Shown one piece after another: positions 1-64,000 of a stretch of 64,000 bases of DNA. A model generated the notes under the pieces. It saw only the letters and a list, made by a program, of their open reading frames with translations. It was not told the DNA's origin and made no database searches. The position numbers and the translations under genes are program-made. How positions within the stretch are numbered: the first letter of the stretch is position 1; every line of letters starts with the position of its first letter. The stretch comes from Anaeromyxobacter sp. Fw109-5 (GTDB lineage Bacteria; Myxococcota; Myxococcia; Myxococcales; Anaeromyxobacteraceae), in contig NC_009675.1 of the NCBI RefSeq assembly GCF_000017505.1, forward strand, positions 4,220,501 to 4,284,500, written 5' to 3'.

Positions 1-1362
1 TTCCTGCGCCACCCGCTCGCGAACGCCCTGCCGCGCAAGTTCAAGATCGCCTTCGAGGGCTGCGCGCGCGACCACGTCGCCACCGCCATCCACGACCTCG
101 GCTTCCGCGCGCGGCTGCGCTCGGCCGGCGGCAGGACGGTGCGCGGGTTCGCGGTGACGGTGGCGGGCGGCACCGCCTCGCTCTGCACGTCCGGCACGCC
201 GCTCGCCGAGTTCCTCCCCGCCGCCGACCTCCTCGCCCTCGCCGAGGCGGTGATCCGCGTGTTCCACGCCCGCGGCGACCGCGTGAACAAGCAGCGCAAC
301 CGGCTCAAGTTCCTCGTGCGCGAGCTCGGCTTCGACGCGTTCCGGGCGCTCGTCGAGGAGCAGCTCGCGAAGGTGCTCGCGGAGGGCCCTCCGCGCCTCC
401 CGTTCGATCCGGACGCGGCGCCGGTGGAGGTGCCCCCCGCGCCGCAAGGGCGCCCCGAGCCCCCCACCGTGGCGGAGATCGTCGCGCGCCTCGCGGCCGC
501 CCCTCCGCGCGGGCCGGGCGAGCCTCCCGCGGTCGTCCCCGTCCGCCATCCGCCGCCCGAGGCGCTCGCCGCCTTCGTCGCGACGAACGTCCGCGCCCAG
601 CGCCAGGCGGGGTTCTCGGCCGTGACCGTGTCGCTCCCGCAGGGCGACGTCACCGCCGTGCAGCTCGAGCTCCTCGCCGAGCTCTCGCTCGCTCACGGGG
701 ACGGCGCGGTGCGCTTCGCGAGCGACGGGCACGTCGTGCTGCGCTGGGTGCCCGCCGGCGAGGTGCCGGCGCTGTTCGAGCGGCTCGCCGCGGCGGGGCT
801 GGGGCGCGACGGGGCGGGCAGCGCCGCCGACGTCGTCGCCTGCCCGGGCGCGGACGTGTGCCGGCTCGCCGTCACGCGCACCCGCGGCCTCGCGCGCCTC
901 GTGGACGAGCGGGTGCGCGAGCGGCTCGGCGCGGCCGCGCTGGGCGCGGCGCTGCCGGTGCACGTGTCGGGCTGCCCGAACGGCTGCAGCCAGCACCACC
1001 TCGGCGCCATCGGCCTCCAGGGGAGCGCGCGCAAACTCGGCGGGCGGGCCGTGCCCCAGTACTTCGTGCTCGTGGGCGGCGGGGCCGGTGAGGGTGGCGC
1101 CGCGTTCGGGAAGCTCGCCGGCAAGGTGCCCGCGCGGCGGATCCCGGAGGCGGTGGAGCGCCTCGCCGCGCTGTACCTCGCCGAGCGGCGCGAGGGCGAG
1201 GCCGCCGGCCCGTTCTTCGCGCGCGCGCTCGAGCGCGTGAAGGCCGCGCTCCATCCGCTCGAGCAGCTGCGGCTCGAGGACGCCTCGCCGGAGGACTTCG
1301 TGGAGCCCGGCGCGAGCGAGGACTTCAGCCCGGAGACCCAGGCCGGCGAGTGCGCGGCGTGA
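1..1362 (+). CDS. Siroheme [4Fe-4S] sulfite/nitrite reductase, 5' end outside window
   Basis: The frame is open from base 1, so the gene begins upstream of the window; the first visible residues (LPRKFKIAFEGC) are typical of the middle of ferredoxin-type sulfite/nitrite reductases. The cluster- and siroheme-binding cysteines are visible as CPGADVC (C-x5-C) and, about 45 residues later, CPNGC (C-x3-C) followed by SQHHLG. The family reduces sulfite to sulfide or nitrite to ammonia in the cytoplasm. The sulfur-assimilation operon immediately downstream favours sulfite, but substrate cannot be settled from this fragment. The last 60 residues are acidic and variable. Confidence 0.9.
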   Translation, partial: FLRHPLANALPRKFKIAFEGCARDHVATAIHDLGFRARLRSAGGRTVRGFAVTVAGGTASLCTSGTPLAEFLPAADLLALAEAVIRVFHARGDRVNKQRNRLKFLVRELGFDAFRALVEEQLAKVLAEGPPRLPFDPDAAPVEVPPAPQGRPEPPTVAEIVARLAAAPPRGPGEPPAVVPVRHPPPEALAAFVATNVRAQRQAGFSAVTVSLPQGDVTAVQLELLAELSLAHGDGAVRFASDGHVVLRWVPAGEVPALFERLAAAGLGRDGAGSAADVVACPGADVCRLAVTRTRGLARLVDERVRERLGAAALGAALPVHVSGCPNGCSQHHLGAIGLQGSARKLGGRAVPQYFVLVGGGAGEGGAAFGKLAGKVPARRIPEAVERLAALYLAERREGEAAGPFFARALERVKAALHPLEQLRLEDASPEDFVEPGASEDFSPETQAGECAA

Positions 1363-1380
1363 CGAGAGGGGGCCGTCCGC

Positions 1381-1410
1381 TTGACAGGAATATCCTCCGC
1401 TAAATAGGAT
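1381..1410 (+). promoter_or_regulatory. Sigma-70-like promoter of the sulfur operon
   Basis: A perfect TTGACA at 1381-1386 is followed after 18 bases by TAGGAT at 1405-1410. It lies 18 bases after the reductase stop and about 36 bases before the SAM-II aptamer, so the riboswitch would sit in the 5' leader of this transcript. Confidence 0.6.
1392..1410. promoter_or_regulatory. Inverted repeat overlapping the promoter, possible repressor operator
   Basis: ATCCT (1392-1396) and AGGAT (1406-1410) form an inverted repeat with a 9-base spacer that covers the -10 region. The spacing and sequence resemble operators of Rrf2-family regulators of cysteine and Fe-S metabolism, but the regulator is not in the window. 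The arms are short. Confidence 0.35.
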
Positions 1411-1445
1411 GCAGGAAGGATCGCGCCGGTGGCGACGATCGCAGT

Positions 1446-1498
1446 CCGTGGCGATTTGCGGCGTATTGCGGCCACGTAAAACCAACCGCTAAAAAGCC
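1446..1498 (+). ncRNA. SAM-II riboswitch
   Basis: P1 is a perfect 6-bp stem (CGTGGC 1447-1452 with GCCACG 1471-1476). Its loop starts with the conserved GATTTG, and the 3' tail carries the conserved CGCTAAAAAG (1488-1497). GCGG in the loop (1458-1461) pairs with CCGC in the tail (1486-1489), giving the H-type pseudoknot. Size, order and conserved positions match the SAM-II (SAM-alpha) class known mainly from Alphaproteobacteria and Bacteroidetes, where it represses methionine genes when S-adenosylmethionine is plentiful. Here it precedes a threonine-synthase-like gene and a sulfur-carrier operon. Confidence 0.93.
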
Positions 1499-1530
1499 CC
1501 TCGCCGGCCGAACCCCGGCGCCTGCGAGGG
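1498..1530 (+). other. Hairpin between riboswitch and start codon
   Basis: CCCTCGC (1498-1504) can pair with GCGAGGG (1524-1530), with CGCCGG/CCGGCG (1502-1507/1515-1520) as the competing inner stem. The 3' arm reaches into the purine-rich ribosome-binding region (GGGAGAAGGAAG, 1528-1539) of the next gene. It may be the expression platform that hides the ribosome-binding site; there is no U-tract, so an intrinsic terminator is less likely. Confidence 0.45.
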
Positions 1531-1546
1531 AGAAGGAAGTCTCCCC

Positions 1547-2821
1547 ATGTCCTCGTCCCTCGCGGCCGCGCCCCGCGCGGCGCCTGCCGTCGCCGATCGC
1601 TCCCCGGCGCTGTCTCCCCTCGTGTGCCGCCGCTGCGGCGCCCGGTTCGATCCCCTCCCCGTGGCGGTGTGCGAGGAGTGCGTCGGGCCGCTCGAGCCCG
1701 CGTACGCGCCCGATCGCCGCCTGCCCACGCGCGCGGAGATCGAGGCGCGCCCCCGGTCGATCTGGCGCTACCGCGAGTGGCTCCCGATCCTGGGCGAGCC
1801 GGTGCTCTCGCTCGACACCGGCTTCACGCCCCTGCTCGACTCCCCGCCCCTCGCCCGCGCGCTGGGCGTCCGCCGCGCGCTCGTGAAGAACGACGCCGTC
1901 TCTCACCCCACCCAGTCGTTCAAGGACCGGGTGGTGGCGGTGGCGCTCAACGCGGCGATCGGCCTCGGGCTCGACACCGTCGGCTGCGCCTCCACCGGCA
2001 ACCTCGCCAACGCGGTGGCGGCCCAGGCGGCCCGCGCCGGCCTCGCCGCGTGGATCTTCGTGCCCGAGGACCTCGAGCTCGCCAAGATCGTGGGGACGGC
2101 GGTGTACGGACCCCGCCTCGTGCGCGTGCGCGGGACGTACGACGACGTGAACCGGCTGTGCGCGCAGGTGGCGGACCGCTTCGGCTGGGGCCTCGTGAAC
2201 CTGAACCTCCGCAGCTACTACGGTGAGGGCTCGAAGACGATGGCGTTCGAGATCGCGGAGCAGCTCGGGTGGCGGCTGCCGGACGCGGTGATCGCGCCGA
2301 TGGCCGGCGGCTCGCTGCTCACGAAGCTCGACAAGGGCTTCCACGAGCTCTCCGACGCGGGCCTCGTCGCCCCGGGCGCGCCGCGCATGTACGGCGCCCA
2401 GGCGTCCGGCTGCGCGCCCATCGTGAACCTCGTGGAGCGCGGCGGCGACACGATCGAGCCGGTCATCCCGCGCACCATCGCGCGCTCCATCGCCATCGGG
2501 AACCCGGCCGACGGGACGTTCGCCGCGCGCGCCATCCGCGGCTCGGGCGGCGCCGCCGCGGCGGTCACCGACGAGGAGCTCGTCGAGGGGATCCGGCTGC
2601 TCGCCGAGACCACCGGCGTGTTCACCGAGACCGCCGGCGGCGTCACCGTCGCCGCCGCGCGCCGCCTCGCCCGGGAGGGGAAGCTGCGCGCCTCCGACGA
2701 GGTCGTCCTCTGCATCACCGGGAACGGCCTCAAGACCATCGACGCGGTCGTCCCGGCGCTGCCGGAGGCGCCGGTCGTCTCCGCCAAGCTCCGCGAGGTC
2801 GCGGCGCTCGTGAACGCCTGA
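1547..2821 (+). CDS. Threonine-synthase-like PLP enzyme (fold type II)
   Basis: The product has 424 residues. An N-terminal zinc ribbon (C27, C30, C42, C45) precedes a threonine-synthase-type PLP domain; the Schiff-base lysine is K126 in QSFKDR, followed by the STGN phosphate loop. Threonine synthase converts O-phosphohomoserine to threonine. A good purine-rich ribosome-binding site precedes the ATG. It is first in the operon, directly behind a SAM-II riboswitch, and 16 bases before a sulfur-carrier gene. That context is odd for a pure threonine enzyme, because O-phosphohomoserine could also be a homocysteine precursor. Family membership is clear; the actual reaction is uncertain. Confidence 0.85.
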   Translation: MSSSLAAAPRAAPAVADRSPALSPLVCRRCGARFDPLPVAVCEECVGPLEPAYAPDRRLPTRAEIEARPRSIWRYREWLPILGEPVLSLDTGFTPLLDSPPLARALGVRRALVKNDAVSHPTQSFKDRVVAVALNAAIGLGLDTVGCASTGNLANAVAAQAARAGLAAWIFVPEDLELAKIVGTAVYGPRLVRVRGTYDDVNRLCAQVADRFGWGLVNLNLRSYYGEGSKTMAFEIAEQLGWRLPDAVIAPMAGGSLLTKLDKGFHELSDAGLVAPGAPRMYGAQASGCAPIVNLVERGGDTIEPVIPRTIARSIAIGNPADGTFAARAIRGSGGAAAAVTDEELVEGIRLLAETTGVFTETAGGVTVAAARRLAREGKLRASDEVVLCITGNGLKTIDAVVPALPEAPVVSAKLREVAALVNA

Positions 2822-2837
2822 TCGAGGAGGAACTCCG

Positions 2838-3113
2838 ATGCCCGTGACCCTGAGGCTCCCCACCGTGCTCGCGAAGGCCGCGGGCGGCAAGACCATCCAC
2901 GAGGCGAGCGGCGCGACCGTCGGCGACGTCGTCGCCGAGGTCTCCGGCCGCTTCCCCGAGCTCGGCACGCGCCTGCGCGACGCGAAGGGAGAGCCGTACC
3001 CCTACGTCATCTTCTACCTGGACGACGAGGACATCCGGTTCCAGCAGGGGTTCGCGACCCCGGCGCCGGACGGCGCCGAGATCGTCGTCGTCCCCGCCAT
3101 CGCAGGAGGCTAG
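2838..3113 (+). CDS. ThiS/MoaD/CysO-family sulfur carrier protein
   Basis: This is a 91-residue beta-grasp protein ending in AIAGG. The free Gly-Gly terminus is what an E1-like enzyme adenylates and converts to a thiocarboxylate in CysO, HcyS, MoaD and ThiS. The neighbours (a MoeB-rhodanese, two cysteine synthases and a JAMM protease) match the Mycobacterium CysO/CysM/Mec route to cysteine and the Wolinella HcyS route to homocysteine. A GAGGAGG ribosome-binding site precedes the ATG. Confidence 0.85.
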   Translation: MPVTLRLPTVLAKAAGGKTIHEASGATVGDVVAEVSGRFPELGTRLRDAKGEPYPYVIFYLDDEDIRFQQGFATPAPDGAEIVVVPAIAGG

Positions 3114-3116
3114 CGA

Positions 3117-4280
3117 ATGTCGATCGGCCGGCCCGCACCCGAGCTGCCCAAGCTCTCCCAGGACGAGATCCTCCGCTACAGCCGCCACCTCATCATCCCG
3201 GAGGTGGGCGTCGAGGGGCAGCGGCGGCTCAAGGCCGCGCGCGTCCTCATGGTCGGCGCCGGCGGGCTCGGCTCGCCCATCGGCCTCTACCTCGCCGCCG
3301 CGGGCGTGGGGCGCCTCGGCATCGTCGAGTTCGACGTCGTGGACGAGACGAACCTGCAGCGGCAGGTGCTCCACGGCACGAAGGACGTGGGCCGCAAGAA
3401 GGTCGAGTCGGCCCGCGACCGGATCCGCGATCTGAACCCGAACGTGGAGGTGGTCGCGCACGAGGCCTGGCTCACCTCGGAGAACGCGCTCGACATCATC
3501 CGCGAGTACGACCTCGTGGTGGACGGGACCGACAACTTCGCCACGCGCTACCTCGTCAACGACGCGTGCGTGCTGCTCGGCAAGCCCAACGTCTACGGCT
3601 CCATCTACCGGTTCGAGGGGCAGTCCACGGTGTTCTGCACCGACGAGGGCCCCTGCTACCGCTGCCTGTACCCCGAGCCGCCGCCGCCGGGGCTCGTCCC
3701 CTCCTGCGCGGAGGGCGGGGTGCTCGGGATCCTCCCGGGGCTCGTGGGGCTCGTGCAGGCGACCGAGACCGTGAAGCTCGTCGCGGGCATCGGCGAGCCG
3801 CTGGTGGGGCGCCTCCTCCTCGTGGACGCGCTCTCCATGCAGTTCCGCACGGTGAAGCTGCGCAAGGACCCGCGCTGTCCCGCCTGCGGCACCCGCGAGA
3901 TCCGGGAGCTCATCGACTACCAGCAGTTCTGCGGGATCCGCGGCGAGGAGGAGACGACGGGCGTCCCCGTGATGACGGTCGCCGAGCTCGACGAGCGGCG
4001 GCGGGGCGGGGCCGAGCTCGACCTCGTGGACGTGCGCGAGCCGCACGAGTGGGACATCGGCCGCATCGAGGGCGCGCGCCTCGCGCCCCTCTCCTCCTTC
4101 GCGGAGGCGCTCCGCAGCTTCGACAGCGCCCGCGACGTGGTCCTCTACTGCAAGAGCGGCGCGCGCAGCGCGAAGGCGGCCCGCCAGCTCCAGGAGGCCG
4201 GCTTCAAGCGCGTCTGGAACCTGGAGGGCGGCATCCTGCGCTGGAGCGAGGAGATCGATCCCACCGTGCCGCGGTACTGA
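3117..4280 (+). CDS. moeZ: Sulfur-carrier adenylyltransferase/sulfurtransferase (MoeB/ThiF + rhodanese)
   Basis: The 387-residue product has an E1-like Rossmann domain at about 20-260 (nucleotide loop GAGGLG near residue 50, Arg-finger region NLQRQVLH, CPACG zinc site) and a C-terminal rhodanese domain at about 285-385 with active-site C345 in YCKSGARS. It would adenylate the Gly-Gly end of the carrier encoded just upstream and deliver sulfur to it. The gene starts 3 bases after the carrier stop and overlaps the next start by one base, so the operon is translationally coupled. Confidence 0.9.
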   Translation: MSIGRPAPELPKLSQDEILRYSRHLIIPEVGVEGQRRLKAARVLMVGAGGLGSPIGLYLAAAGVGRLGIVEFDVVDETNLQRQVLHGTKDVGRKKVESARDRIRDLNPNVEVVAHEAWLTSENALDIIREYDLVVDGTDNFATRYLVNDACVLLGKPNVYGSIYRFEGQSTVFCTDEGPCYRCLYPEPPPPGLVPSCAEGGVLGILPGLVGLVQATETVKLVAGIGEPLVGRLLLVDALSMQFRTVKLRKDPRCPACGTREIRELIDYQQFCGIRGEEETTGVPVMTVAELDERRRGGAELDLVDVREPHEWDIGRIEGARLAPLSSFAEALRSFDSARDVVLYCKSGARSAKAARQLQEAGFKRVWNLEGGILRWSEEIDPTVPRY

Positions 4281-5254
4281 TGCCGACGCCCGCGCCGCCC
4301 CGCCCCCGCGCCGGCCCGCCGCTCGAGACGATCCTCGACGCGGTCGGAGGGACGCCGATCGTCCGCCTCTCGCGCGTGGTCCCGCCGGAGGCCGCGGAGG
4401 TGCTCGCGAAGCTCGAGTCGTTCAACCCGGGCGGCTCGGTCAAGGACCGCATCGCGGTCGCCATGATCGAGGCGGCGGAGCGCGAGGGACGGCTCGCGCC
4501 GGGCGCGCGGGTGGTGGAGCCGACGAGCGGCAACACCGGGCTGGGGCTCGCCCTCGCCTGCGCCGTGAAGGGCTACCGGCTCACCCTCGTGATGCCGGAC
4601 TCCACCTCGCTCGAGCACCGGCAGGCGCTGGAGGCCTATGGCGCAGCGCTCGTCCTCACGCCCGCGGAGGACGGCATGACGCCCGCGGTGGCGCGCGCGG
4701 ACGAGCTCGCCCGGCGGGAGGGCGCGCTCCTCCTCCAGCAGTTCGAGAACCCGGCGAACCCGGCGGCGCACCGCCAGGGCACGGCGCGCGAGCTCGTGGC
4801 CGCCTTCGACGCGCTCGGCGCCCCGATGGACGCCTTCGTCGCGGGGGTGGGCACGGGCGGGACGATCACCGGCGTCGCCGACGTGCTCCGCCAGGAGCGC
4901 CCCGGCACGCTCATCGTCGCGGTGGAGCCCGACGCCTGCGCGGTCCTCTCCGGCGGGCCCGCCGGCCCGACGCGGATCCAGGGGCTCGGGGCGGGGTTCG
5001 TGCCCGCGGTGCTGGACGCGCGGGCGTACGATCGCGTCGAGCGCGTCGCCGACGAGGAGGCGTGGGCGATGAAGCTCCGCCTGGCGCGCGACGAGGGGCT
5101 CCTCGTGGGGACCTCCAGCGGCGCGGCGGTCGTGGCGGCGCTCCGCGTCGCGCGCGAGCTCGGCCCGGGGCGCCGCGTCGCGACGATCCTCCCCGACAGC
5201 GGCGAGCGCTACTTCTCGATGGCGGAGTGGTTCCCGCGCGAGGTGACGCCATGA
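4280..5254 (+). CDS. cysK: Cysteine synthase, CysK-type
   Basis: The start is the ATG in the TGATG overlap with moeZ; longer upstream frames are shadows. The product has 324 residues. Fold-type II features are GGTPIVRL, the PLP lysine K55 in GGSVKDR, the SGNTG phosphate loop and a GTGGT glycine loop. The family makes cysteine from O-acetylserine (or phosphoserine) and sulfide or a thiocarboxylate. It is followed by a second cysteine synthase gene overlapping by ATGA. Which enzyme uses the carrier cannot be read from sequence. Confidence 0.88.
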   Translation: MPTPAPPRPRAGPPLETILDAVGGTPIVRLSRVVPPEAAEVLAKLESFNPGGSVKDRIAVAMIEAAEREGRLAPGARVVEPTSGNTGLGLALACAVKGYRLTLVMPDSTSLEHRQALEAYGAALVLTPAEDGMTPAVARADELARREGALLLQQFENPANPAAHRQGTARELVAAFDALGAPMDAFVAGVGTGGTITGVADVLRQERPGTLIVAVEPDACAVLSGGPAGPTRIQGLGAGFVPAVLDARAYDRVERVADEEAWAMKLRLARDEGLLVGTSSGAAVVAALRVARELGPGRRVATILPDSGERYFSMAEWFPREVTP

Positions 5255-6204
5255 GCGCGGCGCTCCGCCACGGACCCGCGCCGGTCGAGTCGGTGGCCCG
5301 GCTCGTGGGGAACACGCCGCTCGTCCGGCTGCGCCGCGTCGGCGCCGGCCTCCCCGGCATCCGCCTCTACGCCAAGTGCGAGTTCATGAACCCGGGCGGC
5401 TCGGTGAAGGACCGCCCCGCGCTGCGCATGATCGAGGCCGCCCTCGCGGAGGGCCGGCTCGGGCCGGACCGCACGCTCGTCGACTCGACGAGCGGCAACA
5501 CCGGCGTGGCCTACGCCTGGATCTGCGCCGCGCTGGGGCTGCGCTGCGCGCTCGTCATGCCGCGCAACGTGAGCGCGGCGCGCAAGCGCATCGCCCAGGC
5601 CTTCGGGGCCGAGCTCGTCTTCTCGGATCCGCTGGAGGGCTCCGACGGCGCGATCCGCCAGGCCCGGGAGCTCGTGGCGTCCGAGCCGGACCGCTGGTTC
5701 TACCCGGACCAGTACGGCAACCCGGAGAACCCGCGCGCCCACGAGCTCGGCACCGCCGTGGAGATCGCCGAGGCGCTCGACGGTTCCGTCGCCGCCTTCG
5801 TGGCGGGGATCGGCACGAGCGGCACCGTGATGGGCACCTCGCGCGGGCTGCGCGCGCTCGCGCCGGGGGTCCGCTGCCACGCCGTCGAGCCGGCCGAGCC
5901 GCTGCACGGGCTCGAGGGCCTGAAGCACATGGCGAGCTCGATCGTCCCGGCCATCTACGTGGAGGCGGAGCTGGACGGCAAGATCTCCATGCCCACCGCC
6001 GAGGGCTGGGCGATGGCGGAGCGGCTCGGCCGCGAGGAGGGGCTGCGCGTCGGCCACTCCAGCGGCGCCGCCGTGGCGGGGGCCATCGAGGTGGCGCGGC
6101 GAATGGCCGAGGCGGGCGAGCGGGGAAACGTCGTCACCGTGCTGCCCGATCGCGCGGATCGCTACTTCGAGCCCCGCCGCTGGGAGCGGAGGATCGCCTG
6201 GTGA
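5251..6204 (+). CDS. Cysteine synthase, CysM-type
   Basis: The start is the ATG in the ATGA overlap with the preceding gene (317 residues). Motifs are GNTPLVRL, PLP lysine K53 in GGSVKDR and STSGNTG; the EGSDGAI segment matches the group of cysteine synthases that sit beside ThiS-like carriers. It is only moderately similar to its neighbour, so this is not a recent tandem duplication. Position between the carrier-activating enzyme and the JAMM protease makes it the better candidate for use of protein thiocarboxylate as sulfur donor. Confidence 0.85.
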   Translation: MSAALRHGPAPVESVARLVGNTPLVRLRRVGAGLPGIRLYAKCEFMNPGGSVKDRPALRMIEAALAEGRLGPDRTLVDSTSGNTGVAYAWICAALGLRCALVMPRNVSAARKRIAQAFGAELVFSDPLEGSDGAIRQARELVASEPDRWFYPDQYGNPENPRAHELGTAVEIAEALDGSVAAFVAGIGTSGTVMGTSRGLRALAPGVRCHAVEPAEPLHGLEGLKHMASSIVPAIYVEAELDGKISMPTAEGWAMAERLGREEGLRVGHSSGAAVAGAIEVARRMAEAGERGNVVTVLPDRADRYFEPRRWERRIAW

Positions 6205-6644
6205 GCTACGGCCCCGAGGTGCTCGACCGGCTCCGCGCCCTGTGCGAGGCCGACCCGGAGCGCGAGGTGTGCGGCTTCGTGGTCCGCCGCGCGGGCGCCC
6301 TCGAGGTCGTCGCCGTCCCGAACGTCGCCGACCGCTATCACGCCCACGATCCGCGCGCCTTCCCGCGGACGAGCCGCGACAGCTACCTCATGGATCCGCG
6401 CGCCCAGCTCCGCGTGCACGAGGAGCTCGCCGCGACGGGCGGCGAGATCGCCGCCGTCTGGCACTCGCACGTCGAGGTGGGCGCGTACTTCTCGGCGAAG
6501 GACCGCGAGGACGCCGTCGTGGACGGCGTCCCGCTCGTGCCCGGCGCCGACTACCTCGTCCTCGGCGTGCGCCGCGGCCGCGTCGACGAGGTGAAGCGCT
6601 ACCGCTTCGAGGGCGGCGAGTTCGTGGAATCACCGCTCGCCTGA
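6201..6644 (+). CDS. mec: JAMM/MPN+ zinc metalloprotease, Mec-like
   Basis: The GTG start overlaps the previous stop (GTGA); 147 residues. The complete JAMM signature is visible: E22, then H88-S-H90, seven residues, S98, two residues, D101. In the CysO pathway Mec cleaves newly formed cysteine from the carrier C-terminus; in Wolinella the equivalent HcyD processes the carrier. It is the last gene of the five-enzyme set. Confidence 0.85.
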   Translation: MSYGPEVLDRLRALCEADPEREVCGFVVRRAGALEVVAVPNVADRYHAHDPRAFPRTSRDSYLMDPRAQLRVHEELAATGGEIAAVWHSHVEVGAYFSAKDREDAVVDGVPLVPGADYLVLGVRRGRVDEVKRYRFEGGEFVESPLA

Positions 6645-6708
6645 GGCAGCACCCGCTCCCACCTCCACCGACGCGCCACCACGCGTCCCGTTCGCCTCCC
6701 GTGAACGA

Positions 6709-6733
6709 GGGACTCCGCTGCGGAGCCCAGTTT
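6709..6733 (+). terminator. Possible terminator of the sulfur operon
   Basis: GGG-A-CTCCG (6709-6717) pairs with CGGAG-CCC (6721-6728) around a 3-base loop, followed by AGTTT. The stem has a bulged A and the T-run is short. Confidence 0.4.
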
Positions 6734-6772
6734 GCTACGGGTGCCCCTTCACTCTTCGGAGAGGGACCCCGC

Positions 6773-7399
6773 ATGAGAGCACTCGTGGTGGCGTTGGCGG
6801 CGACGGCGCTCGCGGCCTGCAGCAGCGAGAAGTCCAAGCCCGTGGTGGTGCCCGGCTGCGACGTCGGCTCCGGCCTGTGCAGATCCGGCCCGGGGATGAC
6901 CCCCACGGTGTGTGGCGCCGAGGGCGGCGCGTTCCTCCCGAGCGGCTGTCCGTCGGCGAGCCGGGTCGGAGGCTGCACCACCCCCGAGCAGGGTCAGCCG
7001 ATGATGACGAGCTTCTACTCGCCCGACTACAGCGCCGCGGACGGTGCGGCCGTCTGCGCTGCGATGTACGGAACGTGGACGTCGGCCGGCGGCGGGGGCG
7101 GAGGTGGCGGCGGGACGGTCACGGTGCACTGCCGGTGGCCGGACGACCAGTGCTGGGAGGTCACCGGGCCCCTGACCGCGACCGACCTGGCCGAGATGGA
7201 GAGCGCGTGCGGCTCGATGCAGGGCATCTATGCCGCGACGGCCTGCTCCACCGCGAACACCGTCGCCGGGCTCTGCTTCTACGCAGACGCCGGCTGGCCG
7301 GAGTCGTACGAGGAGGACTACTACTACACGGCGAGCTGGACGCTGACGACTGCCCAGGCCGACTGCGCCAGCTACGGCGGCAGCTGGAGGACGAACTAG
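6773..7399 (+). CDS. Hypothetical cysteine-rich lipoprotein
   Basis: The product has 208 residues. A short hydrophobic signal ends in LAAC, so C16 is the probable lipidated residue. The mature part has about 12 further cysteines, a run of nine glycines near residue 104 and a Tyr-rich end. Two halves each carry a C...TGxx/GTW-like pattern suggesting an internal duplication. I do not recognise a family; function unknown, probably outer-membrane or periplasmic. Confidence 0.75.
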   Translation: MRALVVALAATALAACSSEKSKPVVVPGCDVGSGLCRSGPGMTPTVCGAEGGAFLPSGCPSASRVGGCTTPEQGQPMMTSFYSPDYSAADGAAVCAAMYGTWTSAGGGGGGGGGTVTVHCRWPDDQCWEVTGPLTATDLAEMESACGSMQGIYAATACSTANTVAGLCFYADAGWPESYEEDYYYTASWTLTTAQADCASYGGSWRTN

Positions 7400-7430
7400 A
7401 CCGACCGGACGTCCTCGGGCCCGGGCGAGC

Positions 7431-8240
7431 TCACCGCCTCGGGCCCGCGGCCGGCAGCCCCAGCGCCTCGCGCAGCTCCCTCGCCTTCTCCTGGACGACG
7501 CGCGTGTTGCGCGGACCCATGCGCAGGAGGTGCTTCTCGACCTGAGAGGACGCCTCGAGCCTCTCGTCCCGGAAGAGGAACACCCCGCCCTTCTCCACGA
7601 CGGCGACCTCCCCCTCCACGACCGGCGCCGCCTCGAGGCGGCCGAGGGCGCGCGCCGTGACGCCGTCGAGCGACGCGTCCGGGTAGCCGAGCGCGCGATA
7701 CGCGAGCTGCAGCACGGTGTGCATCGAGCGATACGCCTTCGCCGCGGCCCGGGCGTCGACGGAGGCGATGGCGTCGGCGAACGCGTCGTAGCGGGTGTAC
7801 GACGCGGGGTCGATGACCGTCGCCTCCCCGCGCCGCGCCACGGCGAATGGGCGCTCCGGCCCCAGCGCCTCGAGCGTCCTGCGCGGCGACACGCCCTCGG
7901 CCAGGTTGTCGATGAGGACCGCGGCGCGGCGGGCGACGTCCCCCTGCGCCAGCGCGCGGCGGTAGAGCTCGCTCGGCGACGCCTGATCCGCGAGGGCGCG
8001 GACCTCCGCGTCCCCGAGGCCCGGGCCGAGGTCGCGCGCCTCGACGGGCGCGGCCCCCGTGGGCGCCGGTGCCGGCGCGGGCACATCCGCGGGCGCCGCC
8101 GGCGGAGGGGGCGCTGGCGGCGCGGCGCGCTCACCGAAGCGGCGGCTCGCCCAGAAGCCCGCCGCGCCCAGGAGGACCAGGAGCGCGACGACGAGCGGGG
8201 CCTTGCTGGAGCGACGAAGCGAGCTCCTCGAGCTCTCCAT
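7431..8240 (-). CDS. DUF3014 domain protein, membrane-anchored
   Basis: The product has 269 residues: a Ser/Arg-rich start, one transmembrane segment (about 14-28), a Pro/Ala-rich linker to about residue 70, then a conserved domain (SELYRRALAQGDVARRAAVLIDNLAEG region) of the DUF3014 family. Function is unknown. The frame is open far upstream, but the ATG with MESSRSS fits the anchor topology. It starts 8 bases after the transporter gene stop, so the two are probably cotranscribed. Confidence 0.8.
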   Translation of the reverse strand: MESSRSSLRRSSKAPLVVALLVLLGAAGFWASRRFGERAAPPAPPPPAAPADVPAPAPAPTGAAPVEARDLGPGLGDAEVRALADQASPSELYRRALAQGDVARRAAVLIDNLAEGVSPRRTLEALGPERPFAVARRGEATVIDPASYTRYDAFADAIASVDARAAAKAYRSMHTVLQLAYRALGYPDASLDGVTARALGRLEAAPVVEGEVAVVEKGGVFLFRDERLEASSQVEKHLLRMGPRNTRVVQEKARELREALGLPAAGPRR

Positions 8241-8248
8241 GCTGCACC

Positions 8249-9265
8249 TCACTCCTGGGCGGCGGGCCGCGCCCGCGGCTCGGGCACGAGCGATCGACGC
8301 GCGTATCGCTCGGCCAGGATGGAACACACGAACAGCTGGAGCTGATGGTAGAACATGATCGGCAGCACGATGAGGCCGAGCCCGGGGTGCGCCCCGAAGA
8401 TGAGCTTCGCCATCGGCACGCCCGAGGCGAGCGTCTTCTTGGAGCCGCAGAACACCGCGGCGATCTCGTCCTCCTTGTCGAGCCCGACGAGCCGCGCGAT
8501 CCGCGTCGAGAGCGAGAGCACCACCGCCAGGATCACCCCGGAGCCGGTCACCGCAAGGACCAGGACTTCCGCGCCGTGCTCGGTCCACAGCCCCGCGCGG
8601 ACCGAGTCGGCGAACGACACGTACACGAGCAGCAGGATGACGAGCTTGTCGAAGGTGTTCGCGTAGCCGTGCCAGCGCTGGAACCAGGCCCCGAGCGCGG
8701 GGCGGAGGAGCTGACCGAGGACGATGGGCAGCAGCAGCATCGTGGCGATGTCGAGGACCGCCCGCCCGACGGAGAACGACTCCCCCGAGGTCGAGGCCCA
8801 CACGCTCACGAGCAGCGGCGTCGCGAAGATGCCGATGAGGCTCGAGAGCGTGGCGTTGAAGATCGCGCCGGGGACGTTGCCGCGCGCCACGGCGGTCATC
8901 GCCACCGAGGAGGAGATCGTGGACGGGAGCGCGCACAGGTAGAAGAAGCCGAGGAGCAGGTGCTCCGGCAGGAAGCGCCCGAAGGCGGCCGCCAGCGCGA
9001 TCCCCAGCAGCGGGAAGGCCACGTAGGTCATGGCCTGCACCACCACGTGCAGCTTCCAGCGCATCATGCCGGCGCGCATCCGGTCGCGAGAGAGCGCGAG
9101 GCCGTGGAAGAAGAAGATCCCGAAGATCCCCACGTCGCCGGCGACGTCGAGGTGCAGGGGGCCGCCGCTCCTGCCCGGCTCCGGGAAGAGCGTGGCGAGC
9201 ACCACCGCCCCGACCATGCCGACGAGGAACCAGTCCCGAGCGAGGCGACGCAGCCTGTCGTTCAC
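8249..9265 (-). CDS. Bile acid:sodium symporter family transporter
   Basis: This is a 338-residue polytopic inner-membrane protein with about ten hydrophobic segments. Family features are ALPSTISSSVAMT in the middle and the late FCGSKKTLASGVPMA motif, typical of the SBF/YfeH branch. The branch transports organic anions; the true substrate is unknown. It is the first gene of a two-gene minus-strand unit. Confidence 0.88.
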   Translation of the reverse strand: MNDRLRRLARDWFLVGMVGAVVLATLFPEPGRSGGPLHLDVAGDVGIFGIFFFHGLALSRDRMRAGMMRWKLHVVVQAMTYVAFPLLGIALAAAFGRFLPEHLLLGFFYLCALPSTISSSVAMTAVARGNVPGAIFNATLSSLIGIFATPLLVSVWASTSGESFSVGRAVLDIATMLLLPIVLGQLLRPALGAWFQRWHGYANTFDKLVILLLVYVSFADSVRAGLWTEHGAEVLVLAVTGSGVILAVVLSLSTRIARLVGLDKEDEIAAVFCGSKKTLASGVPMAKLIFGAHPGLGLIVLPIMFYHQLQLFVCSILAERYARRSLVPEPRARPAAQE

Positions 9266-9472
9266 GCGCTGACCTCCGAGCGGCTACGAGTAGCACGAGG
9301 TCGGAGCGCGGAGGAGCCGCTCGCGATCTCGGGCAGGGCCCGGGCGCCGGAGGCCCGCGCGCGGCTCGTGCGGGCGCGCTTGAACCCCGCGCGCGGCTGG
9401 GTTAACTGGGCCGGCGACCCCGAGCCCGCGTGGGCTCGCGCACGCGAGGCGGAATGCCGCCGAGGTCTTTCC

Positions 9473-9568
9473 ATGCCCAGCCGCTTCGATCCCCGGAGAC
9501 TCGCCCTGGCGCTCGCGCTCGCCGCCGCGTGCGCTGGGCTGGTGCACGTGTTCTTCTTCACCCACTGA
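9473..9568 (+). CDS. Possible 31-residue membrane peptide
   Basis: [20 protein letters not shown] starts a basic N-terminus followed by one hydrophobic helix and an aromatic end (VFFFTH). It is divergent from the symporter gene. No strong ribosome-binding site is visible. It could be a real small membrane protein or chance. Confidence 0.35.
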
Positions 9569-9602
9569 GCGGCGCGGGGACGTGCCGCGAGCGGGGACGT
9601 CC

Positions 9603-9639
9603 CGGACGCCCGCCCTCCCGGACGGTGGGCGGGCGTCCG
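9603..9639 (+). terminator. Strong hairpin, terminator-like
   Basis: A perfect 13-bp stem (9603-9615 with 9627-9639) encloses an 11-base loop. There is no T-run, so factor-independent termination is uncertain. It separates the small ORF from the pirin remnant. Confidence 0.4.
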
Positions 9640-9683
9640 TGCGCCGCCGCATCCGCGGTGATCCTCCTCGGCCCGGAGGCCTC

Positions 9684-9893
9684 GTGAGCTGGCAGCTACC
9701 CGAGGAGCCGTTCATCGAGGGGGAGCGCGGCGGCGAGCCGCTGGACGGGCCGCGCCACGTCCACTGGAACTTCGTGTCGAGCTCGCGAGAGCGCATCGAG
9801 CAGGCCGGGACGGCCGGGCGGTTCGCTGCGGTCCCGGGCGAGACGGAGCGGATCCCGCTCCCGGAGGAGGCTTCGGTCGCGCGGTACCCTTAG
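9684..9893 (+). pseudogene. Remnant of a pirin-family protein (C-terminus only)
   Basis: The 69-codon frame contains [20 protein letters not shown] and then [12 protein letters not shown], the characteristic C-terminal end of pirin-like cupins. The first roughly 200 residues, including the metal-binding cupin core, are absent and no matching frame is found upstream. The linker normally reading xWxxGRF is also disturbed. I infer a deletion relic. Confidence 0.7.
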
Positions 9894-10013
9894 CCGCGCT
9901 GCCGCCGGCGTCCGTTCACGGAGCGTACCCGTCCGGTCGGCTGCGCACCTCTTCCCGTGCGCGCATCGTCGAGACCTGGCCCGGCGGCGGCCCCACCCCA
10001 CGCGGAGGTCCCG

Positions 10014-10775
10014 ATGCCCACCTCGCTCCGTCTCGTCACGATCGTCTCGCTGGCCCTCCACTCCGGCGGCGCGCTCGCGCAGGAAGCGCTCCGCGCCTAC
10101 GGCCCCGGCGGACCGGCGCCCGCGATGAAGGAGGCCGCCGAGGCGTTCTCGCGGGCGCGCAGGGTGAAGGTCGAGGTGACCGCCGGCCCCACCGATACCT
10201 GGCTCGCGAAGGCACGCCAGGACGCGGATCTCATCTTCAGCGGCGCCGAGTACATGATGACGGATTTCGTGAACGCGCTGGAGGGACGCGTGGACGAGGC
10301 GACCATCGTGTCGCTCTACCTGCGTCCCTCCGCCATCCTGGTCCGCCCGGGCAACCCGAAGCGCATCCAGGGCCTGCCCGATCTCGCGAAGCCCGGGCTG
10401 AAGGTGCTCGTCGTGCAGGGCGCCGGGCAGACCGGGCTCTGGGAGGACATGGCCGGCAAGCAAGGCGACCTCGGGCTCGTTCGCGCGCTCCGGCGGAACA
10501 TCGTGCACCACGCGCCGAACACGGGCGCCGCGAAGCAGACGTGGACGGAGCGCCCGGAGATCGACGCCTGGATCGTCTACAACATCTGGCAGGTGGCGAA
10601 CCCGGCCCTCGCGGACCTCGTGCCCGTCGGCAAGGAGCACGTCATCTACCGGAGCTGCGGTGCCGCCCTCACGAAGAAGGGCGCCGCGCGCCCGGAGGCG
10701 AGGCGGTTCCTCGAGTTCCTCCAGTCGGCAGAAGGCGCGGCGATCTTCCGGAGGTGGGGCTGGATGGTCCCGTGA
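10014..10775 (+). CDS. AcfC-like periplasmic substrate-binding protein
   Basis: The product has 253 residues with a signal peptide cleaved near ALAQ-EA. The mature protein (RAYGPGGPAPAMKEAAEAF..., a FSGAEYMM loop and WIVYNIWQ) matches accessory colonization factor AcfC, a member of the sulfate/molybdate-binding periplasmic fold. A GGAGG precedes the ATG. No ABC permease is adjacent, so it may act as a stand-alone binding protein. Ligand unknown. Confidence 0.8.
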   Translation: MPTSLRLVTIVSLALHSGGALAQEALRAYGPGGPAPAMKEAAEAFSRARRVKVEVTAGPTDTWLAKARQDADLIFSGAEYMMTDFVNALEGRVDEATIVSLYLRPSAILVRPGNPKRIQGLPDLAKPGLKVLVVQGAGQTGLWEDMAGKQGDLGLVRALRRNIVHHAPNTGAAKQTWTERPEIDAWIVYNIWQVANPALADLVPVGKEHVIYRSCGAALTKKGAARPEARRFLEFLQSAEGAAIFRRWGWMVP

Positions 10776-10798
10776 GCGTCGGCGGCGGGCGCGCGCCC

Positions 10799-11365
10799 TC
10801 ACGGCCTCGCGGGCCTTCGGGCGACGAGCCGCGCCTCGTGCCGGCCGGACTCGAGCCATCCCTCCTCGTGGCGCACCAGCTCGAGCGCTGGGACGAGGGT
10901 GGGGAGCTCGCCGTCCTCGAGGACGTGGGCCGGGCCCGGGCGCGGGTGGCGCTCGAGGTTCGAGCGCGTGGCGTGCGCGACCACCAGCCAGCCGCCGGGC
11001 GCGAGCTCCGCGGCGAACGCGGGGAACAGGGGCCGATGCAGGAAGTACGTGCAGAGGATCACGTCCCACGGTCCGCGCGGCAGGGGCTCCACCTCGAGAT
11101 CGAGCTGGACGGTCTCGACGGCGAGCCCCTCGGCACGCGCGTCGCGCGTGGCCCGCGCGAGGGCGACGTCCGAGACGTCCGCGAGCGTGACGTGCAGCCC
11201 GCGGCGCGCGAGCCAGCGCGCGTGCCGGCCCGCTCCCCCTGCCACGTCGAGGGCCCGGCCACGGCGGGGCAGGAGCGCGTCGAGCCCGAGCACGAACGGC
11301 GAGGGGGTAGGGACGTCCTCGTCGCGGTGTCGGGCGTTCCAGCGCTCGCGGTCGTCCCCTGGCAC
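10799..11365 (-). CDS. SAM-dependent methyltransferase (class I)
   Basis: With the GTG start the product has 188 residues. Motif I is LDVAGGAGRHARWLA, followed by the acidic end of beta-2 (LADVSDVAL), a QLDLE post-motif and the DVILCTYFLHRPL segment, a pattern near TehB/UbiE-like enzymes. The substrate is unknown. It converges on the acfC-like gene and diverges from the lipoprotein gene, whose possible start overlaps this gene's 5' end. Confidence 0.75.
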   Translation of the reverse strand: MPGDDRERWNARHRDEDVPTPSPFVLGLDALLPRRGRALDVAGGAGRHARWLARRGLHVTLADVSDVALARATRDARAEGLAVETVQLDLEVEPLPRGPWDVILCTYFLHRPLFPAFAAELAPGGWLVVAHATRSNLERHPRPGPAHVLEDGELPTLVPALELVRHEEGWLESGRHEARLVARRPARP

Positions 11366-12133
11366 GACGGGTTCGTAGCGCCGGGAGCGGAGTCCGGCAA
11401 GCCGCGCCTGGCCGGACGAGGACGGACGCGGACCGCGCTCACCTCGCTCGGGCTCGTCCTGCTCCTGTGCGCCGCGTGCGCGCCGAAGCGCGCTCCCACG
11501 GCCCCGACGCCGGCGGGCGCCGAGGGCGGCGCCCCCGCCGCGCCCGCACCGCCGGCGCCCCCGCAGCCGATCCCCGTGCCGTCGCCTCCGAGCCCGGAGA
11601 CGACGACCGAGGCGCCGGGCTCCACGCCCGAGCACGTGCCGGCGCCCACCCCGCTGAAAGATCCCGGCGAGCTCCGGGCGGGCGTGGCGGCGTTCGCGCG
11701 AGGAGCCGGGGGACCCGCGCAGCGCGCCGCGCGGGCCCTCCAGCTCCTCGCGAGCGGGCTCGATCGCGGCGATCGCGCGGGCGTGGCCGGGGACGAGATC
11801 CGCCGCCTGCGCAGCGAGGCGGCGGTGCTCTCCGGCCTCGGCGCCATCGATCTCGATCGCGCGGCGCGGCTGAAGGCGGCGCTCGACCAGGCCGCCGCGG
11901 CGGTGGAGCGCATCGCCGCGAGCCGCCACGACCCCTGGCTCGCCGAGTGGGCGGCGGCCGCGACGAGCGCGGTGCGCGAGGTCGCGCCCCGCACGCCGCT
12001 CGAGCTCCAGCTGGCGCCCGTGCAGGACGCGCTGCGCTCGCTCGCGGACGCGGCCCTCGTGGCGTGGCAGCTCGAGGCGCGCTGCGCCGCCTGTCCCGGT
12101 ACGGCGGCGCCCCCCTCGCCCTCCAGGAGGTGA
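11327..12133 (+). CDS. Hypothetical Pro-rich lipoprotein
   Basis: A hydrophobic stretch ending LLLCAAC is followed by a long Pro/Ala/Thr-rich linker and then an alanine-rich, probably helical domain (about 120-250) with two late cysteines (RCAAC). The start is uncertain: the only in-frame GTG lies 40 codons before the signal-like stretch and inside the divergent methyltransferase, so a later non-canonical start is possible. Envelope location is inferred; function unknown. Confidence 0.6.
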   Translation: MSGVPALAVVPWHDGFVAPGAESGKPRLAGRGRTRTALTSLGLVLLLCAACAPKRAPTAPTPAGAEGGAPAAPAPPAPPQPIPVPSPPSPETTTEAPGSTPEHVPAPTPLKDPGELRAGVAAFARGAGGPAQRAARALQLLASGLDRGDRAGVAGDEIRRLRSEAAVLSGLGAIDLDRAARLKAALDQAAAAVERIAASRHDPWLAEWAAAATSAVREVAPRTPLELQLAPVQDALRSLADAALVAWQLEARCAACPGTAAPPSPSRR

Positions 12134-12164
12134 GCGACCCGGGCTCGGGCGCCGCCCGACCAGG

Positions 12165-13328
12165 TCAGAGCGCGACGACGGTGTCGGGCAGCTCCGTCAG
12201 GCGAGCGCCGCCGGCGTCGGCCACCGCCCAGGTGTTCTCGATGCCGATCGCGCCCAGGCCGGGCAGCACGAACTTGGGCTCGACGGCGAGCACCTGCCCG
12301 AGCTGGAGCGGCACGTCGAACCCCGGGGCGAGCACCGGGAGCTCGTCGAGCTCGAGCCCGACCCCGTGCCCCACGAACCGCGCCTGCGCGCCGGGCGGTC
12401 CCATGAAGCAATCGCTCAGCCCCTCCGCCTCGGCGAGCGCCTTCGCCCGCCCCCATAGCTCCGACGGGATCGCGCCCGGCCGGAGGGAGCGCGCCACCTC
12501 CTCCTGGATCGCGAGCGCCACCTCGAACGCGCGGGCCAGCTCCGGGGCGAGCCGCCCGCACACCGCGATGCGGGTCATGTCGGTGACGTAGCCCGACTTC
12601 ATGGCCGTGTAGTCGAGCAGGATGGGGACGTCCCGCGGGATCGGCTCGACCGACGCGCCGAGCGGGGAGGAGGGCGAGAGACCGCGCCCGGTGACCGGCC
12701 CGTCGAAGTAGCTCGGGGCGGTGGCGGAGCCGGCCGCGAGGGCGAGGCCCATGAAGAACTCCTGGTTGAACCCGCGCAGCCGCGGGCTCCCCTCGTTCCC
12801 GGCCTTGCGCATCCGGCACTCGATCTCGGCGGCGAGATCGAGCTCGCGCATGCCGGCGTGCAGGAACGCCGGGAGCTCCCCGAACACGCCGCAGAGCAGC
12901 TGGGCCGTCTCCCGCATGCGGTCGAGCTCCCAGGCCGACTTCACGCTGCGCTGCACGCGGAGCGGCGCCGACACGTCGGCGAGCTCGGCCCCGAGCGCGC
13001 GGGCCCAGAAGCGCTCCACCGCGCCGGGCGCGACGTCGAACGTGAAGCCGACGCGGCGGGGCCGGCCGAGGGCCGCCGCGAGCTCCTTCGACGAGGAGAA
13101 CGGGCGGACGTCGGCGAGCGGGCTCTCCAGGCGCGCGCGCTCGAGGCTCTTGCGCACGAGGAGGACGGCGTCTCCGGCCGCCGGCACCCACAGCGCGGCG
13201 TTCTGGCGGGTGCCGGAGAGGTAGAACACGTCCGTCGCGTGGACGAGCACCGCGCCGTCGAGCCCCTGCGTGCCGAGCGTCTCGCGGAAGGCGTCGAGCC
13301 GGCGCTGGCATTCGGAGTTGGGCGTCAT
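12165..13328 (-). CDS. M24-family Xaa-Pro aminopeptidase-like protein
   Basis: The product has 387 residues: a creatinase-like N-terminal domain (about 1-150) and a pita-bread metallopeptidase domain. Metal-ligand segments visible are LLDYTAMKSGYVTDMTR (two Asp), GHGVGLELDE (His) and the late EPKF and ENTW (two Glu). It probably cleaves an N-terminal residue before proline. A single gene convergent with the lipoprotein gene upstream in coordinates. Confidence 0.85.
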   Translation of the reverse strand: MTPNSECQRRLDAFRETLGTQGLDGAVLVHATDVFYLSGTRQNAALWVPAAGDAVLLVRKSLERARLESPLADVRPFSSSKELAAALGRPRRVGFTFDVAPGAVERFWARALGAELADVSAPLRVQRSVKSAWELDRMRETAQLLCGVFGELPAFLHAGMRELDLAAEIECRMRKAGNEGSPRLRGFNQEFFMGLALAAGSATAPSYFDGPVTGRGLSPSSPLGASVEPIPRDVPILLDYTAMKSGYVTDMTRIAVCGRLAPELARAFEVALAIQEEVARSLRPGAIPSELWGRAKALAEAEGLSDCFMGPPGAQARFVGHGVGLELDELPVLAPGFDVPLQLGQVLAVEPKFVLPGLGAIGIENTWAVADAGGARLTELPDTVVAL

Positions 13329-13404
13329 GGCCGGCCAGCATGGCCGGGACGGGGCGTCGAGCGCAACGGCGGAAGCGCAGCCTCGCGCCCGGCGCCGGAG
13401 CTGC

Positions 13405-14664
13405 TCACCCGAGGTACGGGATCGTCAGGGGGCCCTCGGGCAGGACCGCGATCGGCACGTCGCCGCGGACCCGGAGCTCGGCGGCCATCCGTGCCCCGAC
13501 CTCCTCGACCGGCTCGAGATAGGCGCGCCGGACGTCGTCGGGCGCGAGCTCGCTCTTCAGGCCGACGCGCGCCCTCAGCGCGACGATCGCCAGGAGCTGC
13601 GCCTCCCACTGGTCGTACATGGAGAAGCCCGGCGCGGCGATGGTGTCGAGCAGCGCCCGCGGCGTGGGATGCTCGAAGAGCAGCCGCTTGAAGTTTCCGT
13701 GCGCCGGGAACCCGTCGTTGCACCGCGAGGCCGCGACGATGAGGCCGTCCTGCTCGACGATCTGCATCGCCGCGTGCATGCCCTTCACGGCCTGATAGAG
13801 GTTCTGGTCGAGGGGGTACCCCGCGTTCGTGGTGACGACGATCGGGAAGGGCCGGTCGCAGCGCACCATGGCGGTCTCCTTCGCGAACGCGCAGCCGGCC
13901 GAGTGCGCCGCCGCGACCTCGCCGCAGAAGAAGCGCGTCACCTGCCGCCTCCGGTTCAGGGTCACGTTCACGAGGAAGTCCACCGGGAGCAGCGCGCCGT
14001 TCCAGCGGATCTGCTCCTGCGTCGGGTTCCCCTCGAGCACGCCCCACGTGCTCCTCGGATGCCCGATGACCTCGGCCCGGTGGTAGTGCATGACCGCGGC
14101 GATGTCCGCCACGGCGGGGAACACCCCCTTGTAGCCGCCGGAGAACCCCGCCATGAAGTGCGGCTCGATGAAGCCCAGCACGATGCGGCGGTCGGCCTCC
14201 ACGTACGCGCGCGCCATCGACACGGGCAAGCCGTCCCGGGTCGTCCCCACGGGCGCGAGCGTGCGGGGATCGTGCGCGTCGTGGTTCACCACGCGATGAC
14301 GCGCCAGCACGTCGGCGCCGGCCATCGCGCGCAGCTCGTCGGGCGTGTTGGCGCGGTGCGAGCCGGTCCCGTTCACGATGACGACGTGCTCCGGCGGGAC
14401 GTGCTCGAGCTCGGCGAAGAGCCAGCGCAGCAGACGATCGGTGGGCAGCGGCCGGGTGATGTCCGGGATGACGACCGCCAGGCGCTCGCGCGCGGCGACG
14501 CACTCCCGCAGCGGCTTGCCGCCGATCGGCCTGCGCACCGCCTCCGTGAACGACGCCGCCTCGTCCGGGAGGCCGGGAACGAACGTCGGCTCGACGACCC
14601 GGACGCGGTGCGACGGGATCTCCACGTCGAGGCCCTCGCGCCCGTACTGCAGATGGACCCTCAT
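13405..14664 (-). CDS. larA: Lactate racemase family protein (LarA, nickel-pincer cofactor)
   Basis: The product has 419 residues. The catalytic histidines and cofactor lysine fall at H103 (GTGSHR), H169 (EPHFMAGFSGG) and K179 (GYKGVFP), each five residues before the numbers known for Lactobacillus LarA (108, 174, 184). The family racemizes lactate or other 2-hydroxyacids with a nickel-pincer nucleotide. The cofactor genes larB/C/E are not in the window. The ATG follows a GAGGGCGATGTC ribosome-binding region. Confidence 0.85.
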   Translation of the reverse strand: MRVHLQYGREGLDVEIPSHRVRVVEPTFVPGLPDEAASFTEAVRRPIGGKPLRECVAARERLAVVIPDITRPLPTDRLLRWLFAELEHVPPEHVVIVNGTGSHRANTPDELRAMAGADVLARHRVVNHDAHDPRTLAPVGTTRDGLPVSMARAYVEADRRIVLGFIEPHFMAGFSGGYKGVFPAVADIAAVMHYHRAEVIGHPRSTWGVLEGNPTQEQIRWNGALLPVDFLVNVTLNRRRQVTRFFCGEVAAAHSAGCAFAKETAMVRCDRPFPIVVTTNAGYPLDQNLYQAVKGMHAAMQIVEQDGLIVAASRCNDGFPAHGNFKRLLFEHPTPRALLDTIAAPGFSMYDQWEAQLLAIVALRARVGLKSELAPDDVRRAYLEPVEEVGARMAAELRVRGDVPIAVLPEGPLTIPYLG

Positions 14665-14770
14665 GACATCGCCCTCGCCGTCGCTCGTGTAGCGGGGCCG
14701 CCTCCGTGAGGCCACCCAGTCTCCGCCGGCGTCGCTGGAGCGGCCGGCGGCCGGCGCGAGAGCCCGCCGC

Positions 14771-14797
14771 GTAACGAGATCGCGTGCGGCGCGTACT
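14771..14797 (+). promoter_or_regulatory. ECF-type promoter P1
   Basis: GTAACG (14771-14776), 15 bases, CGTACT (14792-14797). It is 44 bases before the start of the small exported protein and is one of seven promoters of the same design between 14.7 and 24 kb. Confidence 0.7.
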
Positions 14798-14841
14798 CCT
14801 CCCCGTGCGCCACACCCTCGGCGCTCCAAGGAGAAGAAGAG

Positions 14842-15141
14842 ATGCGCTCGAAGCTCCGCCTCACCCTCGCGGCCGCGCTCGCGCTCGCCGCCACCCCCGC
14901 CCTCTCCGACGATCAGGGCTCGCCGTCCTGGCACGGCGACCGGGGCTCGCTGTCCGGGCACGACGACGTCGACTACGGAGCCGCGCCCGCCGCGGCCGCC
15001 TGGGGCGCGACCGTTCAGGCCAGGATCCAGGACGACTCGAGGATGCAGCCCCCCACTCCCGCGCCGGGCACCGAGAGGACGAGCGGCGTCGAGGCCGGCG
15101 TCCACTACGACGACACGCGCATGGTGCCCCAGGAGCGGTGA
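14842..15141 (+). CDS. Small exported protein, unknown function
   Basis: The product has 99 residues with a signal peptide (cleavage after PALS). The mature part is polar, with repeated Asp-rich stretches and no cysteine. It follows an ECF-type promoter and a GGAGAAG ribosome-binding site, so it is a likely member of the local ECF regulon. No family recognised. Confidence 0.7.
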   Translation: MRSKLRLTLAAALALAATPALSDDQGSPSWHGDRGSLSGHDDVDYGAAPAAAAWGATVQARIQDDSRMQPPTPAPGTERTSGVEAGVHYDDTRMVPQER

Positions 15142-15196
15142 CGCCGCGCGCCCCGGAGAGACGACCTCGCCCGTTCGAGCTCCGGGGCGCGTCGCG

Positions 15197-15796
15197 TCAC
15201 GAGCGCGCCTGGAGCCCCGCCGGCCCGAGCCGCTCCGCGAGCCACCGCGCCTGCCACGCGCGCTCCGCCTCGAACGCGGCCAGCCCGCCGCCCAGCGTGG
15301 AGGCGAGCACCGCGGCGATGTACGACGTCGTGGCGGGGCCCACGTGCCGCGCGTTCTGGGCGGCGTCGCCGACCAGCGCGGCCGGCCGGGACACCGGCGC
15401 GGCGAGCTCGGCGGCCGCGGCGAGCGCGTCGAGCTCCGTCGCGGCCGCGAGCGCCTCGCGGGCCGGGGCGGGGACGTGCGGCAGCGCCAGATCGCGGGCA
15501 CGCAGCGCGCACGCCCGCGCGTAGTCGCGCCCGAGCGCCCCGTCCCAGGCGAGGACGCGCTCCACCAGCCGTCCACGCGGGGAGGCGATCTGGTAACGGC
15601 TCTCCCGCACGGGAGCGTCGAGCTCGATCCGCCAGAGCTCCGCGTCGAGCCAGTACGGCAGATCGCCAGCGCGGCAGGCGTGGATCCAGCGCTCGGGCGA
15701 GCCGGCCGGTGCGCTCACCCACGCGCCGGGCGCCGGCCATCGGTATCCGGTGAAGGGGGCGCGCGCGCCTGCGGCGAGGAACTTGAAGGCGATCAC
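15197..15796 (-). CDS. Conserved hypothetical protein (DUF7666-like)
   Basis: The product has 199 residues from a GTG overlapping the anti-sigma stop (GTGA). The N-terminal half has the pattern KFL, PFTGYRWPAPG, IHACRAGDLPYWLDAELWRIEL, seen in a family of uncharacterised proteins often annotated DUF7666. The C-terminal half is Ala-rich and helical. As third gene of a sigma/anti-sigma operon it may be part of that signalling unit. Function unknown. Confidence 0.65.
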   Translation of the reverse strand: MIAFKFLAAGARAPFTGYRWPAPGAWVSAPAGSPERWIHACRAGDLPYWLDAELWRIELDAPVRESRYQIASPRGRLVERVLAWDGALGRDYARACALRARDLALPHVPAPAREALAAATELDALAAAAELAAPVSRPAALVGDAAQNARHVGPATTSYIAAVLASTLGGGLAAFEAERAWQARWLAERLGPAGLQARS

Positions 15797-16062
15797 GCGC
15801 TCTCTCCCGGATCCTTCTTCCAGTCACGGAACGTCGCGAGCAGCGCGTCGCGCGCCTCGGGCGCGAGCGACGCCTCGGTGAGCTCGCCGGCGCGCTCTAG
15901 GATCTGCCGCATCTGCGCGAGGTAGGTGCGGCACCAGGCGCAGTAGGTGAGGTGCAGCTCGAAGCGGGTCCGCTCGTCGGCGGGCAGGCTCCCCTCGAGG
16001 TAGTCCGTCACGAGCTCGACGAGCTCACGGCAGGACAGGTCCGGGACCGGGGCGGTCGTCAT
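15793..16062 (-). CDS. Zinc-finger (ZAS) anti-sigma factor
   Basis: The product has 89 residues. It starts with CRELVELVTDYLEG and carries H-x3-C-x2-C (HLTYCAWC), the zinc-binding anti-sigma signature, followed by a helical tail. There is no transmembrane segment, so it is probably cytoplasmic and redox- or metal-responsive. It overlaps its sigma factor stop by ATGA and is clearly paralogous to the product at 18792-19091. Confidence 0.85.
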   Translation of the reverse strand: MTTAPVPDLSCRELVELVTDYLEGSLPADERTRFELHLTYCAWCRTYLAQMRQILERAGELTEASLAPEARDALLATFRDWKKDPGESA

Positions 16063-16715
16063 GGGGCGCCCTCCCGGCCGAGCCGCTCCTCGACGTAGGC
16101 GCGCACCTTCGAGCGCGCGCGGTGGAGCAGCACCCGCTGGTTCACCTCCGAGATGCCCATCAGCTCGCACACCTCGGAGGCCTCCCAGCCGTCCACGTCG
16201 CGCAGCGACATCACCGTGCGCTGAGAGGGCGGCAGCGTCTCGAGCGCCTCCGCCACGAGCGCGACGAGCTCGCTCGACTCGACGCGCGCGTCGGGCCAGG
16301 GCTCGGGCGGCTCCGCCCAGTGTCCGGCCCAGCGGTCCTCCTCACCCCGGAAGCGATCGGGCGAGACCGCCGGCGCGTCCTCCTCGTCCGAGGCGAGCGA
16401 CGAGAGCGGGACGGAGCGCGCCTCCTTCAGGCCCCGCGCCTTCGCGCGGTTCACGAGGATGCTGAAGATCCAGGACTTGAGCGACGAGCGGCCCTCGAAG
16501 AGGTGGAGGCCGCCCAGCACGCCGACCCACGTCTCCTGGACGACCTCCTCCGCGACCGCCCGGCTGCGCACGTAGCTCGCCGCGACGCGCACCATCGCGG
16601 CGTGATGGCGGTTCACCAGCGCGAGGAACGCCCGTTCGTCGCCGGCGCGGAGCGCGGCGAGCTCCTCCGCCTCGCCCGCGAGCCCGACCGCTCCGGCCGC
16701 CCTCGGTGGCTCCAT
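16059..16715 (-). CDS. ECF RNA polymerase sigma factor
   Basis: The product has 218 residues. Region 2 (VVQETWVGVLGGLHLFEGRSSLKSW, shown in part) and region 4 (LPPSQRTVMSLRDVDGWEASE) are complete, joined by an acidic linker. Start chosen at the ATG giving MEPPRAA. It heads a three-gene operon with an anti-sigma factor and a DUF7666-like gene. No GTAAC-type element is seen on its own strand upstream, so it probably does not use the promoter class found nearby. Confidence 0.9.
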   Translation of the reverse strand: MEPPRAAGAVGLAGEAEELAALRAGDERAFLALVNRHHAAMVRVAASYVRSRAVAEEVVQETWVGVLGGLHLFEGRSSLKSWIFSILVNRAKARGLKEARSVPLSSLASDEEDAPAVSPDRFRGEEDRWAGHWAEPPEPWPDARVESSELVALVAEALETLPPSQRTVMSLRDVDGWEASEVCELMGISEVNQRVLLHRARSKVRAYVEERLGREGAP

Positions 16716-16879
16716 CCGCGCCACCCCTCCCTCCGCCGAGATCGCGCCCGATGTAGCCCCCGCCGCGCGCGCGCACTGGGGCCAGACGGGGACCGCCGTT
16801 CGGAGTCGGCGCCTCCTCCCCGCCGCCGAGGGGGCGACCGGCCACGCACGCGCGCACCGGCCGAGCCGCCGCGGGCGCT

Positions 16880-16906
16880 GTAACGGAAGCGCCGGCCCCC
16901 GCCACT
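16880..16906 (+). promoter_or_regulatory. ECF-type promoter P3 (weaker -10)
   Basis: GTAACG (16880-16885), 15 bases, GCCACT (16901-16906). The -35 and spacing match the other members; the -10 keeps only the final ACT. It lies 38 bases before the 101-residue ORF. Confidence 0.5.
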
Positions 16907-16943
16907 CATCTCGAGACGGAGACGAGAGGAGCGCGAGGACGTC

Positions 16944-17249
16944 ATGGAGGACGCGAGCGACACCAGGGGCTTCAGGCAGGCGGCGTTCAGGAGCTGCGCG
17001 ACGGGCGCGGTGATCGCCACCGGGCCGTGCCACGACGTGACCCTGCTCCCCGGCGGCCTGGCCGCGGATCTGGACGAGTGGCAGGCGGGCTTCCTCGACG
17101 GCGCCGGACGGTTCCTGGACCGGGCAGAGGCGGCCGAGGCGCTCGGGCACCCCGGCCGGCTCGAGGCCTGCGCCTACTTCGCCGGCGAGGAGCACCCGAC
17201 GCTGGAGGCAGGGCACGAGGAGAGCTGGCGCGCGCTCCGCGCGGCCTGA
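16944..17249 (+). CDS. Conserved hypothetical protein, 101 aa
   Basis: The segment WQAGFLDGAGRFLDRAEAAE resembles short proteins in which a residue stretch GxFxxRxEA recurs, but I cannot name the family with certainty. Three cysteines are present (C18, C29, C75). It follows promoter P3, so it may belong to the oxidant regulon. Confidence 0.6.
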   Translation: MEDASDTRGFRQAAFRSCATGAVIATGPCHDVTLLPGGLAADLDEWQAGFLDGAGRFLDRAEAAEALGHPGRLEACAYFAGEEHPTLEAGHEESWRALRAA

Positions 17250-17351
17250 GAGGGCTGTCCATAACGCCGGTTCCCGTCGCCGCGGCTCGGTCCCCGGCAT
17301 TCTGAACAACGCTGCGACGCCCGGGCGCGGCAGGCCCCCCTGCCCGGGACC

Positions 17352-17378
17352 GTAACGGTTGCCAGCTTTTCCTACACA
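17352..17378 (+). promoter_or_regulatory. ECF-type promoter P4 (weaker -10)
   Basis: GTAACG (17352-17357), 15 bases, TACACA (17373-17378), 46 bases before the RclA-like start. Same -35 and spacing as the strong members, divergent -10. Confidence 0.5.
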
Positions 17379-17424
17379 CGCCATCGCGCGGCTCCGGCGA
17401 GCGTGCGCCCCGGGAGAGCGAGCC

Positions 17425-18795
17425 ATGGACCTCGACGCGATCGTCATCGGGAGCGGGCAGGCGGGGGTGCCGCTCGCCACGCGCCTCGCGAAGCACGGCC
17501 GGAAGGTGCTCCTCGCCGAGCGCGCGGACCTCGGCGGCACGTGCATCAACACGGGCTGCACCCCCACGAAGACGCTCGTCGCGAGCGCTCGCGCCGCGCA
17601 CGTCGCGCGCAGCGCGCGGCGCCTCGGAGTCCGCGTCGACTCGGTCGCGGTCGACTTCCCCGCCGTCATCGCGCGGAAGGACGCCATCGTCCGCCGGTGG
17701 CAGGAGGGCATCGCGCGGCGCCTCGCCGACGCCGGCGAGAACCTCCGGCTCGTCCGTGGCGAGGCGCGCCTCGTCGGCGAGCGAACGGTGGAGATCGCGG
17801 GCGAGCGGCACCGCGCCGCGACCGTGATCCTGAACGTCGGCGGACGGCCGATCGAGCCCCCCATCCCCGGCCTCGGCGGCGTGCCCTGGCTCGACAACCG
17901 GCGCGTGATGGAGCTGCCGGAGCTGCCCTCGCACCTCGTCGTCGTGGGAGGAGGCTACATCGGCTGCGAGCTCGCCCAGGCGTACCGCCGCTTCGGCGCG
18001 GACGTCACCGTCATCGAGCCCGGCAAGCACCTGCTCGGCAACGGGGATCCCGAGGTCTCCGAGGCGATCGAGGGCGTCTTCCGGGACGAGGGCGTCGCGC
18101 TCCTGCTCGACGCGCGCGCCGAGGCGGTCTCGCGGGACGGGGGGCGCCTCACGGTCCGGCTCTCCACCGGGCGCACGGTGACGGGCTCGCACCTGCTCGT
18201 CGCCACCGGCCGGCGGCCCAACACCGACGACCTCGGCGCCGAGGCGGCCGGGGTGAAGCTCGACGGCCGCGGCTTCGTCGAGGTGGACGATCACTATCGG
18301 TCGAGCGCGCCGGGGATCTACGCCGTGGGCGACTGCGCGGGCGGTCCGCAGTTCACGCACGCGGCGTGGGACGATCACCGGCTGCTGTTCGACGTGCTCA
18401 TGGGCAAGCCCGGGCGCGGCCGGAAGGACCGACTGGTCCCGTACACCGCGTACACGGATCCGCAGGTCGCGGGGGTGGGGCTCACGGAGCGCGCCGCCAG
18501 GGACCAGGGCGTCGAGTACGAGGTCGCCACGCTGCCGTTCGAGAACATCGCGCGCGCGATCGAGACCGACGAGAAGGCCGGCCTCCTCAAGATCCTCGTC
18601 GATCCGGCCACCGAGCGGATCCTGGGGGCGTCGATCGTCGGGGCCGAGGCAGGCGAGCTCATCCACGTCTTCGCGGCGCTCATGCAGGCCGGCGCGACGG
18701 CCCGCGCGGTGGTGGACATGGAGGCCGTCCACCCCTCGCTCGCCGAGGGGCTCCAGTCCGTGGTCATGGCGCTCCCGCGGTACGCCCTGTCGTGA
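17425..18795 (+). CDS. rclA: RclA-like FAD pyridine nucleotide-disulfide oxidoreductase
   Basis: The product has 456 residues. FAD motif GSGQAG is at the N-terminus, redox disulfide C40/C45 in GGTCINTGC, NAD(P) motif VVGGGYIGCE in the middle and the second FAD site TATGRRPNTD/YAVGDC later. The mercuric-reductase heavy-metal domain and the C-terminal vicinal cysteines of MerA are absent, which favours RclA (an E. coli enzyme of reactive-chlorine resistance that reduces copper(II)). Co-occurrence with a DUF417 (RclC-like) gene and methionine sulfoxide reductases supports this. A paired anti-sigma gene overlaps its stop. Confidence 0.75.
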   Translation: MDLDAIVIGSGQAGVPLATRLAKHGRKVLLAERADLGGTCINTGCTPTKTLVASARAAHVARSARRLGVRVDSVAVDFPAVIARKDAIVRRWQEGIARRLADAGENLRLVRGEARLVGERTVEIAGERHRAATVILNVGGRPIEPPIPGLGGVPWLDNRRVMELPELPSHLVVVGGGYIGCELAQAYRRFGADVTVIEPGKHLLGNGDPEVSEAIEGVFRDEGVALLLDARAEAVSRDGGRLTVRLSTGRTVTGSHLLVATGRRPNTDDLGAEAAGVKLDGRGFVEVDDHYRSSAPGIYAVGDCAGGPQFTHAAWDDHRLLFDVLMGKPGRGRKDRLVPYTAYTDPQVAGVGLTERAARDQGVEYEVATLPFENIARAIETDEKAGLLKILVDPATERILGASIVGAEAGELIHVFAALMQAGATARAVVDMEAVHPSLAEGLQSVVMALPRYALS

Positions 18796-19091
18796 GCCGA
18801 GCCCCGCCGCCCGCGGCCGGCGAGCCCGGCGAGCTCCCCGGCGAGCTGGCCTGCCGCGAGCTCGTCGAGCTCGTGACCGAATACCTCGAGGGCGCGCTCG
18901 CGCCCAGCGAGCGCACCCGGTTCGAGCTGCACCTCGCCGTCTGCCCCGGGTGCACGGAGCACCTCCGCCACCTCCGCGCCACGCTGCGCGCCGCGGGGCG
19001 GCTCTCCGAGGAGGCGCTCGCCGGCGACGCCCGCGAGCGCCTGCTGCGCGCCTTCCGCGATGGGAGACGCGGGCCCCCGGGCGCGGCGTGA
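18792..19091 (+). CDS. Orphan ZAS-type anti-sigma factor
   Basis: From the GTG in the GTGA overlap the product has 99 residues. CRELVELVTEYLEGAL and HLAVCPGC (H-x3-C-x2-C) make it a close paralogue of the anti-sigma at 15793-16062. No sigma gene is adjacent on this strand; instead it is coupled to the RclA-like oxidoreductase. It could restrain either nearby ECF factor or act as a redox sensor. Confidence 0.8.
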   Translation: MSRAPPPAAGEPGELPGELACRELVELVTEYLEGALAPSERTRFELHLAVCPGCTEHLRHLRATLRAAGRLSEEALAGDARERLLRAFRDGRRGPPGAA

Positions 19092-19139
19092 CGCCGGGCC
19101 CGCCGTCTCTCACTGCCGCGCCGCGCCGAAGGCGCCGGG

Positions 19140-19889
19140 TCATGCGGCGGCGGGCTGGCGCGGTCGAAGCAGCACGCTCGCGGCCACCGCCGCGAGGAGC
19201 ACGCCGCCCACGTGGAACGCGAGCAGGTGCGGGAGCTCCGCCTGCGCGCCGCAGGTGGCCTGGAGCGCCGCGTCGCCGGCCAGCGCCCCGGCCGCCCCGG
19301 CCGCGGCGAGCGCCGAGCGCGCGGGCCTCGTGCCTCCTCCGCGGATGGCCAGCCACCCGGCGCCGAGCACCATCGCCGCCGATGCGAGCTCGGTGCCGAG
19401 GCAGTGCAGGCCGGGAGCGCCCGCGAGCGGGGTCCCCCCGGCGGCGAGGCCCGCGGCGAGCGTGGCGAGCACGGCCACGCCGGCGACGAGGAGCGGCCGG
19501 CGCACCGCCGCCGCGGCGAGCGCGATCGCCAGGCCTCCGAGGAGCCCGACCCTGACCCAATCTCCCGTCGCGCCGGAGCGGCTCCGCGCGAGCCCGGCGA
19601 ACACCAGCACCGACGCGCAGACCGCCGCGATCGCGCCGAGCGCGCGGCGAAGGGCCTCGCGCCGCAGCTCCGCGGCGATGGAGCGGGACGCGCGCTCCAG
19701 CGCCGCTGCCGGCAGCGGCGCGGGCTCCCAGCGTTCCAGGAGGGCCTGGAGCCGCTCCGCCTCATGCAGGGCGCGGGCGCAGTCGGCGCAGCCGCTCGCG
19801 TGCTCCCACGCAGCGACGCGCGCCGGATCGTCGGGGCGGAGCGCGGCGAGGCCCGGCGCGTCCGCTCGCACGTGACGGAGTCCGGTCAC
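19140..19889 (-). CDS. Six-helix membrane anti-sigma factor (zinc-finger/NrsF-like)
   Basis: From the GTG in the GTGA overlap with the sigma gene the product has 249 residues. The N-terminus has H-x3-C-x2-C (HASGCADC). Six hydrophobic segments follow between about residues 85 and 245, as in DUF1109/NrsF-type anti-sigma factors. It probably holds the ECF factor encoded upstream at the inner membrane. Extra cysteines in the membrane part (GLHCLG, ATCGAQ) could sense oxidants; that is inference. Confidence 0.75.
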
Positions 19890-20422
19890 GGGGAGTCCTC
19901 CCGGACGAGGTCGGCGAGGGCGACGCGGAGCTGCCCGTACGCCCGGAAGGCCCGGAGCTTGGCAGCCCCCTCGCTGATGCCGAGCACCTCGCCGATCTCC
20001 GCGAAGCTCAGGTCCTCGTAGCGGTGCAGGTACACGACCACGCGCTGGACCTCGGGGAGGCGGTCGAGGGCCGCCTTCACGCGGCCGGCACGCTCGCCCG
20101 CCAGGACGGCGTCCTCCGCGCCCTCCGGGCTCGCGGCGGGGTCGGCGAGCTCCTCCGCGTCGCTCCCGTGGTCCTCGCGCCCCTGCTGTCTCAGCCAGTC
20201 GATGCGAACCCGTCCCGCGATGGTGAAGACCCACGGGCGGAGCGGCTCTCCCCGCCGCCAGCTCCCCCGGGCCCCGTGGAGCTTCAGGAAGGTGGTCTGC
20301 AGGAGGTCCTCCGCCACCGCGCCGTTCCCCACCGAGCGCACGAAGAAGCCGTGGACCGACGGAGCGAGCGAGCGGAACAGCCGCTCGAACGCTCCCGCGT
20401 CACCCGCGACATAGGCCTCCAT
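19886..20422 (-). CDS. ECF sigma factor, probable regulator of the oxidant island
   Basis: The product has 178 residues from the ATG at 20422, chosen because GAGGAGG lies 5 bases upstream and because the longer starts (20452, 20458) overlap a predicted -10 element. Region 2 ([19 protein letters not shown]) and region 4 ([23 protein letters not shown], shown in part) are intact. Its own promoter and the divergent msrB promoter share the GTAACC element, which points to autoregulation. Confidence 0.88.
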
Positions 20423-20449
20423 CAGGGCCTCCTCGTTCGTCTCCGACCG

Positions 20450-20477
20450 CATACGCACGCGCGAGGGGCGCGGTTAC
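20450..20477 (-). promoter_or_regulatory. ECF-type promoter of the sigma gene (P2r)
   Basis: On the minus strand GTAACC (20477-20472), 16 bases, CGTATG (20455-20450). It points into the sigma gene and is the mirror partner of the msrB promoter; together the two -35 elements form an inverted repeat GGTTAC-N12-GTAACC. Confidence 0.6.
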
Positions 20478-20489
20478 GGAACCTCGCGC

Positions 20490-20517
20490 GTAACCAGCGC
20501 CCCGCATCGCGCGTACT
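20490..20517 (+). promoter_or_regulatory. ECF-type promoter of msrBA (P2)
   Basis: GTAACC (20490-20495), 16 bases, CGTACT (20512-20517), 50 bases before the msrB start. Confidence 0.7.
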
Positions 20518-20567
20518 CGAAGCACTCCGGGGATGCTCGTCCTGGAGGGAACGATCGGAGCGAGCAC

Positions 20568-21202
<635 letters not shown>

Positions 21203-21206
<4 letters not shown>

Positions 21207-21862
21207 AGCTCTTCCTGCTCCTCGGCATCGCCGTCGTGGTGTTCGCCGCGGCCCAGCTCGTGAGCTCCCCCGCGCGCGCCGGACGCGCCGCAGGTGACGG
21301 CCAGATCGGCAACCCGAGCGTGGGGACGCGCCCGGGGAACGTGGGGCGCGGAACGCCGCTCGTGGCGAGCGGGAAGAACCAGCTCGCCATCTTCGCTCAG
21401 GGTTGCTTCTGGGGCGTCGAGGAGCGCCTCCGCAAGGTGCCGGGGGTGGTGGCGACGGCGGTCGGCTACACGGGCGGGAAGACCCAGCACCCCACCTACG
21501 AGGACGTGTCCTCGCACCGGACCGGGCACGCCGAGGCGGTCCTCGTCGAGTTCGATCCGAGCCGGGTCGGCTACGGCGAGCTGCTGGCGTTCTTCTGGAA
21601 GACCCACGACCCGACGAGCGGCGACCGGCAGGGGCCGGATCGCGGCAGCCAGTACCGCTCCGCGATCTTCACCTTCGGCCCGGAGCAGCAGGCCGCCGCC
21701 CTCGCCTCGCGCGCCGAGGAGCAGCGGCGCCTCGCCGACCCGATCACCACGGAGATCGCTCCGGCGGGCCAGTTCTGGATCGCGGAGGACTACCACCAGC
21801 AGTGGGACGAGAAGCACGGCGCCCTCTCCTGCCCCGTGCCGCACCGGGCGAGGGCGAAGTAG
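21203..21862 (+). CDS. msrA: Peptide-methionine (S)-S-oxide reductase, exported
   Basis: From the GTG in the GTGA overlap the product has 219 residues: an N-terminal signal/anchor (about 2-20), a Gly-rich linker, then MsrA with catalytic C68 in GCFWG and the later GSQYRSAIF and EDYHQQW segments. With msrB it gives repair of both sulfoxide epimers outside the cytoplasm. Confidence 0.92.
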
Positions 21863-21920
21863 CGCGCGCCGGAGGCCGCGCCGCGCGTCGCGCGTCGGCG
21901 GCGCCCCGGCGCGAGCGTCC

Positions 21921-22625
21921 TCACACGCCCGCGAACCACTCGTACCCCTGGTCCTCCCAGTAGCCCCCGGTCTTCACCGGCAGGAAGCTCACCTCCGTGA
22001 GGTACTTCACCATCTTGTAGCCGAGCTTCACGGCCGAGTAGAGGCGCAAGGGGGCGCCGTACTCGAGGCGCAGGGGCGCGCCGTTCATCCCGTAGGCGAG
22101 GATCGTCTGCGGGTGGAGCGCGCTCTCGAGGTCCCAGGACGACCAGTACCCGGAGTCGAACGAGCGGAACTCGACGTAGCGCGCCCGCGGGTCGACGCCG
22201 GCGAGCCGCGCGACCTCGGCGAGCCTCACGCCGTCCCATGACGCGACCGCGGACCACCCCTCGACGCAGTGGTGGCGCACGCGCGTGCGCGTCGCGGGGA
22301 GGCGCCGCAGCTCCGCGAGCGTCAGCGTCAGGGGCCGCGCGACGAGGCCCCGCACCGCGAGCGCCCAGCCGGCTGGCGCGACGGGGAACCGCCGGGAGAT
22401 CTTGTACGCCGGGAAGGCGCCCGGTGGGCTCTCGTCCTCCTCGGGGAGCTCGGGGGCGAGCCGCCGGGGATCGAACAGCGCGCGCTGGAGCCGCTCGTTC
22501 GCCCGCTCCATCAGCCCGAGGAACCCGGCGTGGGGGCGGGCGCCATCGCACGCCAGCCCGCCGAGCGCGAGCGTTCCGGCGGCCCGCAAGCCGGTCGCGA
22601 GGAAGCGGCGCCGGGACGAGGTCAT
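21921..22625 (-). CDS. Tat-exported molybdopterin oxidoreductase, sulfite oxidase fold (MsrP/YedY-like)
   Basis: The product has 234 residues. A Tat-type signal (SRRRFLATG) precedes a sulfite-oxidase Mo domain; the molybdenum-binding cysteine is C120 in HHCVEGWS, and the SVKLGYK motif near the end contacts the cofactor. The E. coli homologue MsrP reduces protein methionine sulfoxide in the periplasm. The overlapping (ATGA) gene upstream supplies a heme membrane partner. Substrate is inferred from context. Confidence 0.8.
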   Translation of the reverse strand: MTSSRRRFLATGLRAAGTLALGGLACDGARPHAGFLGLMERANERLQRALFDPRRLAPELPEEDESPPGAFPAYKISRRFPVAPAGWALAVRGLVARPLTLTLAELRRLPATRTRVRHHCVEGWSAVASWDGVRLAEVARLAGVDPRARYVEFRSFDSGYWSSWDLESALHPQTILAYGMNGAPLRLEYGAPLRLYSAVKLGYKMVKYLTEVSFLPVKTGGYWEDQGYEWFAGV

Positions 22626-23281
22626 CGGGGCTCCTCGGGACCTGCGCCCCTGCCCACGGTCATGCCCGCGAGCGTCCGCGGATGCAGCAGCACCTGCACG
22701 ACGTGGACGACCGTGAAGAGCGCGAGCGCCGCGAGCACGAGCAGGTGGATGGCGCGGGCGGCGTCGTAGCCGCCGAGGAGCGCGGTGAGGCGCGGCAGCT
22801 GCACCGGCTTGTACATGGCGAGCCCCGACAGGACGAGGAGCGGGGCCGTCGCGAGGACCCCCGTGTACGTGAGCCGCTGCATCCCGTTGTAGAGGCCGAC
22901 CGGCGGCGGAGCCTCCTTGCGGAGGCGGAGGTCGTGCAGGAGGGTGCCCCAGGCGTTGCGGGCGTCCCTCCGCGGGAAGAACAGCCTCCGCCGCCATTCG
23001 CCGCTCGCGAGCAGGTAGGCCGCGTAGGCGAGCGCGTTCGCCACGAACAGCCAGGCGAAGGCGAAGTGCCAGTGGCGTGCGCCGGCGAGCCAGCCGCCGA
23101 TCGTCAGGGCCTCGGGCGGCGCCGCGCCCTGCAAGGGATACCAGCCGTACTCGCCGGCCCGCGGCCCCAGGGAGGGATAGGCGGCCAGGATCCGGAGCCC
23201 GCTCCCCGCCATGACCGTGAAGAGGACGAGGTTCACCCAGTGGGTGGCCCGGATGAGCCAGGGCTGTGCAGGACGAGCCAT
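22622..23281 (-). CDS. Cytochrome b561-type membrane subunit
   Basis: The product has 219 residues with four to five hydrophobic helices and candidate heme histidines in THWVN, HWHFAF, IHLLV and HVVQVLLH. It is a diheme cytochrome b561 type and not MsrQ itself, but should play the same role, passing quinol electrons to the Mo enzyme with which it overlaps. The predicted -10 element is only 9 bases before the ATG, so the message may be leaderless. Confidence 0.8.
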   Translation of the reverse strand: MARPAQPWLIRATHWVNLVLFTVMAGSGLRILAAYPSLGPRAGEYGWYPLQGAAPPEALTIGGWLAGARHWHFAFAWLFVANALAYAAYLLASGEWRRRLFFPRRDARNAWGTLLHDLRLRKEAPPPVGLYNGMQRLTYTGVLATAPLLVLSGLAMYKPVQLPRLTALLGGYDAARAIHLLVLAALALFTVVHVVQVLLHPRTLAGMTVGRGAGPEEPR

Positions 23282-23290
23282 TCCGGACTC

Positions 23291-23317
23291 AGTACGCGCG
23301 AGGCGGGGAGGCGTTAC
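23291..23317 (-). promoter_or_regulatory. ECF-type promoter P5
   Basis: On the minus strand GTAACG (23317-23312), 15 bases, CGTACT (23296-23291), identical in design to P1, directly before the cytochrome/molybdoenzyme operon. Confidence 0.7.
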
Positions 23318-23386
23318 GCGGGGAGCTCCCGGCCGGCGCTGGCCCCAGCCGCTCGAGCAGGCGATCGCCGGCGTCGCGGAGCGCGT

Positions 23387-23899
23387 TCACGACGCCGCCT
23401 GGGGCGCGGGCTTCACGAGGCCCGAGCGGCTCGGCGACCTGGCGCGGGCCGCGCGCAGGGCCTCACCGCACGTGTAGACCGAGGCGCCGAGCAAGACCAC
23501 GTCCTTCACGAGGAAGCCGAACGCGGGCCCCTGCGGCGAGAGGCCGCCGGGCGTGGTGAAGAGGAACGAGAGCGTCGTCGTGAAGATGCCGATCGCGATG
23601 GCGCTGCCGATCGCCGACGCCAGGGGCGAGAAGCGCCGCGACGCCATGAGGGCTCCCGTCGCGATCTCGGTGCAGCCGACGAGGTTCGAGACCCCCTGCA
23701 CGCTCAGGATGCCGTACAGCCAGCCCATGAACGGGCTGTTCGCGACGAGCGGCTGGATGGCCTTCGCCTCGAACTCCGCGAACTTCAGGCCGCCGATGAC
23801 GACGAGCAGGAACACGACTCCGTAGCGCAGGATGGCGGTGCCCGCCGTCTCGATCTTCGCGATGCGCCGCTCGACGTCCGCTGGGCTTCGCTTCTCCAT
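23387..23899 (-). CDS. DUF417 (YkgB/RclC-like) inner membrane protein
   Basis: From the ATG behind GGAGGAAGAG the product has 170 residues with four hydrophobic helices. LKFAEFEAKAIQPLVANSPF is the hallmark of the DUF417 family, whose E. coli member RclC is part of the reactive-chlorine regulon. The C-terminal tail is basic. Together with the RclA-like flavoprotein this suggests hypochlorite or related oxidant defence. Molecular function unknown. Confidence 0.8.
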   Translation of the reverse strand: MEKRSPADVERRIAKIETAGTAILRYGVVFLLVVIGGLKFAEFEAKAIQPLVANSPFMGWLYGILSVQGVSNLVGCTEIATGALMASRRFSPLASAIGSAIAIGIFTTTLSFLFTTPGGLSPQGPAFGFLVKDVVLLGASVYTCGEALRAARARSPSRSGLVKPAPQAAS

Positions 23900-23951
23900 C
23901 TCTTCCTCCGAGGGGTTCGTGACCGCGGGCGCCGCGCCCGGGACACGCCGA

Positions 23952-23978
23952 GGTGTGGCAGGCGCCACGCACCGTTAC
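23952..23978 (-). promoter_or_regulatory. ECF-type promoter P6 (weaker -10)
   Basis: On the minus strand GTAACG (23978-23973), 15 bases, CACACC (23957-23952), 52 bases before the DUF417 start. Confidence 0.45.
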
Positions 23979-24102
23979 GGCCGCCGTCGCGCGAGCGTGA
24001 CGCCCGCCGCGCCCGGGCCCACCCGAGGCGGGCCGGTGTCGCGGCGCGTGGGGGGCCCCCCGCCCCGCCACTCCCTCGGCCGCGGTCGAGGCCGCGCTGC
24101 CG

Positions 24103-24486
24103 TCACCCGGCTCGTCCATGGCTGGCGAGCACGGCCGCGACCCTGCGGCGCAGCTCCCTCGGATCGCCCTTCGGGACGTAGCCGTCGATCGAGAGGCGCC
24201 GTGCCGCGGCCCGGAGCGCCTCCTCGTCGTTCGACGAGTGGAGGAGGATGCGCGCGCGGCGGGTCGGGTCGCGGCCGCGGAGCACCGCGACGAGCCCCTC
24301 GCCGGACAGCCCCGGCATGTTCACGTCCACGAGCACCAGGTCCGGGTCGCGCACCATCACCTGCTGGGTGGCCCCGAAGGCGCCCGTGTGGACGAAGACC
24401 TCGTACCCCTCCGCCTCGAGCAGCTCCTTCGTGCAGACGAGGTGCGTCGGGTCGTCGTCGACGACCAGGATCCTGGCACGCTTCAT
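24103..24486 (-). CDS. Single-domain response regulator
   Basis: The product has 127 residues and consists of one receiver domain: acidic pair D11/D12 after LVVDD, phosphoacceptor D54 in LVDVNMPG, conserved Thr/Ser position in LHSSN and Lys in VPKGD. There is no output domain. It overlaps the upstream kinase by ATGA and is its likely partner. Confidence 0.88.
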   Translation of the reverse strand: MKRARILVVDDDPTHLVCTKELLEAEGYEVFVHTGAFGATQQVMVRDPDLVLVDVNMPGLSGEGLVAVLRGRDPTRRARILLHSSNDEEALRAAARRLSIDGYVPKGDPRELRRRVAAVLASHGRAG

Positions 24487-25748
24487 GGCTCGCTCCCGGG
24501 GGGTGCGGCGGGGAGATGGACGGTGAAGGTGCTGCCCTCGCCGCGCCGGCTCGCCACCTCGACCCGCCCGCCGAGCAGCTCGGTGAGCGAGCGGGTGATG
24601 ACGAGCCCGAGCCCGGGGCCCTCGTGCGACTTCGTGACGGCCTCCTCCAGCTGCCCGAACGGAACGAAGAGCCGCGGGAGGTCGTCCTCGGCGATGCCGC
24701 AGCCGGTGTCGCGCACCGACACGGCGGCGCCGCCCTCCCCCTCCGCCACCGCCGTCACGCGGATCGCGCCTCGCGCGGTGAACTTCGCGGCGTTCGAGAC
24801 GAGGTTCACCAGGATCTGGCGGACCTTCTGGGCGTCCGAGGTGATGCTCGGCGCTCCCGGGAGCTCGACCTCCACCGCGACGGGCTTCTCACCCACGAGC
24901 AGCCGCGCGGTGGCCGCGACCTCCGCGACGAGCTCGGCGAGGTTCACCGGCCCGACGGTCACGTCCATCCGCCCCGCCTCCGCCTTCGAGAGATCGAGGA
25001 TGTTGTTGACGGTGCCGCGGAGGGTGGCCGCGGCGCGGAGCAGCATCGGAAGCCTCGCGCGGACGTGCTCGAGGTCACCCCGCTCGCAGGCCATCCGGAC
25101 CAGCTCGGCGAGCGCGACGATGGCGTTCACGGGCGAGCGGAGCTCATGGGTCGCGTGCGCGAGGAACTGCGCCCTGAGCCGGTCGACCTTCTCGAGATCG
25201 CTGGCGCGCGCCAGCGCCGCCTCGCGCTCCAGCGCGGTGCGCTCGAGGGCGGCGCCCTGCTCCCGGACGAGCTCCCGGACGGACGAGAACCCGAGGTAGC
25301 GGCCCTGCCCGTCGACGACGATCACCTCGTCGTACACCGCGGACGCGTCCCGCTCGAGCGCGCGCTCGACCGCCGTCGCGAGCGGGACGTCGTGCAGCAG
25401 CACCAGCGGCGCCAGGTCGGCGATGCGGGTCACCGGCTTCTTCGCGTACAGCTCCCGGCCGAAGTTGCGGGCAAGCTTCACGAGGAGCCGCCCGCGGGTG
25501 AGCAGCCCGACGGGGCGCTCCTCGTCGACGAGGGCGACGGCCTCGAGCTCCGGGCTGGCGAAGAAGCGCTGCGCGACCAGCTCCACGCATGTATCCGGGG
25601 CGACCCAGGCGTCTCCCGTGAGCAAGCGCCCCAGGGTCGACGTACGCTCACCGTCGTCGCGCCGGGGCGCGTCCCCGTCTCCGTCTTCGCGAGGACGGAC
25701 CGGGCGCGCGAACGGGCCGTCCAGCGGATTGCACGAGGAGAGGGTCAC
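24483..25748 (-). CDS. Sensor histidine kinase with N-terminal CBS-pair-like domain
   Basis: From the GTG in the GTGA overlap the product has 421 residues. Residues about 40-160 form a CBS-like ligand domain (VGLLTRGRLL and GRYLGFSSVREL repeats), 163-195 a coiled coil, then HisKA with H201 in HATHELRSP and a HATPase with N, G1 (DTGCGI) and G2 (GPGLGL) boxes. There is no transmembrane segment, so it should sense a cytoplasmic nucleotide-like ligand. It is sandwiched between a glycosyltransferase and a receiver gene. Confidence 0.85.
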   Translation of the reverse strand: MTLSSCNPLDGPFARPVRPREDGDGDAPRRDDGERTSTLGRLLTGDAWVAPDTCVELVAQRFFASPELEAVALVDEERPVGLLTRGRLLVKLARNFGRELYAKKPVTRIADLAPLVLLHDVPLATAVERALERDASAVYDEVIVVDGQGRYLGFSSVRELVREQGAALERTALEREAALARASDLEKVDRLRAQFLAHATHELRSPVNAIVALAELVRMACERGDLEHVRARLPMLLRAAATLRGTVNNILDLSKAEAGRMDVTVGPVNLAELVAEVAATARLLVGEKPVAVEVELPGAPSITSDAQKVRQILVNLVSNAAKFTARGAIRVTAVAEGEGGAAVSVRDTGCGIAEDDLPRLFVPFGQLEEAVTKSHEGPGLGLVITRSLTELLGGRVEVASRRGEGSTFTVHLPAAPPGSEP

Positions 25749-26923
25749 GCGCGCACCACCGTCTCGCACTCGACCCCGCCGGCCTGCGGGGGCTCGATGC
25801 GCGTGCCGCGCCGGACGATCAGCCGCGTCCCGCGCCAGGCCACGTCGCGGCGGAGGAGTCCCCAGATCCAGGCGGCGCCGATGACGAGGTCCTTCGCCGG
25901 CACCAGCGCCAGCTGGCGGACGCCGAAGCCGCACGGCCTGAGCGCCCGCGCCGAGGCCCCGTCGAGCGCGGCCTTCGCGGCGCAGGTCGTGACGAGGAGC
26001 CCGAGCGACGACAGCGTCGGCTGGACGACCGTGCCCGCCGAGGCGAGCAGGACGGGGTTGAGGAGCGCCTGCGCCGAATACACGAGCGGCCCGACCGCCT
26101 GCCGCTGGAGCACGCTCCACCGGGCGTAGCGCGCCGCGAACTCGCGGACGGTGCGGCGCTCGCTCACGTTGTGGATCGGCCGGGGGCCGACCGCGACGCG
26201 CTTGCCGAGCGCGCGGCGCACGAGCAGCCCCATCACGTAGTCCTCCGCGAGGACGTCCTTCACCGCCTCGAAGCCGCCGAGCGCCTCCAGATCGCGCCTC
26301 CGGAGCGCCATCGACTTGCCCACCACGATGTCGCGCCCGACGAGCCGCTTCGCGGCGACGACGCCTGGGGCCACGGAGCCGGCGAGGTGAAGGTGGTCGA
26401 GGAGGGACCCGACCCGCGCCTCTCCCACGCCCGCGATGGGATGCGTCACGAGGCCGACGGCGTCGTCCTCCAGCAGCGCCGCGATCCCGGCGAGATACCC
26501 GCGGTCGACCCGGACGTTCGAGTCGGAGACCACGAGCACGTCGTGCCGCGCGGCGGCCGCCAGGGTGACGAGCTGGTTCACCTTCGGATTCATGCCGGGC
26601 TCGCCGCGCTGGAACACGATCCGGAAGCGCCCCGGGAACCGTCGCACCGCCTCGCGCGCGACGGGCAGGGCGCGATCGCCGGCGCAGCGCAGGCCGAGCA
26701 GCACCTCGTACTCGGGGTACTCGAGCGCCGCGAACGAGGCCAGGTTCGCGGCGAGGCCGTCGTCGAGGCCGCAGAGCGGCTTCAGGATGGACATCGGAGG
26801 GGTGCGGCGCGGCGTCGGGGCCGGCCCCCGCACGTGCCGCCGGAGCGCGGCGCACTGCACGGTCAGAAAGACGAGTCCCACCGCCGCGGCCGCGAAGAGC
26901 ACGACGCTCGGATCGATCGGCAA
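25745..26923 (-). CDS. Ceramide glucosyltransferase/HpnI-like glycosyltransferase (GT21)
   Basis: A TTG start (26923) behind AAGGGAGACC gives 392 residues: an N-terminal membrane helix, a GT2-fold catalytic domain with DSNVRV and LAEDYVMG acid motifs, the RYARW motif typical of processive/ceramide-type enzymes, and C-terminal hydrophobic helices. HpnI homologues transfer glucosamine to hopanoids; ceramide glucosyltransferases act on sphingolipids. Either lipid is possible. The start is the least certain part. Confidence 0.75.
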   Translation of the reverse strand: MPIDPSVVLFAAAAVGLVFLTVQCAALRRHVRGPAPTPRRTPPMSILKPLCGLDDGLAANLASFAALEYPEYEVLLGLRCAGDRALPVAREAVRRFPGRFRIVFQRGEPGMNPKVNQLVTLAAAARHDVLVVSDSNVRVDRGYLAGIAALLEDDAVGLVTHPIAGVGEARVGSLLDHLHLAGSVAPGVVAAKRLVGRDIVVGKSMALRRRDLEALGGFEAVKDVLAEDYVMGLLVRRALGKRVAVGPRPIHNVSERRTVREFAARYARWSVLQRQAVGPLVYSAQALLNPVLLASAGTVVQPTLSSLGLLVTTCAAKAALDGASARALRPCGFGVRQLALVPAKDLVIGAAWIWGLLRRDVAWRGTRLIVRRGTRIEPPQAGGVECETVVRA

Positions 26924-27027
26924 AGAGGTCTCCCTTGTCGCGCGCCGCAACCGGCGACGCGGAGGCATCCTGGCGCGCCGCCGTGGCTCCGCTGCGTCGG
27001 GCCGGTGACGGTTTGGTCTCTCGACGA

Positions 27028-27569
27028 TCAGGCGGCGGCGGGGAGCGGGCGGACGGCCGGCGCGGCGCGCCCCGCGAGCCCGAGGCGTTGCTCCGTGACG
27101 ATCCGGCCATCCTCGTACGACAGTGGTGGTGCAGCATGAGGGCGACGAGCGTCCCCGGCGGCGCGGCCTCCACCGCGGAATCGACCGCGGCGAGGTCGTC
27201 CACCGAGAGCTCGCCATGAGCGGAGAGGAGCGATCGGTTGTGCGGCGCGGTGGAGTCGATCCGCACCACGTGCAGCCCGGGCCGCGTCTCGACGGCGACC
27301 CGCGCGCTCGGCATGAGGTGCCTGCCGGCGTCGTCACCCAGCCGATCGTGTTTCCCGGGGACGACCACGACGCGGTCGCGAAGCGTCGCGAACATCGCCT
27401 CGAAGCTCTGGAGCTCGCGGCGCCGGCCGCGGTGGGTCACGTCGCCGGTCACGAGGACCACGTCCACGCCGGCCTCGTCGAGGGCGCACGCGATCCGCGC
27501 CACGCTCGCGTCGGTGTGCGGGTCCCTGCCGAGGTGCAGATCGGAGATGTGCGCCAGGGTTCGTTCCAC
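27028..27569 (-). pseudogene. Broken metallophosphoesterase
   Basis: The N-terminal 147 codons give a calcineurin-like phosphoesterase: HISDLHLG, VTGDVTHRG, and LMLHHH. The usual GNHD metal/phosphate motif reads GKHD. Just after LHHH the frame loses one base; the sensible continuation (SYEDGRIVTEQRLGL) is in another frame and ends at a TGA at 27028-27030, without the normal terminal GHxH. I infer a decaying gene, though a sequencing error could explain the frameshift alone. Confidence 0.6.
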
Positions 27570-27672
27570 CGCTCCTCCTCGCGTGGCACCTCATCAGGCG
27601 CTCGTGACGGGGCGGGGGCGGCTTCATCGCGGCCGGGTGAACTCGCGCGCCTCGAGCGGGTTCACCGGGCCC

Positions 27673-28011
27673 TCACAGCGCGTCCTCCCCCCGCTCGCCG
27701 GTGCGCACGCGCACGGCGTCGTCCAGGGGCTCCACGAAGATCTTCCCGTCGCCGATCCTGCCGGTGCGCAGCCACGACTCGAGGTCCGCGACCACGCGGT
27801 CGACGAGCGGGTCGGGCAGCACGATCTCGAGCTTCAGCTTCGGGATGAGGTCGATCACGTACTCGGCGCCGCGGTAGAGCTCGGCGTGCCCCTTCTGACG
27901 GCCGGCGCCCCTCACCTCCGAGACGGTCATCGCCGAGATCCAGGGGTGCGACAGCAGCCGCCTCACGTCCTCCAGCTTCGACGGCCGGATGATGGCCTCG
28001 ATCCTCTTCAT
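27673..28011 (-). CDS. glnK: PII nitrogen regulatory protein
   Basis: The product has 112 residues. The T-loop GHAELYRGAEYVIDLIPK has the uridylylation tyrosine Y51, and the C-loop GRIGDGKIFV is intact. PII binds ATP, ADP and 2-oxoglutarate and controls the ammonium transporter, glutamine synthetase adenylylation and NtrB. It is transcribed away from amtB, unlike the usual glnK-amtB operon. Confidence 0.92.
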   Translation of the reverse strand: MKRIEAIIRPSKLEDVRRLLSHPWISAMTVSEVRGAGRQKGHAELYRGAEYVIDLIPKLKLEIVLPDPLVDRVVADLESWLRTGRIGDGKIFVEPLDDAVRVRTGERGEDAL

Positions 28012-28031
28012 GGGTCTCCCGCTATCCTGTC

Positions 28032-28078
28032 GGTGCGATGCCTCGACGTGCGATGCACCGATCGTGCAAGCACCGCAC
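28032..28078. promoter_or_regulatory. Cluster of NtrC-like GTGC/GCAC half-sites
   Basis: The 47 bases contain GGTGC (28032), GTGC (28048), TGCAC-N5-GTGCA (28054-28068), GCACC (28070) and GCAC (28075). NtrC sites are GCAC/GTGC dyads, though their standard spacer is 7 rather than 5. The cluster lies about 240 bases before the sigma-54 promoter of amtB, a suitable enhancer distance, and beside glnK. Confidence 0.4.
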
Positions 28079-28120
28079 GTGAGATTCGCGGCGGGCTTCC
28101 GACGGGGCCGCGCTCCCCTC

Positions 28121-28240
28121 GCGCGGGGACGCCGACGATCCGGGCAGCCCACTGCTCCGGGAACCGGCAGCGCGCGCGTAGCGCGGAGACGCCGCCGATC
28201 CGGGCAGCCCACTGCTTCGGGAATCGGCAGCGCGCGCCTC
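28121..28240. repeat. 60-bp tandem duplication in the glnK-amtB intergenic region
   Basis: Unit 1 is 28121-28180 and unit 2 is 28181-28240; the period is exactly 60 and I count 6 mismatches. The shared core CGGGCAGCCCACTGCT is identical. The repeat lies between the NtrC-like cluster and the sigma-54 promoter. Confidence 0.9.
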
Positions 28241-28300
28241 GCCTGGAGTCACGAGGCCGCATCAGGGGCGCTTTGCGCGGCTTTTCCCGCACGGTCGCGC

Positions 28301-28316
28301 CGGCACGCTGGCTGCA
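28301..28316 (+). promoter_or_regulatory. Sigma-54 promoter of amtB
   Basis: CGGCACG-CTGG-CTGCA matches the -24/-12 consensus TGGCACG-N4-TTGCA with two mismatches and exactly 10 bases between the invariant GG (28302) and GC (28314). It lies 65 bases before the amtB start, in line with nitrogen control. Confidence 0.75.
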
Positions 28317-28381
28317 ATCCCCGCCTCCGACCCTTTCGCGAGACCGCAGCTCGCGGTGCCGCCACTCGGAGACGCCCCACG

Positions 28382-29911
28382 ATGAACACACGTCGCGCAT
28401 CGACCGTCCTCGGAGGGCTCGCCGCCACGGCGGCAGCGCTCCTCCTCGCCCCCGCCGTGCTCGCGAGCGAGCCTCAGGCCGCTGCGGCGGCGCCCGCCTT
28501 CACGCAGGAGCTGGCGGACGCCATCGCCAACCAGAAGATCGCGATCGACACGCTGTGGGTGATGATCGCCGCGTTCCTCGTGTTCTTCATGAACCTCGGC
28601 TTCGCGCTCGTGGAGTCCGGCTTCTGCCGCGCGAAGAACACGGTGAACATCCTGTTCAAGAACTTCGTGGTGTTCGCCGTCTCCTCCATCGCCTTCCTCG
28701 TCATCGGCTTCGGCCTGGAGTTCGGCGACGGCAACCCGCTGTTCGGGACGAGCGGCCTCTTCTTCGCCTCGGGCGTCGACAACAGCCCGGCCATGGGCGA
28801 CGCCTACCAGGGCGTCTACTCCGCGCTGAGCTGGACCGGCGTGCCGCTGTGGGCGAAGTTCTTCTTCCAGCTCGTCTTCGCCGGCACGGCCGCGACGATC
28901 GTGTCCGGCGCCGTCGCCGAGCGGATCAAGTTCAAGTCCTTCCTGCTCTTCACCGTGTTCCTGGTCGGCGTGGTCTACCCGATCGCCGGCCACCTGATCT
29001 GGGGCGGCGGCTGGCTCGCCACCCAGGGCTTCCTCGACTTCGCCGGCTCGACGGTGGTGCACTCCGTCGGCGGCTGGGCGGCGCTGGCCGGCATCATCGT
29101 GCTCGGGCCGCGGCTCGGGAAGTACGGGAAGGGCGGCAAGGTCAACGTCATCCCGGGTCACAACATGACGTCCGCCGCCATCGGCGTCTTCGTCCTGTGG
29201 TTCGGCTGGTTCGGGTTCAACCCCGGCTCGACCATGGCGGCCGACGCGGCCTCCATCGCCCACATCGCGGTCACCACCAACACGGCGGCGGCGGCCGGGA
29301 CCCTCTCGGCCATGCTCACCGCCTGGATGCTGTTCAAGAAGCCCGACCTCGGCCTCACGCTGAACGGCTGCCTCGCCGGCCTGGTCGCGATCACCGCCCC
29401 CTGCGCCTTCGTGAGCGTGGCGAGCTCCGTCATCATCGGCCTCGTCTCCGGCGTCATCGTCGTCGCCGCGGTCGTGTTCTTCGACAGGATCCGGATCGAC
29501 GATCCCGTCGGCGCCACCGCGGTGCACCTCGCGAACGGCGTCTTCGGCACCATCGCCGTGGGCCTCTTCGCGGATCCCACCGTGGCCCCGTCGGCCGCGG
29601 TGGCGAAGCCGGGCCTCCTGCTCGGCGGCGGGATGGCGCAGCTCGGCCCGCAGCTCATCGGCGTCGCGCTCGTGGGCGGCACGGTGTTCGCGCTCTCGCT
29701 CGGCTTCTGGTACGTGACGAAGCTCGTCTCCGGCGGAATCCGCGTCACGGCGGACGAGGAGATCGAGGGGCTCGACACGGGCGAGCACGGCAACTCCGCC
29801 TACCCCGAGTTCCAGGTGCGCTCCGGCGGCGTGTTCGCCGGCAGCGGCGGCACCGCGGGCCACGCGCTCGAGCCGGTGACGGTGCCCGCGAAGGTCGGTC
29901 CGACCAGCTAG
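28382..29911 (+). CDS. amtB: Ammonium transporter
   Basis: The product has 509 residues: a signal peptide, an extra N-terminal helix, and an Amt core with about 11 transmembrane segments. Signature segments are AGSTVVHSVGGWAAL (first pore His), GHNMTSAAIGVFVLWFGWF (shown in part), and a late AVHLANGVFG (second His region). The ~90-residue cytoplasmic tail is long for AmtB. It works with PII encoded divergently. Confidence 0.93.
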   Translation: MNTRRASTVLGGLAATAAALLLAPAVLASEPQAAAAAPAFTQELADAIANQKIAIDTLWVMIAAFLVFFMNLGFALVESGFCRAKNTVNILFKNFVVFAVSSIAFLVIGFGLEFGDGNPLFGTSGLFFASGVDNSPAMGDAYQGVYSALSWTGVPLWAKFFFQLVFAGTAATIVSGAVAERIKFKSFLLFTVFLVGVVYPIAGHLIWGGGWLATQGFLDFAGSTVVHSVGGWAALAGIIVLGPRLGKYGKGGKVNVIPGHNMTSAAIGVFVLWFGWFGFNPGSTMAADAASIAHIAVTTNTAAAAGTLSAMLTAWMLFKKPDLGLTLNGCLAGLVAITAPCAFVSVASSVIIGLVSGVIVVAAVVFFDRIRIDDPVGATAVHLANGVFGTIAVGLFADPTVAPSAAVAKPGLLLGGGMAQLGPQLIGVALVGGTVFALSLGFWYVTKLVSGGIRVTADEEIEGLDTGEHGNSAYPEFQVRSGGVFAGSGGTAGHALEPVTVPAKVGPTS

Positions 29912-29933
29912 GACCGCACCCATCGGACCGACC

Positions 29934-29968
29934 CCGGGGGGCCCGCCGAGCGCCGGCAGGCCCCCCGG
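29934..29968 (+). terminator. Intrinsic terminator of amtB
   Basis: CCGGGGGGCC (29934-29943) pairs perfectly with GGCCCCCCGG (29959-29968), followed by TTCGCGTTT. Confidence 0.7.
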
Positions 29969-30071
29969 TTCGCGTTTCGACCCGCCACTCGTGGTGCGCG
30001 AAGGCGTCGCCGCCGCGACAATCCAGATCGAGCGCGCCGCTCACCGCGAGCGCGCCCTCACTGGGGGCGAC

Positions 30072-31565
30072 ATGATCGAACGCGTCGACATCCGCGAGCA
30101 CGTCCGGCTCGACGACTACGCCCGCTTCCTCCACCTCGCCGAGCCCGTGCGCGAGCTGCGCTCGGAGGCGGCGCTGTGCGTCCCGAGGCTCGCCGGGCGG
30201 ACGGTCTGGATGCTCAGCTCGACGCGCTCGGGCGGTGGCGTCGCGGAGATGATGCCCCGCCTCGTCTCGATCCTGAGAGAGCTGGGGGTCGCCACCGAGT
30301 GGGTGGTGATGCGGCCGGAGCGTCCGGAGTTCTTCGCGCTGACGAAGCGCCTTCACGGCCTGCTCCACGGCGAGGGGGACCCGCGCCTCGGGCCGTCGGA
30401 CCGGGCCCTCTACGAGCGCGTGAGCGAGGAGTGCGCGAGCGCCCTGCACCCGCTCCTCGCGCCCGGCGATCTCCTGGTGGTCCACGATCCCCAGCCCCTC
30501 GGCGCGGGGGCCCGGCTGCAGGCCTCGCTGGGGCTGCAGGCGATCTGGCGCTGCCACATCGGGCTCGAGGTGGATTCGCCCGTCACCCGCGCCGGCTGGT
30601 CGTTCCTGCAGCCGTACGCGGAGGCCTACGACCACGCGAGCTTCTCGGCGCCCGAGTACATCCGCGACTTCCTCGCCGGGCGCGCGTCCGTGATGCGCCC
30701 CACCATCGATCCGCTCGGTCACAAGAACCGCGAGCTGACCCCGCACAAGCTGGTGGGCATCCTGTGCAACTCCGGCCTGGTCGCGCACGGCCATCCGGTG
30801 CTGACCCCGCCGTTCGCCGACCCGGCGCTCCGGCTCCGGCCCGACGGCACGTTCGCGCCGGCGGATCGGCCGGCGGACGTCGGCCTGCTGTTCCGTCCCG
30901 TGGTGACCCAGGTCTCGCGGTGGGATCGGCTGAAGGGCTTCCGGCAGCTGCTCGAAGGGTTCCTCGCCCTCAAGCGGCGCGTCGACGACGGCGCCCAGCC
31001 GCCGAGACACCGGCGCCGGCTGGAGATCGTCCGGCTCGTGCTCGCCGGGCCGGATCCCTACGGGATCCAGGACGACCCCGAGGCGCGCGACGTGCTCGCC
31101 GAGCTGACCGCCGCGTACGTCCGCCTCGAGCCGCGAGCGCAGGCGGACGTGGCCATCCTCACGCTGCCCATGTCCTCGCTCAAGGAGAACGCGCTCATGG
31201 TGAACGCCCTCCAGCGCTGCTCCACCATCGTGGTGCAGAGCTCCCTGCGCGAGGGCTTCGGGCTCACCGCGACCGAGGCGATGTGGAAGGGCGTCCCGGT
31301 GCTCGGCACGCACGCGTGGGGGCTGCGCCAGCAGATCCGCGACGGCCTCGACGGCCGGCTCGTCGCCGATCCGGAGGACCCCGGGGCGCTCGCCCAGGCG
31401 CTCGACGAGATGCTCGCGGACCCGAGGCAGCGGTCCGTCTGGGGCCAGAACGGGCAGCGGCGGGTCCACGAGGAGTTCCTGGTGTTCAGGCAGGTGCGCG
31501 AGTGGCTGCGGTTGCTCGGCGCGCGCGAGGGTCGAGCGGGAGCGGCCTCGCCGCGGAGCGCGTAG
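30072..31565 (+). CDS. treT: Trehalose synthase TreT-type glycosyltransferase (GT4)
   Basis: The product has 497 residues. The N-terminal domain has LSSTRSGGGVAEMM and VHDPQPL; the C-terminal GT4 domain has SRWDRLKGF, the nucleotide-binding ES/REGFGLTATEAMWKG region and a GLRQQIRDG acceptor loop. TreT makes trehalose from NDP-glucose and glucose reversibly. The ATG at 30072 (MIERVDIREHV) was preferred over an upstream GTG because GGGGGCG precedes it. Trehalose suggests desiccation or osmotic protection. Confidence 0.85.
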   Translation: MIERVDIREHVRLDDYARFLHLAEPVRELRSEAALCVPRLAGRTVWMLSSTRSGGGVAEMMPRLVSILRELGVATEWVVMRPERPEFFALTKRLHGLLHGEGDPRLGPSDRALYERVSEECASALHPLLAPGDLLVVHDPQPLGAGARLQASLGLQAIWRCHIGLEVDSPVTRAGWSFLQPYAEAYDHASFSAPEYIRDFLAGRASVMRPTIDPLGHKNRELTPHKLVGILCNSGLVAHGHPVLTPPFADPALRLRPDGTFAPADRPADVGLLFRPVVTQVSRWDRLKGFRQLLEGFLALKRRVDDGAQPPRHRRRLEIVRLVLAGPDPYGIQDDPEARDVLAELTAAYVRLEPRAQADVAILTLPMSSLKENALMVNALQRCSTIVVQSSLREGFGLTATEAMWKGVPVLGTHAWGLRQQIRDGLDGRLVADPEDPGALAQALDEMLADPRQRSVWGQNGQRRVHEEFLVFRQVREWLRLLGAREGRAGAASPRSA

Positions 31566-31588
31566 CCTCGCCCTCATGGAAAAGAGGG

Positions 31589-31621
31589 ACGGCCGGCTCC
31601 CGCCTACGGGGAGCCGGCCGT
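31589..31621. terminator. Bidirectional terminator between treT and yceI
   Basis: A perfect 13-bp stem (31589-31601 with 31609-31621) with a 7-base loop sits between convergent genes. Confidence 0.75.
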
Positions 31622-31640
31622 TCGAGCTCGAGAGCGCGGG

Positions 31641-32240
31641 TCAGCGCGATGCGGTCTTCGGCTGAGCCTTCACCACCTCGAGCTCGAGCGCGATGGAGAC
31701 GTCGTCGCCGACGGCGGGGCCGGCCTCGACCAGCTTGTTCCAGGTGAGGCCGAAGTCCTTTCGGCTGATCCGCGTCGTCGCCGAGAAGCCGCGGCGCGTC
31801 TCGCCGTTCATGCCCTTCACCTCGGGCGTCGTGACGACGTCGAGCACCACCGGCCTGGTCACGCCGCGCAGCGTGAGGTCGCCCGTCACCTTCAGCTTGT
31901 CCTTGCCGGCCTTCGCGACCTTGGTGGACTTGAAGGTCATCGAGGGGTACTTCGCCGCGTCGAAGAAGTCGGCCGACTTCAGGTGGGCGTCGCGGTCGGC
32001 GACCTTCGTGTCGACGCTGTTCACGTCGACGGTGGCCTCCACCTGCGACCTCGTCACGTCCGCCTCGTCGAGGACGAGCTTGCCTTCGTACTTCGTGAAC
32101 TCGCCGCGGACGTTGGAGATGACGAGGTGCTTCACCGCGAACCCGACCTGCGAGTGGGTGGGGTCCACGCTCCAGCTGGACGGAGCGGCGAGCGCGAGCG
32201 CGGGGACGAGCGACAGCAGAGACACCATGAGCTTCTTCAT
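31641..32240 (-). CDS. YceI family periplasmic protein
   Basis: The product has 199 residues with a signal peptide (cleaved after ALAA). The YceI lipocalin-like barrel is recognisable from WSVDPTHSQVGFAVKHL, LKSADFFDAAKYPSMTF and the GLTWN segment. YceI proteins bind polyisoprenoid lipids. Downstream of a cytoplasmic paralogue. Confidence 0.9.
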   Translation of the reverse strand: MKKLMVSLLSLVPALALAAPSSWSVDPTHSQVGFAVKHLVISNVRGEFTKYEGKLVLDEADVTRSQVEATVDVNSVDTKVADRDAHLKSADFFDAAKYPSMTFKSTKVAKAGKDKLKVTGDLTLRGVTRPVVLDVVTTPEVKGMNGETRRGFSATTRISRKDFGLTWNKLVEAGPAVGDDVSIALELEVVKAQPKTASR

Positions 32241-32281
32241 CGGGCTTCTTCCTTTCCGAGTAGAGGGGTACGGCCGAGGGA

Positions 32282-32830
32282 TCACGCGGCGACGGGAGCG
32301 GCGGCCGCCCGCTTCACGGCCTCGAGCTCGATGGAGATCTCCACCTTCTCGCCGACGAGCACGCCCCCGGTCTCGAGCGCGGCGTTCCAGACGAGTCCGA
32401 ACTCGCGCCGGTCGAGGGAGGCCTTCGCCGCGAAGCCCGCGCGCTGGTTGCCCCACGGGTCCTTGCCGGTGCCGGCGAACTCCGCGTCGAGGACCACCTC
32501 CCGCGTGACGCCGTGCAGCTCCAGGTCGCCGACGACGCGGTACCGGTCGCCCGCCTTCTCGATCCGCTTCGAGCGGAAGGTCAGCTCCGGGTACCTCGCG
32601 ACGTCGAGGAAGTCGGCGGACTTGAGGTGGGCGTCGCGATCCGCCACCTGGGTGTCGATGGACGCGGCCTCGATACGGACGTCGACGGAGGAGCGGGTGA
32701 GGTCCTGCTCGTCGAGCTGGAGGGCGCCGGACCACCTCGCGAACCGGCCGTGCACCTTGGAGATGACCATGTGCCGGACGTGGAAGTGGACGGCGGAGTG
32801 GCTGACGTCGATGTCCCAGGGGTTCGTCAT
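32282..32830 (-). CDS. YceI family protein, no signal peptide
   Basis: The product has 182 residues and the same barrel pattern (WDIDVSHSAVHFHVRHM, LKSADFLDVARYPELTF), about half identical by eye to the exported paralogue but lacking a signal sequence, so cytoplasmic. It is divergent from the LysR gene, which probably controls both. Confidence 0.88.
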   Translation of the reverse strand: MTNPWDIDVSHSAVHFHVRHMVISKVHGRFARWSGALQLDEQDLTRSSVDVRIEAASIDTQVADRDAHLKSADFLDVARYPELTFRSKRIEKAGDRYRVVGDLELHGVTREVVLDAEFAGTGKDPWGNQRAGFAAKASLDRREFGLVWNAALETGGVLVGEKVEISIELEAVKRAAAAPVAA

Positions 32831-32900
32831 TTCTTCGTGCTCCTCGTGGTGGGGCGCTTCGCGCTCGTGACGGGAGCAAACTTGTCCCCGTTCCCGTGTT

Positions 32901-32917
32901 AGAGCAATGCTCGCTCT
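32901..32917. promoter_or_regulatory. LysR-type operator candidate
   Basis: AGAGC-N7-GCTCT (32901-32905/32913-32917) contains a second dyad GAGC-AAT-GCTC. It lies between the divergent yceI and LysR genes. Confidence 0.5.
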
Positions 32918-32945
32918 TGCACATCACCGTTCCACGGAGGGAACG

Positions 32946-33842
32946 ATGGACCTGAACCTCCTCACCCTCTTCGAGGCCGTGGCGCGCACCTCCAGCTTCT
33001 CCGCCGCCGCGAAGGAGCTCGGCATCCCGAAGTCGTCGGCGAGCCGCGGCGTCGCGCGGCTGGAGGGCGAGCTCGGCGCCCAGCTCCTCTTCCGCACCAC
33101 GCGCCAGGTCTCCCTGACGGCGACGGGCACGGCGCTCTACGACCGCGTCACGCCGCTGCTCCGCTCGGTGAAGGCCGCCCTCGGCGAGCTGCCGGAGCGC
33201 GAGGAGGCGCCGTCGGGGACGCTCAAGCTCACCGCGCCGGTCGACCTCGGCGTCCTGTTCCTGGCGGAGGTGCTGACGCGCTACACGGCGCGGTATCCGG
33301 CGGTGTCCGTGGACCTGCACCTCACCGGCCGGGTGGTGGACCTCGTGGCCGAGGGCTTCGACGTCGCGCTCCGCGCCGCCTCGAAGCTCGAGGACTCGTC
33401 GCTCATCGTGCGCCGGGCGGCCGCCGTCGTGTTCCAGCTCTACGCCTCGCCTCTCTACCTCTCCCGCCGTGGCACGCCGCGCACCGAGGACGAGCTCGAC
33501 GCGCACGACTGGATCGTGTTCCGCGGTGGGCCTCAGAAGCTGCGGATCACCGGCCCCCGGCCCGTCCCGGCGCACCCGCCGCGCATCGTCTGCGACGACC
33601 TCCTCTTCGTCCGCGACGCCGTCCGGTCGGGCGCCGGGATCGGGCTGCTCCCGACCTTCGTGGCAGAGCCCGACGTCCTGGCGGGCACGCTCGTGCGGAT
33701 CGTGCCCCGCTTCGAGCGGTCGGCCGGGAGCATGTACATCGTCACGCCCTCCGCGAAGCACGTCCCGCGCAAGGTGACCGCGTTCCGGGATCTCGTCCTG
33801 GAGATGCTGAAGACCCGGACCGGCGCGGGGGCGCCCGTCTGA
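32946..33842 (+). CDS. LysR-family transcriptional regulator
   Basis: The product has 298 residues: an N-terminal winged HTH (MDLNLLTLFEAVARTSSFSA, AAKELGIPKSSASRGVARLE) and an effector domain of the CrgA/DsdC-like group. The ATG at 32946 follows GGAGGGAAC. It is divergent from the yceI pair, a recurrent arrangement, and likely their regulator. Confidence 0.88.
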   Translation: MDLNLLTLFEAVARTSSFSAAAKELGIPKSSASRGVARLEGELGAQLLFRTTRQVSLTATGTALYDRVTPLLRSVKAALGELPEREEAPSGTLKLTAPVDLGVLFLAEVLTRYTARYPAVSVDLHLTGRVVDLVAEGFDVALRAASKLEDSSLIVRRAAAVVFQLYASPLYLSRRGTPRTEDELDAHDWIVFRGGPQKLRITGPRPVPAHPPRIVCDDLLFVRDAVRSGAGIGLLPTFVAEPDVLAGTLVRIVPRFERSAGSMYIVTPSAKHVPRKVTAFRDLVLEMLKTRTGAGAPV

Positions 33843-33927
33843 GAAGGCCTGGCGCCCGCGAGGGAATTCGACTGCGCCTCCCGAAAATCCGAGGTGCGTC
33901 ACCAGGGGAACCGCCGCACATCCGCGG

Positions 33928-33953
33928 GGCGCCGCTCACCGAGCGGCGCCTTT
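33928..33953 (+). terminator. Intrinsic terminator of the LysR gene
   Basis: GGCGCCGCTC (33928-33937), 3-base loop, GAGCGGCGCC (33941-33950), then TTT. Confidence 0.75.
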
Positions 33954-34068
33954 CAATACAGACGCTTCCGGGTCAACGGGTCCAGCTAAACCCTGGGTCC
34001 GCCTAGATCCGCCTGAGTCGTGGTCCCGTCAGGTCGACGTCGGGAGCGGGTCGCGGCAGGCCTGGTGT

Positions 34069-34132
34069 CCCGCGTGCACAAGCGCCCTCGCGCTGCACGC
34101 GGGATGAACCCGCACCGGGCTTTCCGAGCCCG
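34069..34132 (+). ncRNA. Structured 5' leader of the cytochrome gene
   Basis: Stem 1 is CCCGCGTGCA/TGCACGCGGG (34069-34078/34094-34103, 10 bp) with an inner AGCG/CGCT stem; stem 2 is CGGGCT/AGCCCG (34116-34121/34127-34132). It ends 38 bases before the ATG. No known riboswitch class fits. The rest of the 33843-34170 gap holds only the LysR terminator. Confidence 0.45.
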
Positions 34133-34170
34133 TCCTCGCCGGGGCAGTCGACCCCGGAGAAGGGAACACG

Positions 34171-35169
34171 ATGTACCGGATCAGGAACCTCGCGCTGGTC
34201 GCGACCCTCGCGGCCGCTCCGCTCTCCGCGAGCGCGTTCTCCTCGTACCTCTCGACGTTCAACTCGAAGTACGGGACCAGCGGCACGGCCCTCGACAGCT
34301 GCTCGGCCTGTCACGGCAGCGGCGGCACGGGCACCTTCAATCCCTACGGCTCCGAGCTGCGCGCCAACATCGGGTCGGGGATCTCGACCGCGCTCACGCT
34401 CGCCGAGCCCAAGGACTCGGACGGCGACGGGTTCACGAACCTCGCCGAGATCACGGCGCGCACCCTACCCGGCGACGCGTCGAGCCGCCCGGTCGCGGCC
34501 GCGCCGAAGATCGCGGTCGCCCCGGCGTCGCTCGCCTTCGGCACCGTGACCGTCGGGAGCTCCGGGTCGCAGACGGCGACCGTCTCGAACCCCGGGAACG
34601 CCGATCTCGCGGTCTCGGCGGTGTCGCGCTGCAACGGGACCTCCGCGGAGTTCACGGCCTCCCCCGCCGGCCCGTTCACGGTCGCGCCCGGCGGCACCCA
34701 GACGCTCACCGTCACGTACGCGCCGACCGACGCGACGGCGGACCTCGGTTGCATCCAGATCGCGAATGACGACGCGACGGCGGCGTCGTTCCAGCTCGCC
34801 GTCAGCGGCTCGGGTCAGAGCCAGCCGAGCCCGCTGGTCGACGTGGACATCGCCCGCCTCTCCGTGGCGAAGCGTCTCGACGTCTCGCGCGGAGGCACGG
34901 CCGCGCCGAAGGTGGCGGTCGTGAACGCGGGGAGCGTCGCCGGGAGCGTCACCGTCCAGGTGGAAGGGTCCGTCACCGACGGCCAGGGCGTGACGGCGAT
35001 CGTCTACACCGCGAGCCAGGACGTGCCGCTCGCGCCCGGCGCCACCGCGAAGGTGGCCTTCCCAGCATACGCGCCGGCGGCGCCGGAGGTCATCACCTGG
35101 ACCGCCACGGTGACCGATCAGAACCCGGACGTCGACGCCACCACCGCGACCACCAAGGTCGTTCCGTAG
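34171..35169 (+). CDS. Exported monoheme cytochrome with Ig-like (HYDIN/ASPM-type) domains
   Basis: The product has 332 residues with a signal peptide cleaved near SASA. A CxxCH heme site (C44, C47, H48) is followed by a DSDGDGFTNLAE calcium-binding motif, a first beta-sandwich (about 112-215; IAVAPASLAFGTVTVGSSGS, the choice-of-anchor-D/ASPM-SPD-2-Hydin pattern) and a second beta-rich domain to the end. It is likely a periplasmic or surface electron-transfer or adhesin-like protein. Confidence 0.8.
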   Translation: MYRIRNLALVATLAAAPLSASAFSSYLSTFNSKYGTSGTALDSCSACHGSGGTGTFNPYGSELRANIGSGISTALTLAEPKDSDGDGFTNLAEITARTLPGDASSRPVAAAPKIAVAPASLAFGTVTVGSSGSQTATVSNPGNADLAVSAVSRCNGTSAEFTASPAGPFTVAPGGTQTLTVTYAPTDATADLGCIQIANDDATAASFQLAVSGSGQSQPSPLVDVDIARLSVAKRLDVSRGGTAAPKVAVVNAGSVAGSVTVQVEGSVTDGQGVTAIVYTASQDVPLAPGATAKVAFPAYAPAAPEVITWTATVTDQNPDVDATTATTKVVP

Positions 35170-35191
35170 CGGGCCCTCGCCCCTGACGCAC

Positions 35192-35224
35192 GAGGAGGAG
35201 GGCCGCGTGGCCCTCCTCCTCTTT
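35192..35224 (+). terminator. Intrinsic terminator
   Basis: GAGGAGGAGGGCC (35192-35204), loop GCGT, GGCCCTCCTCCTC (35209-35221), TTT: a perfect 13-bp stem ending the cytochrome gene. Confidence 0.85.
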
Positions 35225-35273
35225 CGCGTTCGACGGGTTCGAACGGGGCCGGACCGGGGTCGCCTTGCCCCGC

Positions 35274-35723
35274 CTACGGGGCGAACACCCGCTCGAGACG
35301 CCGCCGCAGCTCGTCCCGCACACGCCGGAACGCGTCCAGCCTGGCGCTCTCGTCGCCCGGGACGCCGGCCGGATCGGGCAGCCCCCAGTGGACGCGCAGG
35401 GCACTGCCCAGGAACACCGGGCAGACCTCCTCGGCGCACAGCGTGACCACCACGTCCACGTCTCCGGCCGGGAGGTCGTTCACGCTCTTGGAGAGGTGGC
35501 CGCGGATGTCGATGCCGATCTCGGCGAGCGCCTTCACCGCGAGCGGGTTGAGGCGCGAGGGCTGAGAGCCCGCCGACGAGATCCGCACCGCCGCCGGCGC
35601 GAGCGCCCGGGCGATCCCCTCGGCCATCTGGCTCCGCGCCGAGTTCGCGACGCAGAGGAAGAGCACGTGCCCGGGCCGGGCCGCCCGGATCCGCTCGACG
35701 TCCTGCTCCCAGCCGGCGCTCAC
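35274..35723 (-). CDS. arsC: Arsenate reductase, low-MW phosphatase fold (thioredoxin-linked)
   Basis: From the GTG in the GTGA overlap the product has 149 residues. P-loop C24-VANSA-R30 is the CX5R catalytic site; the resolving pair is in TLCAEEVCP, as in Staphylococcus pI258 ArsC. It reduces arsenate to arsenite for the Acr3 pump encoded just upstream. Confidence 0.88.
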
Positions 35724-36865
35724 GGCGCCCCCCTGGCCGCAGGGCCCTCCACGGTGACCGCGCAGCTCGCCACCTTCCCGAGCTCGCCGGTCTCGCCGGG
35801 GAACCAGCGGTCGCGCAGCTTCAGGGCCACGTTCACGAGCCCGATGAGGACCGGCACCTCGACCAGGGGACCGATCACGGCGGCGAAGGCCGCCCCGTGG
35901 GACATGCCGAACGTCGCGACCGCCACCGCGATGGCGAGCTCGAAGTTGTTCGACGCGGCCGTGAAGGACAGCGTGGCGGTCTGCCCGTAGGTCGCGCCGA
36001 CCTTCCGGCTCATCCAGAAGGAGACGAAGAACATGAGCAGGAAGTAGACGAGGAGCGGGATCGCGATCCGCACCACGTCGAGCGGCACCTGCACGATGGT
36101 CTCGCCCTTCAGGGAGAACATCACGACGATGGTGAAGAGGAGGGCGACGAGCGTGACGGGCGAGATCCGGGGGATGAACACCCTGCGGTACCAGTCCTCG
36201 CCCTTCCACGCCCGAAGCCCGAAGCGGCTCGCCATCCCGGCGAGGAACGGGATGCCCAGATAGACGAAGACGCTCCGGGCGATCTCGCCGATGGTGATGT
36301 GGACCTCGGCGCCCCGGAGGCCGAGCCACCCAGGCAGCACGGTGATGAAGATCCAGGCGTAGACGGAGAAGAAGAGCACCTGGAAGATGGAGTTGAAGGC
36401 GACGAGGCCGGCGCAGTACTCGGTGTCGCCCCTCGCGAGGTCGTTCCAGACGATGACCATCGCGATGCAGCGGGCGAGGCCGATCAGGATGAGCCCGACC
36501 ATGTACTCGGGCCTGTCTCGCAGGAAGATCACGGCCAGCGCGAACATGAGCAGCGGCCCGACCACCCAGTTCTGCACGAGCGACAGCCCGAGCACCTTCC
36601 CGTCGCGAAAGATCCGCGGCAGCTCCTCGTACCGGACCTTGGCGAGCGGCGGGTACATCATGAGGATCAGGCCGATCGCGATGGGAATCGAGGTCGTGCC
36701 GACGCTCAGCCGGTCGAGCGCCGGGACGACCCCGGGCACGGCCCAGCCGAGCGCGATGCCCGCGCCCATGGCGAGGAAGATCCAGAGGGTCAGGTAGCGG
36801 TCGAGGAACGAGAGCCGGCGGGCGACGCCGGAGGGCGCAGCGAGGGTGACTGCGGGCTCGGACAT
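35720..36865 (-). CDS. acr3: Arsenite efflux transporter Acr3
   Basis: The product has 381 residues with ten hydrophobic segments; the conserved [18 protein letters not shown] segment contains the Acr3 cysteine needed for arsenite transport, and the late [19 protein letters not shown] motif is typical. It lies between arsR and arsC in one operon. Confidence 0.92.
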
Positions 36866-36874
36866 GCGGGGCTC

Positions 36875-37225
36875 CTAGAGGCTTCCGACGAGCGCCTTCA
36901 GCCGCCGCAGCGCGCGAGGCTCGACGCAGTAGCACACGCGGGGGCCGTCGATCTCCCCGCGGATGAGTCCTGCGTCCTTGAGCACCTTCAGGTGCTGGGA
37001 CACCGTGGACTGCGCCAGCGGCAGCTCGTCGACGATGTCGCCGCAGACGCACGCCTCCCGGCGCACGAGGAGCCGCACGATCTGGACGCGCGCGGGATGG
37101 CCGAGCGCCTTCGCGAGGAGGGCGAGCTCCTCGTCGGCCTCGGCGCCCTCGACCGGGCGAACGTCGGGAGCGTCGCGCGGAGCGGGCGCTGGGCCGCAGG
37201 GGTCTCGCTTCAAGGCCGTCGGCAC
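36875..37225 (-). CDS. arsR: ArsR-family arsenic-responsive repressor
   Basis: A GTG start at 37225 gives 116 residues. The winged HTH ([18 protein letters not shown]) is preceded by ACVCGDI, a Cys-x-Cys arsenite/antimonite site in helix alpha3, and VCYCVEP adds another Cys pair. It heads the acr3-arsC operon and probably also represses the divergent redox genes. Confidence 0.85.
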
Positions 37226-37335
37226 GGTTCGTGGTTCTACGATGAGCGCGCGACCGCCGCAAGCCCTCCGCCCGCCATTCGCGCGGTTCGCGGCGCCTGC
37301 GACAACTCGGCGCATCAGGGACGGATTGCCGCCTC

Positions 37336-37351
37336 ATCGTCATCATGCGAT
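37336..37351. promoter_or_regulatory. Candidate ArsR operator
   Basis: ATCG-N8-CGAT (37336-37351) lies between the divergent arsR and thioredoxin genes. Short arms; suggestion only. Confidence 0.35.
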
Positions 37352-37378
37352 AGGTGGCGTCGCTCGAGGAGGGCGCGC

Positions 37379-37786
37379 ATGACCAGATTCGCCAGGGCGG
37401 TTTCCATCGCGGGCGTGGCCGCGGCGGTCGCGATCGTGCTCGTCGCCAGGACCGCGGCGAGGACCGCGCCTGCGAGCGAGGCGGCGAGCGCCCCGTCCTC
37501 CACACCGGCCCTCCCGCGGCTGGTCGATCTCGGCGCGGGGAGGTGTGTCCCCTGCAAGGCGATGGCGCCCATCCTCGAAGAGCTGAAGGCCGAGTACGCC
37601 GGCCGAATGGACGTTCAGTTCATCGACGTGTGGCAGACGCCCGGCGCCGCCGCTCCCTACGCCATCCGCATGATCCCGACGCAGATCTTCTTCGGCCCCG
37701 ATGGCAGGGAGCTCGCTCGACACGAGGGGTTCATGGCCAAAGCCGAGATCCTGGCGCAGTGGAAGGCGCTCGGCGTGAGCCTCTAG
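37379..37786 (+). CDS. Membrane-anchored thioredoxin-like protein
   Basis: The product has 135 residues: an N-terminal membrane helix, a Ser/Pro/Ala linker, and a thioredoxin domain with active site C56-VPC59 (GRCVPCK, lacking the usual Trp) and cis-Pro in MIPTQIFF. It should face the periplasm and pair with the CcdA-like protein encoded 9 bases later. Confidence 0.85.
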   Translation: MTRFARAVSIAGVAAAVAIVLVARTAARTAPASEAASAPSSTPALPRLVDLGAGRCVPCKAMAPILEELKAEYAGRMDVQFIDVWQTPGAAAPYAIRMIPTQIFFGPDGRELARHEGFMAKAEILAQWKALGVSL

Positions 37787-37795
37787 GCGGCGGAC

Positions 37796-38494
37796 GTGCC
37801 GGAGCTCCTCGCGTCCTTCGGAACCGCCTTCACCGCCTCCGCCGGGTGGGCGCTCGCTGCCGCGTTCGCGTGGGGCATGCTCTCGGTCTTTCTCAGCCCC
37901 TGCCACCTGTCCGGCGTCCCGCTGGTGGTCGCGTACATGAACGGCGCGGGCGCGTTCCCGGACACCCGTCGAGCCGTCCAGCTGTCCGCGAGCTTCGCGG
38001 TGGGTTCCCTGGGGAGCATCGCGGCCCTGGGCGCCGCGACGGTGGCAGCAGGTCGGATGGCCGGCGACGTGGGGAGGGCGGGGAGCTTCGCGCTCGCCGC
38101 GGTCTTCTTCGCGCTCGGGCTGCACCTCCTGGGCGCGTTGCCGCTGCCCTCCGGGTCGATGCCGTCGATCTCGCGGCAGCGGGGCGTGACCGGCGCGCTG
38201 CTCCTCGGGCTCCTCTTCGGAGCGGCGCTCGGGCCCTGCACGTTCGCCTTCATGGCCCCGCTCCTCGGGATCGCGTTCGCGGCAGGCCGGGCGCGAGCGG
38301 GGTACGGCGCGCTGCTCGTCACGGTCTACGCGCTCGGCCACGCCGCGGCGATCGTGCTCGCCGGCGCCTCCGCCCAGCGCGTCCAGAGATGGCTGTCGTG
38401 GAAGGCCGGCGCACGCGCCACGGGCCTGCTGCGCGGCGCCGCCGGGACCGCCGTGATCCTGGGCGGCCTCTACTTCCTCTACACCGCACCGTGA
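37796..38494 (+). CDS. CcdA/DsbD-type transmembrane thiol-electron carrier
   Basis: From the GTG start the product has 232 residues with six hydrophobic helices. The two redox cysteines sit in FLSPCHLSG (C36) and GAALGPCTFAF. The family passes reducing equivalents from cytoplasmic thioredoxin to periplasmic thioredoxin-like partners, here probably the gene just upstream. Confidence 0.85.
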   Translation: MPELLASFGTAFTASAGWALAAAFAWGMLSVFLSPCHLSGVPLVVAYMNGAGAFPDTRRAVQLSASFAVGSLGSIAALGAATVAAGRMAGDVGRAGSFALAAVFFALGLHLLGALPLPSGSMPSISRQRGVTGALLLGLLFGAALGPCTFAFMAPLLGIAFAAGRARAGYGALLVTVYALGHAAAIVLAGASAQRVQRWLSWKAGARATGLLRGAAGTAVILGGLYFLYTAP

Positions 38495-38528
38495 GCGTGC
38501 TCGACCCGACGCCCTGGAGCCGACCTCG

Positions 38529-39623
38529 ATGACCGTCCCGCCGAAACCAACGAGTTGCTGCGCCGAACCCGCTCGCGCCGACGCCGTCTCCGTGACGCCG
38601 AGGGGACGGGTGCGCCGCACGGTGCTCGTGCTCGGCGCCGGGCTGGCGGCGTGGAGCGCCGCCTACGCGGCCCTCCAGCCTCTCTCGGAGTGGCTCACGT
38701 TCCGGGTCCTCGGCTTCGCCGCGGACTCACACCTGGGGCAGAGCGTCGCCTTCTTCCTCTACGACACCCCCAAGGTGCTGCTGCTGCTCGCCCTCATCGT
38801 CTTCGTGGTCGGGATCGCCCGCTCCTTCTTCACCGTCGAGCGGACCCGGGCGATCCTGGCGGGCAAGCGCGAATCGGTGGGGAACGTGGTGGCGGCGCTG
38901 CTGGGCGTGGTGACCCCGTTCTGCTCCTGCTCGGCGGTGCCGCTGTTCCTGGGCTTCGTCGAGGCGGGCATCCCGCTGGGCGTGACGTTCTCCTTCCTCG
39001 TCTCCGCGCCGATGGTGAACGAGATCGCGCTCGTGCTCCTCCTGGGCCTCTTCGGCTGGAAGGTCGCCGCGCTCTACCTCGTCACCGGGCTCGCCATCGC
39101 CATCGCCTCGGGGTTCGTGCTCGGCCGCATGAAGCTGGAGCGCCACGTCGAGAGCTGGGTGCGCGACTCGATGAAGGTGAGCGCGCAGTACGAGGGCGAG
39201 CACCTGGGGTTCGAGGGACGGGTCGAGATGGGGCGCGAGGCCGTGCGCGAGATCGTGGGCAGGGTCTGGCCGTGGGTCGTCGCGGGGATCGCGGTGGGCG
39301 CCGGGATCCACGGCTACGTGCCGGAGGGCCTGCTGGCGACGTTCATGGGCAAGTCGGCGTGGTGGTCGGTGCCGGCGGCGGTGCTCGTGGGCGTTCCGAT
39401 GTACTCGAACGCGGCCGGCATCATCCCGGTCGTCCAGGCGCTCCTCGGGAAGGGAGCGGCGCTGGGCACCGTGCTCGCGTTCATGATGTCGGTGATCGGG
39501 CTCTCGCTCCCCGAGATCGTGATCCTCCGCAAGGTGCTCCGGCCACCCCTGATCGCCGCGTTCGTCGGCGTCGTCGCGAGCGGGATCCTGCTGGTCGGCT
39601 GGCTGTTCAACGGCGTGATGTGA
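38529..39623 (+). CDS. Permease of the DUF318/ArsP-SO_0444 family
   Basis: The product has 364 residues with about eight transmembrane helices in two halves. TPFCSCSAVPLF is the conserved cysteine-bearing motif of these permeases, some of which export arsenite or trivalent organoarsenicals (ArsP). A CC pair occurs near the N-terminus. The location beside arsR supports a metalloid role. Confidence 0.85.
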   Translation: MTVPPKPTSCCAEPARADAVSVTPRGRVRRTVLVLGAGLAAWSAAYAALQPLSEWLTFRVLGFAADSHLGQSVAFFLYDTPKVLLLLALIVFVVGIARSFFTVERTRAILAGKRESVGNVVAALLGVVTPFCSCSAVPLFLGFVEAGIPLGVTFSFLVSAPMVNEIALVLLLGLFGWKVAALYLVTGLAIAIASGFVLGRMKLERHVESWVRDSMKVSAQYEGEHLGFEGRVEMGREAVREIVGRVWPWVVAGIAVGAGIHGYVPEGLLATFMGKSAWWSVPAAVLVGVPMYSNAAGIIPVVQALLGKGAALGTVLAFMMSVIGLSLPEIVILRKVLRPPLIAAFVGVVASGILLVGWLFNGVM

Positions 39624-39634
39624 GGAGACGGGAC

Positions 39635-39868
39635 ATGAAGATCCAGGTGCTCGGCACTGGCTGCGCGAAGTGCAAGCAGCTCACCGCGAACGCGGAGAAG
39701 GCCGTGGCGGCGCTCGGGCTGGCGGCGTGCGTCGAGAAGGTGGAGGACCTCCGCGAGATCATGAAGCTCGGCGTGATGACCACGCCGGCGCTGGCCGTGG
39801 ACGGCGTGGTCAGATCCTCGGGCAAGGTCCTGTCGCCGGAAGCGATCGGCGAGCTGCTGCGCCGGTGA
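39635..39868 (+). CDS. Small thioredoxin-fold redox protein (TM0996/MTH895 family)
   Basis: The product has 77 residues with C10-AKC13 (GTGCAKCKQL) and cis-Pro in TTPALAVDG. These mini-thioredoxins commonly follow DUF318 permease genes near arsR. A cytoplasmic disulfide partner for the permease or ArsC is plausible. Confidence 0.88.
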   Translation: MKIQVLGTGCAKCKQLTANAEKAVAALGLAACVEKVEDLREIMKLGVMTTPALAVDGVVRSSGKVLSPEAIGELLRR

Positions 39869-39878
39869 TGGGCGCCCC

Positions 39879-39900
39879 TCGCGACGGCTTGCCGTCGCGA
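39879..39900. terminator. Terminator hairpin between convergent operons
   Basis: TCGCGACGGC/GCCGTCGCGA (39879-39888/39891-39900), 10 bp, almost no loop; no T-run. Confidence 0.5.
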
Positions 39901-39954
39901 AAGGCCCGGCCGCTGGTGCTCGCCGCGGCGCCCTTCAGCGCCTGAGTCCGTCTC

Positions 39955-40884
39955 TCAGCGTGCGGCGGCCTTCTTGGCGCGGCGCTTCGCCGTCGCGGTG
40001 ACGTGCAGGAACGACTCGACGTCCACGAAGTCCTTCGCGCCGTTCGCCTTCAGCTTCTCGAGCAGCTGCGTCGAGAGCGCGCGGAGGGCGGCGTAGGTCC
40101 CCCAGTTCGGCGCCGCGTCGTTGCCGAGGTCGCAACCGAGCCGGTCGGCGGCATCGCAGGTGATCTTGGGCCGGAGGAGGACGTGCCGCTCGGGCGAGGC
40201 CACGAAGGGGAAGAGCGTCGCCACCAGCCACTGCTGGGCGGGCTGGACCGGCAGGTCTCGCGCAGCGGCGAACAGCTTCTCGAAGCGGGCGCGCCCCGGC
40301 GACGGCACGGAGAGCAGCTCGAACAGCGCGCCGCAGAAGGGCCGGGTGGTCTCGTCGTCCGCGAGCGCCTCCTCCACCGCGTCCGCGTCGGCGGCCGGGT
40401 GGAGCGCCTCGATCGTCGTCTCGACCTGCAGGAGGCGCTTGACGAGCGGGCGGAGCTCGCCCTCGTCGACGAGCCGCGCGCCCTGCCCTTCGCCGAGCAG
40501 CTCCACCCACCGATCGTGCGCGGCGCGCCACCGCGAGGCGCGCTTGCCCGACCCTTCGGCGGCGTACTCCGGGTCGTTGAAGCCTTCGGGGTAGACCGCG
40601 AGGAACTGCTCGAGGGCCTCGTCGTGCGTGAGCCAGCCCGCGGCGAGGGTGTAGCGGCCGCTCTTCGGATCGAGGGCGAACGCGGAGAGCCCCTCCAGCC
40701 AGCTGTTCGGCTCGAAGCCCTCGGTGCGCAGGAGCGCCCGCGCCGCGGGGAGCCGCAGCTTGGCGGCGAACCGCCTGTCCGCGTCGGGGAAGAACACGTG
40801 GACCGCGTTCGCCTCGAGGGCGATGATCTTGCCCACGCCCAGCGTCGTGTGCTGCACCAGCGTTCCGTTCTCGAGATCGGCCAT
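39955..40884 (-). CDS. Conserved hypothetical protein with N-terminal tudor-like (DUF3553-type) motif
   Basis: The product has 309 residues. The first 50 (GTLVQHTTLGVGKIIALEAN, then VHVFFPDADRRFAAKLRL) resemble the small beta-barrel placed on helicase and CarD-like proteins. The rest is helical, with a Lys/Arg/Ala-rich end that could bind nucleic acid. Function unknown. Single gene convergent with the redox operon. Confidence 0.7.
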   Translation of the reverse strand: MADLENGTLVQHTTLGVGKIIALEANAVHVFFPDADRRFAAKLRLPAARALLRTEGFEPNSWLEGLSAFALDPKSGRYTLAAGWLTHDEALEQFLAVYPEGFNDPEYAAEGSGKRASRWRAAHDRWVELLGEGQGARLVDEGELRPLVKRLLQVETTIEALHPAADADAVEEALADDETTRPFCGALFELLSVPSPGRARFEKLFAAARDLPVQPAQQWLVATLFPFVASPERHVLLRPKITCDAADRLGCDLGNDAAPNWGTYAALRALSTQLLEKLKANGAKDFVDVESFLHVTATAKRRAKKAAAR

Positions 40885-41190
40885 GGCCGCCCTTCCTTCG
40901 GTGAGGCGACCGGTCGTCAGCGACGCGAGCGGAAGCAGTGGGATCTATCTTTTTACGCTCCTCGCGCCGCCGGGGATACAGCCGTCTGCGACATTTCGGG
41001 TCGGCGACTCGCGCCGTGCGCCGATTCTCCTTCGTTCCGAGGCAAATCCGTGTCAGGCGCTCGCTGTCCGCGAAGTCGACGATGAGCGTGCCGGCGACCG
41101 CTCGCCGTCCCCACGCCGCCCCCCGACCGCGCGCCCCCGGTCCCGTGTCAGCCGTGGACGCGACCGGCGTCCTCCCGGCAGGAGGACGCG
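40885..41190. other. Intergenic region without a recognised gene
   Basis: A T-rich patch (ATCTATCTTTTTAC, near 40945) could be a promoter or a terminator facing right; otherwise nothing is recognised in either strand until the small ORF at 41191. Confidence 0.5.
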
Positions 41191-41334
41191 ATGCGCGGAG
41201 TCATCACCCGGAAGGAAGTCCTGAAGCACACGCTGCTCATCATCCGGCTGTGGGGTCCCCGCTGCTACGCCCGCTGCCTGCGCGCCGCGCTGAGCAGCTC
41301 TCCCAGCACCTTCCTCGAGGTCGTCTGCGCGTGA
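41191..41334 (+). CDS. Small basic protein, 47 aa
   Basis: An ATG 6 bases after AGGAGG opens a 47-codon frame: MRGVITRKEVLKHTLLIIRL, then GPRCYARCLRAAL and a STFLEVVCA end. Three cysteines and one amphipathic/hydrophobic helix. The excellent ribosome-binding site argues that it is translated. Function unknown. Confidence 0.65.
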   Translation: MRGVITRKEVLKHTLLIIRLWGPRCYARCLRAALSSSPSTFLEVVCA

Positions 41335-41359
41335 GCTCGCGACGGCCGCCGGCGCGTCG

Positions 41360-41989
41360 CTACGCGCGGTCCGGCGCCCCGGTGACGCGGCCCCGCAGCT
41401 GCGCGTTCTCCTCCTCGAGCGCCGCGACGCGCTCCCGCAGGCGCCCGAGCGCCTCCTCGACCTCGGGCTCGTCGAGCTTCCGCGGGATGTGCTGCGGGCA
41501 GTTCACGTCCCACGCCTCGACGGTGAAGATCACCGCCTGCTCGGCCGTGGCGCGGTACCCGTCAGGCATGAGGCGCTCGACCAGCCCGGGATCGTCCTCG
41601 ACGATCCGCGCGCGGCCCCAGACCTTCACCCTCGCGCGGCGCGCGTAGTCCATGAGGAAGAGGAACGCCTGGTCGTTCTCCGCGAGGTTTCCGGTCGTGA
41701 TGTACTGCCGGTTCCCCCGGTAGTCGGCCCAGCCGAGCGTGTGATCGTCGAGGATCCGGATGAAGCCCTTCGGACCTCCGCGGTGCTGCACGTAGGGGCG
41801 ACCGGTCGCGCTCGCGGTGGCGAGGTACACGCTGTCGCGCTCGCCGATGAACCGGGCGAGCTCCTCGGTGATCTCCGTCTCGAATCCCCCCCGCGCCTCC
41901 ACGCGCGCGTAGCCGGCGCGGGAACCCCTGCGCTCCTGGATCGCCTTCACGGATGCCGTGAACGCGACGTCGCTCGATGGCCTGCGCAT
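41360..41989 (-). CDS. Pyridoxamine 5'-phosphate oxidase-family flavoprotein
   Basis: The product has 209 residues. The split-barrel FMN-binding pattern is visible (SVYLATASATGRPYVQHRGG, GNLAENDQAFLFLMDY, ARVKVWGRARIV), followed by a C-terminal coiled coil. The start MRRPSSD was chosen over an upstream ATG that precedes it by 23 codons. These proteins reduce or detoxify small molecules with FMN or F420; exact role unknown. Confidence 0.8.
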   Translation of the reverse strand: MRRPSSDVAFTASVKAIQERRGSRAGYARVEARGGFETEITEELARFIGERDSVYLATASATGRPYVQHRGGPKGFIRILDDHTLGWADYRGNRQYITTGNLAENDQAFLFLMDYARRARVKVWGRARIVEDDPGLVERLMPDGYRATAEQAVIFTVEAWDVNCPQHIPRKLDEPEVEEALGRLRERVAALEEENAQLRGRVTGAPDRA

Positions 41990-42054
41990 CTCGGTGCTCC
42001 CGCCGTCGAAGGGGCCGGCCGGGTCGCGCCGGCCGGCTCCAATCCCGCGCGCGG

Positions 42055-42606
42055 TCACGCTGCCTTCGCCTCCCCCGCGCGCACGACGGGGAAGTCGATG
42101 TCGGTCCGGGCGACCTCGTTCAGGTAGTTCGTGAACACGTTCAGCGCCGCGTTCGCGACGAGCTCGACGATCTGCCCGTCGTCGAAGCCGGCGCGCCGCA
42201 CCTCGGCGAGCTCGGCGTCCTCGACGCGCCCACGCCGCTCGAGGACGCGCGCGACGAACCGCAGCGCCGCCGCGTCGCGCGGGTCCGTGGCGTCCGCCTG
42301 CCGGGCGAGGGCGAGCTCCGCGTCGGAGAGCTTCAGCCCTCTCCCCAGCGCGGTGTGGGCGGAGAGGCAGTAGTCGCAGCCGTCCGCCTCGGCGACGGCG
42401 AGCGCGACCTGCTCGCGCAGCCGTGGGCGGAGCCGGCCGCGCGCCAGCGCGCCGGTGAGGGCGAGCACTCCCTCGAGCGCCGCGGGCGATCGCGCGATCA
42501 CGCGGTACAGGTTCGGGGTCGCGCCCAGGCTCTGCTGCACGCCCGCGAGGAGCTCGCGGACCTTGCCTTCCGTGATGGTCGGCTCGACGGGGGGGATGCG
42601 AGACAT
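42055..42606 (-). CDS. AhpD-like carboxymuconolactone decarboxylase-family protein
   Basis: The product has 183 residues. The peroxidase-type active site C77-DYC80-LSAH84 is present, as in AhpD alkylhydroperoxidases. An all-helical protein probably acting in peroxide removal. It is divergent from the OsmC-type selenoprotein candidate, 316 bases away. Confidence 0.88.
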   Translation of the reverse strand: MSRIPPVEPTITEGKVRELLAGVQQSLGATPNLYRVIARSPAALEGVLALTGALARGRLRPRLREQVALAVAEADGCDYCLSAHTALGRGLKLSDAELALARQADATDPRDAAALRFVARVLERRGRVEDAELAEVRRAGFDDGQIVELVANAALNVFTNYLNEVARTDIDFPVVRAGEAKAA

Positions 42607-42922
42607 GACGGCCTCCTTCGGTGATGCCGCCCGGTGGGGCGGCGGGTTGTCACGGGAGGACTTGCGGCGAAGGCGCCGCCGGAACAATGGACCTCCGCGC
42701 AGCTCTCCATTGCGTCCGGAGGAATGACGCCGTGGACCGGATCGAGGCCTGGACGAGCTCGCGGCGGTGGCGGAGTCCCGCCGCTTCGTCGCCCGTCGCT
42801 TCGTCGCTCGCGGCGGCGGCGCCCGGCTGAAGGCGATCTTCGCGATGCTCGATCTGCGCCCGAGGCTCGGGAGGCCGACATCGGCGGTGACGACGGATTA
42901 GATCCGGGGCCGGAGGTCAGCC
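42607..42922. other. AhpD-OsmC divergent intergenic region
   Basis: No convincing gene. One stretch (about 42750-42900, plus strand) reads LDELAAVAESRRF and ends MLDLRPRLGRPTSAVTTD before a TAG, which looks protein-like but has no start in frame, so it may be a relic. A GGAGG at 42911-42915 serves the OsmC start. Confidence 0.4.
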
Positions 42923-43390
42923 ATGGGGAACGTCGTCTACCGGTCCGAGGCGAAGGTCGAGCGGGTGAAAGGGCCGTTGCGGCGGGCGTTCCTCCCGGGG
43001 GAGTCGGAACCGGTCACGTTCGGCGTGCACGGCGCGGTGGCCGAGCACTACGGCCGGCCGCCCGGTACGTTCGACCCGCACGCGACGACCATCGACTACG
43101 TCGTCGCGGCGACCGGCGGTTGACTGGCCGGGACCTTCGGAGGCGCGCTGGAGGCGCGCCAGATCCCGGCAGACGAGGGGAAGCTGGTCGGCCACGCGAC
43201 GGGCGAGGTCGAGCTCGAAGGGAAGGTGCTCGTGCTGAGGCGCATCCACGTCAGGCTCGAGCTGCGCGCGGCTCCGGAGCACCACGCGACGGCCGAACGG
43301 GTGCACGGCTTCTACGCCGACTCCTGTCCGCTCTACCGGAGCCTCCGCGCGGCCATCGGCATCACCACCGAGCTCGTGATCGTCGAGTAG
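42923..43390 (+). CDS. OsmC-family peroxidase, probable selenoprotein (in-frame TGA = Sec67)
   Basis: The ATG follows GGAGG. The frame gives 66 residues, a TGA at 43121-43123, then 88 more residues to TAG at 43390; total 155 with residue 67 read through. Both sides of the TGA are OsmC: TTIDYVVAATGG before and LAGTFGGALEARQIP after, continuing to C135 in YADSCPLYRSL, the conserved resolving cysteine. In the family the residue after GG at this place is the peroxidatic cysteine, so TGA replaces exactly that codon. A SECIS-like hairpin begins 3 bases after the TGA. Alternative: a TGC-to-TGA null mutation. Confidence 0.75.
43127..43170 (+). promoter_or_regulatory. Bacterial SECIS-like hairpin
   Basis: Lower stem GCCGGGA/TCCCGGC (43127-43133/43164-43170, 7 bp), internal loop (8 and 3 bases), upper stem GGCGCGC/GCGCGCC (43142-43148/43154-43160, 7 bp) and apical loop TGGAG. 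The GG in the loop is 27 bases after the TGA, inside the 16-37 base range known for bacterial SECIS elements recognised by SelB. Confidence 0.7.
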
Positions 43391-43407
43391 GCGGCGGGCG
43401 CCGGTGA

Positions 43408-44295
43408 CTACTGGCACTGGAACTCGATGACCGTCGCCTGCGGGTCGGTGGTGGGGCGGCCCAGCGCGATGCGCCCGCGAGCCGGCAGCATCAGCTCCTC
43501 CCGGCGCAAGCACCGCTCGGTCTCGCCGGCCGTCGCGACGTAGGTCCCGTTCGCGCTGTGGTCCACGAGGACGAAGTTGTCACGCCGCCTCTCGATGCGC
43601 GCATGGCGCCGGGAAGCCTGGCGATCGGCGACGACGACGTCCGAGCCCGGCTCGCGCCCGAGCGTGAGCACGCCGGCGCCGGCTCCGTCGAACCACCGCT
43701 CGCGCCCCGCGGACACGAGCCTCAACCGCGCGACGCGCTCGAGCACCACGCTCGGCCGGATGAGGGTCCGCTCTTCCTCCCGCTCCTCCCGCTCCCACAC
43801 GCACTCGAGGATCTCGACCGGCTCGCGCCGGCCCTTCACGGGCGCATGTCCGAGCCTGCGGGCGCTCCGGCGCAACCCCTCCTCGAGCCGGTCGACGACC
43901 TCGCGCGTGACGATGATCTGTCCCGATCTCGCGAGGCCGCCGATGCGCGCCGCCACGTTGACGGAGTCGCCGTACAGATCGCCCGCGCTCTCGAGCACGC
44001 GGCCGAAGTGGCAGCCGACGTGGATGCCGAGCGACGACTCGGGGCCCTGCTCCAGGCCCGTGAGCTGCATCGCCTGCGCCGCGCGCACCGCGGCGTTGGC
44101 GTCGGCGAAGGCGCACATCAGGCCGTCGCCGAGGTGCTTGATGACCCTTCCGCCGTTCACGCCGGCCGCGAGCTCGATGCGGCGGAGACGCTGGCTGATC
44201 CGGGCGTGCGCCTGCTCGTCGCCGAGCGCCTCGTAGAGCCGCGTGCTGCCGGTGACGTCGACGAACAGCACGGCACATGTCCGGGGAGCGTTCAT
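43408..44295 (-). CDS. Class III nucleotidyl cyclase with C-terminal FHA domain
   Basis: The product has 295 residues: a class III cyclase catalytic domain (LFVDVTGSTRLYEALGD metal site, HLGDGLMCAFAD, GDSVNVAARI) at 1-165 and an FHA phosphothreonine-binding domain at about 195-290 (LGREPGSDVVV, SRRHARIE, SANGTYV). It probably makes cAMP in response to a Ser/Thr kinase signal. Cytoplasmic, no membrane segment. Confidence 0.88.
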   Translation of the reverse strand: MNAPRTCAVLFVDVTGSTRLYEALGDEQAHARISQRLRRIELAAGVNGGRVIKHLGDGLMCAFADANAAVRAAQAMQLTGLEQGPESSLGIHVGCHFGRVLESAGDLYGDSVNVAARIGGLARSGQIIVTREVVDRLEEGLRRSARRLGHAPVKGRREPVEILECVWEREEREEERTLIRPSVVLERVARLRLVSAGRERWFDGAGAGVLTLGREPGSDVVVADRQASRRHARIERRRDNFVLVDHSANGTYVATAGETERCLRREELMLPARGRIALGRPTTDPQATVIEFQCQ

Positions 44296-44321
44296 CGGGG
44301 CTCGTTCGTGCTTCGCGTGCC

Positions 44322-45038
44322 TCAGCCGATCCGGCCGGTTTCGTAGATCGCGGCGAGCTGCTGCTCGACGTCGGGCGGCAACCCCCACGCGGCGAGCGAG
44401 GCGATCGTCGCGCGCCTGTCGTAGTCGACGCGCATCAGCGAGGGGACGCCGTCCTCGAGGATCGCGTAGGCCGCGCGCGGATCGCCGTCGCGCTGCAGCC
44501 CCACCGATCCCGGGTTCACGACGAGCTTGTTCCCGAGCGGCAGGATGACGGGGAGGTGCGTGTGCCCGACCAGGATGAGGTCGGCGTCGACGCGCTCCAC
44601 CGCTCGCCGCCAGCCGTCCACGTCCGTCGCGGGCAACCACTGGTACAGGGGATCGTCGGGCGCCGCGTGGAGCAGCGCGACGCGCCGGCCGTCGAGCTCG
44701 ACCGACGCCCGGAGCGGCAGCGCGCCGACCCATCGCCGCTCGTCCTCGGTGAGCATCGGGACCGTGAGCCGGCGCGTCTCCTCGGACAGGCGGCGGAACT
44801 CGGGGGACGCTCCGCAGGTGGTCTCGAACGCGACCGCCGTGTCGTGATTCCCACGCACCGTGAACGTCGCGTTCGCGCGCACCCACCGCAACGTCTCCAC
44901 CGGAGAGGGCCCGTAGTCGACGATGTCGCCCAGGCACAGCACCTGCTCCACGCGCTCGCGGGCCACGACGGCGCGGAGCGCGGGCCAGTTGCCGTGGAGG
45001 TCGGAGATCACGAGCACGCGCACCGCGCACCTCGACAC
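44322..45038 (-). CDS. YfcE-like metallophosphoesterase
   Basis: The product has 238 residues (GTG start; a second GTG five codons later is possible). Metal motifs are ISDLHGN, LGDIVDYG, RGNHD, LLHAAP and GHTHLP, all intact, unlike the broken gene at 27 kb. Probable phosphodiesterase. It is followed by the cyclase gene, so cyclic nucleotide turnover is conceivable. Confidence 0.85.
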   Translation of the reverse strand: MSRCAVRVLVISDLHGNWPALRAVVARERVEQVLCLGDIVDYGPSPVETLRWVRANATFTVRGNHDTAVAFETTCGASPEFRRLSEETRRLTVPMLTEDERRWVGALPLRASVELDGRRVALLHAAPDDPLYQWLPATDVDGWRRAVERVDADLILVGHTHLPVILPLGNKLVVNPGSVGLQRDGDPRAAYAILEDGVPSLMRVDYDRRATIASLAAWGLPPDVEQQLAAIYETGRIG

Positions 45039-45165
45039 GCGTCATGACGACAGCCCATGGCGCGTGCAATGCGCGCTGGGCCGGCGGGAGCTCGGCCAGC
45101 GGTAGCTCCACCGCCCGCTCAGCAGGCTCCTGGCCCACGCCGCGCCGACGCGCCAGCTCGTCCGG

Positions 45166-45381
45166 TCACGCCCGCGAGTGCTTCTCCCAGTCCTCGAGCA
45201 GAGCGTCGCGGACGGCCTTCACGCTCGCGTGCGTCGCGTCGCAGCACGTCTCGTTCTGGCAACGCGGGCACCCCTCGACGTGCAGCTGCAACGCCGCGAA
45301 CATCCACTCGGCCGCCCCGAGGAGCGTGCTGCGCCGGAACTCGAGATGCGCCGCGAGATCGGCCTTCGTACGCGCCACCAT
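45166..45381 (-). CDS. Small cysteine-rich protein, 71 aa
   Basis: The ATG at 45381 gives a helical product with GCPRCQNETCCDATH: five cysteines and two nearby histidines, suggesting metal or redox binding. Longer upstream frames are not supported. Function unknown. Confidence 0.6.
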   Translation of the reverse strand: MVARTKADLAAHLEFRRSTLLGAAEWMFAALQLHVEGCPRCQNETCCDATHASVKAVRDALLEDWEKHSRA

Positions 45382-45635
45382 GCTCAACGCGTAACCTCTG
45401 GCGCTTCGTACGGGAAGGAGGCATGGCGCCCCACCGCACCCGGGAGATCGACTCTCCTCGTCCGGTGGCCCTTTCGAGACGCGCGAGCCTTCCGCCGTCG
45501 GAGGCGCGCCCCACTTGACCACGGCTCCGCGACCGACGTCTCCCCGCTCGGACGAAGCGCTCCCGCGCCGTCACGCTGGCCGCGAGGACTGCATCGAGCG
45601 CTGCTGGGCGATATGCTCCTCACAGGGTGGAAGCG

Positions 45636-46451
45636 ATGGTCTCGCACCCTCGCGCCGTCGTCCTCTCCGCGGTGATCGCGGTGCTCCCTGGCTTCGCCGG
45701 GGGGCAGGACGCCGGTGTCTCGTCGAGCTCGCGGTCGGGTCCGATCCTCGTCGACGTCCAGGAGCAGGTCGCGCAGGCCGAAGAATGGGCCACGCAGACC
45801 GGAGAGGAGCCGGCCTCTCCTCCGGCTGCACCGCCGGAAGAGCTCCCTCCGCCCGCTCCATCGCAGGTTCCCGAGCCGCCCTCGAGCGAGCCCCCGTCGA
45901 CCTCGTCGGTCCCGGAAGGCCAGTGGGTCTACACGCAGCAGTACGGCTGGATCTGGATGCCGTACGCGGACGACTTCATCTACGTACCGCCCGCTGGATA
46001 CGGCGCGCCGTACATGTACGTGTACTATCCGTACTACGGCTGGACGTGGCTCGTCGCGCCGTGGGTCTGGGGCTGGGGACCGTGGCCGTACTTCGGCGCT
46101 TACGGCCCGACCCACTTCGCCTGGTACGGGTATGGCTGGTGGCGGTACCCGGGTTACTGGCCTCACGGACACGCCTCTCGCCACGGGCATGTGCCCCCTC
46201 ACGGCGTGAGCCCTTTCCCCGGTGCGCGTCCCGGCGTACGCCCGTACCCCGGCATCCGTCCTTCCCCCGGCGTTCGTCCCGCGCCGGCGCCGTTCCGCGG
46301 CAGCGCCCCCTCGCGCGCCATGGGACCCGCCCCCCAGCGCGGCGGCGGAGCCGCTCACTGGGGTGCCCCGACCGTCCGAGGAGGGGGTCCCGCGGGAGCG
46401 GTCCGCGGCTCTGGCGCTCGCCCTGCGCCGGTCAGGGGCGCTCAGCGGTAG
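45636..46451 (+). CDS. Exported Pro/Tyr/Trp-rich protein
   Basis: The product has 271 residues: a signal peptide (cleavage near GFAGG), a Pro/Glu-rich segment (about 65-115), a remarkable aromatic block at about 120-185 (GQWVYTQQYGWIWMPYAD, then many Tyr/Trp) and a Pro/Gly/Arg-rich tail with RPGVRPYPGIRPSPGVRP repeats. Composition suggests a structural surface or matrix protein. An ATG was preferred to a GTG three codons upstream. Confidence 0.7.
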   Translation: MVSHPRAVVLSAVIAVLPGFAGGQDAGVSSSSRSGPILVDVQEQVAQAEEWATQTGEEPASPPAAPPEELPPPAPSQVPEPPSSEPPSTSSVPEGQWVYTQQYGWIWMPYADDFIYVPPAGYGAPYMYVYYPYYGWTWLVAPWVWGWGPWPYFGAYGPTHFAWYGYGWWRYPGYWPHGHASRHGHVPPHGVSPFPGARPGVRPYPGIRPSPGVRPAPAPFRGSAPSRAMGPAPQRGGGAAHWGAPTVRGGGPAGAVRGSGARPAPVRGAQR

Positions 46452-46539
46452 CGCCGACCGGCGCCAGCGCGCGGGGCGTCCGCTGTCGCGGGCAAGGCCG
46501 CCGTCCGCAAGACCCGCCGCGGACCGAGCAGCGCGCGAG

Positions 46540-47256
46540 CTAGCCGGCGAGGAGGCCGCCGTCGACGACGAGCGTGTGCCCCGTCACGTAGCGGTTCGTC
46601 ATGAGGAACACGATCGCGTGCGCGATGTCGTCCGCCTGTCCGAACCTGCGCGCCGGCAGCGCTGGCGACTCGGCCCATGCGGCGAGCGCCGCTCGCTTCT
46701 CTCCGTGAAGAGGCGTGTCGACCAGGCCCGGCATCACCACGTTCACGCGCAGCGGCGCCAGCTCCAGGGCGAGCGCCCTTCCGAAGCTCACGATCGCCCC
46801 GTTCGCGGCGGCCGGGAACGAGGTCCCCTTCGGCGGCCTCGCCGCGCCGGCGCCCGACAGCAGGGTGATGGACCCGCGCTCGCGGATCCGGGGCACGGCC
46901 GCACGGGTCACGGTCACGTAGCCTCTGAGCTTGTCCAGGCTGCGCTCGAGCTGCTCGGCGGTGAGCTCGGCGATCGGCCCCGAGAACTCGTATTCGTCGC
47001 CCACCGCGGTGAGGACCAGGTGGTCGATGGCGCCGACGGCGGACATCGCGCGGCCCACCGCGGCCTCGTCGAGCATGTCCATCGCGACTGCGCGTGTCGT
47101 TCCAGGGACCGCCCTCGCGGCCTCGTCCAGCCGCGCCTGCGACCGGCTGAGCAGGACCGTGGTGGCGCCCTGCGCTGCCGCCGCCTTCGCGGTGGCGAGC
47201 CCGATGCCGGAGCTCGCCCCCACGATCGCGACCGTCTGCCCTGCCAGCTCGCTCAC
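46540..47256 (-). CDS. Short-chain dehydrogenase/reductase
   Basis: From a GTG start the product has 238 residues. Rossmann motif GASSGIG is intact. The usual catalytic YxxxK reads FPAAANG in this protein, so the active-site Tyr and Lys appear to be missing; the NNAG motif is LTAVG. It is divergent from a TetR gene with twin operators between them. Confidence 0.82.
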   Translation of the reverse strand: MSELAGQTVAIVGASSGIGLATAKAAAAQGATTVLLSRSQARLDEAARAVPGTTRAVAMDMLDEAAVGRAMSAVGAIDHLVLTAVGDEYEFSGPIAELTAEQLERSLDKLRGYVTVTRAAVPRIRERGSITLLSGAGAARPPKGTSFPAAANGAIVSFGRALALELAPLRVNVVMPGLVDTPLHGEKRAALAAWAESPALPARRFGQADDIAHAIVFLMTNRYVTGHTLVVDGGLLAG

Positions 47257-47320
47257 GTGAGCTCCCCCTCCCCCGCCTCCGGCGCGCGCCAGGCCGATCT
47301 TCCTTCGGAGCCGCTCCATT

Positions 47321-47360
47321 AGACAGGTCTGTCTCTTGAGTGGGTAAAGACAGGTCTGTA
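47321..47360. promoter_or_regulatory. Twin TetR operators
   Basis: AGACAGGTCTGT occurs at 47321-47332 and again at 47348-47359, 27 bases apart, in the gap between the SDR and TetR genes. The arms ACAG/CTGT form a dyad. Confidence 0.75.
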
Positions 47361-47370
47361 TCTTGTCAAG

Positions 47371-47994
47371 GTGCCCCGCCCCGCACGCCCCGCGACACGC
47401 GGGACGGCCTCCCCCGAGCCGCGCGACCGGCTGCTCGATACGGCCGGCCGCCTGTTCTACAAGCACGGCTTCCGCGCCGTGGGCATCGACCGCATCCTCG
47501 CCGAGTCGGGCGTGGCCAAGATGACGCTGTACCGGCACTTCGCCTCCAAGGACGAGCTCATCGCGGCGTACCTGGAGCGAGCCGACCGGGAGTTCTGGGA
47601 ATGGGCGGAGTCGGCGATGGCGGCGGCTCGCACGCCGGAAGCCCGACTCCTGGCGCTGTTCGACGCGCTGGCCCGGCACACCACCAGCGCCGAGTGCCTC
47701 GGCTGTCCATTCCAGGGCGCGGCGCTGGCGTTTCCCGAGCTCGAGCACCCCGGCCACCGGCGGGCGCTCCGGAACAAGCTCGCGGTCCGGGACCGGCTGG
47801 CCTCGATGGCGAAGCAAGCTGGCCTCCGTTCCTCCGAGTCACTCGCCGCGCAGCTGCTGCTCCTCATGGATGGGGCGTGGGTCGCCGCCCGCGTGTTCGG
47901 CCCGGGGGACAATCCTGGGGCCAGCGTCGGCCAGGCCGCCCGGGCGCTCATCGAGGCACATCGGCGCGCGTCGACGAAGCCCTCTCGCGGGTGA
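47371..47994 (+). CDS. TetR-family repressor
   Basis: The product has 207 residues (GTG start). HTH: RLFYKHGFRAVGIDRILAES and AKMTLYRHFASKDEL. The ligand domain contains CLGCPF, a Cys pair that could respond to electrophiles or metals. It most likely represses itself and the divergent SDR through the twin operators. Confidence 0.88.
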   Translation: MPRPARPATRGTASPEPRDRLLDTAGRLFYKHGFRAVGIDRILAESGVAKMTLYRHFASKDELIAAYLERADREFWEWAESAMAAARTPEARLLALFDALARHTTSAECLGCPFQGAALAFPELEHPGHRRALRNKLAVRDRLASMAKQAGLRSSESLAAQLLLLMDGAWVAARVFGPGDNPGASVGQAARALIEAHRRASTKPSRG

Positions 47995-48076
47995 TGAGGC
48001 TCGAGGCTGCGACGTCGCGGCGGACCAGGGAGCCTCGACCGCCGCTCGCTCGCCCCCGGCCGCGCTCGCGGGCGCT

Positions 48077-48466
48077 TCAGCCGGCGGGGCAGCAGTTCGG
48101 CGGGGGCGTGACGACGTCCGAGCCGTCCGTCTGAGCCTGGCACGAGGAGCGACCGCCGGAGGCAGCGGTGCACAGGCACGCCCACGCAGAGTCGTCGTCT
48201 CCGAGCGTGCACTCGCGCGAGCTCGACCCGCAGCGTTCGTCGTACTCCGCCCGGCCGTCCACCATCCGCAGCGAGACGCTGCAAGATTCGGCTCCGGTCC
48301 CCCCATCGTCAGGAGTCGCCGGGCTCGCCGGAGCCGCGGGAGCGGCAGGTGACGCGGGGGCGGCGACCCCGGTGTCGCTGTCCGGCTCTGCTGGCGATGG
48401 CTCGGAGCGACCACAGGCAGGCAACAGCGTGATCGCGAGTGCGACCCACGACAGTGTGCGCTTCAT
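48077..48466 (-). CDS. Small cysteine-rich lipoprotein
   Basis: The product has 129 residues. Signal MKRTLSWVALAITLLPAC gives lipidated C18; an Ala/Pro linker is followed by a domain with nine cysteines, including ACLC and NCCPAG. A closely similar signal and 5' flank occur at about 60.5 kb. Function unknown. Confidence 0.75.
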   Translation of the reverse strand: MKRTLSWVALAITLLPACGRSEPSPAEPDSDTGVAAPASPAAPAAPASPATPDDGGTGAESCSVSLRMVDGRAEYDERCGSSSRECTLGDDDSAWACLCTAASGGRSSCQAQTDGSDVVTPPPNCCPAG

Positions 48467-48509
48467 GAGGTGTGAGACCGCGCCGCCGCGCGGATCTGAC
48501 CGCCGGGCG

Positions 48510-49499
48510 TCACCCGCGCGTTCCAGCGCCGCCCCCTCGCGCGGTCTCGGCGGCTCGCGGTTCGGTGGGCGTCCTCGCCGGCGGTCTCGCCGCGAGCGTC
48601 GGAAGGCGGCGGAGCACGTCCTTGAGGCGCGGGCCAGCGAACTCGACGAAGGCGCGGACCTTCGGCGCGACGAGGCGCGACTGCGGGTGGACGAGCTGCA
48701 CCGAGACCGGCGGCGCCGTGTAGGCGGCGAGCACCGGCGCGAGACGGCCGGCCGCGATCCTCTCCGCGACGATGAAGGAGGGGGAGATGGTGATGCCGTC
48801 CCCGGCCTCGGCGGCCTCGAGGGCGGCGAAGGCGTCGTTGACCTCGAACCGCGGCTGCACCGCGATCCGGGAGCTTTCCGCGCCGTCGACGAACCGCCAC
48901 TCCCGGTTCGGCATGAGGCCGGTGAACGCGATGACGGAGTGTCGCTTGAGCTCGGCCGGGGAAGCCGGAGCGCCATGCTTCGCCAGGTACTCGGGGCTGG
49001 CGACGAGGACACGTTGCACCTCGCCGATCCGTCGGGCGACGAGCGACGAATCCGGCAGCTGGCCGATGCGCACGGCCACGTCGATGCCTTCCTCGACCAG
49101 GTTGACCACGCGATCGACCAGCATCAGCGAGGCGGTGACGCGCGGATGGTTCCGGAGGAACTCGGTCACGACCGGCGCCATGGCGGAGCGGCCGAACGTC
49201 ACCGAGGTGGTGACGGTGAGATGGCCGGAGGGCGCCGCGCTGTCTCCCGCGGCCTCCCGCTCCGCCTCCTCCAGATCGCCGAGGAGAGGCTTCGCGCTCT
49301 CGAGGAAGCGGAGCCCCGCCTCCGTGAGGCGGAGGCTGCGCGTCGTCCGGTTGAACAGCCGGACGCCGAGCCGCCGCTCGAGCGAAGCCACCGCCCGCGT
49401 CACGGCGGGAGGCGAGATGCGGAGCCGCGCGCCCGCCTTGGCGAAGCTGCCGGCGTCGGCGACGGCGACGAATACCTCCATCTCGTGCAGGCGATCCAC
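48510..49499 (-). CDS. LysR-family transcriptional regulator
   Basis: The product has 329 residues from the GTG giving [36 protein letters not shown] and a CrgA-like effector domain; the C-terminal 30 residues are a basic, Pro/Ala-rich extension. Divergent from the dehalogenase-like hydrolase. Confidence 0.88.
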
Positions 49500-49522
49500 C
49501 GGCGTTCCCCGCGCGCAAGGGT

Positions 49523-49540
49523 GTATTCCGCGCCGCATAC
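49523..49540. promoter_or_regulatory. Possible LysR operator
   Basis: GTAT-N10-ATAC (49523-49526/49537-49540) in the gap between the LysR gene and the divergent hydrolase. Confidence 0.35.
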
Positions 49541-49614
49541 GTTCCCGCAACCGGCCGATGACGCCATCTCTCCTCCGGCGGGCACGAGGCCCGTACAACC
49601 CACGGAGGTGCGAG

Positions 49615-50550
49615 ATGCGGACGTCCCTTGCCCATTCCCCCGAGCCCCGTCGCCCCGCGGCGGCCGACGCACCGTTCGCGTCCGAGGCGAACCAGGTTCG
49701 CTACAGGAGCGTCGAGCTCCAGGGGGTCGAGGTGTTCTACCGCGACGCCGGGCACGCGGACGCGCCGGCGGTGCTCCTGCTGCACGGGTTTCCAAGCTCG
49801 TCGCACATGTTTCGCGGGCTCATCCCGGCGCTCGCCGACCGCTACCGCGTGATCGCCCCGGACTATCCCGGCTTCGGCCACTCGGCCGCGCCGGAGCGCG
49901 GGCACTTCGCGTACACGTTCGACCGCTTCGCGAGCATCGTCGGCGAGCTGACCGACGCGCTCGGGCTCGAGCGGTACGCGCTGTACGTGATGGACTACGG
50001 CGCGCCGGTCGGCTTCCGCCTGGCGACGGCGCATCCCGAGCGGGTGAGCGCGATCGTCGTCCAGAACGGCAACGCGTACGAGGAGGGCCTGGAGCGCTTC
50101 TGGGATCCCATCAAGGCGTACTGGAGCTCCGGGAGCGAGGAGCACCGAGAGGCGCTCCGCTGGCTCACGTCGCTCGCGGCGACCCGCTGGCAGTACACGC
50201 ACGGCGAAGCGGACGCCACGCTCGTCAGCCCCGACGCGTGGACCTTCGACCAGGCGCTGCTCGATCGCCCGGGGAACGCGGAGATCCAGCTCGACCTCTT
50301 CTACGACTATCGCACCAACCTCCCGCTGTACCCGGCGTGGCAGGCGTACTTCCGCGAGCAGGCGCCGCCGATGCTGGTGGTCTGGGGCAGGAACGACGAG
50401 ATCTTCGTCGCAGCGGGCGCGGAGCCGTACACGCGGGACGATCCGCGGGCGGAAGTCCACATGCTCGACGCCGGCCACTTCGCCCTCGAGACCCACGGCC
50501 CGGAGATCGCGCGCCTCATGCGCCGCTTCCTGGCCAAGCAGGTGAAGTGA
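49615..50550 (+). CDS. Alpha/beta hydrolase, haloalkane dehalogenase/epoxide hydrolase-like
   Basis: The product has 311 residues. Oxyanion motif HGFPSSS, nucleophile D127 in [10 protein letters not shown] (Asp instead of Ser, as in dehalogenases and epoxide hydrolases), acid in VWGRNDEIF and catalytic His in DAGHFALE. Substrate unknown. Probable target of the divergent LysR regulator. Confidence 0.85.
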
Positions 50551-50664
50551 TGCGGTCCGCCCAGGTCTCGCACGCGTGCATTGCGGGCAGAACGCGACCG
50601 GCGAAATGGTTCCTTCCGCGACGCGCCGGTGCCCGCGGTCGCCGGCGGTCGTTACGGTCGTCGC

Positions 50665-51462
50665 ATGATCTCTCGTCCTGAACCGACCCCAGACCTCGAG
50701 GTCCGCGTCACCTACATCGGCGGGCCCACCGCGCTCATCGAGGTCGGGGGGCTCCGCCTCCTGACCGACCCGACCTTCGATCCCGCGGGCACGCGCTTCC
50801 GCCTCACCACCAAGCTCGCTGGCCCAGCGCTCGCGCCCGGCGCGCTCGGGCGCGTCGACGCGGTGCTCCTCAGCCACGACCAGCATCCGGACAACCTCGA
50901 CGACGCCGGCCGGGGAGTCCTTTCGCGCGCCGGGGTCGTGCTCACCACGCGGGCGGGCGCCAGCCGCCTGGGCGCGAACGCCGTCGGTCTCGCTCCCTGG
51001 GAGGCGTACGCGCTCCTCGGGACCGGCGGACGCGTCCGCGTCACGGCGGTCCCAGCCCGTCACGGACCCGCCGAGCTCGTGTCGCGCATCGGCGACGTCA
51101 CCGGGTTCGTCGTATCGCGCGAGGGCGCGGGGGCGGGCGCGCTCTACGTCTCCGGCGACACCGTCTTCTTCGACGGCGTGGCCGAGATCGGTCGCCGGTT
51201 CGAGCTCGGCACCGCGTTCCTCCACCTCGGCGCGGTCCGGCTCCCGGATTACGGCCCGGAGCGCGTGACGATGGACGCGGAGGAGGCGGTCTTCGCCTTC
51301 GAGAACCTCGGCGCGCAGAGGTTCGTGCCGCTGCACTTCGAGGGCTGGAGCCACCTGCGCGAGTCGCGCGAGCAGCTCCGCGCCGTGTTCGACCGCAAGG
51401 GGATCGCGGACCGGGTCGTGTGGCTCGAGCCGGGGCGGACGATCTCGCTGGGGCACGACTGA
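50665..51462 (+). CDS. Metallo-beta-lactamase-fold hydrolase (UlaG-like)
   Basis: The product has 265 residues. The metal site LLSHDQHPDNLDDAG, a second His in PARHGP, YVSGDTVFF and a late PLHFEGW are the UlaG/L-ascorbate lactonase-like pattern. Substrate unknown. Confidence 0.82.
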   Translation: MISRPEPTPDLEVRVTYIGGPTALIEVGGLRLLTDPTFDPAGTRFRLTTKLAGPALAPGALGRVDAVLLSHDQHPDNLDDAGRGVLSRAGVVLTTRAGASRLGANAVGLAPWEAYALLGTGGRVRVTAVPARHGPAELVSRIGDVTGFVVSREGAGAGALYVSGDTVFFDGVAEIGRRFELGTAFLHLGAVRLPDYGPERVTMDAEEAVFAFENLGAQRFVPLHFEGWSHLRESREQLRAVFDRKGIADRVVWLEPGRTISLGHD

Positions 51463-51554
51463 CGCCTCAGCTCCGGTCCCTGGCATGCCTCGCCTCGAGG
51501 TTGGCTCTTCGCGTTGCACTGCTCGCGAAGTGGGTCGACGATACGCCGACGCCC

Positions 51555-51697
51555 GACCCAGAGTAATGACGTTCTTGCTGTGACGCGCCAGCGGTCGCTA
51601 CAGGGTCGCAAACGCTGTCGCATCGCGCACTTGCGCCCGCCTTCCGTGACGCGGTCCTCGTCCCTCACCATGCGTCACGAGCTACTCTGGGTTGGGG
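51555..51697. repeat. Dispersed repeat, copy A
   Basis: This stretch aligns with 53314-53440 in the same orientation; the core AACGCTGTCGCATCGCGC is identical at 51611 and 53358, with further matches to both sides (GACCCA at the left end; GCGTCACGAGC and CTGGG at the right end). The two copies flank the MBL/TetR gene pair. Confidence 0.75.
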
Positions 51698-51708
51698 TGC
51701 TCGCCGCG

Positions 51709-52428
51709 TCACGGCGCCTCGGCGAGCGAGTCGAAGCCGTCGGCCATGCCGCGAAGGACGCGCGCGCCGTCGCCCTCGAAGGCGGAGCCGTGCATCGCGA
51801 GCAGCGTCGCCGGCTCGAGCCCGGCGAGCCGGCGGAGCGTCGCGGCGGTCGCAGAGAGGGAGGAGTGGGCGCGGAACATGCGCTCCGTCTCGATCACATG
51901 CCCGGAGGGATCCTCGCCGCTCACCGCCGGCCCGTCGCCGTCGGTGGTGAGGAGATCCCCGCAGAAGAGCGCGCGCGTCGTCTCCTCGAGCAGGACGACG
52001 GACTCCCAGTTGTGTGGCACGTGCGGCGTCACGAGGAGGCGCACGCGCCTGTCACCGAGGTCGACCGCCTCGCCGTCCGCGAGCATGCGCGGCGGGCGGT
52101 CGGCGAGATCATTCAGGGAGACGTTGCAGCCGACCGGGCCGTGGATCACCGTCGCGCTGGGCGCCGCGGCGAGCCAGAGGTTCATCGCTCCGCACTCGTC
52201 CGCCTCGACGTGCGAGAAGCCGATCCAGCGGAGCCGCTCCGGCGACATCACGCGCGCCACCGCGTCGCGCACGGCGGGAAAGAGCGCGCGCATCCCGCAG
52301 TGGTACAGGAGCGGCTCGTCCGCCGCGAGGAGGTACTGGTTGAAGCGGAAGCCCCTCGGGCCGATCGTCGGGACGAGCGTGGAGATGCGGTAGGTCCGGT
52401 CAGCGACTTCCTCGATCTGCGTCTGCAT
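51709..52428 (-). CDS. Flavodiiron-type MBL-fold protein (oxygen-binding di-iron protein-like)
   Basis: The product has 239 residues. SHVEADECG is the H-x-E-x-D iron motif of flavodiiron proteins and ODPs, followed by HVPHNWESVV and FCGDLLT, with a late MHGSAF histidine. No flavodoxin domain. Possible oxygen or NO handling. Its start overlaps the 3' end of the TetR gene by 29 bases. Confidence 0.82.
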   Translation of the reverse strand: MQTQIEEVADRTYRISTLVPTIGPRGFRFNQYLLAADEPLLYHCGMRALFPAVRDAVARVMSPERLRWIGFSHVEADECGAMNLWLAAAPSATVIHGPVGCNVSLNDLADRPPRMLADGEAVDLGDRRVRLLVTPHVPHNWESVVLLEETTRALFCGDLLTTDGDGPAVSGEDPSGHVIETERMFRAHSSLSATAATLRRLAGLEPATLLAMHGSAFEGDGARVLRGMADGFDSLAEAP

Positions 52429-53059
52429 GTGGCGGCTCCTCTCGCGCGCGGACTCGCGCCCGCGACGCGCCCTGCGGTCGGTCCAGGACGGAGAGCACGG
52501 CCGAGGCGGCCTGGGCCGCCGCCTCCTCGGTCGTGAGCCCCTCCGACGTGAGCGTCCGCCACGTCGGGAAGGAGGTGAGCGCGTACGCGAGCGCGAGCTG
52601 CGCGCCGGATGCGCCGGCAGGCAGGGCCGCGCGCACGAGCGCGTGGTGGCGCGCCTCGACGTCCGAGAACCAGGCGTCGAGCGCCGTGACCTCCGCGCGC
52701 TCGAGCTGCAGCCGCGGGACGATGGGAGCGAAGGGTGTGTCCCACGCCCGGTAGAGCGCGACGGCGACCGCCCGAACGCGATCCTCGAGCGCGAGGCGTC
52801 CCGCGAGCACCTCGTCGCCGGGGAACGGCCAGGTCGCCGCCGTGAGCGCGCCGCACGCCTGCACCAGCTCCGGCATGCGCGGAAAGTGGTTCAGCACCGT
52901 CCCCGGCGAGACGCCGGCTCGCGTCGCGATGTCGCGGAGCGTCGTCGCGAGGATGCCGCGCTCCTGATGGCAGGCCATCGTGGCCTCCACGATCCGACGG
53001 CGGGTCGCGTCGCGCGCGTCGGCGCGCTTGCCGAGGGTGTAGTGGCGTCGGCGGGTCAC
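52400..53059 (-). CDS. TetR-family regulator
   Basis: The product has 219 residues (GTG start). HTH: TTLRDIATRAGVSPGTVLNH. It is cotranscribed with the flavodiiron-like gene. A dyad ATTCG-N17-CGAAT (53073-53099) lies just upstream and could be its operator. Confidence 0.82.
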   Translation of the reverse strand: MTRRRHYTLGKRADARDATRRRIVEATMACHQERGILATTLRDIATRAGVSPGTVLNHFPRMPELVQACGALTAATWPFPGDEVLAGRLALEDRVRAVAVALYRAWDTPFAPIVPRLQLERAEVTALDAWFSDVEARHHALVRAALPAGASGAQLALAYALTSFPTWRTLTSEGLTTEEAAAQAASAVLSVLDRPQGASRARVRAREEPPHADADRGSR

Positions 53060-53625
53060 GGCCGAAAACCTAATTCGCTGAACACAACGTGCAACGAATA
53101 CGGAAGGGGCGCGCTGTAGGCGACGCGCGCTCGCCCGCCCTTGGGCTGCAGCCTGGTACGGCTGCGGGCTGTGCGAGTCGGCGCTCGGGCACCGCCACGC
53201 CAGGCAGGACGGCGGCTCGGCAAGAGGAGCGGCTGAAGACGGCCTCCGCCGTACGATGCGGGCGGTGCGGCGGAGCTCCGCCCCCCACGTCGGGAAGAGC
53301 ACCGGGACGCAGCGACCCATAGTGATGACCTTGGTCCTAGCTCGCTGCAGGATCCCGAACGCTGTCGCATCGCGCTCGCGCACGCTTCGGTGACGCGGCC
53401 CTCCAGCGTCACCAAGCGTCACGAGCGACCCTGGGCTGGGTTCCCGCCGCCAAGGGCGCGCACCCTGCCGCCAACGGCGGTCCAGGCTCCATCCCAACGG
53501 CCTGCACCCGCGACGACTCGACCGGCGCATCGAAGCCCGCCGCACTTGTTACTCCCTGGCCTCCGGACCCGTCGCTACAAGAGGCGGGTCGCGCGGGGAG
53601 GTCCCCGGGCCACGAGGAGGATGAC
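53060..53625. other. Long intergenic region with repeat copy B
   Basis: Holds the ATTCG/CGAAT dyad (53073-53099), then GC-rich sequence with no convincing gene, repeat copy B (53314-53440), and the GAGGAGGATG ribosome-binding site of the next gene. Minus-strand readings of both repeat copies give similar short peptides (RVTE...AMRQR...CS), so the repeat may be a gene relic. Confidence 0.5.
53314..53440. repeat. Dispersed repeat, copy B
   Basis: Partner of 51555-51697, same orientation, about 15 bases shorter. Identity is patchy (roughly two thirds by eye), so the duplication is old. Confidence 0.7.
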
Positions 53626-54084
53626 ATGGTGGACATCATTCACAGGGTCGGGATCAAGGCGCCCGTTTCGAAGGTCTATGCGGCGCTCTCGTCGGTGGAA
53701 GGCGTCGCGGGCTGGTGGACGAGGGAGGCGACGGGACAGTCGCGGCCCGGCGGGACGATCAGCTTCGTGTTTCGCACTCCGGACGGAGACGAGATGGGCA
53801 GGATGGACATGGAGGTGCTCGAGCTGGTCGCCGACAAGAGGGTGCGGTGGCGCGTCAAGTCGGGGCCCGAGGAGTGGGTGGGAACCGACGTGACGTTCGA
53901 CCTGTCCCAGCAAGGCGAGTACACGGTGGTCCTCTTCGGCCACCGGAACTGGCGGGAGGCGGTGGAGTTCACGGCCCATTGCAGCATGAAGTGGGCGGCG
54001 TTCCTCCTGAGCCTCAGGCAGCTCGTCGAGACGGGCGTGGGTAAGCCCCACCCCGATGACCTCAAGATCGACGACTGGAACTAG
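53626..54084 (+). CDS. SRPBCC/AHSA1-family protein
   Basis: The product has 152 residues. VYAALSSVEGVAGWWTREA and the late CSMKWAAFLLSLRQLVETG are the Aha1/START-like small-ligand cavity fold. Ligand unknown. A strong GAGGAGGATG precedes the ATG. Confidence 0.85.
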   Translation: MVDIIHRVGIKAPVSKVYAALSSVEGVAGWWTREATGQSRPGGTISFVFRTPDGDEMGRMDMEVLELVADKRVRWRVKSGPEEWVGTDVTFDLSQQGEYTVVLFGHRNWREAVEFTAHCSMKWAAFLLSLRQLVETGVGKPHPDDLKIDDWN

Positions 54085-54190
54085 AGGCGGTGCCGGGCTC
54101 GCGTCGCGACGCCGCTCGCGTGAGCGGCGGGCGCGCGGAGGGAACGGAGACGGCAGGCCTATCACAGGCCCGGGTGGCCGCCGTCTCCGC

Positions 54191-54628
54191 TCACGTCGCC
54201 TCCTTCGCGCCTCGGGGCGGCGCGCCCGCGGGCTCGCTCGCCTCCATGGCGCGCGCCTGCTGCATGGCTTCGCGCATCGCGGCCTTCACCGGCAGGATGA
54301 TCGAGAAGGACTTGAAGAGCACGCCGGTGAAGAACGTCGCGAGCTGGATGACGAAGAATGCGCTGACCGCGAGATCGACGGGCGCGAAGCCCGTCTCGAC
54401 GAGGACGGGACGGCAGAGCGCCACGAGGAAGAAGGCGATCCAGTGGCTCGTGCAGTAGAAGCACGCGATCAGGTGCCCGAGCCAGGAGCTCCGGGCGGCG
54501 AGGAAGCGTCGCAGCGGCTCGAAGATGTCCGTGCCCGTGATCGTGTTCGACGTGCCGCTCACGACCATCGCGAGCACGACGCAGGTCCACAGGGCGTCCA
54601 GCGGGAACGGGGAGATCAGCGTGTGCAT
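54191..54628 (-). CDS. Membrane protein, DUF1360-like
   Basis: The product has 145 residues with three hydrophobic helices; LIACFYCTSHWIAFFLVAL resembles the CxxC(x)W motif of DUF1360 proteins. The C-terminal tail is Ala/Pro-rich. Function unknown; divergent from a LysR gene. Confidence 0.65.
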   Translation of the reverse strand: MHTLISPFPLDALWTCVVLAMVVSGTSNTITGTDIFEPLRRFLAARSSWLGHLIACFYCTSHWIAFFLVALCRPVLVETGFAPVDLAVSAFFVIQLATFFTGVLFKSFSIILPVKAAMREAMQQARAMEASEPAGAPPRGAKEAT

Positions 54629-54729
54629 GGGGCTACCCTCCTTGCGGCGGCGGCCCACCAGGGACCGCGACTCGGCCGGAACATGTCGCGGCGCAGGCCG
54701 GAGCGGAATTGCGATTCGCGTTGCGTCAT

Positions 54730-54748
54730 TGATACCTGGCCGGTATCA
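54730..54748. promoter_or_regulatory. LysR operator overlapping the start region
   Basis: TGATACC-N5-GGTATCA (54730-54736/54742-54748), a perfect 7-bp dyad, ends 8 bases before the LysR start, so binding would block its own expression and could control the divergent membrane gene. Confidence 0.6.
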
Positions 54749-54756
54749 CCCGGGGA

Positions 54757-55647
54757 ATGGACGTCCGCGAGCTCCGCGCCTTCGTGATCGTCGCGTCCGA
54801 GCTGAACTTCCGGCGCGCCGCCGACCGGCTGCACATGAGCCAGCCGCCGCTGAGCCGGCTCATCGCCGGGCTCGAGCGCGACCTCCGCGTCCGGCTCCTC
54901 GAGCGCAGCACGCGATCGGTCTCGCTCACGCCGGCGGGCCGGCTCCTGTTCCGCGAGGCGCCCGCGGTCCTGGATCGCATGGAGGCGCTCGAGCAGCGGG
55001 TGCGCGAGCGCGGGAGGTCCGCCGGGCAGGCGACGCGAATCGGCCTCTCGCCCGCGGGATTCGCGACGTGGGTCCCGGAGCGGGTCGCGCGGTTCGAACG
55101 GGACGGTGCTGCGGGCGGCGTCGAGCTCACGTCGAACGTCCCGGATCGCCTGCTGCGCGACCTGCGCCTCGGACGCCTCGACGCCATCTGCCTCGAGACG
55201 GCGGAGGGCGAGGCGCCCGGCCTCGAGCGCTGGGTCGTCCACGAGGACACGGTCGGCGTGCTTCTGCCGAGCACGCACCGCTGGGCGAGGCGGAGGAGCC
55301 TCGGCCTGATGGACCTCGAGGGCGAGACCCTGATCGTCCACCCCCGCCACGAGCACGCGCACCTGTACGAGAGGCAGCAGCGGACGCTCCGGGAAGCAGG
55401 GATCCGTTACCGGCTCTACACGAAGAGACCGACCGAGAGCTGCGCGATCCTGGTCGCGCGCGGGAAGGGACTCCTGCTGTCGGCGCGTTCCTACGCCCGG
55501 CAGCGGCCGTCGAACACCCGCTTCGTCCCGCTGCGGGAGCGAGGCCTGAAGTTCCAGGTCGCGCTCCTCTGGCGGAAGGACGCCGCTGGTCCCGAGATTC
55601 TGCGGCTCCTCGAATGGCTGCGGCGGAGCGCGCCGCGGCGCGGATGA
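54757..55647 (+). CDS. LysR-family transcriptional regulator (CbnR/CatR-like)
   Basis: The product has 296 residues. The start MDVRELRAFVIVASELNFRR and HTH RLHMSQPPLSRLIAGLERDL are typical of aromatic-degradation LysR regulators. The effector domain is complete. Target genes not obvious beyond the divergent membrane protein. Confidence 0.88.
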   Translation: MDVRELRAFVIVASELNFRRAADRLHMSQPPLSRLIAGLERDLRVRLLERSTRSVSLTPAGRLLFREAPAVLDRMEALEQRVRERGRSAGQATRIGLSPAGFATWVPERVARFERDGAAGGVELTSNVPDRLLRDLRLGRLDAICLETAEGEAPGLERWVVHEDTVGVLLPSTHRWARRRSLGLMDLEGETLIVHPRHEHAHLYERQQRTLREAGIRYRLYTKRPTESCAILVARGKGLLLSARSYARQRPSNTRFVPLRERGLKFQVALLWRKDAAGPEILRLLEWLRRSAPRRG

Positions 55648-55901
55648 GCCGCCGTGGGCGGGAGCGCACGGGCGATCGGTCACCGGGGCGTTGCCCCGCT
55701 GACCGAGGGTGCGCTGGCGGGCACGTCCAAGGGGTCACCGGGCCCGAGAGAAATGTCCAGCGTTGACTCGGCGTGATCGCCCGTGAAGCGGGGTCCGTCG
55801 CTTCCCTCCACGGGCAGCCTGTTTGCGTCACCCCGGCTCGTCCTTATCGTTGCTCAGGAACGCCGGGCTCGCCTTGAACCGGTCCCGGCGACGGACCGAC
55901 G

Positions 55902-56384
55902 ATGGCCCCTCCGGGCTCCCCCGGCATCCGAGTCGAAGACGGCGCGGTGCGCTGCAGCGGCTCGTGGACAATCGATCGCATTGGCCGCGTGGAACGAGCT
56001 CTTCGGGGGCTCGCGTGGCCGAGGGGCGCCGCGGTCGTGGTCGACGCCTCCGCGGTCGGGTCGATGGACACGGCCGGCGCCTGGCTGCTGAAGCGGACCG
56101 CGCGCGGGCTCGAGCGCAGCGGACGCACGGTCACCCTGAGGCTCCGCCCCGAGCACGAGGCGCTCCTCGAGGTCGTGACGTCCTCGGGCGTCGTTGCCGC
56201 GCCGCCGCGTGCGCGCGACCGACCGCGCGTCCTCGCGACGTTCGGGCGCGGGGCGTGGAAGGCCGCTCGCGAGCTCGGCGGCCTCGTCACCTTCTTCGGC
56301 GAGATCACCGTCACGGCGGCCCGCGCGCGCACCGGCCCACTCCGAGTCCGCTGGCGACAGGTGCTGCAGCACGTGCCGGCGTGA
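55902..56384 (+). pseudogene. Truncated MlaE-type permease with N-terminal STAS domain
   Basis: The 160 codons cover a STAS domain (VVVDASAVGSMDTAGAWLLK) and the first residues of an MlaE permease (LGGLVTFFGEITVTAARA, RWRQVLQHV), then stop. All membrane helices of the permease are missing. The stop overlaps the start of an mlaF-like fragment (GTGA), so a deletion apparently joined the two genes. Confidence 0.75.
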
Positions 56385-56610
56385 CGCTGGACGTGCACCG
56401 GGGGAGAATCTTCGCGCTCGCAGGGCCGAGCGGGGGTGGATAGACCCTGCTCCTCAGGGAGGCGCTCGCGCTGCATGTGCCCGACTCGGGGCCGATCCGG
56501 GTCCTCGGGCGAGACGATCGTCGCGTACTGCGTCGAGTCGACGGAGTAGGTTCGGGCTCCGCACGCCTTTCGACCTGGAGCCGAGCCCTTCCGGAGCCGG
56601 GCCTCTGCTG
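56381..56610 (+). pseudogene. Decayed MlaF-type ABC ATPase with stop in Walker A
   Basis: From GTG the frame reads VTLDVHRGRIFALAGPSGGG, then TAG (56441-56443) exactly where the Walker A lysine belongs, then TLLLREALALHVPDSGPIRV. After RVLGRDD the similarity fades into other frames. The N-terminal 20 or so residues, signature motif and Walker B are absent. Confidence 0.75.
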
Positions 56611-56809
56611 TCAGGAACTGGGGCGGCGACGCGCTCCCGCTTGGCTTCGCATGGACGCTTCCGCGGAGGTTGGAGGGTCTCCCGCGCACGTCACGCGGGC
56701 CCTGAAGCGCGCGACCGGCAAGACCGTGATGCAGTCTTGCCGGTCGCGGTCGTGGCGGTTAACTGCGCTCGCTGTGACGGCTGGATCGAGGCCGCCGAGG
56801 AGGCAATCC

Positions 56810-57163
56810 ATGGCCATGTATCTGTCGCGCTTCAGCTACACGCCGGAGACGTGGGAGCGCCTGATCCAAAACCCCGAGGACCGACGCGAGGCCGCGCGCT
56901 CGTACATCGAGTCGGTGGGCGGAAAGCTGCACGGCTTCTGGTACGCCTTCGGCGAACACGATGGCTGGAACCTGTGGGAGGCACCCGACAACGTGTCGAT
57001 GGCAGCCGTTGCGCTCGCCATCGGTGCAGGGGGCGCGCTCAGCTCGTACGAGACCACCGTCCTGGTCAGCGTCGAGGAGTTGATGCAGGCGCTCGGGAAG
57101 GCGAAGGCGATCCGGTATCGGCCGCCAGGAGCGGAGACCGCGCGTGTGCGCGATCCAGCGTAG
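56810..57163 (+). CDS. GYD-domain protein
   Basis: The product has 117 residues. MAMYLSRFSYTPETWERLIQ followed by ESVGGKLHGFWYAFGEHDG and SAYETTVLVS-like strands is the ferredoxin-like GYD domain, function unknown. GAGGAGG precedes the ATG. It sits directly after the mla relics. Confidence 0.82.
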   Translation: MAMYLSRFSYTPETWERLIQNPEDRREAARSYIESVGGKLHGFWYAFGEHDGWNLWEAPDNVSMAAVALAIGAGGALSSYETTVLVSVEELMQALGKAKAIRYRPPGAETARVRDPA

Positions 57164-57538
57164 TCGCGACCAAAAGCATCGAATGAGCCTGCGCCGTGCC
57201 ACGGCTCGGCGCCAGAACGGGAATGCGAGTCCGGGCGGACGAAACCGGCGCGCAGCCGTTCCGGTGTGGGCTCCGCAGTGCTCGACCGCCTCCGCGACAC
57301 AGACGGATGCCTCCGGAGCGCCCGACCCATTGGCCGCACGACAGCGGACCTGTCGCCCGGGCGCCGTGATCCCCTGCCCACGCACGGCGGTATCGCGGCG
57401 TGCGCCGGCGAGGGCCGCCGCCTCCCCGCGCAGCAGCGGAACGTTCGCCAATCCGCCGCATCTTGGGTCTCACCCATCGGCGCTGTGCGGTCTTGGTAAG
57501 GTGGGGTTGCGTGCGAACGGCTCGGGGCGGAGGGCGCA
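57164..57538. other. Intergenic region without a recognised gene
   Basis: No frame on either strand looks protein-like. The last 20 bases contain GGAGGGCGC, the ribosome-binding site of the STAND gene. Confidence 0.5.
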
Positions 57539-60289
57539 ATGGGCACCGCGGCTACACTGGGGCGAGTTGTCGCGCCGCCGCCGCCCATTCGGACGCCGGA
57601 CCAGCGCCTGCGCGTCTTCATCAGCTCGACTCTGGACCTGCTGGCGGAGCGCAGGGCGGCGCGAGCCGCGGTGGAGCGGCTCCATCTCGCGCCGGTGATG
57701 TTCGAGCTGGGGGCAAGGCCTTACCCACCGCGTGCGCTCTACCGCGCATACCTCGAGCAGAGCGACGTATTCGTGGGGATCTATGCGCGCCGTTACGGCT
57801 GGACCGCTCCCGGCGAGACGGTGAGCGGCCTCGAGGACGAGTACGCGCTCTCGGGCGATCGTCCGAAGCTGATCTACGTCGAGCGGGCGGCGGATCGCGA
57901 GCCGCCTCTCGACGCGCTGCTCGAGCGCATCCGCCAGGAGGACCAGACCTCGTACAAGGAATTCGACAGCGTCGACGAGCTCGGGAGCGCGCTCGAGGAC
58001 GACCTCGCGACGCTCCTCAGCGAGCACTTCGACATCTCGGGCGAGACGCCGTCGCGCGAGGCGGAGCCCGCGTCGCGCCTGCCCGTCCCCTCCACCTCAT
58101 TCGTCGGGCGGGAGGACGCCATCCGCGAGGTGCGAGCGCTCCTGTGTGCGGGTCGGGCGCGGCTCGTGACGCTCACCGGGCCGGGCGGGATCGGCAAGAC
58201 GCGCCTCGCGTTCGAGGCGGTGCGAGGGCTCTCGTGCCGGTACCGCGACGGCATCACCCCCGTGTTCCTCGAGGCGGTGGCCTCCGCCGAGGAGGTGCTC
58301 GGCGCGATCGCGGAGGCGCTGGGGGTGGCGGATACGCCGGGCCTGACGCGCCTCGAGACGCTCGTCGCCTACGTCCGGGACCGGAGGATCCTGCTCGTGC
58401 TCGACAACTTCGAGCACGTCATCGACGCCGCGCCGCTGGTGGCAAAGCTCCTCGCGACGGCGCGCGCGCTGCGAGTCCTCGTGACGAGCCGTGAGCTCCT
58501 CAACGTTCGCGGCGAGCACGGGTACGCGGTTGGCCCCCTGCAGGTGCCGGACCCGAGCTGCGGGTGCGACCTCGGTGCGGTGCTGGGATCGGAGTCGGTC
58601 CGGCTGTTCCGCGATCGCGCCTGCGCGGCGCTCCCCGCGTTCGCGCTGGACGGGCAGAACGCCGCGGCGGTCGTGGAGATCTGCAGGAAGCTCGAGGGGC
58701 TGCCGCTCGCGATCGAGCTCGCGGCCGCCCGGGTCCGGATGCTGCGTGCCTGCGACATCGCCTCCCGCCTCGATCGGCGACTCGGCCTCCTCGTCCACGG
58801 GCCGCGGGACCTGCCAGAGCGGCAGCGAACGCTGCGCGCCACCATCGCCTGGAGCTACGGCCTCCTGTCCGAGGAGGAGCGCCGCATCTTCTCGAGGCTG
58901 GGCGTGTTCCGCGGCGGGTTCACCCTGGATGCTGCGGACGCGGTGTGCGAGCCGGGCTGCGACCTGCTCCAGGTGCTCTCGTCGCTCCTCGACAAGAGCC
59001 TCGTGCGCGGCAGCGACGGGCGCGCGGGGAACGTCCGGTTCACGATGCTGGAGAGCATCCGGGAGTTCGCGGTCGAGCAGCTCGGCGCCGCGGGCGACGA
59101 GGAGCCGGTCCTCCGGCGGCACGCCGCCTGGTTCCGCGAGTGGGTCGAGCAGTGGTGGGTCGCGTTCGAGCGGGATCTGAGCCGCGAGCCGGAGCTCGCC
59201 GCGAGCGTGTCGGACGAGCTCGACAACGTCCGGGCCGCGGTGCGGTGGCACCTCGACGCGCACCAGCCCGGCGCCGCGGCGGCGATGGGGCTCGCCCTCT
59301 GGCCGTTCTGGTGGATCCGGAGCCACTTCACGGAGGCGCGGAGCTGGATGGAGGAGGTGCTCCGCTCGGAAGGCCTCGCCCCCCGGGATCGGGCGATCGC
59401 GCAGCTCGTCATCGGGCTCGCGGCCGTCGGGCAGAACGACTTCGCGGCGGCGGCGCAAACGCTCCCGGCAGCGCGCGCGGGGCTGCTCGAGGCGGGGGAC
59501 CAGATCGGCGCCGCCATCGCCTCGGTGCCCCTCGGGCTCGGGCAGTGCCTCGCGGGGGATGCCGCCGGAGGCGAGGCCGCCATCCGGCAGGCGCTCGACA
59601 CCTTCGAGCGATCGCGCCACCCGTTCGGCGTGTGCTTCGCCCTGATCGTGCTCGGGCGCGTGCTCATGCTCCAGGGCCGCCTCGACGACGGCATCGCCGC
59701 CGACGAGAGCGCCGCCGCGCGGATGCGGAGCAAGGGCGAGCTCATGATCCGGAGCCTGAGCCTGCTCGCGCTCGCCTGGGCCTACGTCGCCACCGCACGC
59801 TTCGACCGCGCGGCCGCCGCGGTGGACGAGGCGCTGGCGGTGCTCGCGATGCTCCAGAACCCGGAGGGGATCGCCCGTGCGCTCGACGTGGCGGGAGCGG
59901 TCGCGTTCCAGAGGGGAGCTGCGCGGACCGCGGCGCTCCTGCTGGGCGCGGCGGAGGGCACGCGCCGGTCGGTGGGAGCGCGGCCATGGCTCCTCGACGA
60001 TCCGGCCCGCTGCCGGCTCACCGCGGACGTCCACGCGGCGCTCGGCGCGGAGGTCTTCAAGGCCGCCCACGCCGAGGGCGTCGCGCTCCGCGGCGCCGTG
60101 GCGGTGGCACGCGCCGCGATCGCGGGTACCGGCGCGGCAGGATCGCAGGCGGCGAGTGAGGAGAGCTCGCGCGATCGGCCACGATCGAGATCTTCCGGGG
60201 TCGGAGGCGGCTCGAGACCCGCGCGCCGCTGCGCGAAGGGGAAGTACACCTCCGAGAACGAGCACATGCCCCACGATCACGCTCCGTAG
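57539..60289 (+). CDS. STAND NTPase: DUF4062 + NB-ARC + TPR
   Basis: The product has 916 residues. The N-terminal DUF4062 domain (about 24-115: RVFISSTLDLLAERRA, FVGIYARRYGW, GLEDEY) is a TIR/nucleotidase-like effector fold. NB-ARC follows with Walker A GPGGIGKT (214-221), Walker B ILLVLDNFEH (283 on), a LVTSRE sensor and the GLPLAIELAA motif. From about 560 to 850 helical TPR-like repeats form the sensor. The last 60 residues are basic and low in complexity. Signalling or phage-defence ATPases share this plan; the exact role is unknown. Confidence 0.88.
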   Translation: MGTAATLGRVVAPPPPIRTPDQRLRVFISSTLDLLAERRAARAAVERLHLAPVMFELGARPYPPRALYRAYLEQSDVFVGIYARRYGWTAPGETVSGLEDEYALSGDRPKLIYVERAADREPPLDALLERIRQEDQTSYKEFDSVDELGSALEDDLATLLSEHFDISGETPSREAEPASRLPVPSTSFVGREDAIREVRALLCAGRARLVTLTGPGGIGKTRLAFEAVRGLSCRYRDGITPVFLEAVASAEEVLGAIAEALGVADTPGLTRLETLVAYVRDRRILLVLDNFEHVIDAAPLVAKLLATARALRVLVTSRELLNVRGEHGYAVGPLQVPDPSCGCDLGAVLGSESVRLFRDRACAALPAFALDGQNAAAVVEICRKLEGLPLAIELAAARVRMLRACDIASRLDRRLGLLVHGPRDLPERQRTLRATIAWSYGLLSEEERRIFSRLGVFRGGFTLDAADAVCEPGCDLLQVLSSLLDKSLVRGSDGRAGNVRFTMLESIREFAVEQLGAAGDEEPVLRRHAAWFREWVEQWWVAFERDLSREPELAASVSDELDNVRAAVRWHLDAHQPGAAAAMGLALWPFWWIRSHFTEARSWMEEVLRSEGLAPRDRAIAQLVIGLAAVGQNDFAAAAQTLPAARAGLLEAGDQIGAAIASVPLGLGQCLAGDAAGGEAAIRQALDTFERSRHPFGVCFALIVLGRVLMLQGRLDDGIAADESAAARMRSKGELMIRSLSLLALAWAYVATARFDRAAAAVDEALAVLAMLQNPEGIARALDVAGAVAFQRGAARTAALLLGAAEGTRRSVGARPWLLDDPARCRLTADVHAALGAEVFKAAHAEGVALRGAVAVARAAIAGTGAAGSQAASEESSRDRPRSRSSGVGGGSRPARRCAKGKYTSENEHMPHDHAP

Positions 60290-60748
60290 ACACCGGAGCG
60301 AATCATCGCTTGGGCGAAGCGGCTGCAACGCCCGGAGGCTGGTACAGCTGCCGTCGTCCGGGGCCGCCGGATCCGGCGAGGTCGGCGGGGGAACGGACGG
60401 GGACGTCGGGCCGGCGACCGCGGGATCGCCGTCGGGCGACGCCGGCGCGGGTCCGGACCCGCCGCAGGCGGGCAACAGCGTGAAGGCGAGCGCGATCCAC
60501 GAGAGCGTGCGTTTCATCGAGTGGCAGACCGCGCTGCCGCGCGGATCTGACGGGCTGCCGCGCCGCGCGGAGTGCGCACGCCTTCGGAGCGTGCCCGTGA
60601 GCAGCTCTTCTGCTCGCCCTCGCGGGCAGCGCGCAGGGCCGCGCCACCCCGCCTGCTGGGCCCGCGCCTCCTGAACGAATCGGCCCTCTGAGTCGTACCG
60701 CAGCGCGCTGCGCGCCTGCCGCGGGCGCCCGTTACCTCCGGTCGTGGG
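60290..60748. other. Intergenic region with lipoprotein relic
   Basis: Contains the minus-strand lipoprotein relic (60400-60517) and the flank it shares with 48.4 kb; no other gene recognised. A weak start region for the LuxR gene closes it. Confidence 0.5.
60400..60517 (-). pseudogene. Broken copy of the 48.4-kb lipoprotein
   Basis: MKRTLSWIALAFTLLPACGG and the Pro/Ala/Asp linker up to PDDG match the product at 48077-48466. After that the cysteine-rich domain is replaced by unrelated sequence with no proper end. The similarity continues upstream of the start (about 40 bases of shared 5' flank). Confidence 0.7.
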
Positions 60749-62374
60749 ATGCCCGACGAGCTTCGAAAGGGTCGCGAGTCGTATCGGCATCGAGCGTGGG
60801 CGGATGCCTACCACTCGCTCTCGCTCGCGGATGGGGCGACTCCACTCGCAGCCGAGGATCTCGAGCTGCTCGCCTCGGCGGCGTACCTCACCGGCCGGGA
60901 GCTCGCTTTTCACAACGCCCTCGACCGTGCTCATCACGCGCATCTCGACGCCGGCGGCCGTGTGCGGGCAGCACGGTGTGCCTTCTGGTCGGGGCTCACT
61001 CTCCTTCTCCGGGGCGATACCGCCCAGGCGACCGGATGGCTCGGGCGCGCTCAGCGGCTCGTCGAGGGCGAGGACTGCGTCGAGCACGGCTACCTTCTCC
61101 TGCCCGTGGCCGAGCAGCGTCTGGGCGAGGGCGATGGTGCGGGCGCGCACGTAGTGGCTGCGCGCGCCGCCGGGCTGGGCGACCGCTTCCGAGACGCAGA
61201 CCTGATCGCCTGCGCCCGGCACGTCCAGGGCCGCGCGCTCATCCAGGTAGGCCAGGTCCAGGCCGGACTCGCGCTCCTCGACGAGGCGATGCTCGCCGTC
61301 GTCGCGGGCGAGCTGGCGCCCATCATGACCGGGTTGATCTACTGCAGCGTCATCGACGCCTGCCAGGAGCTCCAGGCGCTCCGTCCTGCGCGCGAGTGGA
61401 CCACCGCGCTGGCCCGCTGGTGCGAGCAGCAACCCCAGCTGGTCGCCTTCACCAGCACGTGTCTCGTGCATCGCGCCGAGATCATGCAGCTGAACGGCGC
61501 CTGGACCGAGGCGATGGCGGAGGCCTGCCGCGCCTGCGAGCGGTTCTCCCAAGGGCTCGAGCGCGTTCCTCCAGCGGCGGCGTTCTACCGGCGAGCGGAG
61601 CTGCACCGGCTGCGCGGGGAGCTCGCGGCCGCGGAGGAGGCGTACCGCACCGCGAGCCGCCTGGGCCGGGACCCACAGCCGGGCCTCGCGCTGCTGCGGC
61701 TCGCCCAGGGCCGCACCGACGCGGCGTCCGCGGCCATCCGCCGCGTCGTCGGCGCGACCCCCGACCCGCTGCAGCGCGCGAAGCTGCTGCCCGCGCAGGT
61801 CGAGATCATGCTGGCCGTCGGCGGCGTCGACGAGGCGCGCAGCGCCTGCCGTGCGCTGGAGGAGTGCGCGGAGACCTTCGACACCGAGGTACTGCGAGCG
61901 CTGGCCGCGCAGGCGCGAGGCGCGGTCCTCCTGGCCGAACGCGAGGCCCAGGCCGCGCTCGGTGCGCTCCGTCGCGCGTTCGAGCTGTGGCAGCGGGTCG
62001 AGGCGCCCTACGAGGCCGCGCGTGTGCGGGCGCTGATGGGACTCGCGTGCCGCTCGCTCGGGGACCACGAGGCGGCCGACCTCGAGCTCGGCGCAGCCAG
62101 AGCCGTGTTCGAAGGGCTGGGAGCCTCGCCCGAGCTCGCTCGCCTCGACGCCATCCGTGAGCGTTCGACCCCGGCAGGCCGGTCGCCGCTCACGCCCCGC
62201 GAGCTCCAGGTCCTCCGCCTGGTCGCCGCCGGAAGGACGAACAAGGCCATCGCGGCCGAGCTGTTCCTCAGCGAGCGGACCATAGACCGCCACATCAGCA
62301 ACATCTTCAGGAAGCTGAACGTCCCTTCGCGGGCCGCCGCCACCGCCCACGCCTACGATCGAAAGCTCCTCTGA
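60749..62374 (+). CDS. LuxR-family regulator with TPR-like sensor domain
   Basis: The product has 541 residues. Helical repeats of MalT/TPR type occupy about 1-460; the C-terminal LuxR HTH is LTPRELQVLRLVAAGRTNKA, then LFLSERTIDRHISNIFRKLN. No ATPase or receiver domain, so it may be controlled by protein or ligand binding to the repeats. It follows the STAND gene in the same direction. Confidence 0.85.
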   Translation: MPDELRKGRESYRHRAWADAYHSLSLADGATPLAAEDLELLASAAYLTGRELAFHNALDRAHHAHLDAGGRVRAARCAFWSGLTLLLRGDTAQATGWLGRAQRLVEGEDCVEHGYLLLPVAEQRLGEGDGAGAHVVAARAAGLGDRFRDADLIACARHVQGRALIQVGQVQAGLALLDEAMLAVVAGELAPIMTGLIYCSVIDACQELQALRPAREWTTALARWCEQQPQLVAFTSTCLVHRAEIMQLNGAWTEAMAEACRACERFSQGLERVPPAAAFYRRAELHRLRGELAAAEEAYRTASRLGRDPQPGLALLRLAQGRTDAASAAIRRVVGATPDPLQRAKLLPAQVEIMLAVGGVDEARSACRALEECAETFDTEVLRALAAQARGAVLLAEREAQAALGALRRAFELWQRVEAPYEAARVRALMGLACRSLGDHEAADLELGAARAVFEGLGASPELARLDAIRERSTPAGRSPLTPRELQVLRLVAAGRTNKAIAAELFLSERTIDRHISNIFRKLNVPSRAAATAHAYDRKLL

Positions 62375-62512
62375 CCGGGTCCGCCGTCCGGCGCTGGGAA
62401 AAGTACTCACGCCGCCAGCGCCGCAGAGTGGGTGTTTTCGCCGAAGCGCGCCGGCGGCGCATGCCGCAGGTTCCGCCTGCGGAGGGGTGTCACGACGAGC
62501 GAGGAGGATGCC

Positions 62513-63433
62513 ATGACGGAGCCGCAGGCGCGCATCGCTGGTCAGGTGGGGACGCAGCAGGGACGTGACGACCCGGGCGCCGGCGAGGGCGCTCGCGAGC
62601 GATTGCTGTCGGGGCTCCCGACCACCGAGCGATGGCTGGACCTGAACGGCGTCTCCACCGCCGTGCTGGAAGGTGGCGACGGACCGTCGGTCGTGCTGCT
62701 GCACGGTCCGGGAGAGTACGGGGCCAAGTGGTTCCAGGTGCTGCCGGAGCTCGCGGCCACCCATCACGTCGTCGCGCCCGACCTGCCCGGCCACGGCGCG
62801 TCCGAGGTGATCGGCGGCACGCTCGACGCCGAGCGCGTCCTCGGATGGCTCGATGACTTGATCGAGTGCACCTATTCGGCGCCGGCCGCGCTGGTAGGCC
62901 ACGTCCTCGGAGGCGCCATCGCGGCTCGTTTCGCGATCCACCGCGCCGAGCGGCTGCGGAGCCTGGTGCTCGTCGATTCGCTCGGCCTCGCGGCGTTCCA
63001 GCCCGCGCCCGACTTCGCCGCCGCCCTGGGCGAATTCATCACCCAGCCGACGGAGGAGGCGCACGACCGGCTCTGGGGCCAGTGCGCCTTCGATCTGCAC
63101 GCGATGCGCGATCGGATCGGCGAGCGGTGGGAGTGGATCAAGGCGTACAACCTCGACCGTGCCCGGGCGCCGGGCCTGAGAGCCGCTCAGGAAGCGCTCA
63201 TGGAACAGTTCGGGTTCGCCGCGATCCCGCCGTCGGAGCTGGCGCGCATCGCCGTTCCGACCTCCCTGGTCTGGGGCCGGCACGACCTCGCGACTCCGCT
63301 GTCGGTCGCCGAGACCGTCAGCGCGAGACACGGATGGCCGTTGCGCGTCATCGAGAGCGCCGGCGACGACCCGCCGCTGGAGCAGCCCCGGGCGTTCCTC
63401 GAGGCCCTGCACGCCGCGCTCGGCAGCTCGTGA
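62513..63433 (+). CDS. Alpha/beta-hydrolase-fold protein lacking catalytic Ser and His
   Basis: The ATG follows GAGGAGGATGCC; 306 residues. The fold is clear (VVLLHGPGEYG, DLPGHGAS, VWGRHDLATPL), but the nucleophile elbow GHSLGG reads GHVLGG (V131) and the terminal GHDPPLEQP histidine motif reads GDDPPLEQP (D285). Two of three triad residues are therefore gone while the rest is well kept, so it is probably a non-catalytic ligand-binding protein. Next to a LuxR regulator. Confidence 0.82.
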   Translation: MTEPQARIAGQVGTQQGRDDPGAGEGARERLLSGLPTTERWLDLNGVSTAVLEGGDGPSVVLLHGPGEYGAKWFQVLPELAATHHVVAPDLPGHGASEVIGGTLDAERVLGWLDDLIECTYSAPAALVGHVLGGAIAARFAIHRAERLRSLVLVDSLGLAAFQPAPDFAAALGEFITQPTEEAHDRLWGQCAFDLHAMRDRIGERWEWIKAYNLDRARAPGLRAAQEALMEQFGFAAIPPSELARIAVPTSLVWGRHDLATPLSVAETVSARHGWPLRVIESAGDDPPLEQPRAFLEALHAALGSS

Positions 63434-63741
63434 CGGCGCTGCCCAGTCGGGGACACGATGCGTCTCAGCTGGCGGGAAGCCGCGCGGGCCCCAGCGCTGC
63501 CGAGGCGAGCTACCGGACCCGCGCCACTCGCAGGCGCACCGCCGACAAGAGGAGCGGGAACGAGGCGCGGGCGGGTCGTCGCGACCCGCTTCGTCGAGCT
63601 CTGCTCGACCCACACGTCCGACGACGTCCGTATACTGGGCCGAGCGCGGCTAACCTCGGCCATTGCCGGCCGGTTCTGCGCATGGAACAGGGGGGATTTC
63701 GAGCAGTTGTGCTCTGGACCGTGCCACTCGCCGTCGGTCCA
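63434..63741. other. Intergenic region without a recognised gene
   Basis: No convincing coding sequence. A GC-rich stretch gives long shadow frames on the minus strand that match nothing I recognise. Confidence 0.45.
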
Positions 63742-63996
63742 TCACCGGCGCACGAGCCGCTTCACCGCCTCCACTTCTCGGCACCCGAGCGCCTCGCACA
63801 AGATGCGGCGCGCCTTCCTGACCTCGGTCCAGAAGAAGAAGCTCATCAGGGAGTACCCGGTCAGCATCATCCCTCCGACCACCGCGAGTCCGACGCCGAC
63901 CCCAGCAGCTCGGCCAGACGGACCGAAGCCTTCCGCGAAGCCCACTCGCAGGAAGATGACGGCGACCGTGAGGAGTACACCGAACCAGAGCGCCAT
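63742..63996 (-). CDS. Small two-helix membrane protein
   Basis: The product has 84 residues, complete within the window. Two hydrophobic helices (about 3-18 and 30-54) are followed by a basic, amphipathic C-terminus with two cysteines (LCEALGC). Function unknown. Confidence 0.65.
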   Translation of the reverse strand: MALWFGVLLTVAVIFLRVGFAEGFGPSGRAAGVGVGLAVVGGMMLTGYSLMSFFFWTEVRKARRILCEALGCREVEAVKRLVRR

Positions 63997-64000
63997 GAAG

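Follow-up and report, generated by a model that had tools for sequence, protein, structure and literature searches.

A gene of the OsmC family in Anaeromyxobacter sp. Fw109-5 is interrupted by a single in-frame TGA at codon 67, and on comparative grounds it is close to certain that this codon inserts selenocysteine (Sec) into a redox protein with the OsmC fold. The conservation of the stop codon, the selection acting downstream of it, the Sec machinery of the host, and the residues found at this position in relatives are considered in turn below, followed by the probable function of the protein and its place among known OsmC selenoproteins.

The OsmC-family gene and its in-frame TGA

The gene lies in a stretch of 64,000 nucleotides (the window), whose numbering is used throughout. 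Its main features are the following.

42912..42916, plus strand: GGAGG, separated from the ATG by 6 nt and probably the ribosome binding site (read from the sequence)
42923..43390, plus strand: coding sequence of the predicted OsmC-family selenoprotein, 155 residues, ATG to TAG (translation, Pfam OsmC, homologues)
43121..43123, plus strand: TGA, codon 67, predicted Sec at the peroxidatic-cysteine position (homologues, alignment with 1ukk)
43325..43327, plus strand: TGT, Cys135, candidate resolving cysteine (invariant in alignments A2 and A3)

The frame opens with the ATG at 42923, closes with the TAG at 43388 to 43390, and is broken only by the TGA at 43121 to 43123, exactly as a sequence-only reading of this DNA had described it. 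The read-through protein matches the Pfam OsmC family (PF02566) with 41.9 bits (cut-off, 27.5 bits) over residues 55 to 150, and this match spans the TGA. A standard gene caller would shorten the gene to 66 residues or overlook it.

Directly upstream and divergent is a carboxymuconolactone decarboxylase/AhpD-like gene (PF02627; 42058 to 42606, minus strand), a pairing that is not kept at other OsmC loci. Elsewhere, the window contains a SAM_alpha riboswitch (1438 to 1513, plus strand; 45.8 bits) and, at 35723 to 39620, genes for an SBF-family transporter (PF01758, possibly of the ACR3 type) and an ArsP_1 permease (PF03773), with ArsR-like and ArsC-like frames nearby; the latter is a probable arsenic resistance region.

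Conservation of the TGA and selection on both sides of it

Codon 67 is TGA in 36 of 37 aligned homologues and TAG in the remaining one. Among 60 related genomes, counting the source genome, 14 carry the full gene, each with one in-frame TGA, and 2 more carry fragments; the related genomes thus keep TGA at this codon, where the alternative to be checked was TGC. With each species represented by a single genome, a further scan recovered 26 loci, labeled Acidobacteria/Bryobacterales/Terriglobia, Gemmatimonadetes, Chloroflexi, Actinobacteria, and Anaeromyxobacter, and an Anaeromyxobacter soli record is among the related loci. The subfamily was also found in 18 of the 195 Myxococcota and 47 of the 396 Actinomycetota genomes sampled, mostly with one TGA. 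Overall, the arrangement recurs across dozens of bacteria in about five phyla, and its distribution is widespread and patchy. Searches for homologues on plasmids and on viral contigs found none.

In 12 pairwise comparisons, dN/dS ranged from 0.03 to 0.35 before the stop and from 0.07 to 0.61 after it. These low values indicate purifying selection on both sides of the TGA, and selection after the stop excludes decay of the downstream frame in relatives, one of the outcomes that would have spoken against Sec. They also bear out the earlier observation that conserved sequence continues on both sides, including Cys135, which is invariant in the alignment.

The same data bear on the possibility that the gene is a pseudogene or the product of a sequencing error, with the TGA representing a nonsense mutation or a misread TGC or TGT. 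Degraded copies do exist elsewhere (L101, L100, and L057), but an identical stop at the identical codon in dozens of independent genomes, together with purifying selection after that stop, leaves this explanation with a negligible probability, and we reject it on the basis of TGA conservation and dN/dS.

The degraded-looking copies comprise one frameshifted (L101), one stop-riddled (L100), and one frame-broken (L057) locus, and they may reflect either real decay or assembly error. Within the genus, where nine genomes were compared (G000, the source genome, and G001 to G008), G000, G005, G006, and G008 have the gene; the five that lack it include G002 and G007, each a single contig.

Selenocysteine machinery and cysteine-containing relatives

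The source genome is a single contig of 5,277,990 bases (99.96% complete) and encodes the full set of Sec genes, all above curated cut-offs: selA (545 bits), selB (325 bits; a 651-residue open reading frame), selD (397 bits), and selC, whose tRNA-Sec product has the anticodon UCA (75 bits). The selD gene (L065; G000:C1:4028582-4029508) has one in-frame TGA of its own, and SelD itself is therefore probably a selenoprotein. All four genes that the sequence-only reading had proposed to look for are thus present.

Cysteine occupies the codon 67 column in more divergent relatives (L058 and L088 to L094), in agreement with the expectation that non-Sec homologues would have Cys there. The two forms differ in the company they keep: SelB scored above the curated cut-off in none of the six genomes that have non-Sec forms only versus 30 of the 33 Sec-form genomes tested (Fisher P value = 2.6e-5, from counts uncorrected for relatedness). 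One of the six non-Sec genomes (G526) has a subthreshold SelB match of 219 bits, which may be another elongation factor. The three TGA-form assemblies with no SelB match (G381, G466, and G542) are perhaps incomplete.

The single homologue with TAG in place of TGA is that of Geodermatophilus pulveris (L054, 2995 to 3447). The best tRNA-Sec-family match in this organism (64 bits) has the anticodon CUA, on the basis of which ARAGORN calls it a tRNA-Pyl. Geodermatophilaceae decode UAG as Sec, and the UAG-encoded selenoproteins listed for them are FDH, a protein with a UGSC motif, and AhpC (PMC5330540). The G. pulveris homologue resembles these in its use of TAG with a CUA tRNA-Sec and differs in that no OsmC-type protein is among those named in that study. 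By sequence, L054 is apparently a UAG-encoded OsmC selenoprotein, adding a further gene to the UAG-Sec set. The codon and the Sec tRNA anticodon have changed together, which is hard to explain unless the position is Sec.

UGA is read through at a low level in bacteria, and codon 67 might on that account be read as some other residue, such as Trp or Cys by near-cognate read-through, rather than as Sec. However, the genome has a complete Sec machinery, relatives have Cys and not Trp at this position, the Cys forms occur in genomes without SelB, and the Geodermatophilus gene combines TAG with a CUA tRNA-Sec, so that decoding as another residue appears very improbable. Taken together, the Cys relatives, the sel genes, the retained TGA, and the intact downstream frame support the original proposal that this TGA encodes Sec.

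Candidate SECIS hairpins

Two overlapping hairpins downstream of the TGA are candidate SECIS elements.

43134..43154, plus strand: candidate SECIS hairpin CCUUCGG-AGGCGCG-CUGGAGG, with 17 nt between the UGA and the loop
43142..43160, plus strand: alternative candidate SECIS hairpin with an 8-bp stem, GGCGCGCU/GGCGCGCC, the minimum-energy fold and the most stable here

In Escherichia coli fdhF, the spacing is the same 17 nt and the loop begins with AGG. Across 34 sequences, covariation supported neither hairpin: 89% of cells were paired in the first and 87% in the second, with no compensatory changes in either. Compared with synonymous shuffles, folding stability showed a weak excess, which also occurred outside the candidate SECIS region. 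Codons 74 to 78 (Gly-Ala-Leu-Glu-Ala) vary less than any other conserved column of the same amino acid (permutation P value = 9e-5, with the limits of the tested set chosen post hoc), and this invariance is suggestive of what would be expected under a SECIS. It is therefore plausible, given the right spacing and the frozen codons, that a SECIS hairpin lies downstream of the UGA.

Fold, active site, and proposed mechanism

An AlphaFold model was built from 23 sequences, with Cys placed at position 67; its mean pLDDT is 86.7, and residues 40 to 46 are poor. The best structural matches of the predicted fold are to OsmC/Ohr proteins, with Z scores of 12.5 to 3cje and 10 to 11 to the OsmC proteins of E. 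coli and Thermus thermophilus. A phmmer search of the single protein against the PDB gave no matches, but a profile did reach OsmC and aligned residue 67 with the active-site Cys of T. thermophilus OsmC (1ukk; E = 9.5e-4). In the model, residue 67 falls within a central helix (residues 56 to 78). Residue 67 and Cys135 are both invariant; the former corresponds to the central-helix position of the peroxidatic Cys (or Sec) and the latter to the second conserved Cys. R20, H36, H42, Y43, R107, and R139 are invariant as well and are candidate catalytic residues.

With the characterized enzymes that reduce hydroperoxides, OsmC (1nye/1qwi from E. coli and 1ukk from T. thermophilus) and Ohr (1n2f), the protein shares the predicted fold (Z scores of about 10 to 12.5), the position of the active-site residue, and a second Cys in a CP motif. 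It differs in having Sec for Cys, in its low identity (about 10 to 16%), and in a set of invariant residues of its own.

We propose that SelB would bring Sec-tRNA(UCA) to UGA codon 67, helped by the putative SECIS hairpin just downstream, so placing Sec67 in the central helix where OsmC enzymes hold the peroxidatic Cys. The selenolate of Sec67 would then probably reduce organic hydroperoxides and form a selenenylsulfide with Cys135, which a cellular dithiol could reset. By analogy in fold and residues, we regard the hydroperoxidase step as probable; the role of Cys135 as the resolving residue is likewise inferred from its position.

An OsmC-fold selenoprotein might instead have a function other than hydroperoxide reduction, for example, as a thiol-disulfide or reactive-sulfur enzyme. 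Such a role would fit the low similarity to characterized OsmC/Ohr proteins (the profile E value of 9.5e-4 to 1ukk), the subfamily's own set of invariant residues (R20, H36, H42, Y43, R107, and R139), and the lack of a conserved neighbor linking the gene to a pathway. No neighboring gene is conserved across phyla, shared flanks occur only among close relatives, and the largest neighborhood clusters consist of overlapping-frame open reading frames of the OsmC gene itself. On the other hand, Sec67 is located where OsmC has its peroxidatic Cys, Cys135 is located where it has its second Cys, and the fold is closest to OsmC/Ohr. We therefore consider another function possible though rather unlikely and favor hydroperoxide reduction; the "peroxidase" name given in the sequence-only reading derives from OsmC family membership and holds at that level.

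Relationship to known OsmC selenoproteins

The claim that this is a new selenoprotein stands at the level of the subfamily and not of the family. OsmC-like selenoproteins had been said to be known from metagenomes, and one was indeed described from the Sargasso Sea in 2005 (COG1765; motif UxxT) (PMC1088965). The present protein resembles it in belonging to the OsmC family with an in-frame UGA at the redox site. Its own motif is ULxGT, with an invariant Gly at +3 and Thr at +4; in this comparison with the published motif, the UxxT pattern is absent from it. Reviews of 2022 and 2026 mention the Sargasso type as the only OsmC selenoprotein, and the 11 selenoproteins listed in 2006 for Anaeromyxobacter dehalogenans include no OsmC protein (PMC1794560).

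The NCBIfam family OsmC_like_Se (NF041052) likewise has the OsmC fold and is named for selenoprotein members. The present protein gave no match to this model at E ≤ 1 (model cut-off, 95 bits); a search of the source genome matched only other OsmC paralogues, below the cut-off, and the codon 67 TGA locus was not among them. No members above the cut-off were found in Myxococcota. Those in Actinomycetota represent another OsmC branch, with Cys in the readable ones, and one genome (G316) contains one member of each type. Because OsmC-like selenoproteins have been published and the present protein falls outside NF041052, it represents a new subfamily within a known class of selenoproteins. By sequence, the ULxGT type is a separate subfamily of the OsmC selenoproteins already known, and it may already carry some database annotation.

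Overall, the ULxGT proteins likely form a widespread subfamily of OsmC selenoproteins that has not been catalogued, with members in Myxococcota, Acidobacteriota, Gemmatimonadota, Actinomycetota, and Chloroflexi-labeled genomes. In such a subfamily, Sec would prevail, Cys would be confined to divergent branches that lack SelB, and UAG would encode at least one member. This would provide a second type of OsmC selenoprotein, and the small size of the protein makes it well suited to a comparison of Sec and Cys at the OsmC active site. Given the presence of the subfamily, mostly with Sec, in 47 of 396 Actinomycetota and 18 of 195 Myxococcota genomes sampled, many genomes probably carry an overlooked antioxidant selenoprotein.
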